The notes under the pieces: generated by a model | Databases searched by the model: none | What the model was told of the DNA's origin: nothing | The model's input: only the letters and a program-made list of their open reading frames with translations | Assembly (NCBI GenBank): GCA_020721005.1 | Contig: DYNP01000004.1 | Coordinates: 64,652 to 128,651 of the forward strand | Direction of reading: 5' to 3' | Origin: Thiomargarita sp. | GTDB lineage: Bacteria > Pseudomonadota > Gammaproteobacteria > Beggiatoales > Beggiatoaceae | DNA length: 64,000 nt | Made by a program: the position numbers and the translations under genes | Shown here: in pieces, positions 1 through 64,000 of the stretch | Layout of the letters: every line of letters starts with the position of its first letter | How positions within the stretch are numbered: the first letter of the stretch is position 1

Positions 1-249
1 GACCGGCTAAAGCCTCCATTCCAACGAGGCTGGACCGGCTAAAGCCTCCATTCCAACGAGGCTGGACCGGCTAAAGCCTCCATTCCAACGAGGCTGACCG
101 GCTAAAGCCTCCATTCCAACGAGGCTGGACCGGCTAAAGCCTCCATTCCAACGAGGCTGGACCGGCTAAAGCCTCCATTCCAACGAGGCTGACCGGCTCT
201 AAAGCCTCCATTCCAGCGCGGGGCTGACCGGCTAAAGCCTCCATTCCAA
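1..249. repeat. 31-32 bp tandem repeat array, eight units
   Basis: Units start at 1, 33, 65, 96, 128, 160, 191 and 226; the last stops after ATTCCAA. Each unit begins GACCGGCTAAAGCCTCC and ends CAACGAGGCTG. Six units are nearly identical, the seventh has small insertions and substitutions, and there are no unique spacers. Every unit contains AGCCTC and GAGGCT around a 9-nt loop, so the array can fold into serial hairpins. The unit is the arm of the MITE-like element found elsewhere in this window, ATTCCAACG variant included. The array starts at base 1 and probably continues to the left. Confidence 0.93.
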
Positions 250-340
250 TTTTTAACCACACTAAAATAGATGTTACACAGAGGTTGACCACCTTAGATT
301 GTTGAATAAAAAGTTTTGGCTTGCAGAGTTGTTGGGCGTT

Positions 341-380
341 AAAAAAACCGGTCGGATCTTGAAGATCTGACCGGTTTAAG
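341..380 (-). terminator. Intrinsic terminator after the SARP-like gene
   Basis: AAACCGGTC (345-353) pairs with GACCGGTTT (369-377), and GATCTT/AAGATC extends the stem. Read on the minus strand the hairpin is followed by seven T. It lies about 50 bp past the stop codon of the minus-strand gene that ends at 429. Confidence 0.85.
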
Positions 381-428
381 TGATCGTGTTGGTTGATGAT
401 CTGCCCTGGATTAAGGAATAATATCCGG

Positions 429-1775
429 TTAGGTTTGTTGCCCCCGAACTTCCCGCACTTGATAAACGGACTTTTCCAGGTCTCCTGAATCCGCTAAAGG
501 ATAATATACCCAATCCTTAGGTGCAAGTGCCCAATTTTGCATGGCTTGAAAAACGACTGGACTGACGGTCAGCGTTTGTGGCGGAGCTTGTCGGGCTAAA
601 CTTTGTACCACCTCTAAAGGATGACCGACTATTTCGGTGTAACTGCGATGTTCAAGTTCTACTTTTTGCAGTAATACCAAGCCAGTGTGAATACTGATAG
701 ACAGTGTATGGGTGTGAATGGGTTTGTTCTCAACGAAAGTTTGTAGGAGAGTCAGCCCGGTTTGAATAGCTCGATAAGCACTGTCAGCTACCGATTCACT
801 GCTGAAAGCAACCAATAATTCTCCATTGTAGTGATAGGCAATTTGCCCATGTTGTTCCTTAATGACGTTCATCAAATGGTGTTGACAATAGGCTTGTAAG
901 GATTGCCAAACGCTGGGTTCTAAATTGGCGTCAGGTTGATCATCGTGCCAATGACAGTACATCACGGTGATTTGCTGAGGGGCCGGGTTAGATTCAAGCA
1001 GAGGGGAATTCAAGTTGCCCTGATTGAGTAAGGTGGGAACACGTAAAGTGGACCCGTTACTTTCAAGAATCGTTTGGTGTAATTTCAGCAGGTCGGGAGA
1101 AGGAGTTCTTTTATGCTCTTCTAAGATATGGCAACATATCTCAAATTGGTCCAAGGCGACACTGCGTTGACCACTTTGTGCCAGCAAGGTAATGAGTAAT
1201 TGATGACTTTCCTCGCGCCAAGGTTGTAAACTGAGCAGTCGATTGAGAGAATCAATGGCTTCGGCATACTGGGTCAATTCCTGATAGCGCAGGGCCAAAG
1301 TGTGTAAAACTTGCACAATGGTATCTTCTAATTTTTTACGAGTGGTCATGATCCAAGTTTCAAATTCCTTTTCTTCTGGAACTTGAAAACCTTCTAGAAA
1401 AGGACCTTGATAGAGTTTGATGATTTCCTGCAGGCGTTCCGTAGTTTTAGGAACGGATTGCAAGGCCGTCTTGATAGCCTCTACATCGACCCAAATTTCC
1501 GCATTAGTGTTAATAGATACCGTATGACGATTAATTGACAAGTAGGATTTGAAATTTTTTCGTAAATAACTTAGAGTCACCCGCAAATTATTCTTGCGGT
1601 TGTTTTCAGGAATATGACTCCACAACAGATTCAATAAAGCAGACCTCTGATGAGGACGACCCGTGACTGCCAAGTAGTAAAATAGGGCCTGAGCTTTGTG
1701 AAAAATATAAATGGGTGCCTCATTTTGGATAATTTGAGGTCTACCTAAAGTAAGTAATTTTAATTGACTGGACAT
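429..1775 (-). CDS. SARP/BTAD-type regulator with degenerate nucleotide-cyclase-like C-terminus
   Basis: 448 aa. Residues 1-90 fit the winged-helix DNA-binding domain of SARP/OmpR-type activators (HQRSALLNLLW, NNLRVTLSYLRK). Residues 93-240 fit a bacterial transcriptional activator domain with TPR-like helices (YQGPFLEGF, AIDSLNRLLSLQPWREESH). A linker leads to residues 278-440, which resemble the class III cyclase-like domain of large ATPase regulators (HTGLVLL, VGHPLEVVQSLARQAPP). The position of the first metal-binding Asp reads YCHWHDD instead of FADLVG, so catalysis is unlikely. The AAA ATPase that usually separates such domains is absent. It is transcribed alone and has its own terminator. 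Probably a cytoplasmic transcription activator; the ligand is unknown. Confidence 0.72.
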   Translation of the reverse strand: MSSQLKLLTLGRPQIIQNEAPIYIFHKAQALFYYLAVTGRPHQRSALLNLLWSHIPENNRKNNLRVTLSYLRKNFKSYLSINRHTVSINTNAEIWVDVEAIKTALQSVPKTTERLQEIIKLYQGPFLEGFQVPEEKEFETWIMTTRKKLEDTIVQVLHTLALRYQELTQYAEAIDSLNRLLSLQPWREESHQLLITLLAQSGQRSVALDQFEICCHILEEHKRTPSPDLLKLHQTILESNGSTLRVPTLLNQGNLNSPLLESNPAPQQITVMYCHWHDDQPDANLEPSVWQSLQAYCQHHLMNVIKEQHGQIAYHYNGELLVAFSSESVADSAYRAIQTGLTLLQTFVENKPIHTHTLSISIHTGLVLLQKVELEHRSYTEIVGHPLEVVQSLARQAPPQTLTVSPVVFQAMQNWALAPKDWVYYPLADSGDLEKSVYQVREVRGQQT

Positions 1776-1946
1776 GTTAGAAACCCTGTATAATGAGGTT
1801 AAGCGAATGCTTTTATAATGGTTATACCTGCTAGAACCGTATAAGGCAATCTACATGCCAAGACTCAATATCAGATACTTTTTTTTCGTAGGTTGTCTAT
1901 TTTCCCAACATATTACAGTACATATAGGAGGGGCTGACCAACGGGA

Positions 1947-2015
1947 AGCCCATCAATCACTTAGAACCACTCCCTGCCCTCCTTAGTAAGGAAGGGGGCA
2001 GAGGTAGGATGGGCT
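1947..2015. repeat. Palindromic dispersed repeat, copy 1
   Basis: A 69-bp palindrome with outer arms AGCCCATC (1947-1954) and GATGGGCT (2008-2015) and an inner stem around CCTTAGTAAGG. Read on the minus strand it begins AGCCCATCCTACCTCTGCC and matches the copy at 7442-7508. It directly follows the stop codon of the EamA gene and may also act as a transcript-end hairpin. Confidence 0.85.
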
Positions 2016-2017
2016 GA

Positions 2018-2929
2018 TTATCTTCCCAATTCATACACTAGGCCCATGCCACTCAAAAAGGTCATTGCGCTGGATAAAGATATGCCCAAACTGATGCGTT
2101 CCCGCAACCATAATACCGATCCCAAAGCTACCCAACTGATGTGCATCATCACAATACTTTTCACATAGGTGATGCCATTCTCAATTTCCAAGGATTCTTG
2201 GACCGCCCATTGTTGAGACAGAAAGGCTAATAGAGAGAGGAGCGCATACCCCAATACAAAAGTCCATTGACTTGTTGAGAGTATTGAAAAACCCATGGCT
2301 GGATACCATAATCGTTTTTGATACAAAATAATTCCCAACACTAAACTACTCAAACCATGCCAATAAGCTGAGTAAACCAAGGCCCCGGAGCTGGTTGTCG
2401 CCGCAATTGCCACTCGATCCAAGATTGTGGAGATTCCAAACAAGGCCGCCGCAACCAGGGAAAAATAGAGGGCTTTCCATAATTGTTGCCCAGCAGGTTT
2501 GGAACGGTTGTGATTGCCCAACAATAAGGTGAGGGCGGTTGAAATCACCAGTAAACTGATGAAAAATAGGGCCCAAGGTTTGGGAAATTCTCCGTATAAA
2601 ATGGCAGTGCATATCACCATGAACAGGGGAATTGTTGCTTGTAAAGGGACTACCAGGGACAAAAATCCTATTTTCACTGCATTGATGTAAAGGACACTGG
2701 CTAATAAGGTCAGTATTACTGTACTTAAGGTTGTTAACCAAAAAGTGAGGGGCTCTCTGATTTCATAATCTACCCAAAATAGGGCAGTTATCAAACCCAA
2801 GGCAGGTAACAGTCTGGCAAAAAAAACTAAAGTCCAAGTGTCAATTTCTATACATTTTGACTTGATATAAAAAACTTTACCAGTATTTATGAACATGGCT
2901 AACAGACTTAACCAAAACCATTTTTCCAT
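2018..2929 (-). CDS. EamA/DMT-family transporter
   Basis: 303 aa from the ATG at 2929, which has AGAGGAAT just upstream; a TTG seven codons earlier would overlap that ribosome site and is less likely. The protein is almost entirely hydrophobic with about ten predicted membrane helices in two halves, as in drug/metabolite transporters of the EamA type. Conserved features include GFLSLVVPLQATIPLFMVIC near the end of the first half and AALFGISTILDR opening the second. Inner-membrane export or uptake of a small metabolite is likely; the substrate cannot be predicted. The gene stands alone, divergent from fixH. Confidence 0.8.
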   Translation of the reverse strand: MEKWFWLSLLAMFINTGKVFYIKSKCIEIDTWTLVFFARLLPALGLITALFWVDYEIREPLTFWLTTLSTVILTLLASVLYINAVKIGFLSLVVPLQATIPLFMVICTAILYGEFPKPWALFFISLLVISTALTLLLGNHNRSKPAGQQLWKALYFSLVAAALFGISTILDRVAIAATTSSGALVYSAYWHGLSSLVLGIILYQKRLWYPAMGFSILSTSQWTFVLGYALLSLLAFLSQQWAVQESLEIENGITYVKSIVMMHISWVALGSVLWLRERISLGISLSSAMTFLSGMGLVYELGR

Positions 2930-3036
2930 TTTATTCCTCTGCTTAGGCAAACAACATTATATTGCATTCCTTTATTAAATTTGGGAATGACAACCCATCG
3001 TGATCTTAATTTTCCATTCGACAAAGGACTATTCTC

Positions 3037-3546
3037 ATGTCATCTCCTCTGCAAACTTCAAGTTCAATTTGGTATAAAGAGCCTTATGTTTGGCTACTCA
3101 TTCTCTTTCCATTAACTGCCGTAGTAGGGGGTATGATCACCATTCGGTTGGCTATCTTGTCCAATGATGGATTGGTCTCCGATGACTATTACAAACAAGG
3201 ATTGGCAATCAACCAGAAATTAGAACGAGATAAGGCAGCCCTTACCCATCAGTTGCAGGCTGCCTTAAGTTGGGATGTTCAACGCGGCAAAATAACTTTG
3301 TCTCTTCAAGCGAGACCCGATTATTTATTGCCTTTGGAAGTCAATTTAGTCTTTCATCATCGTACTCAAACTGGCTTTGATCAAACTCAATTGTTAACCC
3401 GCTTTGATGAGCGCCAGTATTCTGGAACGTTGCCCCATTTACCGGTTGGACTGTGGCAGATTGAGTTGAATGCAGATGACTGGCGTTTGACCAAAGCTAT
3501 TACTTGGCCACATACCTTGAGCACGATAATTTTGCAGGCCAACTAG
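3037..3546 (+). CDS. fixH: FixH family protein
   Basis: 169 aa with one N-terminal membrane helix (about residues 17-40) and a periplasmic domain. The stretch LVSDDYYKQGLAINQKLERD after the helix is the signature of FixH/CcoH, a small protein needed to assemble cbb3-type cytochrome c oxidase. AAAGGA lies upstream of the ATG. It normally sits beside ccoNOPQ, ccoG or ccoI; none of these is adjacent, so the assembly role is inferred from the family alone. Confidence 0.85.
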   Translation: MSSPLQTSSSIWYKEPYVWLLILFPLTAVVGGMITIRLAILSNDGLVSDDYYKQGLAINQKLERDKAALTHQLQAALSWDVQRGKITLSLQARPDYLLPLEVNLVFHHRTQTGFDQTQLLTRFDERQYSGTLPHLPVGLWQIELNADDWRLTKAITWPHTLSTIILQAN

Positions 3547-3601
3547 AGCCCCTAGATCGAGTCAAAATCGGGTTGATCGAACAGTGAAGAAAGTGGTTTA
3601 A

Positions 3602-3793
3602 TAGACCACTTGCATTGGAGTGGAGGCTTTAGCCGGCCAGCGGTAGGCGCCTTGCAATTTGTGTGTGTGAGAGGTGATGCCTACCGCTTTCCGGCTAAAG
3701 CCTCCACTCCAACGTACCTTAACTGAATGGCAGATAATGGTAGAGTGGGCAACTCTCATCTTTTCATGATCGCATTCTTTTGCAAGAGGTCTA
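3602..3793. mobile_element. MITE-like element, copy 1 (shortened left end)
   Basis: The right end TTCTTTTGCAAGAGGTCTA (3775-3793) matches the family terminal inverted repeat at 18 of 19 positions. The left end is only TAGACCACTTGCA (3602-3614). Between them lie two 22-bp arms (3615-3636 and 3691-3712, TTGGAGTGGAGGC... and its complement), extended by AGCGGTAGGC/GCCTACCGCT. There is no ORF. The right end overlaps the stop codon of the adjacent cyclase gene. Confidence 0.88.
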
Positions 3794-5446
3794 ATGCTTT
3801 TTTCCCACTAACCAATAGGTAACCATTTGACCTTTACCCTTGACTTCAATGGCGCCTCTTTTTTCCAAAACAAATCGATCTTTAATTTTTTGATAAGTGG
3901 TTTCTGAAACTTGAATACGATCGGGGATTCCATGAGATTCCATGCGACTTGCAATGTTCACTGCATCTCCCCATAAGTCATAATTAAACTTATTTTTTCC
4001 AATCACGCCTGCCACTACAGGTCCCGTATGAATGCCCACCCTGATCTTAAAGTTAGAACGATTTTTCTTGTTCAGTTCCTCAATGGCATCGAACATGGCT
4101 AATGCCATATCGGCAACCACTTCGGCATGATCAGGGCGCGGCGTCGGTAAGCCTCCCACCAGCATGTACGCGTCGCCAATGGTTTTGATCTTCTCCAATC
4201 CAAAAGATTCGGTTAAGATATCAAAGGCCAGAAAAATTTCATTTAAACGTTCAATCAGTTCCGTTGCAGAGATACCTGCACATAATTGGGTAAATCCAAC
4301 CAGGTCTGAGAATAGGACCGTGGCTTCTGGAAAACTGTCCGCAATGGTACGTGCCCCTCTTTTCAATCGATCTGCAATCGGTTTAGGGAGAATGTTGAGC
4401 AGTAATTTTTCTGACTTTTGTTGCTCAATTTGCAATTTTTTGATAAAAGCATATTCCCGATCTCGCAATCGTTTTCGTTCGAGTGAAGCGGAAATTTTGG
4501 CGTTCAGAATAACTTGGTTAAAGGGTTTTTGTAGGTAATCTTCTGCCCCCATTTCTATACAGCGAACCACACTGTCAATTTCATCTAAGGCAGAGATCAT
4601 GATGACTGGAATTCGAGATAACTTGGGATCGGCTTTGATCTCTGCAAGTACTTGATAACCATTCATTTTAGGCATGATGATATCCAATAGTACCAAATCA
4701 TAATTTTTGGTATGTACCATATCCAAAGCTTGAACCCCATTCTCAGCCACTTCTACCGTAAACCCCTGCTTAACCAAGCGCCGAGACAGTAAGTCTCGAT
4801 TACTCTCCTTATCGTCAACCACCAATAAAGAGGCAGATAGATTATAAGCATGTTCTGAAGTGGTAGGAGTGCGTAAACTGTGGACCACCTCATCTATCAA
4901 TGTGGAAGTGGGTCCCTCCTCACCTTGAATAGGCGGAGTATAATTCGATGGAGTTGAAGAAGATCCGGAAGCTGGCGCAGTATGGGTAGAACTGGGGTCA
5001 GTGGGTTTGTAATTATAAGAAAGGTCGCCAATCAGAGTTAATAATCGCCGAGCCGCGGTTAGAATCTTCTGTAAATCAGCACTGGCCTCTGGATGAGTCT
5101 CTTTATCCAAATCTTCCAGCAACATCTCTCCATACCCAATAATCGCATTGATTGGTGTGCGCAGATCATGTCGTATCGTCGAAGTGAAACGTTCCAGATC
5201 AAGCTCTCCATTGGGAGTATTTTTTTTAGAGAATAACTTGGTAATGAGAGTAGAGAGCTGTTCCCCTGCGGAGAGCATTTTCCGAAGATCGGGTATAAAG
5301 TCCTGCCATGACGTCTGTTTTTCAGCATATTCTAGGAGTACTTCCGTATAGGCCATGATAGTATTGGTTGGGGTCAGCAGATCATACCCCTTATCCACCA
5401 ATTCGATTTCACTATTTTGAGTGATACCTAATCCCTCCGTTGCCAT
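3791..5446 (-). CDS. Adenylate cyclase with HisKA-like and receiver domains
   Basis: 551 aa. Residues 86-142 resemble a HisKA dimerisation domain (RHDLRTPINAIIGY, His93), but no ATPase domain follows. A receiver spans 206-320 (Asp255, Lys307). The class III cyclase domain covers about 366-551 with FSDLVGFT (Asp381), KTIGDAYM (Lys421, Asp425) and DLWGDAVNIASRME (Asp490, Asn497, Arg501). The Lys/Asp pair at 421 and 490 is the adenine-selecting combination of adenylate cyclases. Receiver phosphorylation probably controls cAMP synthesis. The stop codon TAG lies in the terminal repeat of the neighbouring MITE. It lies 45 bp downstream of a single-domain receiver gene on the same strand, likely one operon. 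Confidence 0.88.
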   Translation of the reverse strand: MATEGLGITQNSEIELVDKGYDLLTPTNTIMAYTEVLLEYAEKQTSWQDFIPDLRKMLSAGEQLSTLITKLFSKKNTPNGELDLERFTSTIRHDLRTPINAIIGYGEMLLEDLDKETHPEASADLQKILTAARRLLTLIGDLSYNYKPTDPSSTHTAPASGSSSTPSNYTPPIQGEEGPTSTLIDEVVHSLRTPTTSEHAYNLSASLLVVDDKESNRDLLSRRLVKQGFTVEVAENGVQALDMVHTKNYDLVLLDIIMPKMNGYQVLAEIKADPKLSRIPVIMISALDEIDSVVRCIEMGAEDYLQKPFNQVILNAKISASLERKRLRDREYAFIKKLQIEQQKSEKLLLNILPKPIADRLKRGARTIADSFPEATVLFSDLVGFTQLCAGISATELIERLNEIFLAFDILTESFGLEKIKTIGDAYMLVGGLPTPRPDHAEVVADMALAMFDAIEELNKKNRSNFKIRVGIHTGPVVAGVIGKNKFNYDLWGDAVNIASRMESHGIPDRIQVSETTYQKIKDRFVLEKRGAIEVKGKGQMVTYWLVGKKH

Positions 5447-5491
5447 TTTGATTCGGACCTCTTCTTCAACGCTCGTTTCCCGTCAATTCAG

Positions 5492-5860
5492 TTATTGAGT
5501 TCCCAATAACAGGTCAATTTTCCCCAATAAACGGGATAACTCAATAGGTTTAGTGTCATAATCATCGCATCCGACAGCCAGAGCCTGTTCTCTATCTCCT
5601 GACATCGCATGAGCAGTCAGTGCTATAATGGGGATGTGCCGAGTATCATCTTTATCTTTCAGCTCCTTAGTGGCAGTCCAACCATCTTTTACGGGCAAGC
5701 TCATGTCCATCAAAATCAAATCTGGATGCTCACTGTGAGCCATATCAACCCCTTGTCCCCCATCCACCGCGATCACCACTTCAAACCCCTTTCGTGTTAA
5801 TCGTCTGGACAACATATCCCGGTTCATTTCATTGTCTTCTACCAGTAGTATTTTAGGCAT
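5492..5860 (-). CDS. Single-domain response regulator (CheY/DivK-like)
   Basis: 122 aa, one receiver domain and nothing else. The acidic pair is E8/D9 in LLVEDNEMNRD, the phosphoacceptor is Asp52 (LILMDMSLP), followed by ALTAHAM and the conserved Lys in DTKPIE. This DivK-like pattern is common in receivers that shuttle phosphate inside phosphorelays. GAGGAG precedes the ATG. It is first in a probable operon with the cyclase, whose receiver and HisKA-like domains make a direct partnership plausible. Confidence 0.9.
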   Translation of the reverse strand: MPKILLVEDNEMNRDMLSRRLTRKGFEVVIAVDGGQGVDMAHSEHPDLILMDMSLPVKDGWTATKELKDKDDTRHIPIIALTAHAMSGDREQALAVGCDDYDTKPIELSRLLGKIDLLLGTQ

Positions 5861-6254
5861 TCGTTATCTCCTCAAAAAATAAAAGTTAAGATCGTCTATT
5901 ATAATGGGGTCAGCGCTTGATCTTGGATACTTCCTTTAATTTATTTATCTTAACTGGGGTTAAATTGTGCATAAAGTGAATTAAATGGAGTCGGTGCATC
6001 ACTCCAATCTAAAAGGAAGGGCCAAAGATTGTCATAGAAAATTCTCGATAACGGCTTAGATTAACTGAGAAAATTCTTTCAAAGTGCCCCCAATTTTTTT
6101 AATGTTAGGCTGGAATCCTGCATAAATCAAGCCACTGCGAGCATTAAACCCTTCCCACCTCTTCTTGCTAGCAACTTCTTTGACGGTGAGACAAAACAGT
6201 GGAACTGAAGTTTTAGAATTATAGGCCAATTTTCCCATCTATAGTAACTCAATT
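5861..6254. other. Intergenic region between receiver gene and amrS
   Basis: 394 bp between divergent genes, so it should hold promoters for both. I could not assign them with confidence. It also contains a weak 60-codon reading frame, listed separately. No repeat of the two dispersed families is visible. Confidence 0.6.
6056..6238 (-). CDS. Possible 60-aa hypothetical protein or gene remnant
   Basis: An ATG-started frame of 60 codons with mixed, non-repetitive composition (VKEVASKKRWEGFNARSGL). It has no clear ribosome site and I recognise no family. It could be the tail of a decayed gene or a chance frame. Confidence 0.2.
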   Translation of the reverse strand: MGKLAYNSKTSVPLFCLTVKEVASKKRWEGFNARSGLIYAGFQPNIKKIGGTLKEFSQLI

Positions 6255-7280
6255 ATGTGTAACCCTCCCAGGACCACTGCCCGCTACTGGCATGCCCTCC
6301 CCAATGGTCGAATCCAATGTGATCTGTGCCCCCGCTTCTGTCAACTCAAGGAAGGGCAAGCAGGATTTTGTACGGTACGAATCTGCCAAGATCAACAAAT
6401 TGTCCTAAAAAGCTATGGCTACACCTCCGGTTTTTCCCTGGATCCTATTGAAAAAAAACCCCTTTATCACTTTTTACCCGGCAGCACCACCTTTTCCTTC
6501 GGAACAGTGGGATGTAACCTGGCCTGTCGTTACTGTCAAAACTGGAAACTCAGCCACTCTCGCCAACTCAGTGACCTCACCGTTTCCGCAACTCCACTAC
6601 AAATTGTCAAACAGGCTCACCATCATGGCTGTCGAAGCGTAGCCTACACTTACAATGACCCTGTGATTGCCCATGAATACATTCTGGACATTGCCCAAGC
6701 CTGTCGAGAATCAGGTTTATACTCCTTGGCTGTGACTGCCGGTTACCAATGTAGCTCCCCCAGAGAGGAATTTTATCGTTATATTGACGCAGCCAATGTC
6801 GACCTAAAAAGCTTCAATGAGCAATTCTACCGCCAATTGACCGGTGGTCATTTGCAACCAGTGTTAGACACTTTACTCTACTTAAAACAACACACTTCCG
6901 TCTGGCTAGAACTCACCACTTTACTCATTCCCGGAAAAAATGACTCCGTATCTGAAATCACTCAATTGGTAGAATGGGTATTTGAACACTTGGGCGCCAC
7001 GGTACCCATACACTTTACGGCCTTTCATCCCGCTTGGAAAATGAACACTCTTCCTACCACTCCGTTAAAAACCTTATTGACGGCTCGAGAACTGGCCCTA
7101 AAAGCAGGCTTACACTACGTATACACTGGCAATTTCTTCAATCCGGCCACTTCTCACACCTATTGCCCTCACTGCCAAAATTTACTTATAAAACGGATAG
7201 GTACTGAAATCAAAATCGTCGGACTCACTCCCGAAAAACACTGTCAACACTGTCAAAAAATTTGGACGGGCATTTTTTAA
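6255..7280 (+). CDS. amrS: AmmeMemoRadiSam-system radical SAM enzyme
   Basis: 341 aa. The radical SAM cluster motif is CNLACRYC (Cys87, Cys91, Cys94). An N-terminal segment with CDLCPRFC and GFC and a C-terminal CPHC...CQHC pair flank the core, as in AmrS proteins related to pyruvate formate-lyase activases. SLDPIEKKPLYHFLPGS before the motif is characteristic. These enzymes usually occur with AMMECR1- and Memo-like proteins; neither is nearby. The biochemical role of this family is not firmly settled. It appears to be a single-gene transcript. The start ATG follows a short A/T-rich leader with no strong ribosome site. Confidence 0.88.
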   Translation: MCNPPRTTARYWHALPNGRIQCDLCPRFCQLKEGQAGFCTVRICQDQQIVLKSYGYTSGFSLDPIEKKPLYHFLPGSTTFSFGTVGCNLACRYCQNWKLSHSRQLSDLTVSATPLQIVKQAHHHGCRSVAYTYNDPVIAHEYILDIAQACRESGLYSLAVTAGYQCSSPREEFYRYIDAANVDLKSFNEQFYRQLTGGHLQPVLDTLLYLKQHTSVWLELTTLLIPGKNDSVSEITQLVEWVFEHLGATVPIHFTAFHPAWKMNTLPTTPLKTLLTARELALKAGLHYVYTGNFFNPATSHTYCPHCQNLLIKRIGTEIKIVGLTPEKHCQHCQKIWTGIF

Positions 7281-7383
7281 CCCAGAAAACTTGACAAACC
7301 GGGGTAAACCCGCTATCATCTCCACCACATCAATAACAGTGGAGCCCAATGATTACGGGCTTAGCTCCTGTTCTTACCCCTTG

Positions 7384-7402
7384 AGAGCTCTTGCAAAAGT
7401 TA
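7384..7402. repeat. Possible remnant of a MITE terminal repeat
   Basis: CTCTTGCAAAAGT here matches the inner part of the family terminal repeat, but no second end or hairpin arm is found close by. It may be a decayed copy. Confidence 0.35.
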
Positions 7403-7441
7403 AGCATTCCAAAGCACATGTAGGACAGTCTGACGACAGAG

Positions 7442-7508
7442 AGCCCATCCTACCTGTGTTCCCCCCTGTACCAAGGAGGGGCAAGAGGTGATTATTAAGT
7501 AATGGGCT
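7442..7508. repeat. Palindromic dispersed repeat, copy 2
   Basis: 67 bp starting AGCCCATCCTACC and ending AATGGGCT, with a core around CCCCTGTACCAAGGAGGGG. It has the same ends and order as the copy at 1947-2015 read on the opposite strand. It lies between amrS and tRNA-Lys. Confidence 0.85.
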
Positions 7509-7592
7509 TCCCTCTCCCTGCCAAAAAATTTTACCAAGACACTTGAATTTAAATTAGCCTCCCATTATAATAATCTCTTAAATCTAAATTGC

Positions 7593-7665
7593 GGGTCGTT
7601 AGCTCAGTTGGTAGAGCACCGGACTTTTAATCCGTTTGTCGTAGGTTCGATCCCTACACGACCCA
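7593..7665 (+). tRNA. tRNA-Lys (UUU)
   Basis: A 73-nt cloverleaf. Acceptor stem GGGTCGT pairs with ACGACCC (7658-7664) and A7665 is the discriminator base. D arm AGCTCAGTTGGTAGAGC, anticodon loop CTTTTAA with anticodon TTT, and T arm GTAGGTTCGATCCCTAC are all standard. CCA is not encoded. Confidence 0.97.
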
Positions 7666-7774
7666 CATCATCCCCCCCTCTCCCCTAACATGTAAATCCC
7701 TTTTGACCCCTTAACAAAAGGCATCTGATTGCTATCTGCAAAACACCGCAAAAAAACAAACTGGGTTTAAGCGA

Positions 7775-10700
7775 GTGGACTCTGACGCCTATCACCATTT
7801 TCTCAACAACAGCTCTGCTCTGTTAGGGACTATCAATTACCAAGGACTCTTTCTTCATCTCACTCCCTCTTGGCAGGAGTGGTTAGGGCACCTGCCCACC
7901 ACCCTTTGGGAAGTTTTAACTCCCGTCAGTAGGATCACTGTCCACACCCAATTGCAAGCCCTTATCCAAGGCACTCTTTCCACCGCCTATTTCCACCTCA
8001 GCTACCCATCCCCTGCCCACTCCCTAAGATGGCTCACCTGTGAAGCCATTCGACATCCCACCTCGGAAACTATCATTCTCTGTGCCCATCCCGGCTTAGC
8101 CAATCCCCTTGGCTGTCTGGAAAATGCTCCCCTTGCTGCAGTTGTCATCGATCAAAGCACCCAGTTGTTAGCCTACAATTCCGCCTTCTGTAAATTGTTT
8201 GAACCCATCATTCCCCTCACTTTACAAGAATTGCTTGCCCAACCTCTGCTCCCTTTTTTGGAAGTTGAGAACAATCACACACTAAAAAAAACTCAACTTG
8301 GCCAATGGCAAATTGATCTACACATAATTCCACAACTCACCTTGCCTGCTTTTCCCCCTTCTTTGGCAAAAATAAAAACCGATCATCTCCCCGGCACTTG
8401 GCTGATCATCGTTGAAGACAAACATCTCTTCTACCAACAACAAGATTATCTTCAACAGCATGAAAAAACGACTGATCTCGTCATGCAAACTTGTCATGAT
8501 GCGGTTTGGGACTATTACCTAGAACGACAAGAAATTTACTTCTCAGCCCACTGGAAACAACTCTTAGGCTACACCCAACAAGACTTCAGTCCCCAGATTC
8601 AAGACTGGCAAGCCCGCCTACATCCGGCAGACCTTCCCCGACAACAACAAGACTTGCAAGCCCATCTAAACCAGTTGACCACTCGCTATGAAAGTTTCTA
8701 TAGGATACGACATCAACAAGGAGATTATCGTTGGGTTCTCGATCGCGGCGCCGCCATGCGAGATGCCACTGGCCAAGCCTATCGCATCATAGGCACTTGC
8801 ACCGATATCACGGCTCACCGCTACACCGAACAAGCTTTGGATAATGCCAGAGAATCACTCCAACACATCATCAATGCCCTGCCCAACCCCATTTTCCTGA
8901 AGGACCATGAACGTCGACTCTGTTTTTTCAATGAAGCCTTTTGTCAATTGTTGCAACTCCCGCGAGACTCTCTGCTGGGCAAAAGGAATCCTGACTTTTT
9001 ACCCCCTGACCAAGCTGAGTTATTTGACCAATCTGACGATGCCATCTTAACCACCGGGAAAACTCAAGTCCTAGAAAGTTCCCTCACTGATACTCAACAC
9101 GTCCAACACACGTTATTGATCAAAAAAACCCTCTACCGTGACGCTCAAGATCGTCATTATATATTGGGAATGGTCACTGACATCAGCCAACGCAAGCAGA
9201 TCGAGGAACAATTACGTAAAAGTGAGGAACGTTACCGACAACTCTTTAACAATGGCAATGACGCAGTGCTGGTTCACAATATCACTGCAAAAGGGCAACT
9301 GACCCATTTCACCGAAGTCAATGACATTGCCTGTCAACGTTTGGGTTACACTCGAGAAGAATTGCTAAAACTCACCCCCATTGACATTGACAGTCCCGCA
9401 GATACCTATATCATTGCCGAACGCACGCGCCAACTGCTCACCCATCACCATGTGCTATTTGAAACCACTCTTCGCGGTAAACACGCCCAAAAACTCCCCA
9501 GTGAAGTCAATATTCACCTATTTCGACTCGATGAAGAAGTCACGGCTTTAGCCATCGTTCGCGATACCAGTGAACGTCAACAAGCCCAACAAGCCCTACT
9601 TGCCCAAGACGCTCACTACCGACACCTGATGCTCACTGCTAACAGTCTCATTTTGCGACTCGATCCAGCGGGACGCATCACCTTTTTTAACGAATTTGCT
9701 CAAACCTTCTTTGGATACACCCAAGCTGAAATCCTCGGCCAACCCGCCTTGGGCACCCTTATTCCCCTTACCGACACTGAAGGCTTTGATCTCGTCCCCA
9801 TGATCCAAAGTCTACTCCGTTTCCCAGAACATTACACACACACTGAACACGAAAACACCTGCAAAAATGGCCAACGGGTCTGGGTCGCTTGGGCCAACAA
9901 ACCCCTTTACAATGCCCAACACCAACTCCTTGAAATCCTCTGCATTGGCAATGACATCACCGAACGCAAATACACTGAGCAACAACTCCAAAGTCGGGAC
10001 CGTATATTACAAGGCGTCGCTCAAGTCACTCAACACCTGCTCACCACGTTAAACTATACTGAAGCCATTGCCAATGCCCTTCGCACCATTGCAGAACTCA
10101 TCCATGTTGATCGAGTGCACATCTTTGAAAATCAACATCCTACCGCAGATTCCCAACCCCATATGAGTCAGCGTTTTCATTGGAATGCTCGAGACCAAAC
10201 CCTCGTCACAGACCATCCCCAACTGCAAAATCTACCTTATGGAATTCTCCTCACCCGCTGGTACCCACGTTTGGCCAGTGGTCGACCCATTGCAGCCTCC
10301 AAAACTGATTTTCCTCACGAGGAACACCCTCTATTTGGTGAATTACCCCCCCATTCTCTACTCCTCATTCCCATACTATTTGACCAAAAATTTTGGGGCT
10401 TTATTGCAGTGGGCGACTCTCGACCCGAACGCACCTGGTCCGAACACGAACACTATCTGCTGCGAGCCATTGGGGACAGCATTCGCGGCACCATGGCCAG
10501 AAAACAAATCGAACAAGCCCTCCAAAAAAGCGAAGCCAAATTTCGTACCACCATTGAAAGTAACAAAGATGGCGTCTTAGTTCTCGATGAACAAGGCATC
10601 ATTCACTTTGCCAATCCGGCTGCGGAACAATTGTATAAAGCCGCCCCCGGTAAACTCGTCGGACAACCTTTTGGCACCCCCACTTCCGCTACCAACAAAG

Positions 10701-12856
10701 CGGAAATATGTATACCTGACTGGACCGGCAAACACCAAATTTTAGAACTGCACCTGTCCGAATGCGAATGGGAAGAGTTGCCAGCCGTTATCATATCATT
10801 GCGGGATGTAACTGCCCGTAAAGAAGCGGAAGAAGCCTTGCAAGCTCAAGTTGAACGGACCCGCTTAATATTGGAAGGCACCATGGATGGGTTTTATATA
10901 GTTGATATTGTTGGAAAAATTCGCGAAGTCAATCCAGCCTTCTGTGCAATTTCCGGATACACTTCTCAGCAAATCCTAAATCGCCAAGAAAGCATACTTT
11001 ACCCACAACAAGATTTAACCATTCTCAAGGAACAACGCCAACTCATTCGACAACAACGTTGGGGAAGTTTTGAGATCAGTCTCATCAGTAAAAATGGGGC
11101 CATTTTAGTCGTTGAAATCAGCAGCAATTTTGTCCAACAAGACACTGAGGGACTCTATTTCAACTTTGCCCGAGATATTACCCGTCGTAAGCAGGCAGAG
11201 ACCAAACTACTGGAAGCCAAAGAAGCAGCGGAGGCAGCCAGTCGTGCCAAAAGTGAATTCTTAGCCACGATGAGCCATGAAATTCGCACTCCAATGAATG
11301 GCGTTATTGGCATGACCGAATTACTCTTAGAAACAGATTTAGACGCCAGACAACGTCATTACGTGGAAGCTGTGCACAATTCCGGAGAAAGTTTGCTTAC
11401 CATCATCAATGACATTCTCGACTTCTCTAAAATTGAAGCTGGTAAATTTACCTTGGAACTGATTGATTTCAACCTGAATGAACTGATCGATTACCTGATT
11501 AACCTCCTGATTCCCGCCGCCCATAACAAGGGATTAACGCTGACTCACCAATTCACCTCCCTACCTTTCAATTTGAAAGGAGACCCCGGACGCCTGCAAC
11601 AAGTACTTACCAACCTGATCAACAACGCCATCAAATTTACAGAAGAAGGGGGAGTTCATCTCAAAATACAATATTCTCCTTTGCCCAACACAGCCGCTCT
11701 GACTTTTCTCTTTGAAGTCATAGACACCGGAATTGGAATTGCCACAGCAGACCAACATCGACTCTTTCAACCCTTTTCCCAAGCCGATAGTTCTACAACT
11801 CGACGTTATGGGGGTACAGGTTTGGGCCTGGTCATCGTACAACGTTTGGTAACTCTCATGGGGGGACAAATTGGATTTCACAGCATTCCCCAAAAAGGCA
11901 GCACTTTTTGGTTTACCCTACCTCTGCTTAAAGGTCCCTTAGTTGAGAACAACCTTCTCCCCTTATCTCAACAAAAACACCGTTCCAACAACACTCGTGA
12001 TCTTCGACTGACTCATGCTCATATCCTGGTAGTTGAAGACAATAAACTCAATCAAGAAGTGATCAGCCAAATGCTCTTTCAATTAGGTTGTAAAATAACT
12101 GTAGCTGAAAATGGTCGACAAGCTGTTGAATTATTTAGAAATAAGCAACCCGATGACCTTCCCTTCGATCTCGTCTTGATGGATTGCCACATGCCAGAAA
12201 TGGACGGCTTTGAAGCCACCCGGGCTATTCGTCAACGAGAAAAAACTTCTACCAAACAACAGCGCATTCCCATTGTAGCCCTCACTGCCAATGCCATGGC
12301 AGGAGATAGAGAACGCTGTTTGGCTTGTGGTATGGACGACTATTTAAGCAAACCAGTCAAATCCAAACCCTTGCACAATGTCCTGTTTCGCTGGTTAGAA
12401 CCCTATTCCACCGCCGCCTCGCCCACTCCAGATCCCACTCCAATCTCCCCTCTGCCTTTGGAATCCAGACCCTCAATTATTGGAGAAGAATCTGGCAATT
12501 TTTTAATTGACCTGCCCATTTTAGATGAAAACGTGCTCAAAAGTTTACAAGAAGAAATGCGTGGAAAAAGTGTCAACTGGTTGATTGAACTCTTTTTAAC
12601 CGAGCTACCCAACTATGCCGATGCTTTATATCAAGCTGCAGAACTTCATGATTTAGAACAACTTTATTTGGCTGCTCACAAATTGAAAGGCAGTGTCTCC
12701 AACTTGGGTGGCAAACGCCTGATGGCCCTATGTTCCCGACTTGAAAAACTCAGCCGAGCCGGAGAAACAGACTTGGCTCAACAACTGACAATCACCTTGT
12801 TACCCACTGAAATCACCCACATCCAACTTGCCTTAGAGAACATTAAACATGCTTAA
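7775..12856 (+). CDS. Giant multi-PAS/GAF hybrid histidine kinase with receiver and Hpt domains
   Basis: 1693 aa with no convincing membrane helix, so probably cytoplasmic. About eight PAS-type modules occupy residues 1-740 and 915-1145; clear PAC ends are [20 protein letters not shown] and [12 protein letters not shown] domain lies at about 742-912. HisKA follows with [11 protein letters not shown] (His near 1168), then HATPase_c ([27 protein letters not shown]), a receiver from about 1415 ([26 protein letters not shown]) and an Hpt domain ([14 protein letters not shown], His near 1634). This is a complete internal four-step phosphorelay of BarA/EvgS type, with Hpt passing phosphate to a separate receiver. 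The start is GTG with a poor ribosome site. Its stop overlaps the next gene by 8 bp. Confidence 0.9.
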
Positions 12857-14519
12857 TCCGGCCAAATCACCCTTAGTGTTAGTTGTTGACGATGATGTGT
12901 TTATGCGAGGCATGTTACAAAATCTGCTAGAAACCCAAAACTATCGAGTGGCAGAAGCCCAAGATGGCATGACTGCCCTTGAAGAATTTCAACGTTTGGG
13001 ACCCGATCTTATTCTGCTGGATGCCGCCATGCCAGTCATGGATGGCTTCACAGCCTGTGCCCAACTGAAAAATTTGCCCAATGGCCACGAAGTGCCCATT
13101 ATCATGATCACCTCTTTAGACGATGAACGTTCCGTAGATCGAGCATTTGAAGTCGGGGCAGTCGAATACATCACAAAACCTGTACATTGGGCGGTATTAC
13201 GCCATCGAGTAGAAGTTATTTTGCAAGCTCGACAAGCTCAAGCTGCGCTACAAGAAAGTGAAGCTCGATTCCGGGGCATTTTTGAACAAGCTGCAATGGG
13301 CATTGCCTTACTGGACGCTCATGGATACCTATTGGACAGCAACTCAGCCGTTCAACAAATGTTGGGACATTCTGCAGAAGAATTGCGGGGTAAACTGTTC
13401 AACAAATTCTTTTACCCTTATGATACAGCAATAGAAAGAGAATTTCACCAACAACTGCTCCAGCAACACAGTCACCACTACCAAATGGAAAAATATTTCT
13501 TTCGCAAAAACTCCCCTATGTCATGGGGCAGGTTAACCACTTCCCTGGTCAGAAATTCAGAAAATAAACCCCAGTATTGGGTGCAAATGATTGAAGACAT
13601 TACAGAAAGGAAACGTGCTCAAACCCGGCAACGATTGGCTGCCAAGGTATTTGAGACCACTTCTGATGGCATCATGATCACCAATGCCGAAGGGAACATC
13701 ACCGACGTCAACCAAACTTTTTTACTCATGACCGGCTATCGTTATGAAGAAGTTTTAGACAAAAATCCCCGTTTTTTGCAATCCGGTCACCACGATCGCA
13801 CATTTTATGAAGAAATGTGGGCCATCACCCGAGAGACCGGCCGTTGGAGCGGGCAAATTTGGAACAAACGCAAAAATGGCGATGTCTTTTCCATGTGGAT
13901 ATCCCTGAATGCAGTGAGAGGAGAACACAATGAAATTACACATTATGTGGCAGTTTATTCTGACATCAGCAGCTTAAAAGAAGATGATCAGAGGATGCGT
14001 TTATTGACCCATTACGACTCACTGACTGAACTGCCTAATCGTTTGCTCTTTCACGAATGTTTGACTCGGGCCTGTCGCCAAGAACAAAAAATTGCCTTAC
14101 TTTACATAGACTTAGATGATTTTAAACAAGTGAATGAAGATTTCAGTTATGATGTGGGAGATGATGCGCTCAAAGAAATTGCCAAGCGTTTAAAACACTG
14201 CATTAGGGAAGGAGACCAAGTTTGTCGAGTCGAGGGGGATGAATTTGCTGTTATCTTATCGCCCATTTATCAAGAATATGATGCTCGAGTAATTGCCGAA
14301 AAAATCCTAGACACCCTAAATTCTCCCTTCACCCTACAAGGACACACTTTACAAATTGACTCGAATATTGGCATGAGTTTTTACCCTCCTCAACTCTTGA
14401 ACATTCGAGAAAATGTCGAAATATTGGTACAATATGCAGACATTGCGATGTGCTTGGCGAAAGAATTAGGTCCAAACACGTATCACGTTTATTCAGATAC
14501 CGAGATTGAGAATCAATGA
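12849..14519 (+). CDS. Response regulator with two PAS and a GGDEF domain
   Basis: 556 aa. Receiver 1-125 (VVDDDVFMR, Asp58 in LILLDAAMP, TKP), PAS at about 135-260 (EDITERKRAQ end), PAS/PAC at about 265-380 and GGDEF at about 385-550 (HYDSLTELPNRLLF). The catalytic motif reads EGDEF (462-466) instead of GGDEF. An RxxD inhibitory-site motif (REGD, 453-456) is present five residues before it. There is no EAL domain. The 8-bp overlap with the upstream hybrid kinase indicates translational coupling, and the receiver is a natural acceptor from the kinase's Hpt domain. Diguanylate cyclase activity is likely by family but uncertain because of the altered first Gly. Confidence 0.87.
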   Translation: MLNPAKSPLVLVVDDDVFMRGMLQNLLETQNYRVAEAQDGMTALEEFQRLGPDLILLDAAMPVMDGFTACAQLKNLPNGHEVPIIMITSLDDERSVDRAFEVGAVEYITKPVHWAVLRHRVEVILQARQAQAALQESEARFRGIFEQAAMGIALLDAHGYLLDSNSAVQQMLGHSAEELRGKLFNKFFYPYDTAIEREFHQQLLQQHSHHYQMEKYFFRKNSPMSWGRLTTSLVRNSENKPQYWVQMIEDITERKRAQTRQRLAAKVFETTSDGIMITNAEGNITDVNQTFLLMTGYRYEEVLDKNPRFLQSGHHDRTFYEEMWAITRETGRWSGQIWNKRKNGDVFSMWISLNAVRGEHNEITHYVAVYSDISSLKEDDQRMRLLTHYDSLTELPNRLLFHECLTRACRQEQKIALLYIDLDDFKQVNEDFSYDVGDDALKEIAKRLKHCIREGDQVCRVEGDEFAVILSPIYQEYDARVIAEKILDTLNSPFTLQGHTLQIDSNIGMSFYPPQLLNIRENVEILVQYADIAMCLAKELGPNTYHVYSDTEIENQ

Positions 14520-14710
14520 AAACGATTCCCATTGACCTCCCTGCTTGTTGACAGTGACCGGGACCTTTTTGTCCCCACCCAATCCACCCCTAAATTTTCC
14601 CTAATTAAAGAAGCAGAAAACCCTTCCCGTTTCGTCGGTTTGGGGGGGAATAGGCTTCTACTCATTAAGACCCTTGCAGGATTCGATTTAAAGAAAGTAA
14701 AATCTTATAG

Positions 14711-14951
14711 TAGACCTCTTGCAAAAGTAAATGATGCGATAAAGATGAGATAAGAAAAAATAAAAGGGAAATTCCCGTTGGAGTGAAGGTTTTAGCCGGT
14801 CAGCCGTAGGCAGCCCCCCCCCACATACACAAATTGCAAGGGCCTACCGCTGGCCGGCTAAAGCCTCCACTCCAAAGCCTCCATTCCAACGTACCTTAAC
14901 TGATGCGCAACTCCCATTTTTTCATGATCGCATACTTTTGCAAGAGGTCTA
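14711..14951. mobile_element. MITE-like element, copy 2 (complete)
   Basis: 241 bp with terminal inverted repeats TAGACCTCTTGCAAAAGTA (14711-14729) and its exact complement (14933-14951). Both ends carry TA, compatible with a TA target duplication. Internal arms at 14778-14799 and 14854-14875 form a long hairpin. Just after the right arm, 14876-14891 (AGCCTCCATTCCAACG) duplicates part of the arm, in the same variant as the array at 1-249. There is no coding capacity. Confidence 0.92.
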
Positions 14952-15026
14952 GTCTTGCAAAGGTGTCTAAGTAACTGTTAGTAATAAAAATTTGTTATCC
15001 CCCTTCAATTTTTAAGTGGACTTTTT

Positions 15027-17627
15027 ATGCATAACTATTTGACTTTATTCTTACTACTCTCATTAAGTTTAATCACTGCTTGTAGTAACGATGATGAGAA
15101 CACGACTGCCACTTCTACCGGAGAAGGCTCCATTCAGGGCGCCTTTGCAGTCACTGGTCGCATGCTGACTTCTGGCAATACTGCCAAGGATAACGATGTC
15201 AACGATCCAAAATCTCCAGCGTTGTCCAACAACAATTCCCTAGAAACTGCCCAATCAATCCCCAATCCGGTCATTTTGGGGGGCTATGTGAATCAACCCG
15301 GTGCAGGCCCACAAGGTCGTTCCAAACAAATTGGGGACATCAATGATGTATTTGTTGCTGATTTGCGAACCCATCAAGTGATTCACTTATTTGTGGCTCA
15401 AGAAAACTTGGCGGGCAATGACTTGGATTTGGCTTTATTTAACCCGCAAGGTCAAATTCTCAATGCCTCAGTGAGTGAAGGTGCCACTGAGACTCTTATT
15501 GTTCCTCGAGATGGCCGTTATTTCATACGGGTGAATGCCTTTTTAGGCGGATCCAATTACATTCTCACCATTGGTCAAAATACCCAAGTTAACAATCAGT
15601 CCACAGCCAATGCTTTGGTACTGAGTTCAGAATTTACCCCCTATGAAATGATTGCCCGCCTCCATCCGGATCATGTTCTACAATCGCAAAGTTTACTCTC
15701 CTCCTTGGGTTTACAAACTGAATCTCCTGATAGCTCAAGACGTATGTTGTTGACCTTAGAACCTGGGAACAGTCGTTTGCTGTCCACTGCCGAAGAGCTG
15801 ATTTTTGCAACCCCTGAACTGCAATCTAAATATGAAACTTTGTTGGCAATTAAGAAGTTGCGTCATGAAGATCAGTTTATGGAAGTCAGTCCCAATTATA
15901 TCTTGAACAAACAATCTATTCCCAATGATACTTTTTACCCTTATCAATGGAATTTATCGCTGATGAATATGCCGCAAGCTTGGGATATGACCACCGGAGA
16001 CAGTTCAGTTGTTGTGGCGGTGGTTGACACTGGAGTACTCTTGGATCATCCTGATTTGCAAGGAAAATTGGTATCGGGATATGATTTTATTCGAAATTTA
16101 CGAATATCATTGGATGGGGATGGAATAGACAGTTCCCCCAACGATCCTGGCGACCAAAGTCCCAATGGCAGTAGTTTTCACGGCAGTCATGTCGCTGGCA
16201 TTATTGCCGGGCGCACCAATAATCGGGCAGGTATTGCTGGCATAGGTTGGCAGACCAAGGTGATGCCATTGCGAGTGTTGGGAAAGGGAGGAGCTGGTAG
16301 CGATTATGATATTGAGCAAGCGATTCGTTTTGCTGCCGGTTTAGCCAATGATGCTGGTTTCATGCCCGCTCAAAAGGCTGATATTATTAATTTAAGTCTG
16401 GGGGGACCGGACATTTCTATGGGATTTCAAGAATTGATTTATGAAGTCAGACGGGCAGGCGTTATGGTCGTGGCTGCAGCGGGTAACGATGGGACTGGGA
16501 CCTTGATTTATCCGGCTTCTTTGGATGGGGTGATTTCAGTCAGTGGGGTGGATATGAATAAGCAGCGAGTCAGTTACTCTAACTATGGTCCCTTGGTCGA
16601 TGTGGCGGCCCCCGGAGGAGATAATACTCCCGATATTAATGGCGATGGCATGCCAGATGGTATTCTCAGCACCGTAGGTAGCGAAGTTACTGAGACCAAT
16701 GGTAAGATCAAGATTGAATTCACTTTTTCCTCTTCAGTGGGCACTTCTATGGCCTCTCCCCATGTGGCTGGAGTGTTGGCCTTGATGAAAGCGGCATATC
16801 CCAAATTAACTCCTCAAATTGCCGACAGTTTAATTCAATCTGGATCGGCTACTGAAGATTTGGGACCTGGAGGTCGAGATGATCAATTTGGTTATGGTTT
16901 AATGGATGCTCGTAGGGCTGTATTGGCGGCGATTGAAGCCAGCGGTGGACAGGCAGCAGCCCCTCAGCCCAGATTGGTGGTCAGTCCCATGTCTCTTAAT
17001 TTTGGGTTGAGCACTCAGGCATTGACTTTGAATGTGAATAACGGGGGAGGGGGAGATTTACAGATCGAGAATGTCACGGAGAATTCCCAAGGTTTTCTCA
17101 CAATTCAAGGTCAAGGATTGGGCAGTTACACGGTGCGAATTGATCGCAGTCAATTGGGCATGGGAACTTTTAATGCCACCATTACTATTGTCAGCAATAG
17201 CAATACGGTGAACATTCCAGTTATTTTGCAAGTTGGCGATCCAAATATGACTGGAGATGCGGGTTTACATTATATTTTATTGGTGAAACCAGAGCCGTCA
17301 GAGGCTTGGGAAGTGTTACAACAGGTTCAGACCACTGCACGCAATGGCGGTTATGAGTATCGTTTTGATGGCGTACAGGCGGGAAGTTATTTGGTGGTGG
17401 CGGGAACGGATTTTAATAATGATGGCTATATTTGTGATGTTGGGGAAGCTTGTGGTGCCTATTTGGTGCTGCGTGATCCAGCGCCCATTCAGGTCAATGG
17501 GAATTTGAGATTGAGTGATTTCAGTACCGGTTTTGAGGTGAATTTTTCTGCCAAAAGTGCTTATAATTTGATTTCCGACCGAGCCCAAGCTATTCCACGT
17601 TTGAAAAGAATTCTCGAAGCAGAATAG
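15027..17627 (+). CDS. Subtilisin-like (S8) serine protease lipoprotein
   Basis: 866 aa. The N-terminus is a lipoprotein signal ending LSLITAC (Cys19), so the product should be membrane-anchored outside the cytoplasm. A PPC-like beta domain lies at about 85-185 (GNDLDLALFNPQGQ, DGRYFIRVNAF). The S8 catalytic domain spans about 305-640: Asp in VVDTGVLLDHPDL (near 333), His in FHGSHVAGI (near 384), Asn in AAAGNDG and Ser in GTSMASPHVAG (near 573). An Ig-like domain and a prealbumin-like tail follow, containing a calcium-loop-like DFNNDGYICD. All triad residues are present. It stands alone, before ygfZ and after a MITE. Confidence 0.92.
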   Translation: MHNYLTLFLLLSLSLITACSNDDENTTATSTGEGSIQGAFAVTGRMLTSGNTAKDNDVNDPKSPALSNNNSLETAQSIPNPVILGGYVNQPGAGPQGRSKQIGDINDVFVADLRTHQVIHLFVAQENLAGNDLDLALFNPQGQILNASVSEGATETLIVPRDGRYFIRVNAFLGGSNYILTIGQNTQVNNQSTANALVLSSEFTPYEMIARLHPDHVLQSQSLLSSLGLQTESPDSSRRMLLTLEPGNSRLLSTAEELIFATPELQSKYETLLAIKKLRHEDQFMEVSPNYILNKQSIPNDTFYPYQWNLSLMNMPQAWDMTTGDSSVVVAVVDTGVLLDHPDLQGKLVSGYDFIRNLRISLDGDGIDSSPNDPGDQSPNGSSFHGSHVAGIIAGRTNNRAGIAGIGWQTKVMPLRVLGKGGAGSDYDIEQAIRFAAGLANDAGFMPAQKADIINLSLGGPDISMGFQELIYEVRRAGVMVVAAAGNDGTGTLIYPASLDGVISVSGVDMNKQRVSYSNYGPLVDVAAPGGDNTPDINGDGMPDGILSTVGSEVTETNGKIKIEFTFSSSVGTSMASPHVAGVLALMKAAYPKLTPQIADSLIQSGSATEDLGPGGRDDQFGYGLMDARRAVLAAIEASGGQAAAPQPRLVVSPMSLNFGLSTQALTLNVNNGGGGDLQIENVTENSQGFLTIQGQGLGSYTVRIDRSQLGMGTFNATITIVSNSNTVNIPVILQVGDPNMTGDAGLHYILLVKPEPSEAWEVLQQVQTTARNGGYEYRFDGVQAGSYLVVAGTDFNNDGYICDVGEACGAYLVLRDPAPIQVNGNLRLSDFSTGFEVNFSAKSAYNLISDRAQAIPRLKRILEAE

Positions 17628-17674
17628 GTTATGTTATCAAAGTAGTTGCTCCCCCAATTTAATGAGGAATTGTT

Positions 17675-18640
17675 ATGCCGTGGTCCACGTTTCTAACTCA
17701 ATATTCAGAAAATCCAATTCCCGAAACTTTTTTAACCGCAGATTTGTTGCTGCCTTTGCCGAATTTGGGACTGATAGAGGTCAGTGGTGCGGAGGCCTTG
17801 TCTTTTTTGCAGGGTCAGTTTACCAATGATGTGCGCCAAGTTACAGAAACTCGGTCCCAATTAAGTGCATGGTGCAATTCTAAGGGGCGAGTGTTATTCA
17901 CATTCCGATTGTTTAAGCGAGATGGGAATTATTATTTGTTATTGCCTCAAATTCAGGTGGCAGCTTTATTGAAACGGTTATCTTTGTACAAATTACGCTC
18001 TGCAGTCAATTTAGCTGCTCTTGAATTGCCCCAGTTTGGCTTCAGTGGTCCCCACAGTGCTCAGGGGTTGGAAAACGGTTGGGGTTGTGCGCCTCCTGCT
18101 GAAATTCATGACAGTTTAACGGTGGCGGGCATCACCGTGTTAAAAGTGGCTGCCCATCGTTATTGGGTGGGAAGCTCTTCGGTGGAAGTGTTGTCAAAGT
18201 TGTGGTCTGATTTGGCAAATTTGGCACAGGTGGTGAGTGCCAAGGCTTGGGAATTATTGGATATTGCGGCTCGATTGCCCACCGTTTTACCAGAAGTGTC
18301 CGAGGAATTTGTGCCACAAATGCTCAATTATGAGCAGTTACCAGGGGTTAGTTTTACGAAGGGATGTTATAGTGGGCAAGAGGTGGTGGCGAGAACTCAA
18401 CATTTGGGCACTCCAAAAAGACGTTTGTATTTGGCAACGGTGTCGATTGCTCGTTTATTCAAGGTTGGGGAAGATTTGTATAATATTCAACAGGAAGCGG
18501 TGGGGAAAGTGGTCAATGTGCAATCCGATCCCAGAGGCGGTTGTTTGATGTTGGCGGTGTTGCCAGTCAGTGAGGTTGGGAATGAGACTCTGCGAACTCA
18601 GGAGGGTGCTGTATTATCCATCATTGAGGCGGTCAGTTAG
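17675..18640 (+). CDS. ygfZ: Folate-binding protein YgfZ (GcvT-like)
   Basis: 321 aa. The signature KGCYSGQEVVART lies near residue 230 with the conserved Cys, and the N-terminus has the aminomethyltransferase-like VSGAEALSFLQGQFTNDV. YgfZ/IbaG-type proteins use tetrahydrofolate and help assemble or repair certain Fe-S enzymes, including radical SAM methylthiotransferases. GAGGA precedes the ATG. The 3' end overlaps the convergent SbcD-like gene by 8 bp. Confidence 0.93.
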   Translation: MPWSTFLTQYSENPIPETFLTADLLLPLPNLGLIEVSGAEALSFLQGQFTNDVRQVTETRSQLSAWCNSKGRVLFTFRLFKRDGNYYLLLPQIQVAALLKRLSLYKLRSAVNLAALELPQFGFSGPHSAQGLENGWGCAPPAEIHDSLTVAGITVLKVAAHRYWVGSSSVEVLSKLWSDLANLAQVVSAKAWELLDIAARLPTVLPEVSEEFVPQMLNYEQLPGVSFTKGCYSGQEVVARTQHLGTPKRRLYLATVSIARLFKVGEDLYNIQQEAVGKVVNVQSDPRGGCLMLAVLPVSEVGNETLRTQEGAVLSIIEAVS

Positions 18641-19952
18641 GCATTGTAAGGCGAGCAAGGAGGAGCGCTTTGGCGCCTTCCAAGGCTCGTTTCACGGTTT
18701 CTATATTGTCCGGGTCTAGACCTTCTCCCCATTCTCCTTGTTGAATTTCGTAAGGCAAGGCCATTTTCAAGGTTTGAAATTCTCCACCCAGGTTGTGCAG
18801 TGTTTGTTCATCTTGAGATAGGGTTTCAAATAGGTTTAACAATTCCTCTAAAGGTCCAAGGGGAACTTGGGCAGGATTCTCTGTTCCCCCCTCCTTACCA
18901 AGGAGGGGCAGGGGGAGGTTTAACTTCTTCTTTTCAAGGAGAGAGACCGGGGCTGTGGTCAGTGGGATGATTTTTTCAATCCACACGCTGCCAGTTCCAG
19001 CCTCGGTGCTGACTGCCCGAATTTCATTTAACCAACGGGTAGAGTGTTGATGTAAAGGATGATGTAAGGGACTGTTACCTTCTAAAATGAGTCGCAAAGC
19101 CAGGGGTCGCCCCTCAGCTTGTTGGGTTTGGGCGGTGACAGTTTTGCTGATTTCATCCAGCAGTTCATCCAGATTGGTTAAGGTGTTGAGATTGAGATGA
19201 CAGGTTTCCCAACGCAATACATCTAGGTTAAGTGGGCTCACTGTGGTGCGTTGGGCAGGATCCACGTGGACCAGTAGACAGCCTTTGGGACCAGTTTCTC
19301 GAATGTGTCGGCCTTGTAAATTGCCCGGGAAGACTATCCATGGATCTTTGTGTAGGATGTTTTGTTGGTGAATATGTCCCAGTGCCCAGTAGTCATACCC
19401 GTGGGCCAGTAAACTTTCAAGTCGACAAGGGGCATAGGTGGCATGGTGCTGTGATCCCGTGAGGGAAGTGTGCAGTAGTCCAATGTTATAATATCCTTTT
19501 AAAGCAGGAGGATAGTGTTGACTGAGGTCTTCGGAAACACTGCGGGAAGCGAAACTTTGTCCGTGAATGGCGACTCCGAGTTGTTCCAAACAGACGGTTT
19601 GGGGGCGTTGACTGTCTAATTGCGTGACATTGCTGGGCAAGCGCAGGGCTCGAGTCATGCTGTTAGTGGCGTCATGATTGCCAAGTACCATGAAAACAGG
19701 TATATTGACTTCGGAAAGTCGAGTCATTTGTTCGTTGAAGAATAAGCCGGTATTATAATCCTTCCAGTCACCATCGTATAGATCACCAGCCAATAGGATG
19801 AAGTCAACGGCTTCTAGACGGGCTTGTTCCACCAGATTCATGAGGGCTTGACGGGTTGCTTGCCGAATTTGTTGAACTGGAGCGCCCTCATAACGGGCTA
19901 GACCACGCAATGGGCTATCTAGGTGGATGTCGGCGGCATGAATGAATTTCAT
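18633..19952 (-). CDS. SbcD/YhaO-like metallophosphoesterase (DNA repair exonuclease family)
   Basis: 439 aa. The metal-binding motifs of calcineurin-like phosphoesterases are in order: DIHLDSPLRG (Asp8, His10), LLAGDLYDG, VLGNHD, LLHTSL and ALGHIHQ. Overall architecture matches YhaO-like relatives of SbcD/Mre11. The usual SbcC/YhaN ATPase partner is not adjacent. Between the catalytic part and the C-terminal part, residues about 345-365 (LPLPLLGKEGG) are encoded by the core of the dispersed palindromic repeat, inserted in frame in what is probably a linker. AGGAAA precedes the ATG. Confidence 0.88.
   Translation of the reverse strand: MKFIHAADIHLDSPLRGLARYEGAPVQQIRQATRQALMNLVEQARLEAVDFILLAGDLYDGDWKDYNTGLFFNEQMTRLSEVNIPVFMVLGNHDATNSMTRALRLPSNVTQLDSQRPQTVCLEQLGVAIHGQSFASRSVSEDLSQHYPPALKGYYNIGLLHTSLTGSQHHATYAPCRLESLLAHGYDYWALGHIHQQNILHKDPWIVFPGNLQGRHIRETGPKGCLLVHVDPAQRTTVSPLNLDVLRWETCHLNLNTLTNLDELLDEISKTVTAQTQQAEGRPLALRLILEGNSPLHHPLHQHSTRWLNEIRAVSTEAGTGSVWIEKIIPLTTAPVSLLEKKKLNLPLPLLGKEGGTENPAQVPLGPLEELLNLFETLSQDEQTLHNLGGEFQTLKMALPYEIQQGEWGEGLDPDNIETVKRALEGAKALLLARLTMPN
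18888..18908. repeat. Core of the palindromic repeat inside a coding region
   Basis: CCCCTCCTT and AAGGAGGGG around a 3-nt loop, the same core as the copies at 1947-2015 and 7442-7508. It lies within the SbcD-like gene and keeps the reading frame. Confidence 0.8.
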
Positions 19953-20025
19953 AGAGTTTCCTGGTCAGAAATTCCCTTCCCGATTTGTCCATGAGTGGTC
20001 TCATTCTCTATTGAAGGGAAAAGTT

Positions 20026-20835
20026 TTATATCTGGGAAAGGTGAGCCTGCCAATTTTTATTGGGATCACCAAACACGACAAAATAGGGATTTAACAGGGA
20101 ATCTTTGGTGTTGTAGCGCAAAGCCTCAAGTTGCATGTCGGTCAGGTATCCACCGGCTTGTTCAACCACACATTGGGCAGCAGCGGTGTCCCATTCTGAG
20201 GTGGGTCCAAAGCGGGGATAAATATCGGCTTTTCCTTCTGCCACCCAGCAGGATTTTAAAGAGCTGCCAATGCTGACCAATTCAAAAGGTAAGTTTAGGG
20301 AATCGGTGAATTTTTGTAAAGTGGGATTGGCATGAGAACGACTGCCCACCACAATCAAATGTTGTTCAGGACAAGGACGTACTTTGATAAGTTGAGCAGT
20401 TTGCCCGGGGGCGCTTTTAAAAGCACCTCCTCCCAAATAGGCAAAGTAACTGACTTCAGTGACTGGCACATAAACCACTCCAAGAATAGGTTTATGTTCA
20501 TAAATGAGCGCAATATTGACAGTAAATTCTCCATTGCGCTTGATAAATTCCCGAGTACCATCCAAAGGATCGACCAACCAATAACAATTCCACTGGGTCC
20601 GCTCTGCAAAAGGAATTTTGGCCGACTCCTCAGATAAAATTGGCCAGGTGGGAGTCAGCTCAGTTAACCCTTGAATAATAGTGTGATGTGCGGCCATATC
20701 CGCCTTGGTTAATGGTGTTTTGTCATCCTTATGCTCCACATCAAAATCAGTGGCATAAACCTCCATAATGCGTTTGCCGGCCTGTTCGGCAAGTGCTCTA
20801 ACTGGCTCAATCAATGTTGAAGGATCACAAGCCAT
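20026..20835 (-). CDS. cysQ: 3'(2'),5'-bisphosphate nucleotidase CysQ
   Basis: 269 aa of the inositol-monophosphatase fold. Metal-binding motifs are ILSEES, VDPLDGTREF and EWDTAAAQ. The product removes 3'-phosphoadenosine 5'-phosphate, the by-product of PAPS-dependent sulfation and sulfate reduction. GGGGAG precedes the ATG. It lies divergent from purH. A PAPS-type sulfotransferase gene occurs about 39 kb away (59759-60547). Confidence 0.93.
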   Translation of the reverse strand: MACDPSTLIEPVRALAEQAGKRIMEVYATDFDVEHKDDKTPLTKADMAAHHTIIQGLTELTPTWPILSEESAKIPFAERTQWNCYWLVDPLDGTREFIKRNGEFTVNIALIYEHKPILGVVYVPVTEVSYFAYLGGGAFKSAPGQTAQLIKVRPCPEQHLIVVGSRSHANPTLQKFTDSLNLPFELVSIGSSLKSCWVAEGKADIYPRFGPTSEWDTAAAQCVVEQAGGYLTDMQLEALRYNTKDSLLNPYFVVFGDPNKNWQAHLSQI

Positions 20836-20943
20836 TTTTAACTCCCCATAATATAAATTTATACCTTAGATTCACCCGATCGTTGTCTTTCAAAATCAGC
20901 CCCTATATATCATAAAATAACCTTTCCGACAAGGAATCATCTC

Positions 20944-22506
20944 ATGTCACACATTCAAAGAGCTTTGATCAGTGTTTCAGACAAAACTGGACTCATTGCT
21001 TTCGCCCAACAACTCTCCCAATTAGGGATAGAAATTTTATCCACCGGGGGCACCGCCCAACTGTTGACCAAAGAAGGCATTACAGTCACTGAAGTGGCTG
21101 ATTATACTGGATTTCCAGAAATGATGGCGGGTCGGGTCAAAACTTTACATCCTAAAATACATGGGGGACTGCTGGGAAGACGCGGGTTAGATGAAGCAGT
21201 GATGGCCGCCCATCACATCCTACCCATTGACCTCTTGGTCGTCAACTTATACCCCTTTGAGAAAACCATTCAACATCCGGACTGCGACCTCACTTTGGCC
21301 ATTGAAAACATTGACATTGGAGGCCCAGCCATGCTACGCTCTGCAGCTAAAAATTATTCTGCAGTAACTGCAATCGTCGACCCCCAAGACTACCCCCTTA
21401 TCCTCGCTGAAATGACCACTCATCAAGGTACTATTCCTGCGGCTACCCGCTTTAAACTGGCTCAAAAAGTATTTGCACACACGGCAAAATACGACAGTTT
21501 GATTGCCAACTATCTCGGCGGCATAGACACTCCTCAAGACGCCTCCTTTCCAGACTTTTTAACCTTCTCTTTCCAAAAAAAACAATCCATGCGCTATGGG
21601 GAAAATCCACACCAAAAAGCCGCTTTTTATCAAGAATTAGCCAATCTTCCCATCAGCGTTACTACATCTAAGCAACTGCAAGGCAAAGAACTCTCCTATA
21701 ACAACGTCGCTGATGCCGATGCCGCCTTGGAATGCGTCAAAACCTTCACCGATCCTGCCTGCGTCATTGTCAAACATGCCAACCCCTGCGGAGTTGCTTT
21801 AGGAACTACAATTCAAGAAGCCTATCAACGCGCCTTTCAAACCGATCCAACCTCTGCATTTGGAGGCATCATTGCCTTCAATCGACCCTTAGACAAAGCC
21901 ACTGCTGCCACCCTCATTGAAAAACAATTTGCCGAAGTCATCATTGCCCCAGAAATCGACAACGATGCTTTAACCCTACTCGCTGCCAAACCAAGTATAC
22001 GAGTACTAGCCTGCGGATTCTGGACCCAATCCACAACAACAGGCTATGATTTCAAACGAGTTACCGGGGGACTGTTGATTCAAGAACGCGATAACGGTCT
22101 CATCACAATCAACGACCTGACCACCGTCACCCAACGTACTCCTACTGAAGCAGAACTCAAAGACCTACTTTTTGCCTGGCAAGTCGTCAAATTTGTCAAA
22201 TCCAATGCCATTGTCTACTGCAAAAACCAAATGACACTTGGCATCGGCGCCGGCCAAATGAGCCGCGTCTACAGTGCCAAAATTGCCGCCATCAAAGCAG
22301 AAGAAGAAAAACTCTCCATCCAAAGCGCAGTCATGGCCTCCGACGCCTTCTTTCCCTTCCGAGACGGCATTGATGCTGCCTTCCAAGTGGGCATCACCGC
22401 AGTCATCCAACCTGGCGGATCTATGCGAGACAATGAAGTCATTGCCGCCGCCAATGAACACGGCATGGCCATGGTTTTTACGGGTATGCGTCATTTCAGA
22501 CATTAG
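20944..22506 (+). CDS. purH: Bifunctional AICAR transformylase/IMP cyclohydrolase
   Basis: 520 aa, standard length. The N-terminal MGS-like IMP cyclohydrolase domain (about 1-150) has [19 protein letters not shown] and [13 protein letters not shown]. The C-terminal AICAR transformylase has RYGENPHQ and KHANPCG (Lys277, His278). It carries out the last two steps of de novo purine synthesis. AAGGAAT precedes the ATG. purD, often the neighbour, is absent. Confidence 0.97.
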
Positions 22507-22552
22507 ACCACCCCACTCCAAAATTAGAATCTGATGTTACGCAATAACTTAT

Positions 22553-22581
22553 CTCGTTCCCATGTTCTGCGTGGGAATGAG
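22553..22581. repeat. Imperfect palindrome after purH
   Basis: CTCGTTCCCATG (22553-22564) and CGTGGGAATGAG (22570-22581) can pair with two G-T wobbles around TTCTG. It lies 47 bp past the purH stop codon. There is no T run, so it looks more like an interspersed palindrome than a standard terminator. Confidence 0.6.
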
Positions 22582-22668
22582 AAAATAGCCTAACCAACGG
22601 AAAACTCATCCTACCAGACTGACTTGTCCCCAAAACTTGAATATTTAGGAGAGGCTCTAAAAAATACG

Positions 22669-22899
22669 TTGGAATATAGGCTTTAGCCGGAGTAGAGGCC
22701 CTTGGAGTGGAGGCTTTAGCCGGTTAGCCGTAGGCATCCCCCCACATACACAAATTGCAAGGACCTACCGCTGGCCGGCTAAAGCCTCCACTCCAGGATT
22801 CCACTTCAGGACTCCACTCCAAGGGCCTCCACTCCAACGTATCTTAACTGAGGGGCAACTCTCATTTTTTCGTGATCGCATACTTTTGCAAGAGGTCTA
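22669..22899. mobile_element. MITE-like element, copy 3 (left end missing)
   Basis: The right terminal repeat TACTTTTGCAAGAGGTCTA is intact (22881-22899). The left terminal repeat is not found. The central hairpin (arms near 22703 and 22775) is conserved. Extra partial arm copies occur on both sides (22669-22700 and 22796-22840, with repeated CCACTCCA). It ends 38 bp before the next gene's ATG. Confidence 0.85.
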
Positions 22900-22937
22900 A
22901 TAAACATGACCCAACCCCTCCAACCAAGGCTCACACT

Positions 22938-23735
22938 ATGTCTCTTATTGCAGAAATTAAAGCCAAACACCAACAATTGGTCAAACAATACAACCAATTG
23001 CAGGCTGAAGCCACCCAGGCCAATACTCCCGAAGAAAGCATTTACAAAATTGCCGAATCCGAAAAAATATTCCAACAAATCAAAGAATTACGTAAAAAAA
23101 TTGCCCAATTGGACCCCCCTCATGCCAAACCCAAACCCAAATCCTCTGAACCTGCGGACAATAAACATTCCAATGAAGACAATAAATCATCCCCAGAACC
23201 TTCAAAAACTCGTCTTTCAGTCGAAGATCGTATCCACCTTATTGAAAATTCCCAACAAAAAACCAAAGAGCAACTCAAAAAATTCTCCAAAGTCAAACAA
23301 CAACTGGTCCACCTAAAAGAAGAAGCCGAACAACATGCCATTTCCGTAGCCCAACAAAGCTCACTCTATCACCAACAACTCCAAAAACAAGTCGAAAGTC
23401 TCAATGAACAACTCTTACAAAAAGAAGCCAGATATGAAGTTCTCAAACAAGAATTCAACATGACCCGCTATGAAGACGAAAAAACCATCAATTCCCTCAA
23501 ACAACAATTGGAAACTACCCTAGAAAAACAAAAATCCCTAGAAAAATCAAGGAACCGAGCCTTTCGTCTACGCGGGGGAGGAAATCGTTTCAGTTATGGC
23601 CTATTGCTCGGACTGAGCTTAAGCCTGATCACTGTCACCGCCTTTTTAGTTATTCTATTAAAAACCACCTGGTTAGACAACACGGTATACACCCTAAAAT
23701 CCAAACCTGCCAGCCACAACATGTCATCACAATAA
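22938..23735 (+). CDS. Coiled-coil protein with one C-terminal membrane helix
   Basis: 265 aa from the ATG at 22938, preceded by AAGG; an upstream GTG at 22872 lies inside the MITE and is rejected. Residues 1-60 and about 100-215 are strongly coiled-coil (Gln/Lys/Glu-rich). Between them is a Pro/Lys/Ser-rich linker. A membrane helix (YGLLLGLSLSLITVTAFLVI) lies near residues 224-246 and a short tail follows. I recognise no family. It lies 58 bp before a membrane-bound hybrid kinase on the same strand, so they are probably co-transcribed and may function together. Confidence 0.7.
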   Translation: MSLIAEIKAKHQQLVKQYNQLQAEATQANTPEESIYKIAESEKIFQQIKELRKKIAQLDPPHAKPKPKSSEPADNKHSNEDNKSSPEPSKTRLSVEDRIHLIENSQQKTKEQLKKFSKVKQQLVHLKEEAEQHAISVAQQSSLYHQQLQKQVESLNEQLLQKEARYEVLKQEFNMTRYEDEKTINSLKQQLETTLEKQKSLEKSRNRAFRLRGGGNRFSYGLLLGLSLSLITVTAFLVILLKTTWLDNTVYTLKSKPASHNMSSQ

Positions 23736-23793
23736 ATTTCATATTTATCAGGCAGTTAACTGCACCAATATCCTAACCAAAATTACTTTTCGG

Positions 23794-26388
23794 ATGAAAC
23801 CTTCCTTGAACAACTCAATACTTAAGAATAGCCTTACCTTTCGCTTCCTTCTTTTCTTCCTAGTGGTTAGCAGCTTAACCACCCTATTGGCAACTTTGGC
23901 CCAACTTTATTTCCATCATCAAATTGTCCAATACTCATTTCAATCTCTCAGCAACACCCTTCAAACCCACTATTTACCTATTATTAATCAACAACTTAAA
24001 AATCCCACTCCCAATGCTCAACAAATCCAACTCATCTTGGAAGAAATGACTCGAATTCCCAATATTCAACAAGCCACCATTACCAAAAATAATCAACTCC
24101 TTTTCAATTCTGGTACCCTATCTTTTGCTGAAGAATCAATCACTTACCAATACCCAATGTTCTCTCAAACTTATTTGGGAACCTTACAAGTCAGTCTACA
24201 TGACATTCCAAACTCCCCTCATTTCCTTCAAAACTTTGTGATCAACTCCACTACCAACATTCTCAATTTGTTGCTCATCGCTCTATTTGTATTCTGGTGG
24301 TTTCAAAAACAAATTATCCCCCACTTACAAAAACTGTCTACTCATCTTCAACAATTGGACTTTAAGCAACTGGATAAACTCTGCCTGCTGGATCGTCCAC
24401 CTCATCATCAAGACGAATTTTCTCAAATTGCCCAACAATTAAATCAAACCCAAAATAAATTTCAACAAACTCTACAAATTCTTCAAGACACTCGACAAGA
24501 AGCTCAAACTTTACTCAACACTGCCCCCATCGGTCTCGTCCTGTGGCGATTGAGTGATGGACAATTACAGGAAGGCAACCTGACTTTTGCTCATATTCTT
24601 GGTCGTTCCTCCAAGGAAATAAGCGCCTTAAATTATTGGCAACACATCATATCTGAAAAAGAACGTTTCCAAACCCAACTCAAAACTCTGGCGGCTGGAG
24701 AACGTTATGGTCCTCTTGAACAAGAATACTGCCATAAAGACGGTTATCCTATTCCCGTCAAAGTTACCCTTCTAATTCTCGAAAAGGCCAATTTACGCTA
24801 TGTTTGGTCAGTGGTTGAAAACATCACCTCTCAAAAATTACATGCCAAAGAATTGCAACAAACCATTCATAAAGCAGAAGAAGCCAATCGGGCCAAAACT
24901 CAATTTTTAGCCAATATGAGTCATGAATTGCGCACTCCCATTAACACCATCGTGGGCTACAGCGAAATCCTAGAAGATGAAGTCAAAGAATGCAAACGCC
25001 TTGATTTACTAAGAGATGTTCGTAACATTCACACCTCAGCCAAACATTTACTCGGCCTGTTGGATGGCATTCTCGATATTTCCAAAATTGAAGCTGGCAA
25101 AATGGAACTCTATGTTGAATCTTTCGACTTAAAAGAAATCATTCAACAAGTAATCAACACCATTCAACCCCTGATAGAAAACAGAGTCAATACCCTGATC
25201 AAAGACTATCAAGACGACCAATTGGGTCAAATGAAATCAGACACAGTTAAAGTAAAACAAATTTTATTAAATCTGCTCAGCAATGCTTCAAAATTTACCG
25301 AAAATGGACAAATTACTCTTCACATTCGCAGAGAAACCCGGGATAACCAAGAATGCATCATGTTGGGAGTGGAAGATGAAGGGATTGGCATGACTCAAGA
25401 ACAACAAGACTGCCTATTTCAAGTATTTGCCCAAGCCGATCCCTCTACCCAACGCAAATATGGAGGCAGTGGTTTAGGACTGGCCATCACCAAATACTTT
25501 ACGGAAATGTTGGGGGGTCGCATCGAAGTCACCAGTCAATTTGGAAAAGGCAGTCATTTCATTGTATATTTACCCACTGAATTGACAATTTCCCCTCAAG
25601 AAACCTTTGAAAAATCAATAAGAAAACCCAGTTTGCCTGCAGAAAGTGGCATTGTCTTAGTGATTGATGATGACGATGTCGTGCGTAACCTGTTACAAGC
25701 CTACCTTAGCAAAATTGGCTATCAAGTGGCTCTGGCTGACAATGGCAAAGAGGGACTCGCCTTAGCCAAAAAATTGCGCCCCAACGCCATCACTTTAGAC
25801 GTAATGATGCCTGGCATGGACGGTTGGGAAGTCCTGTCTCAACTGAAAGCCGACCCAGATTTAGCTCATATTCCCGTCATCGTACTCACCATGGTAGAAG
25901 ACAAAGACATTGGATACTCATTGGGAGCAGCAGAATTTCTCACCAAACCAGTCACTCGGGACCAATTGACCAAAGTATTGCGCAAATATCGATCTGAAAC
26001 TGCCCCTCGCAAAATCATGATCGTGGAAGACGACAACACCACTCGAGAAATGATGGTTCGCATGCTACACAAAATGGGTTGGCAAGTGATCGAAGCAGAA
26101 AATGGAGAAGTTGCCTTGCGGCTGCTGGAAACCCACAGTCCCGACCTCATCTTATTAGACCTGATGATGCCAGAAATGGATGGCTTTGAATTCATTGTTC
26201 ATTTGCGCCAACATAAAACACAATCCCAAATTCCAGTAGTTGTGCTTACTGCCAAGGACATCACCACTGAAGACCGCACTTGGTTAAGCCATCAAGTGAA
26301 CAACATCTTCCAAAAAGGTGCCTATTCTCGAGAAGAATTACTTGCAGAATTACGTGCAATCTTATCCAAAACAACCCCTAAACTTTAA
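23794..26388 (+). CDS. Membrane hybrid histidine kinase with two receivers
   Basis: 864 aa. Membrane helix 1 (about 13-40), a periplasmic region, helix 2 (about 150-172), a HAMP-like segment, PAS (about 235-345), HisKA with MSHELRTPIN (His near 375) and HATPase_c (NLLSNASKFTENG, DEGIGMT, GGSGLGLAI). Two receivers follow: one from about 620 (VIDDDDVVRN, LDVMMPGMDG, TKPV) and one from about 743 (IVEDDNTTRE, LLDLMMPEMDG, FQKGA). No Hpt domain is encoded nearby. Tandem receivers suggest either an internal phosphate sink or branching output. Confidence 0.9.
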   Translation: MKPSLNNSILKNSLTFRFLLFFLVVSSLTTLLATLAQLYFHHQIVQYSFQSLSNTLQTHYLPIINQQLKNPTPNAQQIQLILEEMTRIPNIQQATITKNNQLLFNSGTLSFAEESITYQYPMFSQTYLGTLQVSLHDIPNSPHFLQNFVINSTTNILNLLLIALFVFWWFQKQIIPHLQKLSTHLQQLDFKQLDKLCLLDRPPHHQDEFSQIAQQLNQTQNKFQQTLQILQDTRQEAQTLLNTAPIGLVLWRLSDGQLQEGNLTFAHILGRSSKEISALNYWQHIISEKERFQTQLKTLAAGERYGPLEQEYCHKDGYPIPVKVTLLILEKANLRYVWSVVENITSQKLHAKELQQTIHKAEEANRAKTQFLANMSHELRTPINTIVGYSEILEDEVKECKRLDLLRDVRNIHTSAKHLLGLLDGILDISKIEAGKMELYVESFDLKEIIQQVINTIQPLIENRVNTLIKDYQDDQLGQMKSDTVKVKQILLNLLSNASKFTENGQITLHIRRETRDNQECIMLGVEDEGIGMTQEQQDCLFQVFAQADPSTQRKYGGSGLGLAITKYFTEMLGGRIEVTSQFGKGSHFIVYLPTELTISPQETFEKSIRKPSLPAESGIVLVIDDDDVVRNLLQAYLSKIGYQVALADNGKEGLALAKKLRPNAITLDVMMPGMDGWEVLSQLKADPDLAHIPVIVLTMVEDKDIGYSLGAAEFLTKPVTRDQLTKVLRKYRSETAPRKIMIVEDDNTTREMMVRMLHKMGWQVIEAENGEVALRLLETHSPDLILLDLMMPEMDGFEFIVHLRQHKTQSQIPVVVLTAKDITTEDRTWLSHQVNNIFQKGAYSREELLAELRAILSKTTPKL

Positions 26389-26484
26389 AAATGCCTAACA
26401 CTCAACCATGCCAAATTACAAAAACCGCCCCACATTAATTCATATTGTTCCTCAAACACTTAACTATTTGACAGGACTTCTCAC

Positions 26485-27234
26485 ATGCTAGCCAGATGGG
26501 TCCTAAAATTAGGATGGGACTGGGATAAAATACTTGATTATGACGACACTCTAATTCCTCCCGCTGACCAACGCGCCTCGGTCGGCATGCCTGATCGTGC
26601 CCATTTTAAAGCAGTGGGTAAATTGGCAGTTAGCCGGTTTGTGCGAGAATGTAACCTAAAACCTTCTGAAACAATTTTAGATGTGGGCTGTGGAGTTGGG
26701 CGCATTGCCATCCCTCTAACTTCCTATTTAAAAACAGGACGATATGAAGGTTTTGACATCATTCCCAACAGTATTGACTGGTGTTGCCAACACATTTCTC
26801 CTCAATATCCTCACTTTCAATTTAAACTGTTGGATATCTACAATCCTACCTATCACCCAAAAGGACAGTTAGCCGCTCACGAAATCCCATTCCCCTATCC
26901 CAATGACCACTTTGATTTTGTGTTCCTAACCTCTATTTTCACTCATTTGTTACCCCCTGATGTGGAACACTATCTTGCTGAAATCAAACGTGTGCTTAAG
27001 CCCAAAGGCCGTTGTTACAATAGTTTTTTCCTCTTTAACGACCAACAGCAATATTCTCGCAGTGGCCTCGATTTTAAATACGATTTCGGTCATTACCGCC
27101 TGCTCAATTTGGAAAGACCCACCGACGCCATTTCCTATCGGGAACAGTATATTTATAATTTATTTCAACAACATGGACTCTCTATCTCCACTGTCCACTA
27201 TCGCAAACAAGATGCAATTATTGCTTTCAAATGA
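26485..27234 (+). CDS. Class I SAM-dependent methyltransferase
   Basis: 249 aa. Motif I is ILDVGCGVGRIAIPL (near residue 70), followed by a Rossmann-type order with YEGFDI, FDFVFLTSIFTHL and EIKRVLKPKGR. The substrate is not evident. It sits between a hybrid kinase and serS on the same strand with gaps of about 100 bp. AGGA precedes the ATG. Confidence 0.85.
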   Translation: MLARWVLKLGWDWDKILDYDDTLIPPADQRASVGMPDRAHFKAVGKLAVSRFVRECNLKPSETILDVGCGVGRIAIPLTSYLKTGRYEGFDIIPNSIDWCCQHISPQYPHFQFKLLDIYNPTYHPKGQLAAHEIPFPYPNDHFDFVFLTSIFTHLLPPDVEHYLAEIKRVLKPKGRCYNSFFLFNDQQQYSRSGLDFKYDFGHYRLLNLERPTDAISYREQYIYNLFQQHGLSISTVHYRKQDAIIAFK

Positions 27235-27287
27235 CTTTCTAAAACCAAATGACCGCCCTGTTTTCCCTGTTAACCCGACTATCTTAA

Positions 27288-28604
<1,317 letters not shown>

Positions 28605-28957
28605 TCTCTCGAACTGATATGTGAATCCTGTACTGCCTGAATCAAAACCTTCAAAATTTTCAGAATAATACTTCAACTACAATAAATTACTCCTAATTAT
28701 ATTCTGGAAATTCTGTCATTTTGCACATTCTGATGCAGACAACAAACAAGGCGGACCCAAAGAAAAAATCTAAATTCAATCCGACACTGTCAATAAACTT
28801 GAAATCTAACCCACTTACCCCCATTATCCACTGCTAAACTCATAATTCCCCTGAACTTTAACAGGTGAATTATTCCCCTACATGTCGTTAGTTACCTTGA
28901 CACTGAAGACCATTTGAAACTCGAAAATGTCTTCACTTACATACGGTTATCACACTT
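28605..28957. other. Intergenic region between serS and the ABC cluster
   Basis: 353 bp, AT-rich. I see no reading frame, strong hairpin or copy of the dispersed repeats. It should hold the promoter of the ABC cluster, which I could not pinpoint. Confidence 0.6.
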
Positions 28958-29908
28958 ATGGAAACCATGGTTGAAATTCAAAATCTATGTAAACACTTTG
29001 GATCATTAGTGGCGGTTGACAACATCAGTTTTCAGGTGACCCAAGGCGAAATATTGGGCTTTTTAGGACCCAATGGCGCAGGAAAATCCACCACCATGAA
29101 AATGATCACCGGCTTTTTAACCCCCACTTCAGGGACCGTTAAAGTGGCGGGGCATGATATCCTACAAAGTCCTTTATCTGCTAAAAGACGAATTGGTTAT
29201 CTCCCAGAAGGTGCACCCACCTACCCAGACATGACCTCCGCCCAATTTTTAGATTTCATCGCCCAAATCCGCGGGCTCCAAGGGTTAAACAAACGCAAAC
29301 GCCTGGATGAAATCATTCAACGAGTCAACTTGGAAAGCGTTTTGGATCAACCCATAGATACTCTTTCAAAGGGATTTAAACGACGAGTGGGACTGGCTCA
29401 AGCCATTCTCCATGATCCAGAAGTCTTGATTTTAGACGAACCTACAGACGGACTCGACCCCAACCAGAAACACGAAGTTCGCACTCTTATTTCGGATATG
29501 GCTAAAGAAAAAGTCATTATTCTCTCCACCCATATCTTGGAAGAAGTCCATGCGGTATGCAGTCGAGCCATCATCATCGCCAATGGTCGACTGGTGGCCG
29601 ATGGCACTCCCTCGGAACTGGAAAGCCGTTCCCTTTATTACAATGCAGTCACCATCAGCCTCAGAGCACCTCAACAACAAGCTCCAGAAATTCGCAAACA
29701 ACTGCTCAACCTGCCTCAAGTTGCCAAACTCGAAACCCTAGAAGAAAGCCCATCTTTATTAACCTACCAACTCTTCCCCAAAAATAAATCTCCAATCATT
29801 GCCGAGATCAGCCAACATGCTCGGGAACGCAATTGGAAAGTGGAAGAATTACATCTCGACACCGGTCATTTAGATGAAGTATTTAGGACTATCACCACAG
29901 CTCATTAA
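28958..29908 (+). CDS. ABC transporter ATPase, GldA-like
   Basis: 316 aa. Walker A GPNGAGKST, signature LSKGFKRRVGLAQAI, Walker B VLILDEPTDGLDP and the H-loop STHILEEV are intact. A C-terminal extension of about 80 residues follows the nucleotide-binding core, as in GldA/NatA-type ATPases. It is first of a cluster with an ABC-2 permease, a Gldg-type protein and a DUF4340 protein. An alternative ATG lies three codons downstream; neither has a strong ribosome site. Confidence 0.92.
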   Translation: METMVEIQNLCKHFGSLVAVDNISFQVTQGEILGFLGPNGAGKSTTMKMITGFLTPTSGTVKVAGHDILQSPLSAKRRIGYLPEGAPTYPDMTSAQFLDFIAQIRGLQGLNKRKRLDEIIQRVNLESVLDQPIDTLSKGFKRRVGLAQAILHDPEVLILDEPTDGLDPNQKHEVRTLISDMAKEKVIILSTHILEEVHAVCSRAIIIANGRLVADGTPSELESRSLYYNAVTISLRAPQQQAPEIRKQLLNLPQVAKLETLEESPSLLTYQLFPKNKSPIIAEISQHARERNWKVEELHLDTGHLDEVFRTITTAH

Positions 29909-29987
29909 ACTCCATTGTTTAAGAGCTTACCTCCAAGCCCCACCCCAATACCTATAGGGAATTTTTGAAAAAGAGGAGTTATTTTCA

Positions 29988-30722
29988 ATGCGATCAACTT
30001 GGATAATTTTTAAACGTGAATTAGCCAGTTACTTTGCCACCCCCATTGCCTATGTTTTTATTGTTATCTTCCTGTTTTTGAGCGGTATTTTCACCTTTTA
30101 TCTCGGCAACTTTTTCAGCCGTGGTCAAGCCGATTTACTCCCTTTCTTTAACTTCCACCCCTGGCTTTACCTCTTCCTCATCCCGGCCCTTGCCATGCGA
30201 CTATGGGCAGAGGAACGCAAAAGTGGCACCATTGAACTGTTGATGACTCTACCAGTTACCGTAACTGAAGCCGTGTTGGGCAAATTTCTAGCCACTTGGG
30301 CATTCACTGCCATTGCCCTTGGCTTAACCTTCCCCATGTGGATAACAGTCAATTATTTAGGCAATCCAGACAATTTTGTCATCTTAGCCGGTTATATTGG
30401 CAGTTTACTCATGGCAGGAGCATTTTTATCCATTGGCTCTTGCATTTCTGCCCTGACCAAAAACCAAGTCATCGCCTTTGTCATCACAGTTGTTGTATGT
30501 TTGGCCTTCATTCTCAGCGGTTTTCCCCTGGTGTTGGACTTTTTTAAAGGGTGGGCTCCTCAACTGATCGTCAACACCATCAGCTCCTTCAGCTTTTTGA
30601 CCCATTTCAACGCCATCAGCAAAGGGGTCATTGACCTGCGTGACCTGATCTATTTCTTCAGTTTAATGGCCTTTTGGCTATTTGCCACGGCTATTTTGAT
30701 TGAAATGAAAAAAGCGGATTAA
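29988..30722 (+). CDS. ABC-2 type permease, GldF-like
   Basis: 244 aa with six predicted membrane helices. It opens with TWIIFKRELASYFATPIAYVF and contains RLWAEERKSGTIELLMTLPV, the typical coupling region of ABC-2/GldF permeases. GAGGAG precedes the ATG. It pairs with the ATPase 79 bp upstream and precedes the Gldg-type gene by 18 bp. Confidence 0.92.
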   Translation: MRSTWIIFKRELASYFATPIAYVFIVIFLFLSGIFTFYLGNFFSRGQADLLPFFNFHPWLYLFLIPALAMRLWAEERKSGTIELLMTLPVTVTEAVLGKFLATWAFTAIALGLTFPMWITVNYLGNPDNFVILAGYIGSLLMAGAFLSIGSCISALTKNQVIAFVITVVVCLAFILSGFPLVLDFFKGWAPQLIVNTISSFSFLTHFNAISKGVIDLRDLIYFFSLMAFWLFATAILIEMKKAD

Positions 30723-30740
30723 AACGAGGTATATTGTATC

Positions 30741-32675
30741 ATGAACACCAAATTACTTACGACCACCGGTTTATTGGCTGCCTTAGCCTTATTTTTAACC
30801 CTCAACATTCTCAGCAACACCCTGTTGAAAACGGCCCAATTGGATCTTACTGAGAACCAACTTTACACCCTGTCCCAAGGCTCTAAAAACATCCTAACCA
30901 CCCTTGAGGAACCTATCACCCTGCGTTTCTACCTCTCTCAAAAATTGGTCACCCAATTGCCGGGTATCAGCAACTATGCAGTGCGAGTGCAGGAATTATT
31001 GCAAAAATACAGCCTATTGGCCGGCAATAAACTAAAACTGATGATCATCGATCCGGAACCATTTTCTGAAGAAGAAGACCGTGCTGAAGGTTATGGATTG
31101 CAAGGCGTGCCCATTGACGAAAGCAATACCTCTTTCTACTTCGGTTTAGTAGGGACCAACTCCACTGATGATGAAGAAAAAATTGCCTTTTTTACCCCCA
31201 GTCGTTCCGAATTTTTGGAATATGACATCACTCAATTGATTTATCGGTTGGCCCACCCAAAACAACAAATTTTAGGCCTCATGAGCAGCTTACCTCTACA
31301 AGGAGGTGCTGCTTCTCCTTTCAATCCTGAAGCTCAGCCCTCCTGGATGGTTGCAGAACATTTAGGTCAATCCTTTGAAATCAAAACTGTGGCCACTGAT
31401 GTCGCTGAAATTCCTAAAGAAATTGATGTGCTCATGATTGTTCATCCCAAGGGACTTGCTGACAAAACCTTGTATGCCATCGATCAATTTGTACTGAAAG
31501 GGGGACGAGCCCTGATCTTTGTTGACCCCTATTCAGAAGCCGATGAGCCTCCTCCCAATCCTCAAAATCCCATGGCGTCCTTACAAATGCCTCGCAACTC
31601 GGATTTGAACAAATTGTTTGAAACTTGGGGCATTGAGATGGTAACCAATAAAGTGGTCGGAGACCTCAGTTTGGCACAAACTGTACAAACCCGTAAAGGT
31701 GGAAAAATCAAGGCTATCAAATATCCAGTGTGGATGAATTTTGCCGATGAACAGTATTTTGACAAGAATGACATTATTACAGGTAAAATTGGCAATTTAA
31801 TCCTTGCATCTCCAGGGGCACTTAAGAAAAAAGCGGATCGTGAAATTGCTTTCACCCCTCTTATCCAAACCAGTGATCAAGGTGCTTTGGTGGACAGCAG
31901 TCAATTGGGATTTTTTGCCGATCCAGAGGAAATGATTCGCAATTTCAAACCGGAAGGACAATTTGTGGTTGCAGCCCGGATTACAGGCAAAGTGGGCACC
32001 GCTTTCCCCGAAGGTCGACCCAAGTTAGAAGAAAATAAGGATCAAGATTCCAAAAAAGAGGAAAAACCAACTGAAGAAGTTACCGCGCCTCATTTGACAG
32101 AATCCCAGGCGCCAATTAACTTGGTCATTGTAGCTGACACTGATTTGTTAGAAGATCGGTTTTGGGTGCAAGTGCAAAATTTTTTGGGACAACGTTTGGC
32201 CATTCCCCATGCAGCCAATGCAACTTTTGTCAACAATGCAGTGGACAATTTAAGTGGCAGTCAAGACTTGATTAGCGTACGAAATCGAGGAGATTTCGCT
32301 CGACCATTCACCAAGGTGGAAGATATCAAACAGCAGGCTGAGCAACGTTTTCATGAAAAAGAGAAGGAATTGTTGGATAAATTGCAAGAGACCGATCAAA
32401 AGATTCGGAGTTTACAGACCCAAAAACAAGCCGGCAACGCCATTATCTTGAGTGCTGAGCAACAGCAAGAGATTGAGCGGTTTCGTGAAGAAAAAATCAA
32501 GATTCGCAAGGAGTTACGGCAAGTTCAACATGAATTGCAAAAAGACATTGAACGATTGGAGATGCACCTCCAATTTTACAATATTGGACTGATGCCCTTG
32601 ATGATCGGTATTGGAGGCATTGGTTTAAGCGTTTATCGGGGTCGTCGCAAACGCAAAATCAAACCAGTCAGTTAA
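30741..32675 (+). CDS. Gldg-family ABC accessory protein
   Basis: 644 aa. An N-terminal membrane helix (about 7-28) is followed by LDLTENQLYTLSQGSKNIL, the hallmark start of GldG-like proteins, then a large extracytoplasmic domain with VLMIVHPKGLADKTLYAIDQFVLKGG. The C-terminal part has a charged linker (about 425-455), a coiled coil (about 530-610) and a last membrane helix followed by RRKRKIK. GldAFG form an ABC complex tied to gliding motility in Bacteroidetes. Homologues in other phyla have no proven role. GAGG precedes the ATG. Confidence 0.9.
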   Translation: MNTKLLTTTGLLAALALFLTLNILSNTLLKTAQLDLTENQLYTLSQGSKNILTTLEEPITLRFYLSQKLVTQLPGISNYAVRVQELLQKYSLLAGNKLKLMIIDPEPFSEEEDRAEGYGLQGVPIDESNTSFYFGLVGTNSTDDEEKIAFFTPSRSEFLEYDITQLIYRLAHPKQQILGLMSSLPLQGGAASPFNPEAQPSWMVAEHLGQSFEIKTVATDVAEIPKEIDVLMIVHPKGLADKTLYAIDQFVLKGGRALIFVDPYSEADEPPPNPQNPMASLQMPRNSDLNKLFETWGIEMVTNKVVGDLSLAQTVQTRKGGKIKAIKYPVWMNFADEQYFDKNDIITGKIGNLILASPGALKKKADREIAFTPLIQTSDQGALVDSSQLGFFADPEEMIRNFKPEGQFVVAARITGKVGTAFPEGRPKLEENKDQDSKKEEKPTEEVTAPHLTESQAPINLVIVADTDLLEDRFWVQVQNFLGQRLAIPHAANATFVNNAVDNLSGSQDLISVRNRGDFARPFTKVEDIKQQAEQRFHEKEKELLDKLQETDQKIRSLQTQKQAGNAIILSAEQQQEIERFREEKIKIRKELRQVQHELQKDIERLEMHLQFYNIGLMPLMIGIGGIGLSVYRGRRKRKIKPVS

Positions 32676-32698
32676 CTTCTCAACTTGAATGTTAAGTT

Positions 32699-32733
32699 AA
32701 ACCTGTCAAAATACGATATTTGACAGGTTTTCA
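32699..32733 (+). terminator. Hairpin after the Gldg-type gene
   Basis: AAACCTGTCAAA (32699-32710) pairs perfectly with TTTGACAGGTTT (32719-32730) and is followed by TTT counting the last stem base (T32731 and neighbours). It lies between the Gldg-type and DUF4340 genes and could stop or attenuate read-through. Confidence 0.75.
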
Positions 32734-32804
32734 TAAACAGATGGGTTGAGAATACAATTTTGATTTGAAATTTGTCCTGAATTGTTTTTAATGAGGATTT
32801 GAGC

Positions 32805-34136
32805 ATGAAACGTAAACATCTTATTCAACTTGTGGCAATAACACTGGTTATCATTGGTATTACGTGGTGGGTGTTGCCTCCACAGCATCCAGTGAGCAGT
32901 AGCTCTGGACAACAATATTTGTTCCCTGAGTTACTTAAGCAACTGAATGAAGTGACTGAAATTAATATTGTCACTGCTGATCAAAGTTTTACAATAACTC
33001 GAAGCGATGGGCATTGGGGTTTGCAAGAGAAGCAAGGCTATGCAGTCAATCTCGAAAAAGTTCGTGATTTACTGATTGGCATGGGTGAATTGCAAATTGT
33101 AGAGGAAAAAACCACAAATCCCAAATTGTATGAGAAGTTGGGACTGAATGAAGTCACTGAAAAAGGGTCAACTGCAGTTTTGGTGACTTTGAAAAAGGGA
33201 CCTGATCAAGTGATTGCCAATTTGTTGGTGGGAAATACTCAACCGGCTAAGGTTGATTCTTCTAGGCATGAAGCTTATGTACGTAAGCCCACTGAGAAGC
33301 AAACTTTGTTGGCGATGGGATTGTCCCCAATTGCCAAATCGTCGAAAGATTGGTTAGAGCAAGTGATTGTTGACATTGAACAAAAACGTATTCATTTGGT
33401 GAAAGTGACTCACGCCGATGGTTATGAATTTTCCATCAGTAAGCCAGCGGTTAAAGATTCTGACTATCAATTGAATAATGTGCCAGCCGGTCAGCAACCC
33501 AAAATATCTCCTCATGATTTTAATCAGATGGCTGGTATGCTGTCACGTCTAAATTTAACAGACGTGGTACCTGAGCAACAAATTGATTTTGAAAAGAATT
33601 TAACCTATAAAGCAGTGTTCAGCAGTTTTGATGGTCTGGAAGTCACTTTGGTTGCAGCTCATCAAGATGGTAAGCAATTTGCCAAGTTGGCAGTGGCTTC
33701 AATTCCTGTGGTCGAGAAAGCAAGTTCAACTGGAGAATCAGCAGCCGATGCTGAGAAAACCACAGAAGAGACTGGAAATAATGACTCTGAATCAACTACT
33801 TTCTTGAAAGTTGAGGAAGAAGTTAAAAAGGAAATTGAAACCCTGCAGAGTCGGTGGCAAGGCTGGGCATTTGAAGTGCCTCAATACAAATTTAACACCT
33901 TGTTGAAGAAAGAGGCCGATTTGCTTGAAGCTAAAAAAGAAGCTGAGCCTGCACAAGATAGCAGTGGCGGTTCCGTGGTCAATTGGGATGCCTTGCAGGG
34001 AAATAAAGAGCCTGATGAATTGGGGCAGCCTGCCACAACTTCACCTGACGATTCTTCAGTTTCTGTTCCCAAAAATGATTCTGTTTCCTCCGAAAGTGAA
34101 GTTGAAACTGAATCTACAAATGAGACAACTGACTGA
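32805..34136 (+). CDS. DUF4340-type membrane-anchored protein
   Basis: 443 aa from the ATG at 32805, which has GAGGA 7 nt upstream; a TTG two codons earlier is less likely. One N-terminal membrane helix (about 6-26) anchors a predicted extracytoplasmic domain. Residues 45-90 show the DUF4340 pattern (FTITRSDGHWGLQEKQGYAV, VRDLLIGMGEL). The last third is Glu/Ser/Thr-rich and low in complexity, ending in an acidic tail. DUF4340 proteins commonly follow GldAFG-like genes, which supports a shared complex. The function is unknown. Confidence 0.82.
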   Translation: MKRKHLIQLVAITLVIIGITWWVLPPQHPVSSSSGQQYLFPELLKQLNEVTEINIVTADQSFTITRSDGHWGLQEKQGYAVNLEKVRDLLIGMGELQIVEEKTTNPKLYEKLGLNEVTEKGSTAVLVTLKKGPDQVIANLLVGNTQPAKVDSSRHEAYVRKPTEKQTLLAMGLSPIAKSSKDWLEQVIVDIEQKRIHLVKVTHADGYEFSISKPAVKDSDYQLNNVPAGQQPKISPHDFNQMAGMLSRLNLTDVVPEQQIDFEKNLTYKAVFSSFDGLEVTLVAAHQDGKQFAKLAVASIPVVEKASSTGESAADAEKTTEETGNNDSESTTFLKVEEEVKKEIETLQSRWQGWAFEVPQYKFNTLLKKEADLLEAKKEAEPAQDSSGGSVVNWDALQGNKEPDELGQPATTSPDDSSVSVPKNDSVSSESEVETESTNETTD

Positions 34137-34143
34137 TCGAACT

Positions 34144-34186
34144 GGGAATTAAATTTATTCCCATCGGTTGCTAAAAACCGTTTTTT
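34144..34186 (+). terminator. Double hairpin terminator after the ABC cluster
   Basis: GGGAAT/ATTCCC (34144-34149 and 34157-34162) is followed by CGGTT/AACCG (34165-34169 and 34176-34180) and six T. It marks the end of the DUF4340 transcript. Confidence 0.8.
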
Positions 34187-34316
34187 GCATCACCGTTGTT
34201 AAAAAAGGGGGGAACTTATGTATTTTGGCATGGGTTCCCCTTTTTCTACCTTATTCCCCTGCTCCATTTCCCTTGAATAATCTCCCCCTGTTCCCACTGC
34301 CCACGATTCTCCAACT

Positions 34317-37148
34317 ATGACTCCCCAAGATTTTATTACCAAATGGCAGTCTGCCCATGCCAAAGAACGTTCTGCGTCTCAGGAGCATTTTTTGGATCTG
34401 TGTCGACTGTTGGATGAACCCAGTCCCAATTCAGCAGATCCCCAAGCTGTTACTTATTGTTTTGAGAAGGGGATTAATAAAGTGGGGGGTGGGCATGGTT
34501 GGGCTGATGTTTGGAAGCGTCATTGTTTTGCTTGGGAATATAAGAGCCAATACCAAGATTTGGACCGGGCTTTTGTACAGTTGCAACGTTATGCCTTGGC
34601 TTTAGAGAATCCACCGTTGTTAGTGGTTTCAGACATGAAAACCATTCGAGTTTATACGAATTTTACCAATACAGTGCAGGAAATTCATGAAATCTCCCTA
34701 TCGGACTTGATCCATCAAGACTCGCGACAATTGTTAAAATGGGTTTTTACTGATCCAGACCGCTTAAAACCAGGTCGCACCCGGACAGTGGTTACCCGGG
34801 AGATTGCTGGGCAGCTGGCTGGCTTGGCTCAACAATTACGGGAACGCAATTATTCTCCATCCCAAGTGGCTCATTTTATGAGTCAGTTATTATTTTGTCT
34901 ATTTGCAGAAAATGCCAATTTATTCAACGGACAAGCTGTGCTAACAGCAATCTTAACAGCTTGTGAGCATGATTTTGAACAATGCGCTGATCGTTTGCAG
35001 TGTTTGTTGACAACTATGCACAGCGGTGGGTACTTTGGAGCAATGAAAATCCCTCGTTTTAACAATGGCTTGTTTGCAGAAGTCAACAGTTTACCCTTGG
35101 AGAAGGAAGATATTCAATTGTTGTTAAAATTGGTCAATCAGGATTGGCAAGCCATTGAGCCGTCGATTTTTGGCACTTTGTTTGAGCGGGGCTTGGATCA
35201 GGATAAACGCAGTCAGTTGGGCGCCCATTACACGGATCCGGAATCTATCCTGCGCTTAATCGATCCGGTGGTGTTGCAACCGTTGCGCATGGATTGGCAA
35301 TCTACAAAGGATCGGATTACGAAAATGCTTGGAAAATCAAGTCGTAATCTGGATAAAGAGCGAGCAGCTCACAAAATTTTCAATAATTTTTTAAGTCGTT
35401 TGGCCCAAGTGCGGATATTGGATCCTGCTTGTGGATCGGGGAATTTTTTGTATCTGGCGTTACGGGGTTTGCAAGAGTTGGAACATCAGGCTTGTTTAGA
35501 ATTTGAGTTTTTGTTTCCTGAATCAGGTAAACAGTCTCGAACTCAAACTGATACTGGTCCCCATAATGTGTGGGGAATTGAGGTGAATCCTTATGCGGCT
35601 GAATTGGCTAGGGTCACGGTGTGGATTGGGCATTTGCAATGGTTGTTGACTCATGGTTATCGATATAATAGTTATCCATCTCCACCGCTTCAGATTTTGA
35701 CACAGGATGCCATTTTAAGTTCAAAGGGACTGGAGACCAGCTGGCCAAGTGTTGATTTTATTGTGGGCAATCCTCCATTTTTGGGTAATAAACGGATGTT
35801 GGCGGTGTTGGGCAAAGCGTATGTGGAGCGTTTGTACAGTGTGTACCGGGACCGGGTGCCAAGGGGGGCAGATTGGGTGACTTATTGGTTTGAGAAGGCA
35901 CGTAATATGTTGGAAAATAAACAGGTTAAAGCGGTGGGTTTGGTGGCTACCAATTCTATTCGAGGGGGAATTAATCGTCGGGTATTGGATAAGATTCAGA
36001 AAACTGGGCAGATTTTTGAGGCTTGGAGTGATGAGGAATGGGTTAATGAAGGGGCATCGGTGCGGGTGTCTCTGGTGTGTTTTGGGGAACGACATGAAGA
36101 GGTCCGGTTAAATGGTCAGGTGGTGCCAAGAATTTTTTCTGATTTGAGCGCCACTGTGGATTTGACCTTGGCTAAAAAGTTAGCTGAGAATAGGGGAGTG
36201 GCTTTTCAGGGAATTACTAAGGTGGGTCCGTTTGAAATTGCCGGGGAGTTGGCAAGGCGTTGGCTGGTATTGCCGATGAATCCAAATGGTCGTCCCAACA
36301 GTGATGTGTTGCGGCCATGGGCGAATGGGAAGGATATTACGGGTCGTTGTTCAGATACTTGGATCATTGATTTTGGGGTTATGAGTGAGGAGTTGGCGAG
36401 TTTGTATGTGGCGCCATTTGCTTATCTTATTAACCAAGTTCAAGCGAGTCAAAAGCAGTTAAGGTCAGGGTCTCGGCAACAAAAAAAGTGGTGGTTACAT
36501 GGTGGGTCTCGTCCAGCTTTGCGCAAGGCTTTGAGTTCGTTGAGTCGTTATATTGGGACTGTTCGAGTTGCCAAATATCGTTTGTTTGTGTGGATGGACA
36601 GGCAAATTATGCCCGACAGTGCAGTGGTGGCAATTGCTCGTGAGGATGATACATTTTTTGGTATTCTCCATTCTCGTTTTCATGAGTTATGGTCATTACG
36701 TTTGGGAACGAGTTTGGAAGATCGTCCCCGTTACACTCCCACCACAACTTTTGAGACTTTTCCTTTTCCAGAAGGATTGAGTCCCAGTTTCTCAGCCAAA
36801 AATTATGTCGATAATTCACAGGCTCAAGCCATTGCCGCCGCTGCCCAATGTTTGCATGAGTTGCGGGAAAAGTGGTTGAATCCAACAGATTGGGTTAAAT
36901 GGGTTCCAGAGGTCGTTGCAGGTTATCCAAATCGTGTAATTCCTGTTGATAATCAGGCAGTTGAGGGCTTGAAAAAGCGCACTTTGACTCGCCTTTATAA
37001 TGAGAGGCCTTCTTGGTTGGTGCATGCCCATGGCCAGTTGGATGAAGCGGTGGCCACAGCTTATGGGTGGCCGGTGGATTTGCGTGACGAAGAGGTGTTG
37101 AGACGGTTGTTGGAGTTGAATTTGGCACGGGCGCTGGATGGGAGTTGA
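34317..37148 (+). CDS. MmeI-like single-chain restriction-modification enzyme
   Basis: 943 aa. The N-terminal nuclease motif is D-x9-ExK (Asp64, Glu74, Lys76 in GWADVW...AWEYK), the spacing described for MmeI. A helical connector leads to an adenine methyltransferase domain with LDPACGSGNF (near 368) and NPPF (near 485). The target-recognition region lies at about 640-820 and a helical C-terminus follows. Both activities therefore appear intact in one polypeptide, of Type IIL/IIG kind. The target sequence cannot be read from the protein. No specificity, mobile or toxin gene is adjacent. The start ATG lacks a clear ribosome site. Confidence 0.87.
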   Translation: MTPQDFITKWQSAHAKERSASQEHFLDLCRLLDEPSPNSADPQAVTYCFEKGINKVGGGHGWADVWKRHCFAWEYKSQYQDLDRAFVQLQRYALALENPPLLVVSDMKTIRVYTNFTNTVQEIHEISLSDLIHQDSRQLLKWVFTDPDRLKPGRTRTVVTREIAGQLAGLAQQLRERNYSPSQVAHFMSQLLFCLFAENANLFNGQAVLTAILTACEHDFEQCADRLQCLLTTMHSGGYFGAMKIPRFNNGLFAEVNSLPLEKEDIQLLLKLVNQDWQAIEPSIFGTLFERGLDQDKRSQLGAHYTDPESILRLIDPVVLQPLRMDWQSTKDRITKMLGKSSRNLDKERAAHKIFNNFLSRLAQVRILDPACGSGNFLYLALRGLQELEHQACLEFEFLFPESGKQSRTQTDTGPHNVWGIEVNPYAAELARVTVWIGHLQWLLTHGYRYNSYPSPPLQILTQDAILSSKGLETSWPSVDFIVGNPPFLGNKRMLAVLGKAYVERLYSVYRDRVPRGADWVTYWFEKARNMLENKQVKAVGLVATNSIRGGINRRVLDKIQKTGQIFEAWSDEEWVNEGASVRVSLVCFGERHEEVRLNGQVVPRIFSDLSATVDLTLAKKLAENRGVAFQGITKVGPFEIAGELARRWLVLPMNPNGRPNSDVLRPWANGKDITGRCSDTWIIDFGVMSEELASLYVAPFAYLINQVQASQKQLRSGSRQQKKWWLHGGSRPALRKALSSLSRYIGTVRVAKYRLFVWMDRQIMPDSAVVAIAREDDTFFGILHSRFHELWSLRLGTSLEDRPRYTPTTTFETFPFPEGLSPSFSAKNYVDNSQAQAIAAAAQCLHELREKWLNPTDWVKWVPEVVAGYPNRVIPVDNQAVEGLKKRTLTRLYNERPSWLVHAHGQLDEAVATAYGWPVDLRDEEVLRRLLELNLARALDGS

Positions 37149-37209
37149 TAGAATTTGGGTTGTTCAGGTTTTGACATTTTAGCATCAGTTCTAATTCAGA
37201 TAGCGTTCG

Positions 37210-37533
37210 TTAATTCTGCTTCAGAGGTTTGCCATTTTCGGTGGTGGGCAGGGTTAAGGGGGTGTTCATGCTTTTTAAACGTACCTTCCCGTTTAGGAAT
37301 TGGAGGTGAATGGTGATTTCACCTTTCCAGTTTGCTGTTGTGGCAGATAGATCGCCAATACCTGCGCTTTTAGAGTCAGTTGGTTCTCCCAAGATAGCGG
37401 TAACTTCCGCCATCGTCATGCCAGTTTGAATACGTTGATAATTTTCTTCAGTTATTTTGGGGACTCCGCAAGCTATTGAAGCCAGGATTAAAATCAGTGT
37501 CCCTAATTGAGTAAAATATCTTAGATATAGCAT
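37210..37533 (-). CDS. Small BamE/SmpA-like (DUF3862-type) lipoprotein
   Basis: 107 aa from the ATG at 37533. A hydrophobic N-terminus ends LILILASIACG, a plausible but imperfect lipobox. The mature part carries ITEENYQRIQTGMTMAEVTA followed by ILGEPT, the two-helix start of the SmpA/BamE/DUF3862 fold, then a beta segment (IHLQFLNGKV). It is too generic to assign as BamE itself. An in-frame TTG five codons upstream is possible. It stands alone, divergent from ppgK. Confidence 0.75.
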   Translation of the reverse strand: MLYLRYFTQLGTLILILASIACGVPKITEENYQRIQTGMTMAEVTAILGEPTDSKSAGIGDLSATTANWKGEITIHLQFLNGKVRLKSMNTPLTLPTTENGKPLKQN

Positions 37534-37677
37534 GGTTATTTTGTCCAAAGTGGTGGTGTATTTTGAGATTTCATTGTACTATAAACTTTCAAATTTCTGG
37601 TGAAAATTTTATAGATGCGTTATACTGTTAAGTTCATCTGGTAAATAGATAGACAATTGGGATTGAGGTAACCTTAT

Positions 37678-38454
37678 ATGAGTACAGAATTGATTTTGGG
37701 TATTGATATTGGTGGCTCTGCAGTTAAGGGGGCTCCGGTCAATATCAAGTTGGGGGAATTGTGCAGTGAGCGTTATCGAGTAGAAATTCCTGAGTTGGCT
37801 GATCCGGACTCGGTCAGCGAGGTTATTGCGAGTATTGTTAATTACTTCAATTGGAAGGGTCCCATCGGTTGTACTTTTCCAGGAGTGATTAAAAAAGGGG
37901 TTATTCATACGGCAGCCAATTTTGATAAAAGTTGGATAGGGATCAACGGTGAGACTTTGATTGCCAGCAAGTTGGAGAATCCACCGGTATTTTTGTTAAA
38001 TGATGCGGATGCTGCTGGCATTGCGGAAATGGAGTTGGGAGCGGGTCGAGGTCGCCAAGGAGTGGTGATTATGTTGACGTTTGGGACTGGTATTGGGACT
38101 GCTATTTTCAGCGAGGGACAATTATTACCTAATACTGAGTTTGGTCATCTTGAAATTCTGTGTCGGGAGGCAGAGAGTTTTACCTCTGCCAGGGCTCGTA
38201 AAAAGGAAAATTTGAATTGGAAAAAATGGACGGAACGAGTTAACCAATTCTTGGCTCGTATGGAAAATTTATTTTGGCCAGATGTGTTTATCGTTGGCGG
38301 TGGTGTCAGTCGCAAGCATACCCAATTTTTACATTTGTTAAAGTCCCGAGCAGAGATCGTTCCTGCTAAGATGCAAAATAAAGCAGGTATTATTGGAGCT
38401 GCACTGGCCGCCAATCGGCAGTTTGAATGGGTAAAAAATATAACAAATACATGA
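37678..38454 (+). CDS. ppgK: Polyphosphate glucokinase (ROK family)
   Basis: 258 aa. The N-terminal phosphate motif GIDIGGSAVKG and the ROK pattern LNDADAAGIAE are present, with LTFGTGIGTAIF further on; overall order matches polyphosphate-dependent glucokinases. It would phosphorylate glucose to glucose 6-phosphate using polyphosphate (or ATP). Its place directly before glgB and glgA ties polyphosphate use to glycogen metabolism. GAGG precedes the ATG. Confidence 0.88.
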   Translation: MSTELILGIDIGGSAVKGAPVNIKLGELCSERYRVEIPELADPDSVSEVIASIVNYFNWKGPIGCTFPGVIKKGVIHTAANFDKSWIGINGETLIASKLENPPVFLLNDADAAGIAEMELGAGRGRQGVVIMLTFGTGIGTAIFSEGQLLPNTEFGHLEILCREAESFTSARARKKENLNWKKWTERVNQFLARMENLFWPDVFIVGGGVSRKHTQFLHLLKSRAEIVPAKMQNKAGIIGAALAANRQFEWVKNITNT

Positions 38455-38496
38455 AGTTAATTTTACCCTTGACTTAATTTTAGGAGGATGAAATCT

Positions 38497-40665
38497 ATGA
38501 CCAATGTGCATACAGATATACAAAAAATTTTGGAAGTTCGACATCATGATCCATTCAGTGTGTTAGGTAGACATCCTGAAGGGAATGATCAAGTGGTGGT
38601 GCGAGTTTTTAAACCGGCAACTCAAACTGTTAAACTTTTGCCTCATCATTTGCCATTGGAACGCGTTCCCAATACCGATTTGTTTGAATGGCGAGGACCT
38701 GCTAAACAAGTGCCCCATCGTTATCAATTGGAATGGCAAGATGAGCAAGGACGGGTTCAAGCAGGTTATGATCCTTACTGTTTTAATCCTCAATTAGGCG
38801 ATTTGGATTTGCATTTGTTTGGGGAGGGGAAACATTGGCACGCTTACCGATTTTTGGGGGCTCATCTTTGGGAAACTGAAGGAGTTCAAGGTACCTTGTT
38901 TGCGGTATGGGCACCCAATGCCCAAAGAGTCAGCGTAGTAGGGGAGTTTAATCGTTGGGATGGGCGTTGTTATCCTATGAGGGCAAGAGGGGGCAGTGGA
39001 GTTTGGGAACTGTTTATTCCCCATTTGGGAGCTCATCAGTTATACAAATTTGAAATACACGGTCGGGACAGTGGGCAAATTTTTCTGAAAACCGATCCTT
39101 ATGGATTCGGTTTTGAATTGCGTCCTCAAACTTCTTCGTATGTGGTTGAATCTCCTAAACATACTTGGCAAGATGGCACTTGGCTCACGGCTCGCCAACA
39201 ACGGGATTGGTTACATTCTCCAATGGGTATCTATGAAGTCCATCTGGGCTCTTGGCAGCAGGCAGAAGGAGGCGGATTTCTGAATTATCGGGAATTGGCT
39301 CATCGCTTGGTGGATTATGTCAAAAAATTGGGATTTACCCATATTGAATTGTTGCCTGTCGCTGAACATCCTTTGGATGCTTCTTGGGGCTACCAGGTCA
39401 CTGGATATTTTGCTCCCAGCAGTCGTTATGGCTCTCCAGACGATTTTCGTTATTTTGTGGATCACTGTCATTTGCAAGGGATTGGAGTTATTTTGGATTG
39501 GGTGCCCGGCCACTTTCCCAAAGATGCTCATGGCTTGGCTTGGTTTGATGGGACTGCTCTTTATGAATACGCTGATCCTCGACAAGGAGAACATCGAGAT
39601 TGGGGCACTTTGATATTCAACTATGGTCGCCATGAAGTTAAAAACTTCTTATTATCCAATGCCTTATTCTGGTTGGCAGAATACCATATCGATGGTTTGC
39701 GAGTGGATGCTGTGGCTTCCATGTTGTATTTGGATTATTCTCGTCAACAGGGAGAATGGGTGCCCAACATTTACGGTGGGAATGAGAATTTGGAAGCCAT
39801 TGCCTTCTTGCGAGAGTTGAATGCGGTGACCCATGCTGAACATCCTGGCACCTTTATTATTGCTGAGGAATCAACGAGTTGGCCACAAGTTACTCGTCCC
39901 ACTTGGTTGGGTGGTTTGGGTTTTAGTATGAAATGGAACATGGGCTGGATGCACGACACTTTGGAGTATATGTCTAAAGATCCCATCTATCGTTTTCATC
40001 ATCACCAACACCTCACCTTTGGCATGCTTTATGCGTTTACCGAGAACTTTTTGCTGCCCTTTTCCCATGATGAAGTGGTGCATGGCAAACGTTCCCTATT
40101 GGACAGAATGCCTGGAGACTGTTGGCAACGGTTTGCCAATTTGCGTCTTTTATACACTTACATGTGGACTTATCCGGGCAAAAAATTATTGTTCATGGGA
40201 GGAGAATTTGCTCAGGGTCGAGAATGGAATTTTGAAAGCAGTTTAGAATGGGACCTGTTAAATTTACCGGCACATACAGGTATACAAACTCTCATTGGGG
40301 ATCTCAATCGTTTGTATCAAAGCATTCCGGCTTTACACCGTTATGAGTTTGAGGCCAAAGGATTTGCTTGGATTGATTGCCATGATGCTGCCCAGTCGGT
40401 GATCAGTTACATGCGTCATGGAGAAGAAAATGAAGAAGTCACCGTGATTCTCAATTTCACTCCAGTACCTCGTCATGATTACCGAATCGGGGTGAGTGCT
40501 CCTGGTTACTATCAAGAAGCCTTCAATTCTGATGCCCATTATTATGGAGGGAGCAATGTTGGGAATTTGCCGATGGAGGCGGAAAAAGTCGCTTGGATGG
40601 GTAAAGAATATTCATTGAATTTAACTTTGCCTCCTCTGGGAGGTATTATCTTACAAAGAGTTTAA
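38497..40665 (+). CDS. glgB: 1,4-alpha-glucan branching enzyme
   Basis: 722 aa from the ATG at 38497, which has AGGAGG at 38482-38487 with normal spacing; the ATG at 38488 directly abuts that site. An N-terminal CBM48-type domain ([29 protein letters not shown]) precedes the GH13 barrel. Catalytic signatures are [15 protein letters not shown] (nucleophile Asp), IIAEES (acid Glu) and [10 protein letters not shown]. The protein creates alpha-1,6 branches in glycogen. It is second in the ppgK-glgB-glgA row. Confidence 0.97.
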
Positions 40666-40669
40666 AGGC

Positions 40670-40695
40670 AAGTGCTAAGCCAATGCTTAGTACTT
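40670..40695 (+). other. Hairpin between glgB and glgA
   Basis: AAGTGCTAAGC (40670-40680) and GCTTAGTACTT (40685-40695) form an 11-bp stem with one G-T wobble and a 4-nt loop. No T run follows, so it may stabilise or process the mRNA rather than terminate it. Confidence 0.55.
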
Positions 40696-40847
40696 CAAGG
40701 CACCCTTTGCAGTATTTAAATGAGTGGTTTAAAAGGGAATTTGAAATCAAGTGGTTTCTATGGCTTGCTGGTAAACAAAATAGTTCCCCTTTAACTCAGT
40801 GCAGATGACGTGTGAAGGGCGCCAATCAATAAGGGAATAATGGGTTT

Positions 40848-42347
40848 ATGTCAACTTTGCGTGTTTTATTTGCAACTTCTGAAGTCTATCCTCTGTCCAA
40901 AACAGGGGGACTTGCTGATGTCAGCTACTCTTTGCCAAGGGCGTTGGCTGCCCAAGGGGTCGATGTTCGCTTGTTGATTCCAGGCTATCCTGCAGTACTC
41001 GATCAATTGCTGTTAATAGAAGTGTATGAAAATATTCTAGTGTTCCCAAATAGTACTCCAGTTCGAATCTTAGCTGGAATCATGCCAGGGGGAGTGAATC
41101 CCGTCTATGTCATTGATTGTCCAAGCTTATATGTTCGAGACGGAGGTCCCTATTTGGATGAACAGGGTAACGAATGGCCAGACAATGCTCTGCGTTTTGC
41201 AGCACTTTCCAAGGTCGCTGCCTTATTTGGGAATCATGTATTTCTATTTAAACCCCACGTTGTACATTGCAATGACTGGCAAACAGGTTTAGCCCCAGCT
41301 TACATGAATTATCATCCTTCACTTTCTCGAGCTAAGTCTCTGATGAGTGTACATAATATTGCTTATCAAGGGGTATTTGGTCTGGAAGTGGCAGAATTGT
41401 TTGGCTTACCCCCAACGAATATGCAACGAGTTGTGCAATTGTTGGGTTTGCCTTTGGAAAGTTTTGGCGTAGAGGGACTTGAATATCACAGCAAATTATC
41501 TTTCCTAAAAGCTGGGTTGCATTATGCAGATTGGTTGACTACAGTCAGTCCCACATATGCTAAGGATGTTCAAACTGCTGCCTTTGGTTATGGTTTACAA
41601 GGTCTACTCACTGCTCGTCAAAGCAGTTTAAGTGGTATTCTCAATGGTATCGACACTGAAGCTTGGGACCCTAAAACAGACTCTCATTTGGCAAAAAATT
41701 ACAGCATTGAACATTTGCCTGCCAAAGGTGAAAATACTAAGGCTTTGCGGGCTAAATTGGGATTGGAACAATCTTCTCGCAAACCCTTATTGGGCATGAT
41801 CACACGTCTCACCTATCAAAAAGGTTTGGACTTGTTAGTGCCAGTGATTCCCGACATCATTCAGGCTGGGGCTCAATTGGTGCTATTGGGCAGTGGAGAT
41901 AAAGAATTGGAAAGTCGATTGTTACAATATGCCAAACTATCACCTTCTCAAATCAGTGTTAATCTGGGATACAATGAGGCGTTGGCCCATCAAATTGAAG
42001 CCGGGGCTGATATTTTCCTCATGCCTTCCCTATTTGAACCCTGTGGTCTGAACCAAATGTACAGTATGCGTTATGGTACCATTCCCATTGTCAGGCGTAC
42101 CGGGGGATTGGCTGACACGGTAATTGATGCCCATCCCGCCAATTTAGAGAAAGGAATTGCCACAGGCTTTGTGTTCGAGGAAGAAGATGCCCATCAGTTG
42201 TTGGAATGTGTTTATCAAGCTGTTACCTTGTTCCGCAATCGAGAAATATGGCGAACTTTGCAAATCAATGGCATGTCTCGCGATTTCAGTTGGCAAAGCA
42301 GTGCCAAGGAATATTGTGCTCTTTACCGGCGCTTGAGTCAAAGTTAA
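40848..42347 (+). CDS. glgA: Glycogen synthase
   Basis: 499 aa, a GT5 enzyme. The N-terminal SEVYPLSKTGGLADV contains the KTGGL ADP-glucose loop. The GT-B C-terminal half has ITRLTYQKGLDLL, LLGSGDKELE and the catalytic EPCGLNQMYSMRYGTIP. It extends alpha-1,4-glucan from ADP-glucose. glgC is not in the window. The 182-bp gap to glgB holds the hairpin listed above. Confidence 0.97.
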   Translation: MSTLRVLFATSEVYPLSKTGGLADVSYSLPRALAAQGVDVRLLIPGYPAVLDQLLLIEVYENILVFPNSTPVRILAGIMPGGVNPVYVIDCPSLYVRDGGPYLDEQGNEWPDNALRFAALSKVAALFGNHVFLFKPHVVHCNDWQTGLAPAYMNYHPSLSRAKSLMSVHNIAYQGVFGLEVAELFGLPPTNMQRVVQLLGLPLESFGVEGLEYHSKLSFLKAGLHYADWLTTVSPTYAKDVQTAAFGYGLQGLLTARQSSLSGILNGIDTEAWDPKTDSHLAKNYSIEHLPAKGENTKALRAKLGLEQSSRKPLLGMITRLTYQKGLDLLVPVIPDIIQAGAQLVLLGSGDKELESRLLQYAKLSPSQISVNLGYNEALAHQIEAGADIFLMPSLFEPCGLNQMYSMRYGTIPIVRRTGGLADTVIDAHPANLEKGIATGFVFEEEDAHQLLECVYQAVTLFRNREIWRTLQINGMSRDFSWQSSAKEYCALYRRLSQS

Positions 42348-42402
42348 ACAGACAATTTGGTTTTACAGTCAATATTTATCTAAACAGTCATTTTCCAGCC
42401 CT

Positions 42403-42440
42403 AAAAAAACCTGTCCGGTTTTTTAAACTTGACAGGTTTA
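42403..42440 (-). terminator. Terminator between glgA and the efflux adaptor gene
   Basis: AAACCTGTC (42407-42415) pairs with GACAGGTTT (42431-42439). On the minus strand a run of seven T follows, so it serves the adaptor gene ending at 42468. The stem matches the hairpin at 32699. Confidence 0.85.
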
Positions 42441-42467
42441 AGCCTGTAATACAATTTACTGCGCTTC

Positions 42468-43571
42468 TTATTTTTCCCCTCGAATATCAATTGTAGCCCC
42501 ATCGCTCAGAAAATGGGCACCGTCCACTACAATTGCTTCTCCGACACTGACTCCTTCCAAAATTTCGACCAAGCCATCTTTACGTATACCTGTTTTAACT
42601 GAGCGTTGAGTGGCCTGATTATTCTTGACCAAGTAAACCACTTCTCCAATCAGCCGTTTCACTACACTGATTTCTGGAACGAGAACTGAGTGATGTTTTT
42701 CCAGAGTAATCAGACCTTTAGCAGTGTATCCAGGTTTCCAGTCTTGTTCATTAGTGAACTCCACCAACACTTCCAGGGCCCGATTGCCGGTCTCCAATAC
42801 AGGATTTAAACGGGAGATGGTGGCAGTAATTACAGACGTCGTTTCCATTCCCAAAGATAATGTGACTGGCAAGTCAATTTTGATTTGAGGTGCTATGGTT
42901 TCTGGTAAAAAGAGACGGGCCCGTAACTGATCAGTCACTACCAGTTGAAACAGAGGGGTGCCCGGTTGCACAAAGTCTCCCACGGTCACTAAGCGTTGAC
43001 GAATGGCGCCCTGAATGGGACTGAGAATATTTGACTTCCCAAGGTAATAGTGAATTTCTTTGAGACGAGCTTGCAGACCTAACACTTGGGCTTCTGAAAT
43101 AGCCAATTCAGTTTGGGCACCGTCATAATCATGTTGGGGCACGGTTTGTTTTTTCAACAAAGTGTATAAACGTTGAACATTGGTCTGCTGATTGCTGATC
43201 ACTGCTTGTAGGCGTTGCAAATCGGCTTCCACTTTGGTCAATTCAATTTGATAAAGTTCTGTATCCAATTTGGCTAACACTTGCCCCGGTTTGACTCGAT
43301 CGCCTTCATCCACCGTTACAATCAACAGTTTCCCAGCCACTTCTGCAGATATCCGAGGGGTATGAGGACTTTCCAAAGTGCCCAAAGCGGTCACTGTAAC
43401 AGTCAATTCTTCCATTTTGGCTTTGGTAAAGGTCACTGGAATGCTTCTGGTGGTGGAAGGTTCCTTTTCCTGTGGAGTAGATTCTTTGGCTGATGAGCCA
43501 TAAATTGGAGAGGAGCCGGCCAAGATGGCAATCAAGAATATCAATTTAAATTGTTGTTTTATCGGCTTCAT
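42468..43571 (-). CDS. RND-type efflux periplasmic adaptor (HlyD/MFP family)
   Basis: 367 aa. A signal-type N-terminus (about 1-28) is followed by an N-terminal lipoyl half (VAGKLLIVTVDEGDRVKPGQVLAKLD), a coiled-coil hairpin (about 105-170), the second lipoyl half (SPIQGAIRQRLVTVGDFVQPGTPLF) and beta-barrel and membrane-proximal domains. It would bridge an inner-membrane pump and an outer-membrane channel. Neither pump nor channel gene is adjacent. It lies 150 bp downstream of a NtrC-type regulator on the same strand, a possible target of that regulator. Confidence 0.9.
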   Translation of the reverse strand: MKPIKQQFKLIFLIAILAGSSPIYGSSAKESTPQEKEPSTTRSIPVTFTKAKMEELTVTVTALGTLESPHTPRISAEVAGKLLIVTVDEGDRVKPGQVLAKLDTELYQIELTKVEADLQRLQAVISNQQTNVQRLYTLLKKQTVPQHDYDGAQTELAISEAQVLGLQARLKEIHYYLGKSNILSPIQGAIRQRLVTVGDFVQPGTPLFQLVVTDQLRARLFLPETIAPQIKIDLPVTLSLGMETTSVITATISRLNPVLETGNRALEVLVEFTNEQDWKPGYTAKGLITLEKHHSVLVPEISVVKRLIGEVVYLVKNNQATQRSVKTGIRKDGLVEILEGVSVGEAIVVDGAHFLSDGATIDIRGEK

Positions 43572-43721
43572 GTGATTGGATTTTCCAAAGTGCCGCAGGG
43601 CCTCATGGCCATTTCCAAGATCAAATTGGGAGTTGTCATGGGCTTCTGCCGCACTTGCAATTTGCCATTTAGTGAGAGTTGAGCATTTTATCCCTGAGCT
43701 AACATTGAGAACGATGGAAAA

Positions 43722-45095
43722 TTAAGCAATTTCTTCATTCAATTCTTTAGTCCCGGACAGACCATATTTTTTCAGCAAGCGATAGGTATTGCGTTCGCTG
43801 ATACCCAGAGCTTCTGCCACTCGCAGTCGATGTCCAGAGTATTTTTGTAGCAACACTTTCAAGTAGTGTTTTTCAATTTCTTCTAAAGTGGGTTCGTGAT
43901 CAAAGGACAGTTCAAAATTGCTATTTTTTCTCTTGATGATGGTGGAAAAGGTAAGGTGTTCGGGAACGATGGCCGGTCTATCAGCAGCCAGGATAATAGC
44001 TCTTTCAACTACATTTTTGAGTTCCCGGATATTGCCAGGCCAATCGTAGGCAATCAGTTCTTTCATAGCAGTGGGACTGATAGTTTTATTGACGCGACGG
44101 GAAAAACAGTGGTGATTTAGGAAATGTTGAACCAGCAGGGGAATGTCTTCACGCCGTTCCCGAAGGGGGGGAATGGTGATGACAAAGCCGCTGAGACGGT
44201 AGAATAAGTCCAGGCGGAATGTTCCTTCTTGACTCATATTTTCCAGGTTACAGTTGGTGGCGGCAACAATGCGAACGTCGGAGCTAAGATCTTTATTTCC
44301 ACCCAATCGACGGAATCTACCCGTTTCTAATACCCGAAGTAATTTGGCTTGAATTGGGGCTTCAATTTCTCCAATTTCATCTAGGAATAAAGTGCCTCCA
44401 TCAGCGTCTTCAATCAGACCTTTTTTTTGCCGATCTGCCCCGGTAAAGGAGCCTCGTTCATGACCAAACAGTTCAGATTCAAAGAGTTTTTCTTGCAGAG
44501 AACAGCAATCTAAAGCTACGTAGTTGCGATGACTGCGTTGGCTGTGTTTATGAATTTCAGCCGCCACGAGTTCTTTGCCAACGCCACTTTCTCCATGAAT
44601 GAGCACGCTCATATTGCTGGGTGCTACTTTGCGAATGAGATCATGAACTTTTTGAATGGCTTTGCTTTCACCGATCATGGCTTTGCTATGATGATGTTGA
44701 ACTTGAGATTTATAGAATTGGCAGTCTTGACGCAAGGTAACAGTCTCCAAAACACGTTTAATGGTAAGTTCCAGTTCATCTAGGTTGATGGGTTTAACTA
44801 AGTATTCGGCAATTCCTGCTTTGATGGCATCCACAGCTTCTCGAATGGAACCGTAGGCGGTAAGCAGTACAACTGGGGGTAAATTGCTGAGTTCTGCGAA
44901 TAATTCGGCGCCATTGCCATCAGGTAGGCGTCCATCCAATAGGACTAAGGCGGGTTCGTGACTGTTCAGATATTCTCTTGCGGCAGATAAAAGGGTGACA
45001 CTGTTGACTTGATAGCCAACGCTTTCAAGTGTTTTGGTCAGAAGTTGATTGAGAACAATGTCATCTTCGACGACTAAAACTGTAGGGCGTTCCAT
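43722..45095 (-). CDS. Sigma-54-dependent response regulator (NtrC family)
   Basis: 457 aa from the ATG at 45095, preceded by AGGTGA; a GTG three codons upstream lies within that ribosome site. Receiver (about 1-120; VLVVEDD, LLDGRLPDG, KPINLDE), AAA+ domain (about 135-370; Walker A GESGVGKE, FLDEIGE) and a Fis-type helix-turn-helix (RVAEALGISERNTYRLLKKYGL region). The sigma-54 contact loop reads GSFTGA instead of the usual GAFTGA. It forms a pair with the sensor kinase 17 bp upstream. Confidence 0.93.
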   Translation of the reverse strand: MERPTVLVVEDDIVLNQLLTKTLESVGYQVNSVTLLSAAREYLNSHEPALVLLDGRLPDGNGAELFAELSNLPPVVLLTAYGSIREAVDAIKAGIAEYLVKPINLDELELTIKRVLETVTLRQDCQFYKSQVQHHHSKAMIGESKAIQKVHDLIRKVAPSNMSVLIHGESGVGKELVAAEIHKHSQRSHRNYVALDCCSLQEKLFESELFGHERGSFTGADRQKKGLIEDADGGTLFLDEIGEIEAPIQAKLLRVLETGRFRRLGGNKDLSSDVRIVAATNCNLENMSQEGTFRLDLFYRLSGFVITIPPLRERREDIPLLVQHFLNHHCFSRRVNKTISPTAMKELIAYDWPGNIRELKNVVERAIILAADRPAIVPEHLTFSTIIKRKNSNFELSFDHEPTLEEIEKHYLKVLLQKYSGHRLRVAEALGISERNTYRLLKKYGLSGTKELNEEIA

Positions 45096-45112
45096 TTTGC
45101 TCACCTGGGGGT

Positions 45113-46819
45113 TTATGGGTTATTGGCATTGGGTAAGGTGATGAGGAATTCACAACCAGGAGCATGAGTTTGCAGGACTTCGATGCGGCCATGATAACGT
45201 TCAATAATGCTTTTACAGATGGCGAGTCCCAGTCCAGAGCCTTTTTTTCCTTGAGTACGATGGCTGAAAAAAGGTTCAAAAATGTTGTTGAGAATGCTGG
45301 GGTGAATACCAGTACCAGTGTCTTTAACACTGAGTTGAATTATATCCTCTTTAGTACGAGCAGTGATGTTCACTTCTCCTCCTTGGGGCATAGCATTGAG
45401 GGCATTTTGGAGTAAATTGAATATGAGCATACGGATATCAGTTTCTACGGCAAGAATTCGGTGAAGTTGGTCATTAAAATTGGCACCGATGCTGATATTT
45501 TGTTCTTTGCTTTCAAAGGCAAGTAAGGCAATGGTATCTAAAATGACTTCGTTTAGGGAAATCAGTTGTCGTTGTTCGGTGCTGGGCGCTGCCAGTTTTA
45601 AAAGGCGTTGGGTGACTAGAATGCATTTGTCAATTTGCTTGTCGACTAACAGAAGATAATCGGTAATTTGTGAAAGGTTAGGGGTAGAGTGGGTGAGAAT
45701 GCGTAAACTGGCTTGTAAGGCTAGACGAATGGAGGAGAGTGGGTTGTTGATGTCATGCGCCACACCGGCAGCCAATTGTCCAAGGGAGGCCAGTTTTTGT
45801 TCATGGGAAAATTGGATGGTTTGACTGAGGTCTCGCACGGATTCTACAATGAATTTTTGTTGTTGCTTGTGCAGATTGACTTCCATCATGGCGGCCCCAA
45901 TTTCAACTTGTAATTTGCTGCCATCGGCTCGAACATGTTCGGTCAATAATTTGATGGAGTGTCCAGGGTGTTTGATTTCATGAAGAGGACAGGTCATCAG
46001 GGTTGGAGGACAGGGAGTTTGACGGGCATAACTGGAAAGATGGCAGAGAGGGGTTTGTTCAAAAGTATTTTTGCCAAGTCCCAGTTGTTGATGGTAGGCG
46101 TGGTTGGCGGCAACAATGCGATAATTTTGGTCAATGATGCGAATGCCATCGGGAATGGCATCGATAAGAGATTGGAAAAATTTTTTTTGTTCTTGTCCAA
46201 GACAGACACTGGTTTGTAATTGATCGGAGAGTTGATGAATGTAGGTGGAAAGGGTCATCAATTCATTGGGAGAGGTGTCCCTTGCAGAAGCAGGAAGTGT
46301 GGATGCAGATTGAACTATTTGCAGCAGTTGTTTGAGAGGGAATAGTAACTGTTTTTGTACAAACCAGTAGAGAATAAACAGTATGAACAGGATCAGCAAC
46401 GTACTAAACCCAATGATGGTAAGACCATTTTTAAACAAGTTATGTTGTAAAATTTGACCGTTGACCAATAAAATTTCTTGCAAATGATTGGACATCCAAT
46501 GATGGCAGTCTGGACAGGCGGGATTGCTGTTGATGTGATTGACGGTGAGTAGGACTTTTTGTTCGCTGAGGAAAGTTTGAGGGTTGATCCAAAATTGATC
46601 TTGATGACTGACTTTGAGGTTGGGATAGGTGTGAAAACCAGGGCGCTTCATGAGATCGGGATAAGTGGAGATTAAAACTTGCCGTAAATCTTTTTGGTAA
46701 TAAGTTTGTAGCACCAAAAATAAAAGGGTGGTGCAACTGGCAAGTAAACAAACGGCCAATACCAAGAGGAATCGATGAGTTAATGAGGTGACCATCCAGA
46801 ATGAACTTTGCATTTTCAT
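45113..46819 (-). CDS. Membrane sensor kinase with a periplasmic CxxCH motif
   Basis: 568 aa. Helices at about 15-40 and 131-154 enclose a periplasmic segment of about 90 residues containing ACPDCHHW (Cys102, Cys105, His106), the c-type haem attachment pattern. A HAMP-like linker and a PAS domain (about 218-335) follow; the PAS has Cys259, Cys270 and Cys277 in the spacing of Cys-rich PAS sensors. The kinase core is NtrB-like: AGVAHDINNPLSSIRLA (phospho-His), NLLQNALNAMPQGG, DTGTGIH, GSGLGLAI. Haem or redox sensing is an inference. GAGGA precedes the ATG. Its partner is the NtrC-type regulator. Confidence 0.9.
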   Translation of the reverse strand: MKMQSSFWMVTSLTHRFLLVLAVCLLASCTTLLFLVLQTYYQKDLRQVLISTYPDLMKRPGFHTYPNLKVSHQDQFWINPQTFLSEQKVLLTVNHINSNPACPDCHHWMSNHLQEILLVNGQILQHNLFKNGLTIIGFSTLLILFILFILYWFVQKQLLFPLKQLLQIVQSASTLPASARDTSPNELMTLSTYIHQLSDQLQTSVCLGQEQKKFFQSLIDAIPDGIRIIDQNYRIVAANHAYHQQLGLGKNTFEQTPLCHLSSYARQTPCPPTLMTCPLHEIKHPGHSIKLLTEHVRADGSKLQVEIGAAMMEVNLHKQQQKFIVESVRDLSQTIQFSHEQKLASLGQLAAGVAHDINNPLSSIRLALQASLRILTHSTPNLSQITDYLLLVDKQIDKCILVTQRLLKLAAPSTEQRQLISLNEVILDTIALLAFESKEQNISIGANFNDQLHRILAVETDIRMLIFNLLQNALNAMPQGGEVNITARTKEDIIQLSVKDTGTGIHPSILNNIFEPFFSHRTQGKKGSGLGLAICKSIIERYHGRIEVLQTHAPGCEFLITLPNANNP

Positions 46820-47510
46820 TAAACATCCTCTATTAAGGTGGTATACTGAATCATTGGTGCAATGGACTGTCCGTATCCGAGATTCTCAGGAAGGAAGAAT
46901 TATTGCTTGGTTAAGTATAGACTCTCTAGCGTATTTTAAACGGTACCTTTAGTTCCGTATAATTTCAGAATAAAAGGGATTATCAGGGAAATGTGGGGGA
47001 AATTTGAGGTAGAAAGTTTCTCCTTGGCAAGCAAAATGATGTTGCGCCTTTAAATATAAACTATGGATGGGTAAACTTCACAGTGTAAATTAAGAATAAC
47101 ATAAATAATCGACTTTGTCTCATATAAATATTGATAGCCTGTTAAGTGCAATTAATTTATAGAATTTCTGCCAAACTTTCCGCTTATTCATGCAGAATAT
47201 CAGAACATACTAAAATATAAATTGCTTATATTTAAGTAAGTTAGTTTATTAGAGATTGCTAATATAACCAATTTAACCAGAATTGTACAATTTTAGGATA
47301 TTATTCATGATTATTTGAATAACCTATTATTTCAGTAATCATTATAAATAGCAAGAGGCCCCAAGTGATTTCTTGGCATGCATGAGATAAACTGAAGATA
47401 CGTTATATTGAATGATTGGAATTCCAATCCATAAAGTTTAAAAGTATGATAATTTAAACTGGATGGTTCAATCGCATTTCTCTACTTTTATAGAGAATAG
47501 ACGTAAATTT
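46820..47510. other. Long AT-rich intergenic region
   Basis: About 690 bp with much lower GC than its flanks, no credible reading frame and no copy of the dispersed repeats. It separates the divergent kinase and Met-rich protein genes and probably carries promoters or a small RNA, but I could not identify either. Confidence 0.6.
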
Positions 47511-47542
47511 TTGACCCAGCGCTCACCCTACACCGTTATAAT
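47511..47542 (+). promoter_or_regulatory. Possible sigma-70-type promoter of the Met-rich protein gene
   Basis: TTGACC (47511-47516) and a perfect TATAAT (47537-47542), but the 20-bp spacer is longer than usual. A palindrome lies directly downstream. Confidence 0.45.
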
Positions 47543-47544
47543 TT

Positions 47545-47573
47545 AATTTGAGTATTTTTAAAATACTCAAATT
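47545..47573. promoter_or_regulatory. 29-bp AT-rich palindrome in the leader
   Basis: AATTTGAGTATTTT (47545-47558) and its exact complement AAAATACTCAAATT (47560-47573) with one central base. It lies just after the likely -10 box and 44 bp before the ATG, so it may be an operator or a 5' mRNA hairpin. Confidence 0.7.
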
Positions 47574-47616
47574 TAACATAACCCCTAAACTTATATCCTA
47601 TGAAGAGGAAAAATCA

Positions 47617-48213
47617 ATGACTGATTGCAAAACACTGATCATTAAAACAGTTGGATTGTGGATTATTTTCATCAATACCCTTTTACCGGTATCTACGGTA
47701 TTAGGCAATGACAATACCGGGAACAAACAAACCGTAGGCAACATTTTAGGAATCAGCGGCTGGTATGAACGTTATGCGAATGGGCAAATCGTGTTATACC
47801 CATTGATTGGCAACTCAAGTTACGGCATGAGTTCCATGTACGGCTTACCAAATACCATGAGCAATCTATACAACATGTTAGGCATGAGTGGATTGTACAG
47901 CATGTCAGGAATGGGAGGAACTTCGACGGAAAATCCTCCAGAACAGTTACCTAAAACAACCCAGTCCACTGCACCCAATTCTACGTCAAATCCACCCAAA
48001 GTCACCGGGATGCAAGGCATGATGGGAATGTTAGGGATGCAGGGGATGATAGGAATGATGGGAATGCAGGGGATGATAGGAATGTATGGCTTATCAGGCA
48101 GTTATCAGATGACTTTTGGACGATTTTGGATCACCAAAGAAGGACAATTAACCCTCTATCCAGTCAGCCTCTTAGAAACCGAAGAAACCTCTGATGACGC
48201 AGATAATCAATAA
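47617..48213 (+). CDS. Secreted Met/Gly-rich repeat protein
   Basis: 198 aa from the ATG at 47617, with AGAGGAA 6 nt upstream. A signal peptide (about 1-30) is followed by residues 45-63 with GISGWY and GQIVLYPL. A Met/Gly/Tyr-rich stretch (70-100), a Pro/Thr/Ser linker (101-130) and a repeat segment (131-157) come next; the last is built from MQGMIGM units, 11 Met in 28 residues. The end repeats the first module with GLSGSY and GQLTLYPV (158-183), then an acidic tail. I recognise no family. Surface or periplasmic structure, or soft-metal binding by Met, are possible. It is followed by a CBS-domain kinase. Confidence 0.72.
   Translation: MTDCKTLIIKTVGLWIIFINTLLPVSTVLGNDNTGNKQTVGNILGISGWYERYANGQIVLYPLIGNSSYGMSSMYGLPNTMSNLYNMLGMSGLYSMSGMGGTSTENPPEQLPKTTQSTAPNSTSNPPKVTGMQGMMGMLGMQGMIGMMGMQGMIGMYGLSGSYQMTFGRFWITKEGQLTLYPVSLLETEETSDDADNQ
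48008..48087 (+). repeat. In-gene minisatellite encoding the Met/Gly repeat
   Basis: Two near-identical blocks of ATGCAGGGGATGATAGGAATG follow a diverged earlier block. The copies are identical at synonymous sites, which points to recent duplication or homogenisation. Confidence 0.85.
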
Positions 48214-48377
48214 CCGTTCATTCCTCCAACCTCCCTTTATCCAGGACTTGAAAACAGTCTGTTCGACGACTGAAGCCTTATCCTATAATTAAAAACTCAG
48301 CATTGACATTATTCTGTCACATTAGTCCCCTAGACTGTTTTTCCAAAAGTATAATACAACCCTAGGAGAATGAGACT

Positions 48378-49652
48378 ATGTTGGATAAAGATTGGGATAC
48401 TCAATTACAACCACATCTGCAGGAAAACATCAACTGCCTGGTTATACCACGCCTGTTCATTGCCCCCAATCAGACAGTTGAACAAACTGGCAAACTCTTT
48501 TTGGCCCACCACGAACTCTATTCTCTTCCCGTCGTGCACAAAAAAATTCCCATTGGCATGGTTCACCGTTACCAACTCATGGACATCTTTTTAAGCACCT
48601 ATGGAAGAGAACTGCATGGCAAAAAAACCATTGCCCAATTCATGGATCCGCACCCGCTCATCCTGGAAAACCACCTGCCCATTCAAATTGCCAGTCATTA
48701 TGTCACTCAACGTGCACAATTACCGATGATGCAGGATATCATTATCACTGAAAACGGTTACTATCTGGGAATAGTCACCCTATTAAGCCTGCTCAAAAAA
48801 ATCACCGAATTACAAATTCAAAAATACAACGCCGCCTTAGCCCAAAAAGTCCACGAATTGGAACAAAAAACCGCAGAGCTCAGTCTCACCACCGCCAAGG
48901 CCCAAGTTGCTACGGAACAAGCCAAAGCCGCCAACCGCGCCAAAAGTCGCTTCCTAGCCAACATGAGCCATGAACTGCGCACACCTCTGAACGCCATTCT
49001 TGGCTATGCGGAACTATTACAAGAGGATATACAAGAATTGGGCGAAGCTAATCTATTGAAAGATTTACAAAAAATTGAAACTGCGGGCAAACATCTTCTT
49101 AATCTGGTCAGTGATATTCTGGACCTTTCCAAAATTGAAGCCGGCAAAATGGAAATCACGTTGGAAGCCTTCCCTCTCAGTGACCTGCTCATCGAATTAC
49201 AAAATACCCTAGCGCCACTGACCAATGAACAAGGGAACACCTTAATAATCCTCGACAACTGTCCCGGCAAACTACTTGCGGACAAAACCAAACTTCGTCA
49301 ATGTCTACTCAATCTACTCAGCAATGCCAACAAATTCTCCAAAAACAGCCAGATTCTCCTTGCCACTAAGCCCGGTCCCGCCCATACCGTCCTCATCACT
49401 GTCCAAGACCATGGCATTGGCATCCATGAGACCCAACTTTCCCGACTTTTTCAACCCTTCAGCCAATGCGACGATTCCAGTACCAGAAAATATGACGGGG
49501 CAGGATTGGGACTCAGCATCACCAAAGAATTTTGCAACCTGATGGGAGGAGAAATCAGCGTGGAAAGCCAAATGGGAAAAGGCAGCACTTTTACCATAAA
49601 ACTTCCTATTGAAGTTAAAGTTGACTCTAAAATCAATGATTTGGCTGCTTAA
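48378..49652 (+). CDS. Soluble histidine kinase with an N-terminal CBS pair
   Basis: 424 aa. Residues about 10-140 look like two CBS domains (LFIAPNQTVEQTGKLF, LPVVHKKIPIGMVHRYQLMD, IIITENGYYLGIVTLLSLLK). A coiled coil (about 145-190) leads to HisKA (MSHELRTPLNAILGY, His near 198) and HATPase_c (NLLSNANKFSKN, DHGIGIH, GAGLGLSI). There is no membrane helix and no receiver. CBS pairs usually bind adenine nucleotides, so sensing of energy state or a nucleotide messenger is plausible. TAGGAG precedes the ATG. Confidence 0.88.
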   Translation: MLDKDWDTQLQPHLQENINCLVIPRLFIAPNQTVEQTGKLFLAHHELYSLPVVHKKIPIGMVHRYQLMDIFLSTYGRELHGKKTIAQFMDPHPLILENHLPIQIASHYVTQRAQLPMMQDIIITENGYYLGIVTLLSLLKKITELQIQKYNAALAQKVHELEQKTAELSLTTAKAQVATEQAKAANRAKSRFLANMSHELRTPLNAILGYAELLQEDIQELGEANLLKDLQKIETAGKHLLNLVSDILDLSKIEAGKMEITLEAFPLSDLLIELQNTLAPLTNEQGNTLIILDNCPGKLLADKTKLRQCLLNLLSNANKFSKNSQILLATKPGPAHTVLITVQDHGIGIHETQLSRLFQPFSQCDDSSTRKYDGAGLGLSITKEFCNLMGGEISVESQMGKGSTFTIKLPIEVKVDSKINDLAA

Positions 49653-49689
49653 ACTCAAAGTTAACTCGAATCAAATCTGATATTCCCAA

Positions 49690-50640
49690 CTAAACCCGCT
49701 GTCCCATGACCCCTGCCGGATCCACCCTGATCTTAGTGATCTTCCCCAACCCTCCAAACTCCTGCCGCACTTGATCATCTACTCCCTTATCACACAATAC
49801 CAAAAAATATCCTCCTCCTCCAGCCCCACACAACTTGACCCCTCGTACCAAACGAGACTGACTGAACGCCTGATCCATACGTTGGATATGCGGATCTTCC
49901 GTGATCAAAGAAGAAGTGGCTTTCTTTTGAGCCCATCCCTCATTCAAAATCTGCTCAAACACCGGGTAATCTCCATGCTCAATGGCATTCTCCAATTCAT
50001 CCACCAAAGCCAGTAAAGGATAACTTTTATCAATATTTACGGTTTGTAACACATGCGTGGAACTGCGCCTAATTCCCGTATTAATCAAGAACATATCATA
50101 CCGTTCCTCCAAAAAAGCCACATCCAGATAACGAAATAATGGACGGCGATTTTTTGGAAAATCAATGCGTTTAAATCCCCCTACTCCGGAACCATAACTG
50201 TCCTGATAACCTGTTAAAGGATTAAATTTCCGTTCAATTTCCAAAGCCACCCGACAAATTTCAAAATCGGACCAATTGAGACCATGATAAACTGACAAGG
50301 CTTTGACCAAAGCAATTGTATAAGCCGTAGAAGAGGCCAAACCCGAACCTTCTGAGAGAATATCGGTATTAAACGAAATCGTGATCGGTCCTGTCCCAAA
50401 ATATAAAAGAGGTTCCCGAGCCACCTCATTTTTGATTTCACTGACCTGCTCAGTCACTTCATGCTTAGAATAATTGACAATATAAGTGTCTGTGTGATTG
50501 TCATGCACACTGATATAAGTGTATAAATTGGAAGGAAAACTGATCACACTTCCTGTTTGATACTTGTCAATAAAAGCCTGTAAATCAGTCGATCCACCCA
50601 CCAAAGAAATTCGCAGGGGACATTTGGCAATGATCATCAT
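49690..50640 (-). CDS. GHMP kinase, heptose-7-phosphate kinase-like
   Basis: 316 aa from the ATG at 50640; a longer frame upstream runs through the ahcY terminator. It begins MMIIAKCPLRISLVGGSTDL, the start typical of HddA-like sugar kinases, has the ATP motif GSGLASSTAYTIALVKAL and ends with the GHMP C-terminal CGAGGGGYFLVL. The likely role is phosphorylation of D-glycero-D-manno-heptose 7-phosphate or a related sugar for a surface glycan; the exact substrate is uncertain. No other heptose gene is adjacent. Confidence 0.85.
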   Translation of the reverse strand: MMIIAKCPLRISLVGGSTDLQAFIDKYQTGSVISFPSNLYTYISVHDNHTDTYIVNYSKHEVTEQVSEIKNEVAREPLLYFGTGPITISFNTDILSEGSGLASSTAYTIALVKALSVYHGLNWSDFEICRVALEIERKFNPLTGYQDSYGSGVGGFKRIDFPKNRRPLFRYLDVAFLEERYDMFLINTGIRRSSTHVLQTVNIDKSYPLLALVDELENAIEHGDYPVFEQILNEGWAQKKATSSLITEDPHIQRMDQAFSQSRLVRGVKLCGAGGGGYFLVLCDKGVDDQVRQEFGGLGKITKIRVDPAGVMGQRV

Positions 50641-50702
50641 ATTTGAATTTCCAGAATTGAAAAATTTCGAGGCACAAGAAAAACCTTCTTCTTCCCAATA
50701 GA

Positions 50703-50737
50703 GAAGAAAAGCGAAGGCATGACGACCACCTTCGCTC
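50703..50737 (-). terminator. Intrinsic terminator after ahcY
   Basis: GCGAAGG (50711-50717) pairs with CCTTCGC (50729-50735); on the minus strand the hairpin is followed by TTTTCTT. It separates the metK-ahcY unit from the GHMP kinase gene. Confidence 0.82.
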
Positions 50738-50747
50738 ATGATCCCAA

Positions 50748-52061
50748 TCAATAACGATAATGTTCCGGTTTATAGGGACCTTCAATGGACACGCCCAGAT
50801 AATTGGCTTGAGCCGGCGTCAGTTGACTTAAATGCACACCAATACGTGCCAAATGCAATCTTGCCACCTTTTCATCCAAATGTTTGGGCAACACATACAC
50901 TTTATTCTCATAACGATCAGCATGTTGCCACAATTCCATCTGCGCCAACACTTGATTGGTAAATGAATTGGACATCACAAAACTGGGATGTCCAGTGGCA
51001 CATCCCAAATTCACCAAGCGACCTTCGGCAAGAATAATCAAACGTTTGCCATTGGGTAACAACACATGATCAACCTGAGGTTTGATATTCTCCCAAGGAT
51101 ATTGGCGCAAAGAAGCAATATCAATTTCTGAATCAAAATGTCCTATGTTGCAGACAATACTCTGATTTTTCATCTGCAACAAATGCTCATGAGTGATCAC
51201 ATTGATATTCCCAGTGGCAGTCACAAAAATATCAGCCAAAGCGGCTGCCTCATCCATAGTCACCACTCGATAACCTTCCATGGCTGCCTGTAAAGCACAA
51301 ATGGGATCAATTTCCGTCACCCAAACCGTAGCTCCCAACCCTCGAAACGCTTGCGCACACCCCTTGCCAACATCTCCATATCCCAAAACCACGGCTATTT
51401 TGCCTGCAATCATAACATCGGTGGCCCGTTTAATCCCGTCCACCAACGATTCTCGACAACCATACAAATTGTCAAATTTAGATTTGGTCACAGAATCATT
51501 GACATTGATGGCAGGCACTTTCAATGAACCTTCCCCCATCATCTCATACAAACGATGCACCCCGGTGGTCGTTTCCTCCGAAATACCTTTAACATTCTTT
51601 AGCAACTCGGGATAACGATCGTGCATGACCTTGGTTAAATCCCCCCCATCATCCAAAATTAAATTCGGTCTCCAACCAGCCGGACCGAAAATTGTCTGCT
51701 CAACGCACCACCAAAATTCCTCTTCTGTTTCCCCTTTCCAAGCAAAAACAGGAATATTTTGAGCCGCAATGGCTGCTGCAGCATGATCTTGGGTAGAAAA
51801 AATATTGCAAGAAGACCAACGCACTTCAGCACCCAATTGAATCAAAGTCTCAATGAGCACTGCCGTTTGAATGGTCATATGCAAACATCCAGCAATTCTT
51901 GCCCCTTTCAAAGGTTGTTGAGCAGCAAATTCAGCGCGGATTTGCATCAATCCTGGCATTTCAGTTTCAGCAATGGCAATTTCTTTATGTCCCCATTCCG
52001 CTAAATGGATATCGGCCACTTTATAATCCGGATAAAGGTTAATGACGGGTTGGGTACTCAT
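50748..52061 (-). CDS. ahcY: S-adenosylhomocysteine hydrolase
   Basis: 437 aa from the ATG at 52061, which has AAGGAG upstream; a longer frame of 38 extra codons has no similarity to the family. The NAD-binding part has [20 protein letters not shown] and the catalytic region has [15 protein letters not shown] and [20 protein letters not shown]. The C-terminus ends [10 protein letters not shown] as expected. It splits SAH to adenosine and homocysteine. It lies 28 bp downstream of metK in one probable operon. Confidence 0.97.
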
Positions 52062-52089
52062 GCAATTCTCCTTCTTAATAAAATTCAAT

Positions 52090-53250
52090 TTAAAGTCCCG
52101 CTGCCTCACGCAGCAACTCCACTTTATCCGTACGTTCCCAAGTGAACTCAGGTTCTTCCCGTCCAAAATGACCATAACTGGCTGTCTTAGCGTAAATTGG
52201 ACGCAATAAATTAAGCATTTGGATCAATCCTTTAGGTCGCAAATCGAAATGTTGTTGCACAAGTTGCGTCAAACGTTCCTCGCCAATGACACCGGTCCCA
52301 AAAGTATCTACCCGAATAGACGTGGGTTTTGCCACTCCAATGGCATAAGAAACTTGGATCTCACAACGCTCAGCCAAACCCGCGGCCACAATATTCTTAG
52401 CCACATAACGACAAGCATAAGCTGCCGAGCGGTCAACTTTAGAAGGATCTTTTCCGGAAAAGGCGCCGCCACCATGTCTTGCCATGCCACCGTAAGTATC
52501 CACAATGATTTTACGACCGGTTAAACCACAATCGCCCACCGGTCCCCCGATAACAAAACGACCCGTAGGATTGATCAAAACCCGAGTTTGTTTGTCCAAC
52601 CAAGTTGCAGGTAAAACAGGTTTGATAATCTCTTCCCACACTGCTTCATGTAAAGTTTTATTGTCAACTTCTGGAGCATGTTGCGTGGATAACACCACGG
52701 TATCTATACCCACAGGTTTATGTTCCCGATACCGAAAAGTAACTTGACTTTTGGCATCTGGACGCAACCAAGGCAATCGGCCTTGATGTCTAAGTTCCGC
52801 TTGTCTTTGTACCAAACGGTGGGAATATAAAATAGGGGCAGGCATTAAAACTTCAGTCTCATTGGTGGCATAACCAAACATCAATCCTTGATCTCCAGCC
52901 CCTTGCTCATGATCAGCGGTTTCATTCACCCCCATAGCAATATCTGGAGACTGTTTGCCCAGCGCAGATAACACTGCACAAGAAGCCGAATCAAACCCCA
53001 TTTCTGAGCTGTTATAACCAATTTTTTTAACAGTGTTGCGAACCACAGCCTCTATATCAACCCAGGCAGTGGTCGTAACTTCACCCGCCACAATGACCAT
53101 CCCGGTTTTTACCAACGTTTCACAAGCCACTCGAGCAGTGGCATCTTGGGTGAGCATGGCATCCAAAATGGCATCAGAAATTTGATCAGCCACTTTATCC
53201 GGATGACCTTCTGATACGGATTCAGATGTAAAAAGTAGACTATCGGACAT
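52090..53250 (-). CDS. metK: S-adenosylmethionine synthase
   Basis: 386 aa, standard length. Signatures are [29 protein letters not shown] and [19 protein letters not shown]. It makes SAM from ATP and methionine. AAGGTG precedes the ATG. It is first in the metK-ahcY operon, placing SAM synthesis with SAH recycling. No SAM or SAH riboswitch was recognised in its leader. Confidence 0.98.
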
Positions 53251-53351
53251 GAGTACACCTTGAAATATAGGTTATAAAGTAGGAATCACGTGAAGCTAAA
53301 ACTGACAGTTTAGCAGAAATTACGAAAAATGTTAAGGGCAAGCTTTTTTCA

Positions 53352-53399
53352 AAGAAAAGGCCCCCACCTTCCCCTCCTAAGGAAGGAAGGTCAAGGGCA
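53352..53399. repeat. Palindromic repeat core upstream of metK
   Basis: CTTCCCCTCCTAAGGAAGGAAGG resembles the core of the palindromic family at 1947 and 7442, but the outer arms are not present. It lies in the metK leader or promoter region. Confidence 0.55.
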
Positions 53400-53471
53400 A
53401 TCAAACAGTTGGGATTTGGTGGATGACGGTACGAAAAGAGGCAGTCACTCATCCCACACAGACTGTATAAA

Positions 53472-53507
53472 TTTATGCAAAAGCTCTCATTTATGCAAAA
53501 GCTCTCA
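53472..53507. repeat. Direct 18-bp tandem duplication
   Basis: TTTATGCAAAAGCTCTCA occurs twice without a gap, just past the glgP stop codon. Confidence 0.9.
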
Positions 53508-53515
53508 TCAAACCC

Positions 53516-56005
53516 CTATTTTCCAAAACTGGGAATTTTTATTGACTTTGTTCCCCAAATCTCCTTAGAATATTCATCAATAGTCCGATCAGAAGAAAAT
53601 TTCCCCATATTGGCCACATTCAAAATGGCACGCCGGGTCCACTCTTGTGGATCACGATACACCTGATCCACCTGATCCTGACAAGCCACATAATCTGCAT
53701 AATCTGCCAACAACATAAAATAATCGCCTCCATGAGTCAACGTGTTGAAAAGAGGCTGAAAACGTTGAGGATCTTCTGGAGAAAAATAACCGGAATTGAG
53801 CATGTCCAACACCTGTCTTAACTCTGCGTTGCCATGATAATAGTCCCAAGGTCGATAACCTCGATTTCGCAAATCTCTTACCCCCTCGGCAGTCAATCCG
53901 AAAATAAAAAAGTTCTGTTCCCCAACTTCCTGACGAATCTCAATATTAGCTCCATCCAGGGTACCAATTGTCAGAGCCCCATTCAACGCCAATTTCATAT
54001 TCCCAGTTCCAGAAGCCTCAGTCCCAGCAGTGGAAATTTGTTCCGATAAATCTGCAGCAGGAATAATATGCAAAGCATTGGAAACGTCATAATTGGGAAT
54101 AAAGACTATTTTTAAACGGTTGGCCACAATGGGATCATTGTTCACAATATCAGCTACATCATTGATCAACTTGATAATTAATTTTGCAATCAGATAACCG
54201 GGAGCGGCCTTTCCAGCAAAGATAAAAGTGCGAGGCACCACATTCAATTCCGGATGAGCCCGGAGTCGGTTATAACGGGTGATAATATGCAACACATTGA
54301 GCAACTGTCGTTTATATTCATGAATCCGTTTGATATGAATGTCAAACAGAGTATTTTCATCAATCTGTATAGTCCACTTGTCCACAATGAATTGAACCAA
54401 CGCCCGTTTATTCTGCTGCTTAACCGCTTGAAATTGATGCTGAAATTCCAAATTTTCAGCCAAGGGAATCAAATTTTTCAACAAATCCAACCGCGTGGTC
54501 CAATCTTGATGGTCCAAATGTTGGGTGATGAGATTGCGTAAAGCTGGATTGGCTTCATTTAACCAACGGCGCGGGGTGATGCCATTGGTTTTATTGATAA
54601 TGCGTTCCGGATACAAATTATGAAAATCAGTAAAAATAGTCGTCTTCATCAACTGAGTGTGCAAAGCCGCGACTCCATTGACTTTATGACTGCCTACCAC
54701 TGCCAAATGACCCATGCGAATCGATTTTTCCCCTTCCTCGCCAATCAAAGACATGCGCCTGAGAATATCCATATCTCCCGGATAATGATGACTGACTTCT
54801 TTTAAAAATCGATGATTGATCTCATAAATAACCAATAAATGGCGAGGTAACAAAGTCTCAAACAAACGCACTGGCCAAGTTTCCAACGCTTCTGGTAACA
54901 AAGTATGATTGGTATAACTGATCACCGCAGTGGTAATTTGCCAAGCCTCTTCCCAGCCAAAATGATAACGGTCCAATAACAGGCGCATCAGTTCGGGAAC
55001 AGCTAAGGCAGGATGCGTATCGTTGAGTTGAATGGCCACCTTATCTGCCAATTTATCCAATTGAGCCTCAGTGTGATTGACCAAATAACGACGAATAATA
55101 TCCTGAATGGCTGCCGACACAAAAAAATATTCCTGTCGCAAACGCAATTCTCTACCCATTTGCGTAGTATCATCGGGATAAAGCACCTTTGACAAATTCT
55201 CAGAATGATTTTTATCTTCCACCGCCTTAATATAATTGCCCTCGTTGAAATATTTCAAATCAAAATCACGGGTAGATTTGGCCGCCCACAATCGCAAGTT
55301 ATTGACGGTATTATTTTTATAACCGGGAATGGGAATATCATAAGCCATGGCCATCACATCTTCAGTTTCCCGCCAATGAAAACGTTTGCGTCCCTGCTCA
55401 TCAAGATATTCCACCACATTCCCACCAAAATTAACCTTATACAATACTTCTGGACGAGGGAATTCCCAAGGATTGCCATATCGCAACCAATTGTCAGGAT
55501 GTTCAACTTGAGCGCCATCATAAAGGCGTTGATAAAACATCCCGTATTCGTAACGGATACCATAACCATAACCCGGCAAAGCCAAGGTAGCCATGGAATC
55601 TAAGAAACAAGCGGCCAATCGCCCCAATCCTCCATTCCCTAATCCCGGCTCAGATTCCAACTCCAACAAATTTTGTTCTGACAATCCCAACTGTTTTAAA
55701 GCAGCTTGACATTCCTCATAAATGCCCAAATTTAGCATGCTTCTTACCAGCAAACGCCCGGTTAAAAATTCCAGGGAAAGATAATAAACCCGCTTAACAT
55801 CTTGCTTGTAATAAGCATCCATGGTATTCATCCAGCGTTCAGTTAAGCGGTCTCTTATCGCATAAGCCAAGGCGTGGAACCAATCCCTTTCTGTTGCGGA
55901 ATCTGGATCTTTGGCAATGGTATAAGTCAAGTGATTCATGATGGATTGTTGAATAGGTAAAACATCAATACACAACCCACTGTTTAACGTTTTAGTTTGC
56001 TTCAT
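53516..56005 (-). CDS. glgP: Glycogen phosphorylase
   Basis: 829 aa from the ATG at 56005; a longer frame (29 more codons) is not expected from the family. Conserved parts are YYLSLEFLTGR, EPGLGNGGLGRLAACFLDSMA and the PLP-lysine region EASGTGNMKLALNGALTIG. It releases glucose 1-phosphate from glycogen using PLP and phosphate. No clear ribosome site is seen. It is 11 kb from glgA rather than in the ppgK-glgB-glgA row. Confidence 0.95.
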   Translation of the reverse strand: MKQTKTLNSGLCIDVLPIQQSIMNHLTYTIAKDPDSATERDWFHALAYAIRDRLTERWMNTMDAYYKQDVKRVYYLSLEFLTGRLLVRSMLNLGIYEECQAALKQLGLSEQNLLELESEPGLGNGGLGRLAACFLDSMATLALPGYGYGIRYEYGMFYQRLYDGAQVEHPDNWLRYGNPWEFPRPEVLYKVNFGGNVVEYLDEQGRKRFHWRETEDVMAMAYDIPIPGYKNNTVNNLRLWAAKSTRDFDLKYFNEGNYIKAVEDKNHSENLSKVLYPDDTTQMGRELRLRQEYFFVSAAIQDIIRRYLVNHTEAQLDKLADKVAIQLNDTHPALAVPELMRLLLDRYHFGWEEAWQITTAVISYTNHTLLPEALETWPVRLFETLLPRHLLVIYEINHRFLKEVSHHYPGDMDILRRMSLIGEEGEKSIRMGHLAVVGSHKVNGVAALHTQLMKTTIFTDFHNLYPERIINKTNGITPRRWLNEANPALRNLITQHLDHQDWTTRLDLLKNLIPLAENLEFQHQFQAVKQQNKRALVQFIVDKWTIQIDENTLFDIHIKRIHEYKRQLLNVLHIITRYNRLRAHPELNVVPRTFIFAGKAAPGYLIAKLIIKLINDVADIVNNDPIVANRLKIVFIPNYDVSNALHIIPAADLSEQISTAGTEASGTGNMKLALNGALTIGTLDGANIEIRQEVGEQNFFIFGLTAEGVRDLRNRGYRPWDYYHGNAELRQVLDMLNSGYFSPEDPQRFQPLFNTLTHGGDYFMLLADYADYVACQDQVDQVYRDPQEWTRRAILNVANMGKFSSDRTIDEYSKEIWGTKSIKIPSFGK

Positions 56006-56217
56006 AAGTGTTTTTAAAGTTAAGGATAGAAAAAGATAACATTGCCTCTTTATCAAATAAAAACGGCAATATACCTGTAGTAATAAAATCAAGGAGTTAG
56101 GTCGAATTGCAGCACAAAAAACGCCTCTAACTCGACCTTTACTCTAAAAGAAAACCCAATTTTTAAAACCCGGCAAGTTTGCTAATTTTAACAATCAAGT
56201 CTCATTCCCATCACATA

Positions 56218-57633
56218 TCAAATGTGAATGGCTCGTCCTTCCACAGCCAATGCTGCCTCATGCACTGCTTCGGACAAAGTGGGATGCGCATGAATAATAC
56301 GAGCCAAATCTTCGGCACTGCCCTCAAACTCCATGCTGACCACTGCCTCTGCAATCAATTCCGACGCATTGGCCCCCATGATATGCACGCCCAGCAACCG
56401 ATCGGTTTTTGCCTCAGCAATCACCCGCACCATGCCAGAAACTTCTCCTTGAGCCTTGGCGCGGCCACTGGCCATAAAGGGAAATTGCCCTACTTTATAT
56501 TCAATTCCCAAACTCTGCAATTGCTCCTCAGTTTTTCCCACCCAAGCAATTTCTGGATGAGTGTAAATAACCCAAGGTACGGTTTCATAAGACAATTCTG
56601 TCTTTTGTCCCGCCAAACGCTCTGCCACCAAAATGCCTTCCTCAGACCCTTTATGAGCCAACATGGGACCACCAATCACATCACCAATTGCATAAATATT
56701 GGGAACTGCAGTTTGCCGATGCTCATTCACTCGAATGAATCCGCGCTCATCCAATGCAATGCCCACAGCCTGCCCATTCAATCCTTCCGTGTTGGGACGT
56801 CGCCCCACTGCAACGACCAATTTGTCCACCTGCAACTGCTGGGGTCCCTGTGCATTTTGATAATTGATTTGCACCTGACCTTGTTCAACTTGAGTGGCAG
56901 TAACCTGAGCTCCCAACTGAATATTTAAACCTTGTTTTTTCAACTCTTTAAGTGCCATAGCAGCGATTTTTCGATCCGCAAAACTCAGAAAATCGGGGAG
57001 AGCTTCTAAAATTGTGACCTGACTTCCCAACCGACTCCATACACTGCCCAATTCCAAACCGATAGCGCCAGCCCCAATAATGCCCAACTGCTTTGGGACT
57101 TGTTGAAAGGCAAGCGCCCCCGTGGAATCTACAATAAATTCCTGATCAACCGGGGTTATGGGCAGATGTACCGGCAATGAACCTGTGGCAATGATCAGTG
57201 AAGTCCCTGTCAACATATCCACTTTATCCGGTGGAACAGTGACTTCCACTTCAGTGGAACTGATCAGGCGCGCTTGTCCAGTTACATGAATTACCTTATT
57301 TTTCTTAAACAGTCCCGAAATTCCTTGGGTTAAAGTCTTCACGATCTCCTGTTTACGAGCCTGCATGGCAGCCACATCCATTTGCAACTCTTGACAACGA
57401 ATGCCATGAGCATGGGCTTCAGTTTTCAGATAATAATAATGGTGCGAAGAATCCAGTAAAGCTTTTGAGGGAATGCAGCCCACATTCAAACAAGTCCCTC
57501 CCAGTCTGTATTTGCCCTGCTCATCTAACCACTTGTCTACACAGGCAGTTTTCATGCCCAATTGGGCACATCGAATCGCCGCCACATAGCCTGCGGGACC
57601 ACCACCGATCACAATAACATCGTATTTTTCCAT
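56218..57633 (-). CDS. lpdA: Dihydrolipoyl dehydrogenase (E3)
   Basis: 471 aa. FAD-binding GGGPAGYVAAIR, the redox disulfide GGTCLNVGCIPSK, NAD-binding GAGAIGLELGSVWSRLG and the C-terminal HAHPTLSEAVHEAA are intact. It reoxidises dihydrolipoamide in 2-oxoacid dehydrogenase complexes. AAGGAAT precedes the ATG. It follows sucB by 157 bp on the same strand. Confidence 0.97.
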   Translation of the reverse strand: MEKYDVIVIGGGPAGYVAAIRCAQLGMKTACVDKWLDEQGKYRLGGTCLNVGCIPSKALLDSSHHYYYLKTEAHAHGIRCQELQMDVAAMQARKQEIVKTLTQGISGLFKKNKVIHVTGQARLISSTEVEVTVPPDKVDMLTGTSLIIATGSLPVHLPITPVDQEFIVDSTGALAFQQVPKQLGIIGAGAIGLELGSVWSRLGSQVTILEALPDFLSFADRKIAAMALKELKKQGLNIQLGAQVTATQVEQGQVQINYQNAQGPQQLQVDKLVVAVGRRPNTEGLNGQAVGIALDERGFIRVNEHRQTAVPNIYAIGDVIGGPMLAHKGSEEGILVAERLAGQKTELSYETVPWVIYTHPEIAWVGKTEEQLQSLGIEYKVGQFPFMASGRAKAQGEVSGMVRVIAEAKTDRLLGVHIMGANASELIAEAVVSMEFEGSAEDLARIIHAHPTLSEAVHEAALAVEGRAIHI

Positions 57634-57790
57634 GCTGTTATTCCTTAAAAATAAAATGGCCCAATTGAATTTTTAACCAGTCATTTCAATTCTTTGTTAT
57701 CTAAATCCAATTTTTAAGCCATAAATCATTTGTTAATCAATCAGTTGTTTTAATAATTAGAACATAAACTCTATCAACTGGCTTTCCTGG

Positions 57791-59047
57791 TCAGACTTCC
57801 AACAACAAGCGTCTAGGATCTTCAATCGCCTCTTTAATAGCCACTAGGAAACTGACTGCTTCTTTACCATCAATGAGACGATGATCGTAAGACAGAGCAA
57901 CATACATGATGGGCCGAATCACCACTTGACTTTGTTCCGCAATGGGTCTTTCCGTAATGGCATGCATTCCCAAAATAGCACTTTGAGGAGGGTTGAGAAT
58001 GGGTGTGGACAACATGGAACCAAAGACGCCCCCATTGGTAATTGTGAACGTTCCCCCGCTTAATTCCTCTAGGGTCAATTGGGCATCTTGAGCCCGTTTT
58101 GCAAAATTGGCAATGCCTTTTTCAATTTCTGCCAATGATAGATTGTCGACATTGCGTAAAATGGGCACTACCAGTCCCCGCGGAGAACTGACTGCAATCC
58201 CAATGTCATAATAGCCATGATAGATGATATCTTCTCCGGCAGTGGAAGCATTGATGATCGGGAATTTTTGCAAGGCTGCCACTGTTGCTTTGACAAAAAA
58301 GGACATGAGTCCCAATTTGACACCATGACGCTTTTCAAAACGATCTTTATATTGTTGGCGTAAGTCCATGACTGCCTTCATATTAATTTCGTTAAAAGTG
58401 GTCAAAATGGCATGTTGTTGTTGGGCATTGAGTAGACGTTCGGCAGCTCTTTTGCGCAGACGAGTCATCGGTACCCGTTCCTCTGTCCGTCGGGACTGAT
58501 TATCGGTTTTAGGAATTGGAGAAGGAGTTTCTTCTGGGAATGTAAAAGGAGGGGAAGTCTGTTGAGCAGATGAAGACAGTGAAGACAGTTTGGAGGCAGG
58601 GGACCGTGAAGGTTGTAATAAATCGGCTTTGGTAATACGTTCTCCTTGGTGAGGCACTGTATGCAAGGCAATGCCTTGTTCAGCAGCTATTTTTCGCACG
58701 GCGGGACTGGTCTTGGGAAAGGCAACAGTTTGATTGGAGTCTTTGGGAAGTTCCTTGGGAATTGGAGAAGGTGTGACTTCTGCTTCGGAAGTTTGAGCCA
58801 GGGTTTGACTGCTGTCGAATTCTGCAATCACTTCTTCACTGCTGACACTGGCTCCCTTAGGTTTGAGAATGCGAATAAGTTGACCGGGTCGAGGTGCCAC
58901 CACTTCTAAAACTACTTTATCTGTTTCAATGTCGACCAGTTTATCTCCTTCTTGAACTGTGGCACCTTCAGGGACATGCCAATCTAATAAACTTGCATCT
59001 GCAACTGATTCAGCCAGCGCAGGTACTTTGATCGTTTCAATGGTCAC
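57791..59047 (-). CDS. sucB: Dihydrolipoyl succinyltransferase (E2 of 2-oxoglutarate dehydrogenase)
   Basis: 418 aa from a GTG at 59047 with AAGGAG upstream. The lipoyl domain has the target Lys in [12 protein letters not shown] Ser/Pro-rich linker leads to an E3-binding domain ([18 protein letters not shown]) and then the catalytic core ending [20 protein letters not shown] with the active-site His and Asp. lpdA follows. sucA, normally directly upstream, is replaced here by a Uma2-family gene. Confidence 0.95.
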
Positions 59048-59135
59048 CGATTTCTCCTTAGTAGGTTGTTGATTGAGGGGTTAGGTATTGTCGGGATTGG
59101 ATGGGATGAATGAATTTATTGGAAGTGAATTTATT

Positions 59136-59681
59136 TTATCCGACAAGTATTCGTTTTCCAAAAATTTTAAGCATAGGCAGTTGAATATTCAAGTTTTTAT
59201 CAATGACTTGTTCATCTGACATGTCATAAATATTGGAGTCTGTGGCGGTGGAAAATACATCGATCATTTTCATAGCAGGATCAACCAGCCAACAGGATTT
59301 CACTCCCATTGCAAAGTAAGCACGGAATTTCACAAAAATGTCTCGAGTTCCTTGAGAGGGTGATAAAATTTCAATGGCTAACAAGGGCTCTTTGGCCACT
59401 CTCATTAAGTCATCAGATTCTCCCACATCAATTATATCGATGTTTGTGTCATGGGCATCATATAAACAGATGTCGGGCTTTAATTCCCGACTGGGACCCA
59501 GAGAGTTTAACAGCGACTCGGTCATTTTATGGGCATGAAAGGCGAGATCCAGAGACAATTCTGTGAGTGGCACAAAACGGGACTCATCGATAAGACGGAC
59601 CAGCCGAGCTTGGACAAGCGCATGGTTTAAACTGGGCATATCTAAGAGGTGTTCCCTTTCAGTAGGGTGCAAATCAATCAT
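59136..59681 (-). CDS. Uma2 family (DUF820) protein
   Basis: 181 aa. KPDICLYD, LLAIEILSPSQGTRDIFVK and the following AYFAMGVKSCWLVDP form the Uma2 pattern, a PD-(D/E)xK nuclease-like fold. Such genes occur in many copies in cyanobacteria and some filamentous sulfur bacteria; their role is unknown. It has only a weak ribosome site and lies between sucB and a sulfotransferase-like gene on the same strand. Confidence 0.87.
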   Translation of the reverse strand: MIDLHPTEREHLLDMPSLNHALVQARLVRLIDESRFVPLTELSLDLAFHAHKMTESLLNSLGPSRELKPDICLYDAHDTNIDIIDVGESDDLMRVAKEPLLAIEILSPSQGTRDIFVKFRAYFAMGVKSCWLVDPAMKMIDVFSTATDSNIYDMSDEQVIDKNLNIQLPMLKIFGKRILVG

Positions 59682-59758
59682 GTTGTTTCACTCGTTTTCA
59701 CCATTCTACAGTTAGGACCTGAGGGATAATATTCCTTTTGATCTTTCAGAGAAAAGGA

Positions 59759-60547
59759 TCATTTTCCCAATTGATTTAACAAAGTTGCATATTTACTGTT
59801 GGCAATGCTGGCCACCATATCGTCATAATTTTCCACGTATTCTGACAGTTTTTTGGAAGAGGTTTTGACCAGATTGGCTTTGACCGGGACTGAGTTTATT
59901 TCCAAGAATTGGAATACCCGATCGGCTGTGGACTGATGACACTCTGGAGGTAATAAATCTTGTTCATAGATGATTTCCAAACGGGGAAAATCCGCGAGTA
60001 AAGTTTTTTCTTTGGACACTGCAAGTTCCATTCTCTCCATCTTTGCCAATAGGGCGGGAACATCGATGCTTAACTTGAAATCAGCCAAGGCATTTTTGGC
60101 AGTGTCTAACCAAACTTCTCGTTTTTGAGCAACGAAGAAAGAAATGGCTTGTTGCAACAAATTGCCTCTTTGGGTGTAAATTACTTTCCAGCCCGTTTGT
60201 TGCAATTTTAGTAAAAACGGGGCAGGTTCACAACTTTGTAGATTGATCTGGTTAATATTCAGTTTAAAACCAAAGACCTTTTTGTCCGCATGGGCAGCGG
60301 CTCGACCTTGAATGTATCGATAAGGGAATTGCACTTTGTTGACCAGACCCTGTCTAAAAATTTCTTCATCACAATACACTTGAGGATGACAATTGATCAG
60401 GTCTCGTAATAAGTTGCTGCCTGAGCGTGGACGAAAAAATAATAGGAATTTTTCTTCTGGTCCAGCCTGGTTTGTCAGTAAACTTCGAGTATAGGCGATT
60501 GAGGGAGTTATAACTTTTTTCAGGGTTTGTTTAAATATTGTATTCAT
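59759..60547 (-). CDS. Sulfotransferase-like protein
   Basis: 262 aa. FRPRSGSNLLRDLINCHPQVYCDEEIF (residues 39-64 in the full protein) holds the 5'-phosphosulfate-binding loop (RSGSN, 41-45) and Stf0-like continuation. VIYTQRGNLLQQAISFFVAQK matches the 3'-phosphate-binding region. It would transfer sulfate from PAPS to an unknown acceptor. GAGG precedes the ATG. It is divergent from polA. Confidence 0.82.
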   Translation of the reverse strand: MNTIFKQTLKKVITPSIAYTRSLLTNQAGPEEKFLLFFRPRSGSNLLRDLINCHPQVYCDEEIFRQGLVNKVQFPYRYIQGRAAAHADKKVFGFKLNINQINLQSCEPAPFLLKLQQTGWKVIYTQRGNLLQQAISFFVAQKREVWLDTAKNALADFKLSIDVPALLAKMERMELAVSKEKTLLADFPRLEIIYEQDLLPPECHQSTADRVFQFLEINSVPVKANLVKTSSKKLSEYVENYDDMVASIANSKYATLLNQLGK

Positions 60548-60611
60548 AAATTGATAATGACCTCAAAATTCGTTAAAATGACGTTTTTATCATCCTGTGA
60601 CTTGGTCAATC

Positions 60612-63302
60612 ATGAATCCACATTATTTTATTCTTATCGATGGCTCTGCCTACCTTTACCGAGCCTTTCATGCGCTTCCCCCTTTAACTAACCGCCAAGG
60701 TTTTCCCACTGGCGCCATTTATGGGTTGACTGGCATGTTAAAACGTCTGCTCAATGAGTATCAACCTCAACACATTGCAGTGGTTTTTGATGCCCCAACT
60801 CCAACTTTTCGACATGAGTTGTATCCTGATTATAAGGGCAATCGTTCTTCTATGCCAGAGGAATTGCAGATGCAAGTGGCTTTGGCTCTGGAATTGATAC
60901 ACGCTTTAGGGTTACCTTTGTTACAAGAATCAGGTATTGAAGCAGATGATCTGATCGCCACGTTGGCCACTCAGGCCCAAGAGTTGGGTATGCACACGTT
61001 GATTTTTAGCGGGGATAAGGATTTTACACAATTGGTGGGTCCAACGTTGACTCTGATTGACACTTTAAAGGAAAATCGTTTGGATAGTCAAGGGGTACAA
61101 GAAAAATTCGGGGTGCCCCCTCATTTGATTGTGGATTATCTTACTCTAGTTGGTGATGCTGTGGACAATATTCCGGGCGTTGCCAAAGTAGGTCCCAAAA
61201 CTGCGGTGAAATGGTTGACTCAATATGGTTCGTTGGAGAATTTGGTTAAAAATGCCCATCAAATCAAAGGTAAAGTGGGTGAGAATTTACGAGAATCTAT
61301 TGCCAAATTCCCATTGGTTCAACAATTGTTGACCTTGCAATGTACTCTTTCCTTACCTTATGATCCCAAGCACCTGATTCGTCAACCTGAGGATACCTCT
61401 AAGTTACACGCATTATTCACCCGTTTAGAATTTAAACAATGGCTTAAAGACTTGCCTACCCCTAGGGAATCGATTCCCTTGAACTTGTCAGACAGTCCAC
61501 ATTACCATCCTATTTTAACTTGGGAAGCATTGCAAACCTGGTTGACTCGACTGGCTCAATCGCCTCTATGGGCTTTTGACACAGAAACCACCGGCTTAGA
61601 TTACTTGACTGCCAATATTGTGGGACTGTCATTTGCCATCGTGCCCAAAGAAGCCATTTACATTCCCCTGGGACATGATTATCAGGGAGCACCTGAACAG
61701 TTGCCTAGAGACTTGGTTTTACAAACTTTAAAGCCTCTATTTGAAAATCCCCGTTTAACTAAAATTGGGCAAAATCTCAAATATGATGCCCATATTCTCA
61801 AAAATCATGGTATTGATTTACAAGGCACCTTGTATGACACCTTGCTAGAATCTTACTTATTGGACAGCACCTCTCGCCATGATTTGGACAGTTTGGTCGA
61901 TCGGTATCTGGGACTTAAAAGCATCACTTATAAAGAAGTGACCGGCAAAGGTAAGCAACAACGTTCCTTTAGTCAAGTTGAGATCAAAACGGCCACCGAA
62001 TATGCCGCTCAAGATGCTGATTTTACTCTACAATTACACCATGCACTGTGGGCTAAATTACACACTTTTCCCGCTTTACTAACCTTGCTGACTGAATTGG
62101 AAATGCCTTTACTTCCAGTATTGATGCGCATGGAACGCCATGGAGTTTGCATAGAGACCAATCAATTACAAAACTACAGTGTGGAATTGGGGATCAGTTT
62201 ACAACAATTGGCAGAGCAAGTCCAGCAATTGGCCGGCGAAAAATTTAATTTGAATTCCCCCAAACAATTGCAATACATTCTGTTTGATAAATTGCAACTG
62301 CCCATTCAGAAAAAAACACCCAAAAAGGTGCCCTCCACGGATGTGGAAGTGTTAGAGGAACTGGCACAACATTACCCTCTGCCTCGATTAATTCTTGAAC
62401 ATCGCAGCTTGAGTAAATTGCGCTCCACTTACACCGACAGCTTGCTGCAACAGGTCAATCCACATACTCAACGCATTCACACCAATTATCAACAAACCGT
62501 GACCATTACCGGTCGCTTATCTTCCACTCACCCCAACCTACAAAACATTCCCATTCGCACTTCAGAAGGAAGACGCATTCGCCAAGCCTTTGTGGCTCCT
62601 CCCCATCATTATTTGTTGGCAGCTGACTATTCTCAAATTGAATTGAGAATTATGGCCCATTTGTCTGAAGACCCTAGACTGTTGGCCGCTTTTAACTCCG
62701 AACAAGACATTCATCAAGCCACAGCTGCTGAAGTATTTAAGGTCCCAGTTACCGAAGTGACTCCTGAGCAACGGCGCCATGCCAAAGCAGTCAATTTCGG
62801 CTTGATTTATGGCATGCAAGCCTTTGGATTGGCGAAACAATTGGGTATCGAAGTTGGACAAGCGCAACATTATATCGATGACTATTTCCAACGTTATATT
62901 GGGGTAAAAACCTATATGGAAACTATTCGGGAACAAGCTCGTCAACAAGGCTATGTGGAAACTTTATTTGGGCGACGCCTCTACCTGTCAGATATTCGCA
63001 GCTCATCTTCTCAACAGCGTCAATATGCGGAGAGAACGGCGATCAATGCTCCGATGCAAGGGACTGCCGCGGACATTATCAAGCGGGCTATGATCTCGGT
63101 GGACCGTTGGATACAACAAGAAACCGCTGGCGAAGTGCGCATGTTGATGCAAGTACACGATGAATTGGTGTTTGAAGTCGCAGAATCTAAAGTTGAACAG
63201 GCGAAGTCCATGATTCGAGAATTGATGAGTCAAGCGGCCACTTTAAAAGTGCCCTTGACTGTAGAAATTGGGACTGGTCGACATTGGGATGAGGCCCATT
63301 GA
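60612..63302 (+). CDS. polA: DNA polymerase I
   Basis: 896 aa from the ATG at 60612; an upstream GTG would add five residues that the family lacks. The 5'-3' exonuclease (about 1-290) begins ILIDGSAYLYRAFHALP. The 3'-5' exonuclease keeps FDTETTGLDY, so proofreading residues are present. Polymerase motifs are DYSQIELRIMAHL (A), RRHAKAVNFGLIYGM (B) and MQVHDELVFEV (C). It serves Okazaki-fragment processing and repair. Confidence 0.97.
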   Translation: MNPHYFILIDGSAYLYRAFHALPPLTNRQGFPTGAIYGLTGMLKRLLNEYQPQHIAVVFDAPTPTFRHELYPDYKGNRSSMPEELQMQVALALELIHALGLPLLQESGIEADDLIATLATQAQELGMHTLIFSGDKDFTQLVGPTLTLIDTLKENRLDSQGVQEKFGVPPHLIVDYLTLVGDAVDNIPGVAKVGPKTAVKWLTQYGSLENLVKNAHQIKGKVGENLRESIAKFPLVQQLLTLQCTLSLPYDPKHLIRQPEDTSKLHALFTRLEFKQWLKDLPTPRESIPLNLSDSPHYHPILTWEALQTWLTRLAQSPLWAFDTETTGLDYLTANIVGLSFAIVPKEAIYIPLGHDYQGAPEQLPRDLVLQTLKPLFENPRLTKIGQNLKYDAHILKNHGIDLQGTLYDTLLESYLLDSTSRHDLDSLVDRYLGLKSITYKEVTGKGKQQRSFSQVEIKTATEYAAQDADFTLQLHHALWAKLHTFPALLTLLTELEMPLLPVLMRMERHGVCIETNQLQNYSVELGISLQQLAEQVQQLAGEKFNLNSPKQLQYILFDKLQLPIQKKTPKKVPSTDVEVLEELAQHYPLPRLILEHRSLSKLRSTYTDSLLQQVNPHTQRIHTNYQQTVTITGRLSSTHPNLQNIPIRTSEGRRIRQAFVAPPHHYLLAADYSQIELRIMAHLSEDPRLLAAFNSEQDIHQATAAEVFKVPVTEVTPEQRRHAKAVNFGLIYGMQAFGLAKQLGIEVGQAQHYIDDYFQRYIGVKTYMETIREQARQQGYVETLFGRRLYLSDIRSSSSQQRQYAERTAINAPMQGTAADIIKRAMISVDRWIQQETAGEVRMLMQVHDELVFEVAESKVEQAKSMIRELMSQAATLKVPLTVEIGTGRHWDEAH

Positions 63303-63349
63303 GTCATTAAATATGACCAAAGACCGCAACAAGTAACCCGGCAAACTAC

Positions 63350-63650
63350 TAGACCTCTTGCAAAAGTATGCAATCATGAAAAAATGAGAATTGCCCCTCA
63401 GTTAAGATAGTTGGAGTGGAGGCTTTAGCCGGTAGATTGGAGTAGAGGCTTTAACCGGTTAGCCGTAGGCATCACCCCACATATACAAATTACAGTAGTC
63501 TACCGCCGGCCGGCTAAAGCCTCCACTCCAAGGTACCAGCTAAAGCCTCTACTCCAAGGTACCGGCTAAAGCCTCTACTCTAAAAGGGATTTCCCTTTTA
63601 TTTTTTCATATCTCATTTTTATCGCATCATTTACTTTTGCAAGAGACCTA
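63350..63650. mobile_element. MITE-like element, copy 4 (complete, expanded arm)
   Basis: 301 bp in inverted orientation to copy 2. Ends are TAGACCTCTTGCAAAAGTA (63350-63368) and TACTTTTGCAAGAGACCTA (63632-63650, two mismatches). The central hairpin is present. The arm is tandemly repeated at about 63511-63585 as GGTACC-bounded CGGCTAAAGCCTC units, a smaller version of the array at 1-249. The sub-terminal AAGGGATTTCCCTTTTATT matches the left part of copy 2. No ORF. Confidence 0.9.
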
Positions 63651-63674
63651 TTGGATAAATTGACGAGAGAAAAC

Positions 63675-64000
63675 TCACAGCCGAGTAAAACGCAATTCAA
63701 TGCGCCGTCTTTGCGGATTCTCAACCCGATCCTTCTCGGTTGACAAACTGCCATCTGGCAAAATCAATTGAGCGGCAGAATACACTCTTAACTTAATTCC
63801 TTCTGGCAAACCAAGATTTTTTAAGAATAGGGCCACTGCCAAGGCCCGCATCAAACCCAAATCGGCATTAGAACCATACTTCAAAGTCTCCAAACTGGTC
63901 TGTTCCCCTTTCATCACATCTTCCAATTTTTCATCCAAATTACTGCGAACACTGTTGGTAGGTTGCCCATCGGTGTGTCCAATGATTTCAACAATATCCA
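63675..64000 (-). CDS. OmpA-like C-terminal domain protein, cut by window edge
   Basis: Partial: the open frame runs through base 64000, so the start is outside the window. The visible end has EIIGHTDGQPTN, the peptidoglycan-binding OmpA/MotB motif, then LGLMRALAVALFLKNLG and a terminal RRRIELRF. This domain anchors outer-membrane or motor-type proteins to peptidoglycan. Whole-protein identity cannot be told from the fragment. Confidence 0.85.
   Translation of the reverse strand, partial: DIVEIIGHTDGQPTNSVRSNLDEKLEDVMKGEQTSLETLKYGSNADLGLMRALAVALFLKNLGLPEGIKLRVYSAAQLILPDGSLSTEKDRVENPQRRRIELRFTRL

Follow-up and report, generated by a model that had tools for sequence, protein, structure and literature searches.

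What is the role of a small, predicted exported protein rich in methionine and glycine in a Thiomargarita genome, and with which partners does it act? The question is raised by a gene in the 64,000-nucleotide stretch of DNA that we analysed (contig DYNP01000004.1; hereafter the window), the features of which are collected in Table 1. The product of this gene belongs, as a satellite, to a group of exported Met-Gly proteins that accompanies a distinct DmsA-like clade, mostly in bacteria with dsrA; gene order and co-occurrence show this association.

Table 1. Features at the Met/Gly protein locus, in window coordinates.
Feature	Position	Strand	Basis
NtrC-type sigma54-dependent response regulator, downstream of kinase	43722–45104	-	Pfam Sigma54_activat (8e-67), Response_reg, HTH_8; GSFTGA
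Histidine kinase, divergent from window gene, with N-terminal CPDCH (c-type haem motif)	45113–46819	-	Pfam HATPase_c, HisKA, PAS_8
29-bp perfect AT-rich palindrome in leader	47545–47573		Two 14-nt arms, exact, with a 1-nt centre
Met/Gly-rich exported protein (export predicted), two hairpin modules, 198 aa	47617–48213	+	ORF, translation, composition, relatives, model
N-terminal hairpin module GWYERYANGQIVLYP, residues 48–62	47758–47802	+	Alignments; model strands 47–52/58–62
(G)-M-x-G repeat part of linker	48007–48093	+	Tandem repeat 48007–48085, direct repeats
C-terminal hairpin module GRFWITKEGQLTLYP, residues 168–182	48118–48162	+	Alignments; model strands 166–172/178–182

The open reading frame runs from 47548 to 48213 if translation begins at a TTG, and from 47617 if it begins at an ATG, which is preceded by AGAGGA (47604–47609) and yields the 198-residue form used here. 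A hydrophobic N-terminal helix (residues 4–21 in the structure model) accompanies a predicted signal peptide. The mature part, taken from residue 31 on (168 residues), holds 19 methionines, the number given in a preliminary description of this DNA, together with 26 glycines, 9 prolines whose spacing we judged not to be regular, and neither cysteine nor histidine; the whole protein contains 11 MxxM motifs. A tandem repeat scan revealed a DNA repeat of period 27 (2.9 copies, 86% matches), which as protein reads as 11 G-x-x triplets in a row with Met after Gly. At 86% matches, the earlier characterisation of the DNA repeats as nearly identical was a little strong.

The two end modules are homologous in the register G48–P62 against G168–P182, with 6 of 15 residues identical; when the remainder of the protein was shuffled 5000 times, 9 of the shuffles contained a match as good. 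Both had been recognised at the outset, but in a wrong register, GLSGSY not being the counterpart of GISGWY. In an AlphaFold model built with seven sequences, the signal helix and the two hairpins are the only predicted structure; pLDDT is 69–85 in the hairpins (ten-residue blocks), 58 at their ends and mostly below 50 in the linker, in a model that is poor overall (mean pLDDT 53.8, pTM 0.33). A search of Pfam and NCBIfam with the window protein returned no model above its cut-off, Pfam Collagen reaching 17.4 bits against a cut-off of 27.2, and three collagen-type chains retrieved from the PDB (E 0.034–0.32) were set aside. Assigned to no known family, the protein represents, as judged from sequence, a new one. 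These results bear out the preliminary description of a secreted Met/Gly repeat protein with duplicated end modules and no recognised family: reading frame, composition and recurrence in relatives all agree with it, and export is predicted.

Relatives were found in a sample of 42 genomes from 25 genera of a family taken to be Beggiatoaceae, for which PMC11172852 gives this same number of genera in GTDB. A five-row profile matched 14 of them, some only through the Met-Gly repeats, and inspection showed that nine encode a two-hairpin protein (G000, G002, G007, G020, G021, G023, G049, G050 and G056, the last with its gene split over two contig ends); a query with the single protein gave 9 matches among 40 relatives, and the genome of the window holds a single copy. 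Among named genomes, a scan with the window protein alone found no relative, and a scan with the alignment found six loci, in metagenome-assembled genomes of Thiotrichaceae, Ca. Parabeggiatoa, Thioploca and Thiomargarita, so the module, which the preliminary description had proposed to search for across genomes, does have homologues. Seven aligned members share an invariant G48, W49, E51, G56, Q57, L60, Y61 and P62 in the first module and G168, I172, L178, L180 and P182 in the second. The linker differs greatly between orthologues and is Met-poor in some, the G047-type relatives L047 (in G050) and L048 (in G049) having Met-poorer linkers; conservation is higher in the hairpins than in the Met array.

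The kinase/regulator pair adjoins the two-hairpin gene in G000, G007 and G023, and the pairs of G007 and G023 resemble that of the window in size and N-terminus. Kinase and regulator also adjoin Met-Gly genes at five loci (L058, L135, L153, L157, L159), and four others (L125, L154, L155, L156) have a CxxCH kinase with no regulator in the stretch listed; except for the window pair and the L051 kinase, these proteins were named from their first residues and length. All seven related kinases examined carry CxxCH in the N-terminal part, and that of L051 gives a Tll0287-like match below its cut-off (18.2 against 24.1). Downstream of the window regulator lies a gene for a membrane-fusion protein (HlyD_D23, HlyD_3; 42468–43571, minus strand).

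A DmsA-like gene follows the two-hairpin gene directly in G002, G056 and G049, and a 108-residue DmsA-like remnant does so in G050, giving four of the nine genomes. In the genome of the window the two-hairpin gene adjoins neither dmsA copy, and in G020 and G021 neither a DmsA-like gene nor a kinase/regulator pair was seen beside it. No recurring copper gene was seen next to the two-hairpin gene, most neighbours being judged by their first residues only.

The DmsA-like enzyme itself belongs to an operon with the conserved order Met-Gly protein, multihaem cytochrome c, DmsA, DmsB, TorD. In the genome of the window, contig C132 carries DmsA (846 residues), DmsB, a TorD-like chaperone and a four-haem cytochrome, all four named by NCBIfam models below their respective cut-offs, with an (MxG)3M sequence at the upstream contig end; further Met-Gly genes, whose products bear spaced MYPMYGM units, lie at the start of contig C11, and a second DmsA on C81. 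Across 35 DmsA-like loci (22 within the family and 13 outside it), 24 have an ORF for a cytochrome with 4–6 haems upstream, and 22 of these 24 show (MxG)3M within 4 kb upstream; the remaining two are L119, where an ORF rich in Met (28%) and Gly (31%) lacks the strict pattern, and L121, which ends at a contig edge. The other 11 loci comprise two cut by contig ends (L134, L162), two with a two-hairpin gene containing the pattern (L042, L043), one with a two-hairpin gene without it (L048), and six in which neither repeat nor two-hairpin gene was seen in the available upstream stretch (L126, L129, L130, L131, L133, L161). The Met-Gly proteins of the operon are longer than the window protein, and several share its hairpin, which occurs before the enzyme in L058, L125, L151, L154, L156 and L157 (reading YFKITPQGQIFFYP in L151, L154 and L157) and also, on contigs that carry no dmsA, in L050 and L051; none was seen in the Met-Gly proteins of L120, L123, L127, L135, L153, L155 and L159.

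The partner enzyme exceeds the cut-offs of Pfam Molybdopterin, Molydop_binding and TAT_signal, and stays under that of NCBIfam dmsA_ynfE (569.1 against 777.7 bits). It can be aligned to DMSO and TMAO reductases, and a serine occupies the place of the Mo ligand of DMSO reductase. In the 33 loci read out of 35 given, RT[TS]SWSVPS was caught in 18, and all 28 stretches caught have SYAG instead of SYGW. An exported small protein with the core RPxxAP ... QGxWYTPFxxPGM ... YDxR also recurs beside Met-Gly genes, in 12 copies (L095:1360–1671, minus strand; also L045, L051, L058, L125, L127, L135, L153, L154, L155 and L156); at E ≤ 0.01 it gave no Pfam match in L095, the first copy of L045, L058 or L127, and no NCBIfam match in L095 or L045. 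At L128 (5652–7862, minus strand), three 185-residue ORFs with identical first 45 residues, spaced by 575 nt, lie between dmsB and dmsA together with a fourth, different ORF.

Co-occurrence across genomes links the repeat to the enzyme beyond single loci. The enzyme is present in 16 of the 42 family genomes, and intact in 8 of the 9 with a two-hairpin protein as against 8 of the other 33. The pattern (MxG)4M was detected in 27 of the 42, comprising 15 of 16 enzyme carriers and 12 of 26 others; at least eight sites, a threshold chosen after seeing the data, occur in 14 genomes, of which 13 are carriers and G006 is the exception. In a class sample of 369 Gammaproteobacteria genomes, with the enzyme called at E ≤ 1e-250, 16 have the enzyme and 25 have (MxG)6M, namely all 16 carriers against 9 of the 353 others. 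These nine (G076, G103, G126, G244, G263, G277, G288, G312, G327) yielded no enzyme in a search at E ≤ 1e-30; G277 and G312 belong to the same genus as enzyme carriers. Thirteen of the 16 carriers fall in 10 other families, and the pairing of Met-Gly protein with enzyme is present in 11 families within the class sample. A backward control matched 2 of 42 family and 2 of 369 class genomes; Fisher tests of co-occurrence ignore relatedness, and their values are too small. By its sequences the DmsA-like clade is sharply bounded and patchy: the enzymes of carriers are 68–100% identical to the query, whereas among 23 chosen genomes without it, several from the carriers' families, two gave any match at E ≤ 1e-30, at 28–29% identity.

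The palindrome that the preliminary description reports in the leader of the window gene is exact; none of 300 first-order Markov simulations of the 797-nt intergenic region reached its length, and it is the only copy in its genome with up to 3 mismatches allowed. No counterpart was seen upstream of eight orthologues; we therefore rejected it as a conserved operator, and the dedicated control proposed for it is unsupported. Upstream of L048 there is a different, longer palindrome with 22-nt arms, and upstream of L047 a palindrome with 10-nt arms. The likely promoter placed at 47511 is doubtful, and we rejected it as a sigma70 promoter: its elements, TTGACC (47511–47516) and TATAAT (47537–47542), are separated by a 20-nt spacer, and it is absent from the promoter scan output. 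A sigma54 promoter was likewise rejected for the window gene, the best site (20.7/25.4) lying 725 nt upstream and being equalled by 11% of 200 shuffles. Of 13 regions preceding Met-Gly or small-protein genes, 11 have a sigma54-type site with p ≤ 0.05 (uncorrected, from 200 mononucleotide shuffles per region); of 9 regions preceding two-hairpin genes, none has. The kinase/regulator pair may control the Met-Gly operon rather than the window gene.

Taken together, these proteins may form an undescribed system that deals, outside the inner membrane, with oxidised methionine or with stored sulfur; no description of the Met-Gly/DmsA cluster was found in the open-licence literature searched. Our preferred interpretation, possible though short of probable, is that the Met-Gly proteins are the Met-rich partner of an S-oxide-reductase-like system, their methionines serving as an oxidant sink recycled by the enzyme. 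In the mechanism that we infer, Met residues located outside the inner membrane would absorb oxidant, turning into sulfoxides; the multihaem cytochrome c of the operon would feed the DmsAB-like enzyme, which would reduce the sulfoxides again. The hairpins might anchor or present the Met/Gly linker, and the haem-bearing kinase with the sigma54 regulator would switch the operon on by redox state. Counting against this interpretation are SYAG in place of SYGW, the better conservation of the hairpins than of Met, the position of the window gene away from both dmsA copies, the absence of either kind of neighbour in G020 and G021, the lack of a convincing sigma54-type site at the window gene, and the six DmsA-like loci with neither repeat nor two-hairpin gene; the association with dsrA would suit a sulfur role equally. 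The Met-Gly proteins, which resemble low-complexity noise, become parts with named, testable partners, and give a clue to how redox is handled near stored sulfur.

To our knowledge, few systems are known in which Met-rich sink proteins are recycled by a dedicated molybdoenzyme. MrpX of Azospira suillum is reportedly paired with YedY1 (MsrP), and the present system would work in the same way with unrelated parts. The pairing of a Met-rich peptide with a Mo-type methionine sulfoxide reductase is known, and MrpX-YedY1 and BcrXQP of Brucella melitensis (PMC8315932) likewise tie a Met-rich exported peptide genetically to a molybdoenzyme of sulfoxide chemistry. Those systems have MXKDX repeats, an MsrP of the sulfite oxidase fold and ECF sigma control, whereas here we find MxG repeats with hairpins, an enzyme of the DMSO reductase family, a multihaem cytochrome c, and a haem-sensor kinase with a sigma54 regulator. 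The window protein resembles MrpX and BcrX in being Met-rich behind a hydrophobic N-terminal helix, but its repeat is M-x-G and MXKDX is absent, as is an msrP/msrQ operon; the divergent gene encodes a kinase, and related operons hold DmsAB-like genes. If the Met-Gly proteins are indeed an oxidant sink, the pairing has been built with another enzyme family, another repeat and another mode of control.

Other comparisons concern the enzyme. According to the accessible part of PMC7402097, a DorA-type DMSO reductase reduces methionine sulfoxide in proteins, SYGW is called necessary for sulfoxide reduction, and no dedicated Met-rich partner is described. The partner enzyme agrees with DorA in superfamily and in the serine at the aligned Mo-ligand place, but differs in SYAG and in being an Fe4S4-type DmsA with DmsB. 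In other large sulfur bacteria DmsAB has been read as DMSO respiration (PMC5728499). The present proteins share DmsA, DmsB and TorD-like parts and a weak DmsE-type cytochrome match with DmsABC/DmsEFAB, and differ in scores under the NCBIfam cut-offs for all four, in the Met-Gly partner, and in that no DmsC membrane anchor was noticed among the neighbours.

The dsrA distribution bears on a different role, which we regard as unlikely, in which the Met-Gly proteins would form a coat on the periplasmic sulfur globule, or a docking site there for molybdoenzyme and cytochrome, the enzyme acting on stored sulfur or polysulfide. At E ≤ 1e-60, dsrA was found in 117 of the 369 class genomes, of which 14 are among the 16 carriers and 103 among the 353 others, a count that pools oxidative and reductive types; the named relatives are large sulfur bacteria, and the C11 proteins with their spaced MYPMYGM units are reminiscent of globule proteins, for which regular prolines after the signal peptide are given as a trait (PMC7356093). 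Yet 103 of the 117 dsrA genomes lack the enzyme, and dsrA does not separate carriers within the family, where 8 of 14 genomes without the enzyme exceed the cut-off. Among all carriers searched, dsrA exceeded it in 24 of 28, with G004, G020, G032 and G151 below. Both the enzyme and (MxG)4M are missing from G010 and G041, taken for the globule formers Beggiatoa alba and B. leptomitoformis. Like the sulfur globule proteins (SgpA–C of Allochromatium, the 15-kDa protein of Beggiatoa), the window protein is a low-complexity protein of a sulfur bacterium with predicted export, but it has Met-Gly rather than regular prolines, hairpin modules, and in its family a gene linkage to a molybdoenzyme. It is improbable, too, that the Met-lined G-M-x hairpin proteins belong to an undescribed periplasmic system of sulfur-oxidising Gammaproteobacteria as a solid-phase redox partner of a new branch of DMSO reductases, possibly on the globule, with enzyme and cytochrome acting on stored sulfur; if this were true, the question of how globule sulfur is mobilised would become directly testable.

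We consider it distinctly unlikely that the triplets are purely structural, with G-x-y forming a collagen-like or polyglycine-II bundle, the hairpins serving as caps or docking sites for operon proteins, and no redox chemistry at Met. The G-x-x triplets, which come in runs of 3 to 117 in a set of 17 Met-Gly proteins and in a run of 11 in the window protein, would fit such a fibre or scaffold, as would the relative L006, which exceeds the Pfam Collagen cut-off (95.5 against 27.2 bits), and the Met-Gly segments on FKBP-type and DUF928 proteins of the family. The window protein, however, remains under that cut-off, has few prolines and a linker that is disordered in the low-confidence model, and the preference for Met would be left unexplained. 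From the collagen-like bacterial proteins Lcl and Scl, which share the G-x-y triplets, it differs in the same scarcity of proline and sub-threshold scores and in Met nearly always following Gly.

Copper or silver binding by the MxxM motifs, suggested in the preliminary description, is highly improbable: the 11 motifs and the membrane-fusion protein (CusB or HlyD type by HlyD_D23) would suit it, but the mature protein has no His or Cys, no pump gene adjoins the membrane-fusion gene in the ORF list, no gene of the latter kind comes after the regulator at L059 or L045, as judged by first residues, and the recurring partner is a molybdoenzyme. Low-complexity drift, by which Met-Gly repeats would expand easily in exported proteins with no shared function, could account for the 12 of 26 enzyme-free family genomes with at least one (MxG)4M, some in the GGM form that is characteristic of GroEL tails, but is hardly credible given the constant position ahead of one operon across 10 further families, the conserved hairpins and a backward control near zero.

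Met-Gly segments also stand behind the signal peptides of other proteins in the family, at L054:6132–7112 (minus strand), L056:6756–7559 (minus strand), L053 and L055, on an FKBP-type isomerase, a DUF928 protein and Ala-rich coiled-coil-like proteins. Elsewhere in the window, tandem repeats that have a GCTAAAGCCTCCA-like core in common were observed at 1–249, 14860–14889, 22786–22836 and 63513–63580.
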